DNA from: Bacteroidaceae bacterium
GTDB taxonomy: Bacteria; Bacteroidota; Bacteroidia; Bacteroidales; Bacteroidaceae
Direction: 5' to 3'
DNA: 6,408 nt
Assembly: GCA_017466965.1 (NCBI GenBank)
Contig: JAFTTD010000073.1
Location: 1-6,408 of the forward strand
The notes under the pieces are model-generated. The model searched no databases and had not been told where the DNA came from. It saw only the letters and a program-made list of their open reading frames with translations. Position 1 is the first letter of the stretch; every line of letters starts with the position of its first letter. Shown one piece after another: positions 1-6,408 of the stretch. The position numbers and the translations under genes are program-made.

Positions 1-339
1 AATAAAAAAGAAATTATTTTTTCCGATATTGTCCTAATTTTATTTATTATACATCTACAATCTCTCCTACACAAAATTACATTGAAAAATCCGTTAAGAA
101 CTAGCTTTCTGCTTTTTTACAGCCAATTCATCAACGCAGATCCTCATTCTCAACGTGAAAAAGCATTGTGGTGTCCGATTGTAGGCACATCATCCATCTG
201 TGAAGATGATATAGTAAAAAAAAACAAAAATTCCATACCTGTCATTATATTGCAGACACGGATTTTTTGTTTAAAAGATTAAGTATGACGAAGACACTTT
301 AAAGGGCAAAAAAGAATCTTAAAGACAATAAAAAATCAT
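1..339. other. AT-rich intergenic region with no supported gene
   Basis: I see no convincing gene here. The longest plus-strand reading frame (82-282, 66 codons) starts with TTG, has no recognisable domain and no promoter match. On the minus strand a 28-codon frame lies at 150-236 with a poly-T-coded, Phe-rich start and no recognisable family. A short perfect inverted repeat (CATCT, loop GTGA, AGATG at 195-208, enlarged by an outer ATCATC/GATGAT pair) is followed by A residues, so it is not a plus-strand terminator. No tRNA, rRNA or CRISPR structure is visible. The stretch lies downstream of the terminators of the peptidase gene and may be plain spacer before a gene outside the window. Confidence 0.6.
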
Positions 340-364
340 GAGGCATCAATGCCTTTTATGCCTC
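340..364 (-). terminator. Distal rho-independent terminator of the S9 peptidase gene
   Basis: Read on the minus strand, a 7 bp stem GAGGCAT/ATGCCTC with an 11-nt loop is followed three bases later by a run of six T residues (bases 336 down to 331). This is the better canonical intrinsic terminator of the two hairpins behind the peptidase gene, because it has a clear U-tract. An alternative shorter fold (AGGCAT/ATGCCT, two-base spacer) uses part of the same bases. Confidence 0.6.
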
Positions 365-392
365 TTTGCCTTTATTTCAGTACTTTTAAAAG

Positions 393-436
393 CTTTTTGC
401 CTTTTTGAGTTTTAAAAGCCTCAAAAAGGCAAAAAG
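393..436 (-). terminator. 17 bp perfect inverted repeat just after the S9 peptidase stop codon
   Basis: The arms at 393-409 and 420-436 are exact reverse complements over 17 bp, separated by 10 bp (410-419). On the minus strand the stem begins five bases after the TAA of the peptidase gene. The arms consist of A5 and T5 runs around a GGC/GCC core. The sequence after the stem (CTTTTAAAAG) has only a short T run, so this may act as a terminator together with the hairpin at 340-364 or as a 3'-end protecting stem. Confidence 0.65.
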
Positions 437-441
437 TCAAA

Positions 442-2898
442 TTACAAATCTTTTGGCTTATACACGTCGTTCCACCATGAGGCATCGTCCTTGAGCCACT
501 TGGCGAACCATGCGTAGATGGTGTTCTGCCAGAGGAGGCGCTTGGTGTAGTCGGTGATATGGTGGTCTTGTCCGGGAACGAGCACCATGGCTGTCTCGCG
601 TCCAAGGAGCTTGAGCGCTGTGTACATCTGGATACTCTCGCCTACAGGCACGTTGTTCTCGGCTTCGCCGTGTAGGAAGAGTATCGGTGTTGTCACCTTA
701 TCGGCATTGAAGAGAGGACTCTGGTCAACGAAAAGTTTCTTGTCAGCCCACGGATAGCTGTTCGCCATTGACACTTCACTGTAGCTGTATCCCCAATAGC
801 CTTCGCCCCAATAGCTGGTGTGGTCGCTGATGCCGGCATGCGAGATGGCTGCGGCGAAGAGGTCGGTGCGTGTTTGCAGATACATTGTCATGAAGCCTCC
901 GTAGCTTGCGCCTATGCAGCCAATCTTCTTGTCGTTGATGAACGGATGTTCCTTGCAGAACTGGCGTGTAGCACCTATGATGTCTTCAGCCACACCTTCG
1001 CCGGCTGTGTTGACGTGGCGTGCGGAGAATTTCTGTCCGAATCCGGTTGCACCGCTCGGGTTAATGACGAGCACTGCATAGCCGAGTGCCGAATAGGCAT
1101 GATGAGGATAACGGCTCTCAAAGTTGCGGCTCGTTGGACTGCAGCCGCCGTAGTAGTTGACAATCATCGACAGCGGTGTCTTGCCGTCGTAATGAGGCGG
1201 CAGATAGTAACGGCAGCAGATGGTGTCGCCCTTTGAGTTGATGTAGTTCCATGCCTTACATTCGCCGAGAGTGATGTCGCTGAGCGTTTCGCTGCTGATG
1301 TCCTCCACGAGTATCGGTTTGAGTTTCTTTGTGTTCATTGTATAGACACGGTCGGAGTTTGATGCGCTCTGTCCGTAGAAAGCGATTGTTGCTCCTGCGT
1401 TTGCCAAAGAGAATCTGTTTATCATCTCCTCAGGAAGCTGGATGCGCTTGATTTCACCATTCTTAGGGTTCATGCGGAAAAGATTGACACAGTCCTTGTC
1501 TTCGGCATTGAAATATATCATTCCGTCGTGTCTGCACCACTCTTCGTTTTGCACACAAGGATTGAAATCCTTTGTCACAGGGCGCACCTTGCGCGATGCA
1601 ATGTCCATAATAAACAGCTGCTTATCAACCATGCTCGGTGTCTGTCCAGCTTCTACATTCATGCCTATGCCGCCAAGGCTTTCAGGCGAACCGCTAATAA
1701 GCACCTCCTTGCCATCGGGCGAGAACGAGGCTGACGAAATGAATCCGTCTCCCTCAACAAGGGTGTCTGTCTGCATCGTTGTGAGGTCGAGACGATAGAC
1801 TGTAGAAAGTGTTGTAGGGCGTTTTGTCAGTCGGCTTTCGCTCTTCATGAGCAGCAGATAGCGGCTGTCGGACGATATGTCTGAAACATAGACGCTGTGG
1901 TAGCCATGTGTAAGTGGCTGCATCAGCCCTGTGGCGAGGTCGTACTTTGCTATTTTCGCTCTGTTTCTCCATCCAGGCTGACGGTCGTCTGGCTCTATCA
2001 CCTCGAAGATTTCCTTTCTTTCCTTTGGTCCTTCCTGAGTGAGGGTGTAGAAAAGAGTCTTCTCATCGGGCGACATGATGAAACTTCCGCCCGGAATGTT
2101 GTCTGCCAGAACGGTCTCCACACGCGTTGCAGGCTCGACTGTAACCAACGACTGTACCCCCTCCGCATTGGTGCGAACGAAGTAGAACTTATCGGAAGCA
2201 GGCATCCATGTTGCAGAGCCAGTGCGTCGCTCCATGAACTTGCCAGTTATGGCATCTCTGATTTCCATGTATGACGCAGAAGCCCCACCCGGACGTGTCT
2301 GGCTATATCTGACAATCATGTACTTGCCGCTTGGTGAAACTCTTACGTCTGTGCATCTGCGTGCGTGCAGAACGTCATAGATGGTATAGGTGCGATTGGC
2401 AGCATCTGTTCCGAGAACGAGTGTCTTACCATTGTTTGCTTCGGCTGTAACCTTGAGGGTATCGTTGCTACCTGGCGAAGAGAGGAACTTGATGACAACT
2501 TCATGGTTTGCAGGTTCAAGCACAATGTTCCGACCAGACTGCTTCACGCCATCCACAAACAGCTGATATTCCTTCAGCCCCTTGACAGAGATATTGGCAG
2601 AAGTGTATTCACTGTTTTTCAATGTGAACCCCACAAGATGGAGGGCATGGGCTGACTCACATCCCGGCAGAACCATGTCAGTTCTGACATCTGCATCCTT
2701 TACAGACTCAAACGACAGGTGTGTGCCAAGAAGTGACGAAACATCAAATTTCTTAGAATTGACATCAACGCTATCCACCATCAATGGCACTGTCAGCTGG
2801 TAAGGACCAGAATAGCGGTAAGCCGACAAGGTTGCCTCTTGTGCATTCATCATTGCTGAGCATCCCGTTGCGGCAAGAATTGTTAATAATCTTTTCAT
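442..2898 (-). CDS. Secreted S9 family (prolyl oligopeptidase-type) serine peptidase
   Basis: This is an 818-residue exported peptidase of the prolyl oligopeptidase/dipeptidyl-peptidase superfamily, expected to cleave short peptides in the periplasm or at the cell surface. A signal peptide covers residues 1 to about 19 (MKRLLTILAA, then a likely cut at MNA/QE); Cys13 in AATGC is a weak alternative lipobox. Residues 20-170 form a beta-rich extension of unknown role. About 175-540 resembles the beta-propeller with repeated SPDG/SPDE-type turns (275-280, 393-396). The C-terminal alpha/beta-hydrolase domain (about 550-805) carries the nucleophile Ser665 in GASYGG, and His779 in GQDHH is the likely catalytic His. 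The catalytic Asp position (HG plus three) is Glu747 in HGEAENNVP, an unusual replacement. The start is set by the signal peptide. The gene stands alone, divergent from GH43, with tandem hairpins at its 3' end. Substrate specificity cannot be read from the sequence. Confidence 0.93.
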   Translation of the reverse strand: MKRLLTILAATGCSAMMNAQEATLSAYRYSGPYQLTVPLMVDSVDVNSKKFDVSSLLGTHLSFESVKDADVRTDMVLPGCESAHALHLVGFTLKNSEYTSANISVKGLKEYQLFVDGVKQSGRNIVLEPANHEVVIKFLSSPGSNDTLKVTAEANNGKTLVLGTDAANRTYTIYDVLHARRCTDVRVSPSGKYMIVRYSQTRPGGASASYMEIRDAITGKFMERRTGSATWMPASDKFYFVRTNAEGVQSLVTVEPATRVETVLADNIPGGSFIMSPDEKTLFYTLTQEGPKERKEIFEVIEPDDRQPGWRNRAKIAKYDLATGLMQPLTHGYHSVYVSDISSDSRYLLLMKSESRLTKRPTTLSTVYRLDLTTMQTDTLVEGDGFISSASFSPDGKEVLISGSPESLGGIGMNVEAGQTPSMVDKQLFIMDIASRKVRPVTKDFNPCVQNEEWCRHDGMIYFNAEDKDCVNLFRMNPKNGEIKRIQLPEEMINRFSLANAGATIAFYGQSASNSDRVYTMNTKKLKPILVEDISSETLSDITLGECKAWNYINSKGDTICCRYYLPPHYDGKTPLSMIVNYYGGCSPTSRNFESRYPHHAYSALGYAVLVINPSGATGFGQKFSARHVNTAGEGVAEDIIGATRQFCKEHPFINDKKIGCIGASYGGFMTMYLQTRTDLFAAAISHAGISDHTSYWGEGYWGYSYSEVSMANSYPWADKKLFVDQSPLFNADKVTTPILFLHGEAENNVPVGESIQMYTALKLLGRETAMVLVPGQDHHITDYTKRLLWQNTIYAWFAKWLKDDASWWNDVYKPKDL

Positions 2899-2943
2899 AT
2901 ATATTTAATTGTTTAAAAATTGTTTTGATATTCGGGAGTTCAG

Positions 2944-3057
2944 GAGTTCAGACGGCGGAACGGAATAGGAGTTCCGCTTGCGACAACTGAAACTTTAGTT
3001 TCACAAAGAAGTGCACTTTAGTGCCCTTACACCACTGGGTGTTTCCTGTGCGAACTC
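2944..3057 (-). repeat. Long copy of a modular palindromic element (peptidase leader)
   Basis: Read on the minus strand, the element opens with GAGTTCGCACAGGAAACA (3057 downward), continues through CCAGTGGTGT, holds a 74 bp cassette (2955-3028), and closes with CGTCTGAACTC (2954-2944). The terminal GAGTTC and GAACTC are complementary and could close a multibranch structure. Inside are four consecutive inverted repeats: ACACC/GGTGT (3029-3042), GCACT/AGTGC (3013-3024), TGAAACT/AGTTTCA (2988-3003) and GCGGAAC/GTTCCGC (2955-2977). If the minus-strand promoter at 3182-3189 is used, all of this lies in the untranslated leader of the peptidase mRNA. The function is unknown; it could be a dispersed non-autonomous repeat or a structured leader RNA. 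Confidence 0.7.
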
Positions 3058-3092
3058 AAAAACTCAAAAACTCAAGAACTTAAAAACTTAAG
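3053..3092. repeat. Octamer satellite, five units
   Basis: Five tandem 8 bp units of consensus AACTCAAA run without gaps: two exact, then AACTCAAG, AACTTAAA and AACTTAAG. The first unit overlaps the edge of the long modular element, so the satellite appears to be part of a repeated module. Such arrays can change unit number by slippage; being noncoding, this would alter leader length or spacing only. Confidence 0.85.
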
Positions 3093-3096
3093 TCGA

Positions 3097-3136
3097 GAGT
3101 TCAGACGACACCACTGGATGTTTCCTGTGCGAACTC
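3097..3136 (-). repeat. Short copy of the modular element lacking the hairpin cassette
   Basis: The same opening block (3136 down to 3108) and the same closing block CGTCTGAACTC (3107-3097) are found 79 and 153 bp, respectively, from their partners in the long copy, but here they are directly joined. The 74 bp cassette of the long copy is absent. The 29 bp opening block differs at one position only (3118 A against 3039 G). On the minus-strand RNA this change turns a C-G pair in the small ACACC/GGTGT-type stem into a U-G wobble, so the stem can still form. Confidence 0.7.
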
Positions 3137-3163
3137 AAAAACTCAAAAACTTAAAAACTTAAA
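3132..3163. repeat. Octamer satellite, four units
   Basis: Four tandem 8 bp units (two AACTCAAA, two AACTTAAA) flank the short modular element exactly as the five-unit array flanks the long one, at an offset of 79 bp. The copy-number difference (four against five) fits replication slippage after duplication of the whole module. Confidence 0.85.
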
Positions 3164-3181
3164 ACGGCTCTTCACATTTTG

Positions 3182-3189
3182 CAAATATA
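3182..3189 (-). promoter_or_regulatory. Candidate Bacteroidota -7 promoter element for the peptidase gene
   Basis: The minus strand reads TATATTTG here, an exact match to the TAnnTTTG consensus of the Bacteroidota primary sigma factor. It is the only exact match I found on this strand in the spacer. The -33 region is not well conserved. Initiation a few bases downstream (about 3176) would give a leader of roughly 275 nt that contains both modular elements and both octamer arrays. The identical TATATTTGC string occurs in the opposite promoter at 3392. Confidence 0.55.
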
Positions 3190-3217
3190 GAAAAAACATC
3201 GGAATAACGGAAAAGAT

Positions 3218-3252
3218 ACATAATACATAATCCATAATTATTAATTCATGAT
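3218..3252. repeat. Degenerate heptamer satellite
   Basis: Five consecutive 7 bp units can be read: ACATAAT twice, then CCATAAT, TATTAAT and TCATGAT. They degrade progressively towards the right end. A related heptamer run (TCATAA type) recurs at 4455-4475 ahead of folP, suggesting a low-complexity sequence family common to spacers of this genome rather than a gene-specific signal. Confidence 0.5.
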
Positions 3253-3260
3253 TAAAAACG

Positions 3261-3326
3261 AGCCTGCGTTTACAAATGTATAAGCCCTCGTTTACATATT
3301 TATGAGCCTGCGTTTAAAATTGTTCT
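3261..3326. repeat. Three 22 bp direct repeats between the divergent promoters
   Basis: The core AGCCTGCGTTTA occurs at 3261 and 3305, and the variant AGCCCTCGTTTA at 3283, with an exact period of 22 bp. The remainder of each unit is AT-rich and less conserved. A 22 bp period is about two helical turns, so all three cores face the same side of the DNA. The array is almost centred between the two candidate -7 elements (about 71 bp from one, 65 bp from the other). It may be an operator for a shared regulator, or another spacer satellite. Confidence 0.7.
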
Positions 3327-3371
3327 GTTTGCTCTTTGCTCCACTATTGACGTTTTTCACAAAAAAACTTC

Positions 3372-3399
3372 ATGTTTCCTAAAAAAACATCTATATTTG
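3372..3399 (+). promoter_or_regulatory. Candidate promoter with overlapping inverted repeat for the GH43 gene
   Basis: TATATTTG at 3392-3399 is an exact match to the Bacteroidota -7 element TAnnTTTG, placed 32 bp before the ATG of the GH43 gene. A perfect inverted repeat, ATGTTT and AAACAT with a 7 bp spacer (3372-3390), abuts it directly and covers the place where the -33 element should be. That position would suit an operator, though the repeat is short and AT-rich. There is no Shine-Dalgarno motif before the ATG; the leader is A/T-rich as is usual in this phylum. Confidence 0.6.
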
Positions 3400-3431
3400 C
3401 ACAAACGCAATAAAATAAATATTATCAATCC

Positions 3432-4382
3432 ATGAAAAAAGCATTATTTCTTGCCTTAACAGGTATTTCATTAATCATTACCGGCTGCAAACAGACAGCC
3501 ACTACTAACGAGACAAGCAACAAGGAAGTGTATCTGTTCTCATATTTCAATGGAAACGGAGACGGTCTGCACCTTGCCTACAGTGAGGACGGATTGACTT
3601 GGAACGCACTTCGCAATGACACCGTATGGCTCAAGCCTGAAATAGGAAAAGACAAGCTGATGCGCGACCCAAGCATAGTGCAGGATGAAGAAGGTACATT
3701 CCACATGGTATGGACAAGCGGATGGTGGGACCAAGGCATAGGATATGCTTCATCGAAAGACCTCATCAACTGGTCTGAACAGCAGGACATTCCAGTAATG
3801 AAGAATTTTGAGGGAACAAAAAACACTTGGGCTCCTGAACTGTTCTACGACAAGACAGACAAGACTTTCTACATATTCTGGGCATCAACTGTACCCGGCG
3901 CATTTCCAGACCTTCCTACATCGGAGAGTGAGAAGGGCATGAACCACCGCCAATACTACGTGACAACAAAAGACTTCAAGACATTCAGCGAAACAAAGCT
4001 GTTCTTTGAGCCTGGATTCTCAGTAATTGACGGATGCATACTTCAGAAAGACGACATATTCTACCTGTTCGTGAAGAACGAAAACTCAGCTCCGGCAGAA
4101 AAGAATATCCGCCTAACACAAAACTCGAAGCCTTATGACTTCCCTACAGAAGTGTCAGCTCCTATCACAGGCGACTACTGGGCTGAGGGCCCTACTCCGC
4201 TCATCGTAGGAGACTACGTATATGTATATTTCGACAAATATACTCAGGGCAAATACGGAGCAATTCGTTCAAAAGACATGAAAAACTGGGAAGACGTATC
4301 TGACTCTGTAACATTCCCTAAGGGCATACGCCACGGAACAGCATTTACGGTAAATGCTGAAGTAGTGGAAAAGTTGAAATGA
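3432..4382 (+). CDS. Glycoside hydrolase family 43-type lipoprotein
   Basis: This 316-residue protein has the five-bladed beta-propeller signature of GH43-type enzymes, which act on arabinose- or xylose-containing side chains. A lipoprotein signal ends at Cys19 (LIITGC); the residues after it (KQTATTNE) lack a strong acidic surface-export motif, so a periplasmic location is plausible. Candidate catalytic residues are Asp79 in MRDPSI (base), Asp200 in VIDG (pKa modulator) and Glu252 in AEGP (acid). WAPELF (133-138) and RHGT (300-303) are further family-like motifs, and the paired patterns SEDGLTW, SKDLINW, TKDFKTF and SKDMKNW mark propeller blades. Length is full for a single-domain member. 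The exact subfamily and substrate are not determinable by eye. It is transcribed from the promoter at 3392 and may continue into folP, since no good terminator follows. Confidence 0.85.
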   Translation: MKKALFLALTGISLIITGCKQTATTNETSNKEVYLFSYFNGNGDGLHLAYSEDGLTWNALRNDTVWLKPEIGKDKLMRDPSIVQDEEGTFHMVWTSGWWDQGIGYASSKDLINWSEQQDIPVMKNFEGTKNTWAPELFYDKTDKTFYIFWASTVPGAFPDLPTSESEKGMNHRQYYVTTKDFKTFSETKLFFEPGFSVIDGCILQKDDIFYLFVKNENSAPAEKNIRLTQNSKPYDFPTEVSAPITGDYWAEGPTPLIVGDYVYVYFDKYTQGKYGAIRSKDMKNWEDVSDSVTFPKGIRHGTAFTVNAEVVEKLK

Positions 4383-4407
4383 GGAAGTTTCTGGGACTGA
4401 TTAAAAT

Positions 4408-4475
4408 CTGCAAGTCTGCAAGTGTGTGAGCACATGAGCTACCTCACCCTATAAATCATAACTCATCCCTCATAA
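4408..4475. repeat. Short-period repeats in the GH43-folP spacer
   Basis: The 100 bp spacer contains an exact tandem octamer CTGCAAGT (4408-4423) and a run of three 7 bp units ATCATAA, CTCATCC and CTCATAA (4455-4475). The heptamers resemble those at 3218-3252. There is a weak GTGAG/CTCAC inverted repeat (4426-4447) without a T-tract, and no exact TAnnTTTG promoter match. folP may therefore depend on readthrough from GH43 or on a promoter I cannot recognise. Confidence 0.5.
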
Positions 4476-4482
4476 TAAAAAA

Positions 4483-5331
4483 ATGCACTACACCATAAAT
4501 ATCAACGGCAAACTATTAGATATGTCCGAAACGCATGTGATGGGGATACTGAATGTGACCCCAGACTCTTTCTATGCCGGATGCCGTACAGGTACGGAAC
4601 TGGAGCTGATAAGGGAGAGGGTAGCACAGATTCGTGACGAGGGAGCTTCAATAATTGACATAGGAGCATACTCATCAAGATCAGGAGCAGACGACATCAG
4701 CGCCGAAGAGGAAGCGAAACGCCTGCGCATGGCACTGCCTATCGTGAGGGAGACATGGAAGGAGGCTATAATATCTGTTGACACATTCCGTGCAGACATA
4801 GCAAAAATGTGCGCCGAAGAATACGGGGTGCAGATCATCAATGACATATCAGCCGGAGAACTTGACAGCAGAATGTTCTCAACTGTATCAAAACTGGGCG
4901 TTCCATATATAATGATGCATTCAAAAGGCAGTCCGCAGACAATGAAAGAACTTGCGGTATATGACAACATGATGGAAGAAATCATATTGTTTTTCGCCGA
5001 ACGTGTTCAGCGCTTGCGCGACCTCGGGCAGAAAGACATCATCATCGACCCAGGATTCGGCTTTGCCAAAAACATGGAGCAGAACTACGAGCTGATGGAA
5101 AGGCTCGAAGAACTTAAGATACTGAACCTGCCAATTCTCATCGGCATTTCAAGAAAAAGCATGATATACAAGCTATTGGGAGGCAATGCAGATGAATCGC
5201 TCAACGGAACTACAGTTCTGAACACAATAGGACTGATGAAAGGAGCATCAGTGCTGAGGGTTCACGACGTTAAAGAATGTATGCAAATAATCAAAATAGC
5301 AGAAAAGCTCAAAACATTCAGACACCTATGA
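4483..5331 (+). CDS. folP: Dihydropteroate synthase
   Basis: FolP condenses 6-hydroxymethyl-dihydropterin diphosphate with p-aminobenzoate to give dihydropteroate in folate synthesis, and is the sulfonamide target. The 282-residue TIM-barrel protein shows the expected motifs in order: MGILNVTPDSF (20-30), DIGAYSSRSGA (59-69), SVDTFR (99-104 region), INDISAG (119-125), MMHSKGSP (144-151), DPGFGFAK (189-196), GISRKSM (221-227) and RVHD (259-262). The length is normal. The start is fixed by the first ATG, giving the usual N-terminal strand before the first motif. One oddity is Ser67 (TCA at 4681-4683), where the STRPGA/SSRPGA loop normally has Pro; this aligns with E. coli Pro64. Its stop codon overlaps the cdaA start (ATGA), implying translational coupling. 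Confidence 0.96.
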   Translation: MHYTININGKLLDMSETHVMGILNVTPDSFYAGCRTGTELELIRERVAQIRDEGASIIDIGAYSSRSGADDISAEEEAKRLRMALPIVRETWKEAIISVDTFRADIAKMCAEEYGVQIINDISAGELDSRMFSTVSKLGVPYIMMHSKGSPQTMKELAVYDNMMEEIILFFAERVQRLRDLGQKDIIIDPGFGFAKNMEQNYELMERLEELKILNLPILIGISRKSMIYKLLGGNADESLNGTTVLNTIGLMKGASVLRVHDVKECMQIIKIAEKLKTFRHL

Positions 5332-6107
5332 TTGAATTCGGCTTGAAAGATGCCATTGACATTTTATGCGTGGCTTTTCTCTTATACTATATATATAGAC
5401 TGATGAAGGACTCAGGGTCGCTCTATGTCTTCTACGGAGTACTGATGTTCATCATCACATGGATATTCGTTTCCCAAGTATTTGAAATGAAACTAATGGG
5501 AAGCATCTTCGACAAGCTCGTAAGCGTGGGAGCATTAGCAATCATAATTTTGTTCCAGGAAGACATCAGGCGTTTCTTCATATCACTCGGCTCGCACAGG
5601 AAACTAACTATACTTAGAAGAGTTTTTCGCAAGAAAAAAGAAAAAGAAGCAGACGACATAAACCCGCTGGTACTACAAATAGTAATGGCATGCGACTATA
5701 TGAGCAAGAACTTTATTGGCGCCTTAATAGTCATTGAACGAGAAATACCATTAAAGGAAATAATAAAATCTGGAGAATATATAGATGCAAAAATAAACAC
5801 CGAACTAATAAAAAACATATTTTTCAAAAACAGCCCGCTCCACGACGGAGCCATGATTATCAGCCATAACAGAATAACAGCCGCAGGCTGCATACTACCA
5901 GTATCACATAGCTTAAACATCCCTAAAGACTTAGGCCTCAGACACAGAGCCGCGCTCGGAATAAGCCAGGAAAGCGATGCTATAGCAGTAATAGTGTCAG
6001 AAGAGACAGGCTCAATATCAATAGCCCAGAGGGGAGACTTCAAGCTGCATCTTGCAGGCAACGAACTAGAAAGCTATCTGTCGGAGGCTCTTAGCAAGAA
6101 AAGATAA
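5328..6107 (+). CDS. cdaA: Membrane diadenylate cyclase CdaA (DisA_N domain)
   Basis: CdaA makes cyclic di-AMP from two ATP at the inner membrane; this messenger controls potassium and osmotic balance and envelope stress in many bacteria. The 259-residue protein has three N-terminal hydrophobic segments (about 8-24, 33-51 and 62-77), a basic linker (RRVFRKKKEK, 97-106), and the cyclase domain with DGA (173-175, in LHDGAMII), RHRAALG (205-211) and SEETGSIS (224-231). All hallmark residues are present, so it should be active. I chose the ATG at 5328, overlapping the folP stop by 4 bp, because the protein then starts MIEFGLKD as expected for the family. An in-frame ATG at 5277 would add 17 polar residues of poor quality. 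No cdaR or glmM neighbour is seen; partnership with folP is, from memory, the usual Bacteroidota arrangement. Confidence 0.95.
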   Translation: MIEFGLKDAIDILCVAFLLYYIYRLMKDSGSLYVFYGVLMFIITWIFVSQVFEMKLMGSIFDKLVSVGALAIIILFQEDIRRFFISLGSHRKLTILRRVFRKKKEKEADDINPLVLQIVMACDYMSKNFIGALIVIEREIPLKEIIKSGEYIDAKINTELIKNIFFKNSPLHDGAMIISHNRITAAGCILPVSHSLNIPKDLGLRHRAALGISQESDAIAVIVSEETGSISIAQRGDFKLHLAGNELESYLSEALSKKR

Positions 6108-6166
6108 AGATAACACCTCCTAACAATCACATATTTCAGAAAAGAATAACAATTAAAATAAAAATC

Positions 6167-6408
6167 ATGAAAACATAATTACGTTTTGTCTTTTTAGCTG
6201 CAATTATAGCAAGTTGCTCACCATCAAAAACCCAAAACAAATGGAGCATGCCATCACAGGAATCCATCCTCAAATCAATGGAAACAGCAAACGACTACTT
6301 CATAGCAAAGTATCCAGACCCAGGCAAGGATACCTTTGTAAAGAAAGTACGCCCAAGCAACCTATGGACAAGAGGAGTTTATTTTGAAGGATTGTATGCT
6401 CTTACAGA
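6167..6408 (+). pseudogene. GH88/GH105-type glycosidase lipoprotein with a TAA at codon 4, cut by the window end
   Basis: The frame opens ATG AAA ACA and then meets TAA at 6176-6178. It continues open to the window end with LRFVFLAAIIASC, a good lipoprotein signal (hydrophobic stretch, lipobox IASC, Cys at codon 17), followed by a mature region whose VRPSNLWTRGVYFEGLYAL segment is typical of unsaturated uronyl or rhamnogalacturonyl hydrolases (Pfam Glyco_hydro_88). Such enzymes remove the unsaturated sugar left by pectin or glycosaminoglycan lyases. The basic n-region lies before the stop and the hydrophobic core after it, so the stop sits inside one signal peptide. One base change would restore it (for example TAA from CAA or AAA). 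The next in-frame ATG (6248, codon 28) would yield a protein without export signal. It begins 59 bp after cdaA and could be co-transcribed. A sequencing error is possible. Confidence 0.75.

Follow-up and report, generated by a model that had tools for sequence, protein, structure and literature searches.

A hairpin element with octamer arms, present as a complete and a cassette-less copy in the predicted leader of an S9 peptidase gene

Introduction

The closest counterparts of the element described here come from repeat families and from leader RNAs. BrickBuilt, a MITE of Porphyromonas gingivalis, is an intergenic Bacteroidales element that combines a short tandem repeat with a non-repetitive leader and tail and occurs in copies with and without intact ends; the available portion of its description gives 23-nt repeats, 12-nt terminal inverted repeats like those of IS5-family elements, and 19 copies in one genome (PMC4596501). 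The GTAG- and CGTC-tagged REPs are short intergenic palindromes, often paired and plausibly transcribed, and CGTC-type REPs were reported in Bacteroidetes, among five phyla (PMC3733652, in the sections accessible). The structures flanking TnpA-Y1 genes of subclass 2.6 are non-canonical Bacteroidetes hairpins with copies elsewhere in the genome (PMC6006769, accessible in part). For gut bacteria, candidate structured RNAs and long 5′ leaders have also been described; such leaders are possibly structured and located downstream of a TAnnTTTG promoter (PMC8040213 and PMC7366714, as far as their available text goes).

The locus presented here lies in a window of 6,408 nucleotides, which is the whole stretch of DNA that was analysed, and shares some of the listed features with each of these systems. 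It differs from BrickBuilt by repeats of only 8 nt, a closing stem of 6-7 bp, the lack of a known parent and the single locus seen, and from the tagged REPs by several hairpins that form one closed unit. The comparison with the subclass 2.6 structures is one of descriptions only, and no transposase, Y1 type included, is present among the four window proteins scanned. From the catalogued structured RNAs the element is distinguished by the lack of an Rfam match.

Results

Coordinates refer to the window, and all parts of the element are read on the minus strand, which is the sense strand of the peptidase gene. The short copy starts with an octamer array of AAGTTTTT / GAGTTTTT units (3132..3164; TRF period 8, 4.1 copies), followed by the opening block GAGTTCGCACAGGAAACA (3119..3136), by CCAGTGGTGT (3108-3117) and by the closing block CGTCTGAACTC (3097..3107). 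The complete copy has the same order, consisting of an octamer array (3053..3088; TRF period 8, 4.5 copies), GAGTTCGCACAGGAAACA (3040..3057), CCAGTGGTGT (3029-3038), a 74-bp cassette of three hairpins (2955..3028) and CGTCTGAACTC (2944..2954), with exact matches for all blocks in both copies. This twofold order of octamer array, opening block and closing block had been given in a preliminary description of the locus and was borne out, as was the cassette size. The opening block and CCAGTGGTGT are both present as described, but they are not contiguous, and the single base between them is one of the three positions that differ between the copies. A third octamer array of CTGAACTC units, which was absent from that description, overlaps the closing block at the distal end of the complete copy (2931..2951; TRF period 8, 2.6 copies). 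The complete unit is therefore flanked by octamers that face each other in inverted orientation.

The two copies share 54 of 57 positions (3029-3085 versus 3108-3164, 95% identical) and the identical 11-bp closing block, which agrees with the earlier statement that they are near identical outside the cassette. All three differences are transitions (3039/3118, 3073/3152 and 3076/3155). The short copy lacks the cassette precisely at GAGTTCAGACG / ACACC, and there is no microhomology at the cassette junctions, i.e. no common letters on either side that would mark slippage. The longest exact repeat of the intergenic region has 33 bp compared to 7-15 bp in 1000 dinucleotide shuffles, the closing 11-mer arose in one of 20000 shuffles of 2899-3028, and the three-unit octamer pattern matches five times in the window at an expectation of 0.00. 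The array of the short copy has a lag-8 identity of 0.86 across 3131-3166. Chance does not explain the duplicated module. Exact block matches, identity and shuffles together support the proposal of a duplicated module with a cassette that is present or absent at a precise junction.

In the sense direction the complete module (2944-3057) folds into four hairpins enclosed by stem P1 (GAGTTCG/TGAACTC) and by an outer octamer helix P0. The 5′ side of P1 is the GAGTTCG of the opening block (3057-3051), which pairs with the closing block as 3′ side (pair probability 0.61-0.71), while P0 is formed by the octamer arrays of opposite sides (3065-3060 with 2936-2941, probability 0.57-0.60). Hairpin Hd (3029..3042, sense ACACC-CAGT-GGTGT) reaches 0.78-0.84. 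The cassette hairpins are Hc (3009-3028), Hb (2978-3006) and Ha (2955-2977), of which the outer two touch the cassette borders; at the outer end of Hc the pairs are weak (0.36-0.48). The energy of the module is -37.0 versus a shuffle mean of -26.5 (z -2.91), and 3 of 400 shuffles fold as well. For comparison, the lowest z among 56 adjacent 114-nt minus-strand segments, cut from the whole window regardless of the module and folded with 40 shuffles each, was -2.22. The cassette alone yields z -2.89 in sense and -3.11 in antisense direction (4/400 and 1/400 shuffles as good). The short copy has z -0.83 and -0.81 on its two strands (74/400 and 78/400), and its Hd (3108..3121, sense ACATC-CAGT-GGTGT), which contains CCAGTGGTGT, shows a pair probability of just 0.23-0.25. 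In the ensemble of 2869-3175, P1 has a probability of about 0.7 in the complete and about 0.2 in the short copy, and pairings across the two copies reach 0.14-0.21 each. The structure closed by GAGTTC/GAACTC, as suggested in the preliminary description, was therefore recovered for the complete copy (z about -2.9), but not for the short copy, which does not exceed its shuffles (z about -0.8).

The antisense strand of the complete module folds about equally well with RNA parameters (z -2.86, 2/400 shuffles as good). This is as expected of a DNA palindrome, and structure alone is thus no proof of an RNA element. Over the whole leader the sense strand has z -2.31 versus -1.83 for antisense. Folding with DNA parameters again yields a closed P1 for the sense strand (-20.5), but not in the best plus-strand fold (-19.5). 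At the sequence level, the sole hint for the sense strand is a C-to-U exchange in Hd, which keeps a G-U pair there, whereas the opposite strand would have C-A; this site is the single informative pair between the copies and is altered on one side only. Predicted fold energies thus favour the sense strand of the leader by a small margin, and for the module they do not discriminate between an RNA and a DNA palindrome.

The gene downstream (442..2898, minus strand) encodes an S9 prolyl oligopeptidase family protein of 818 amino acids (PF00326, E 1.4e-41) with a start that by eye resembles a signal peptide. As a predicted sigma-ABfr -7 box of the peptidase promoter, TATATTTG (3182..3189, minus strand) matches the consensus TAnnTTTG, which is taken from the available part of PMC7366714, and no clear TTTG was found at -33. 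The pattern TANNTTTGC (3181-3189, minus strand) occurs three times in the window versus 1.17 expected, a number reached in 26/200 shuffles. TAnnTTTG has eight occurrences across both strands of the window, including a further minus-strand one upstream at 3280, and the consensus scan detected none between the box at 3182..3189 and the peptidase start codon. Although weak evidence by itself, this box is made plausible by its position and by a matching box at 3392, before the divergent gene. Transcription of the peptidase gene would then start near 3175, corresponding to a leader of about 277 nt, or of about 40 nt without 2934-3168. Leaders of B. thetaiotaomicron have a median of 32 nt, and 13.5% of the mRNAs exceed 100 nt (PMC7366714, in its accessible text). 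Since a leader without the element would be near this median, the element looks added to an ordinary leader, which is an argument and no proof.

The element lies between the promoter, which is a consensus match, and the start codon on the same strand, and is therefore probably transcribed within an unusually long 5′ leader. The leader position that had been proposed earlier is in line with this arrangement. A promoter and terminator scan of 2850-3450 returned no terminators and three sites resembling sigma-70 type promoters, each of them on the plus strand. Downstream of the peptidase gene (340-436) two hairpins are visible by eye, namely GAGGCAT/ATGCCTC (340-364) and a 17-bp perfect stem CTTTTTGCCTTTTTGAG/CTCAAAAAGGCAAAAAG (393-436), which probably represent its terminator.

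The divergent gene, behind which folP and cdaA are located, encodes a GH43-like protein. Its upstream region contains three direct repeats (GAGCCTGCGTTTAC type, each about 20 bp) at 22-bp spacing (3260-3323); these lie two helical turns apart and are candidate binding sites of a regulator. TCGCACAGGAAAC, 13 bases of the opening block, is found again inside cdaA (5592-5604, plus strand), a match that was picked post hoc and for which a rough estimate gives a chance of about 2% for any 13-mer of the element. The fourth codon of a lipoprotein-like ORF start (6167-6408) is an in-frame TAA, after which the frame is open through 6406; this may reflect a wrong start, an error or a broken gene.

The closest relative of the peptidase is 98% identical and belongs to a cluster of seven sequences (P0001), while the other 119 of the 120 relatives listed share at most 66% identity. 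Where an organism is named among the relatives listed, it is a MAG of Bacteroidaceae, Bacteroides or Parabacteroides. A CdaA of 100% identity belongs to a cluster (P0122) that has ncbi, lgn and ena sources and a longest contig of 149 kb. Among the CdaA relatives with an organism name, the nearest carries a Roseburia MAG label (81%, P0128), which we have taken as a mislabelled bin; the next names are Bacteroidaceae, from 75%. CdaA is 63.8% identical to the protein of Phocaeicola massiliensis, 63.6% to that of Bacteroides finegoldii and 58.7% to that of Prevotella sp. oral taxon 299. The host thus looks like a Bacteroidaceae-type organism whose CdaA resembles those of Bacteroides and Phocaeicola more closely than that of the sole Prevotella record compared. 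The assumption of a Prevotella host is unsupported by these identities and by the names of the peptidase relatives, if still conceivable.

In agreement with the earlier statement that the element resembles no known riboswitch, Rfam gave no match up to E 1 in 2899-3190. The 12 weak matches up to E 5 in the whole window are all outside this region, and 11 of them overlap the stretch 340-436. An exact search of the species-genome collection with the 18-mer opening block, a scan that misses diverged copies and contigs under 3,000 bases, returned six contigs, none from Bacteroidota according to their titles (Acetobacter, Gluconacetobacter, Deltaproteobacterium, Catenuloplanes, Nitrospira, Xanthobacteraceae), which were judged chance matches. 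Four Bacteroidota records of the plasmid collection, out of six that were listed, amount to 2.29 Mb, including a 1.77-Mb Prevotella record, and are no survey; they contain neither three-unit octamer arrays nor opening blocks with CCAGTGGTGT at up to three mismatches.

The exact opening block was also present in two viral contigs, both times apparently within the same phage gene, and these matches were rejected. Among viral contigs, GCGAACTCAAAAACTCAA was found in two with one octamer pair and no module, GAACTYAARAACTYAARAACTYAA in one as array only, GGAGTTYAGGAGTTYAG in 11 with octamers and no module in the flanks, and ACACCACTGGNTGTTTCC and the left-junction pattern in none. A palindrome like Hb occurs in 19 viral contigs, which were dismissed as gene-like by eye and lack octamer arrays within 110 bases on each side, and alignment of the peptidase to the viral contigs gave 18 pattern stretches and no relative. 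Neither megablast of the window versus phages nor blastn of 2930-3420 versus plasmids (E 1e-5) produced a match. A permissive blastn of 2930-3180 (E cut-off 10) matched 12 records among the phages and 16 among the plasmids, each covering at most 24% of the query. The best phage match, Vibrio phage CHOED (E 6e-3, 59 bases of cassette and Hd), was rejected for its location inside an annotated coding gene. Among the 16 plasmid matches, 12 are confined or almost confined to the octamer array (the best being Paraclostridium, E 5e-3), and the other four are 20-base matches within the cassette. The element and the letters GCACAGGAAACACC were not found in the literature searched, a search outside of which most subscription journals lie.

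Octamer arrays with at least three AACTY units in register occur in 6 of 48 loci examined (L014, L036, L037, L040, L041 and L044), which is no rate, as the loci were partly selected for such motifs. In the viral contigs L037 and L044, AACTCC arrays (6189-6217 and 1101-1121) precede an ORF start by 9 and 5 nt, respectively, in the orientation of the array nearest to the peptidase start; the L037 array also overlaps a mechanically called ORF of the opposite strand. Such a nearby start is lacking in L014 and L041, the L040 array is inside ORFs, and L036 appears coding by eye. Two AACTCC-type units are visible by eye about 8 nt before an ATG in the viral contig L035, and L041, likewise viral, contains a long octamer-rich stretch outside ORFs (4150-4305) with AACTC-type and GAGTT-type units, partly inverted. 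All that these loci show is that unrelated DNA lacking the module can have similar octamers.

Discussion

We tentatively favour a palindromic, non-coding intergenic repeat of the REP/MITE-like kind, with octamer arms, that sits in the peptidase leader and has been duplicated in part. Inverted octamer arms (GAGTT.. and, opposite to it, ..AACTC) would enclose a row of hairpins, and the leader would harbour one complete unit and, beside it, a tandem partial copy without the three inner hairpins. The element would have arrived as an element and not as part of the native leader, and further copies would be expected in the host. Once transcribed, it may alter stability or translation of the peptidase mRNA. 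The pairing of the octamer arms as P0 and P1 on the sense strand, a cassette consisting of a row of whole hairpins that is missing without microhomology from the short copy, and the drop of the predicted leader to ordinary length without the element are in favour of such a repeat, as are the arrays of the same core in front of ORF starts in L037 and L044. On the other hand, no second locus appeared in the viral, phage and plasmid searches, in the four Bacteroidota records or in the exact scan of the species genomes, and closure of P1 on the sense strand only (DNA parameters) as well as the difference in z between the strands of the leader argue against a symmetric DNA palindrome.

Assignment to a described family is not supported. 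A CGTC-tagged REP was a serious candidate, since CGTC abuts both hairpins, but was rejected on tag position and stem. In our reading of the available part of PMC3733652 the tag precedes the stem, whereas here CGTC follows the hairpin in sense direction (2951-2954 after Ha, 3104-3107 after Hd) and the opposite strand of these sites reads GACG. The same source, as far as available, describes for CGTC-type REPs a stem of 8-9 bp beginning with A/T pairs, a loop of 4-5 and a CCA-like tail; Ha has 7 bp starting with G-C and a 9-nt loop, and Hd has 5 bp. The candidate terminal inverted repeats GAGTTC/GAACTC comprise 6 bp (7 with the sense G-T pair) and are extended by octamers; they are shorter than the 12 nt given for the P. 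gingivalis elements in the accessible text. Membership among MITEs is also unsupported, since no target-site duplication is present: the longest common word of 2916-2945 and 3156-3190 is the 5-bp TTTTG (at 2923 and 3177), away from the element ends. Together with the lack of a transposase among the four window proteins, this also weighs against a repeat element as such.

We regard it as unlikely that the element is a cis-regulatory leader RNA dedicated to the peptidase gene. The complete copy would form a five-stem closed structure (P1, Hd, Hc, Hb and Ha), and the short copy would supply alternative stem partners, thereby tuning folding, mRNA stability or translation. The position wholly between predicted promoter and start codon, the lower z of the sense leader, the G-U pair kept in Hd and the alternative pairings between the copies are all compatible with such a function. 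However, the module folds equally well in antisense direction with RNA parameters, the one informative site is changed on one side only, the short copy is no better than shuffles, and Rfam has no match. A more specific version, in which the element belongs to a new Bacteroidota class of leader RNA, with octamer arrays as interchangeable closing-stem arms, the cassette-less copy as a decoy for the same arms and a two-state switch set by array register, appears distinctly improbable.

The two copies could also have arisen by purely local replication slippage and unequal exchange at octamer arrays and hairpins, with neither a dispersed family nor a selected function behind them, an origin that we likewise consider doubtful. 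DNA that is rich in hairpins tends to undergo deletions at hairpin bases, the copies are arranged head to tail between octamers, unrelated DNA lacking the module also contains octamer arrays, and the viral, species-genome, phage, plasmid and four-record searches revealed no other copy. Slippage deletions, however, usually leave microhomology, of which the cassette junction has none, and a random spacer is not expected to give a closed five-stem fold at z -2.9. A leader-peptide attenuator built on AGGAAACA and a following GTG GTG, with an ORF of eight codons in the short and GTG GTG TAA in the complete copy, is hardly credible, since the ORFs are too short to exceed chance and have no amino-acid-sensing codon bias, and 2850-3450 contains no terminator-like site, even though sense GTGGTGTCGTCTGAACTCTCGACTTAA and GTGGTGTAA follow AGGAAACAYCCA and some long Bacteroides leaders contain short ORFs according to the available text of PMC7366714.

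To our knowledge, only few regulatory RNAs are known in Bacteroidota, and if the element acts as a leader RNA it would be a new kind of regulatory RNA in this phylum. As it stands, one locus with two copies defines an architecture and not a family. If the favoured repeat element has dispersed copies, these would constitute a Bacteroidaceae family of palindromic repeats in which octamer units are added to the arms and the hairpin core is gained or lost as a whole, located in leaders where expression can be rewired.
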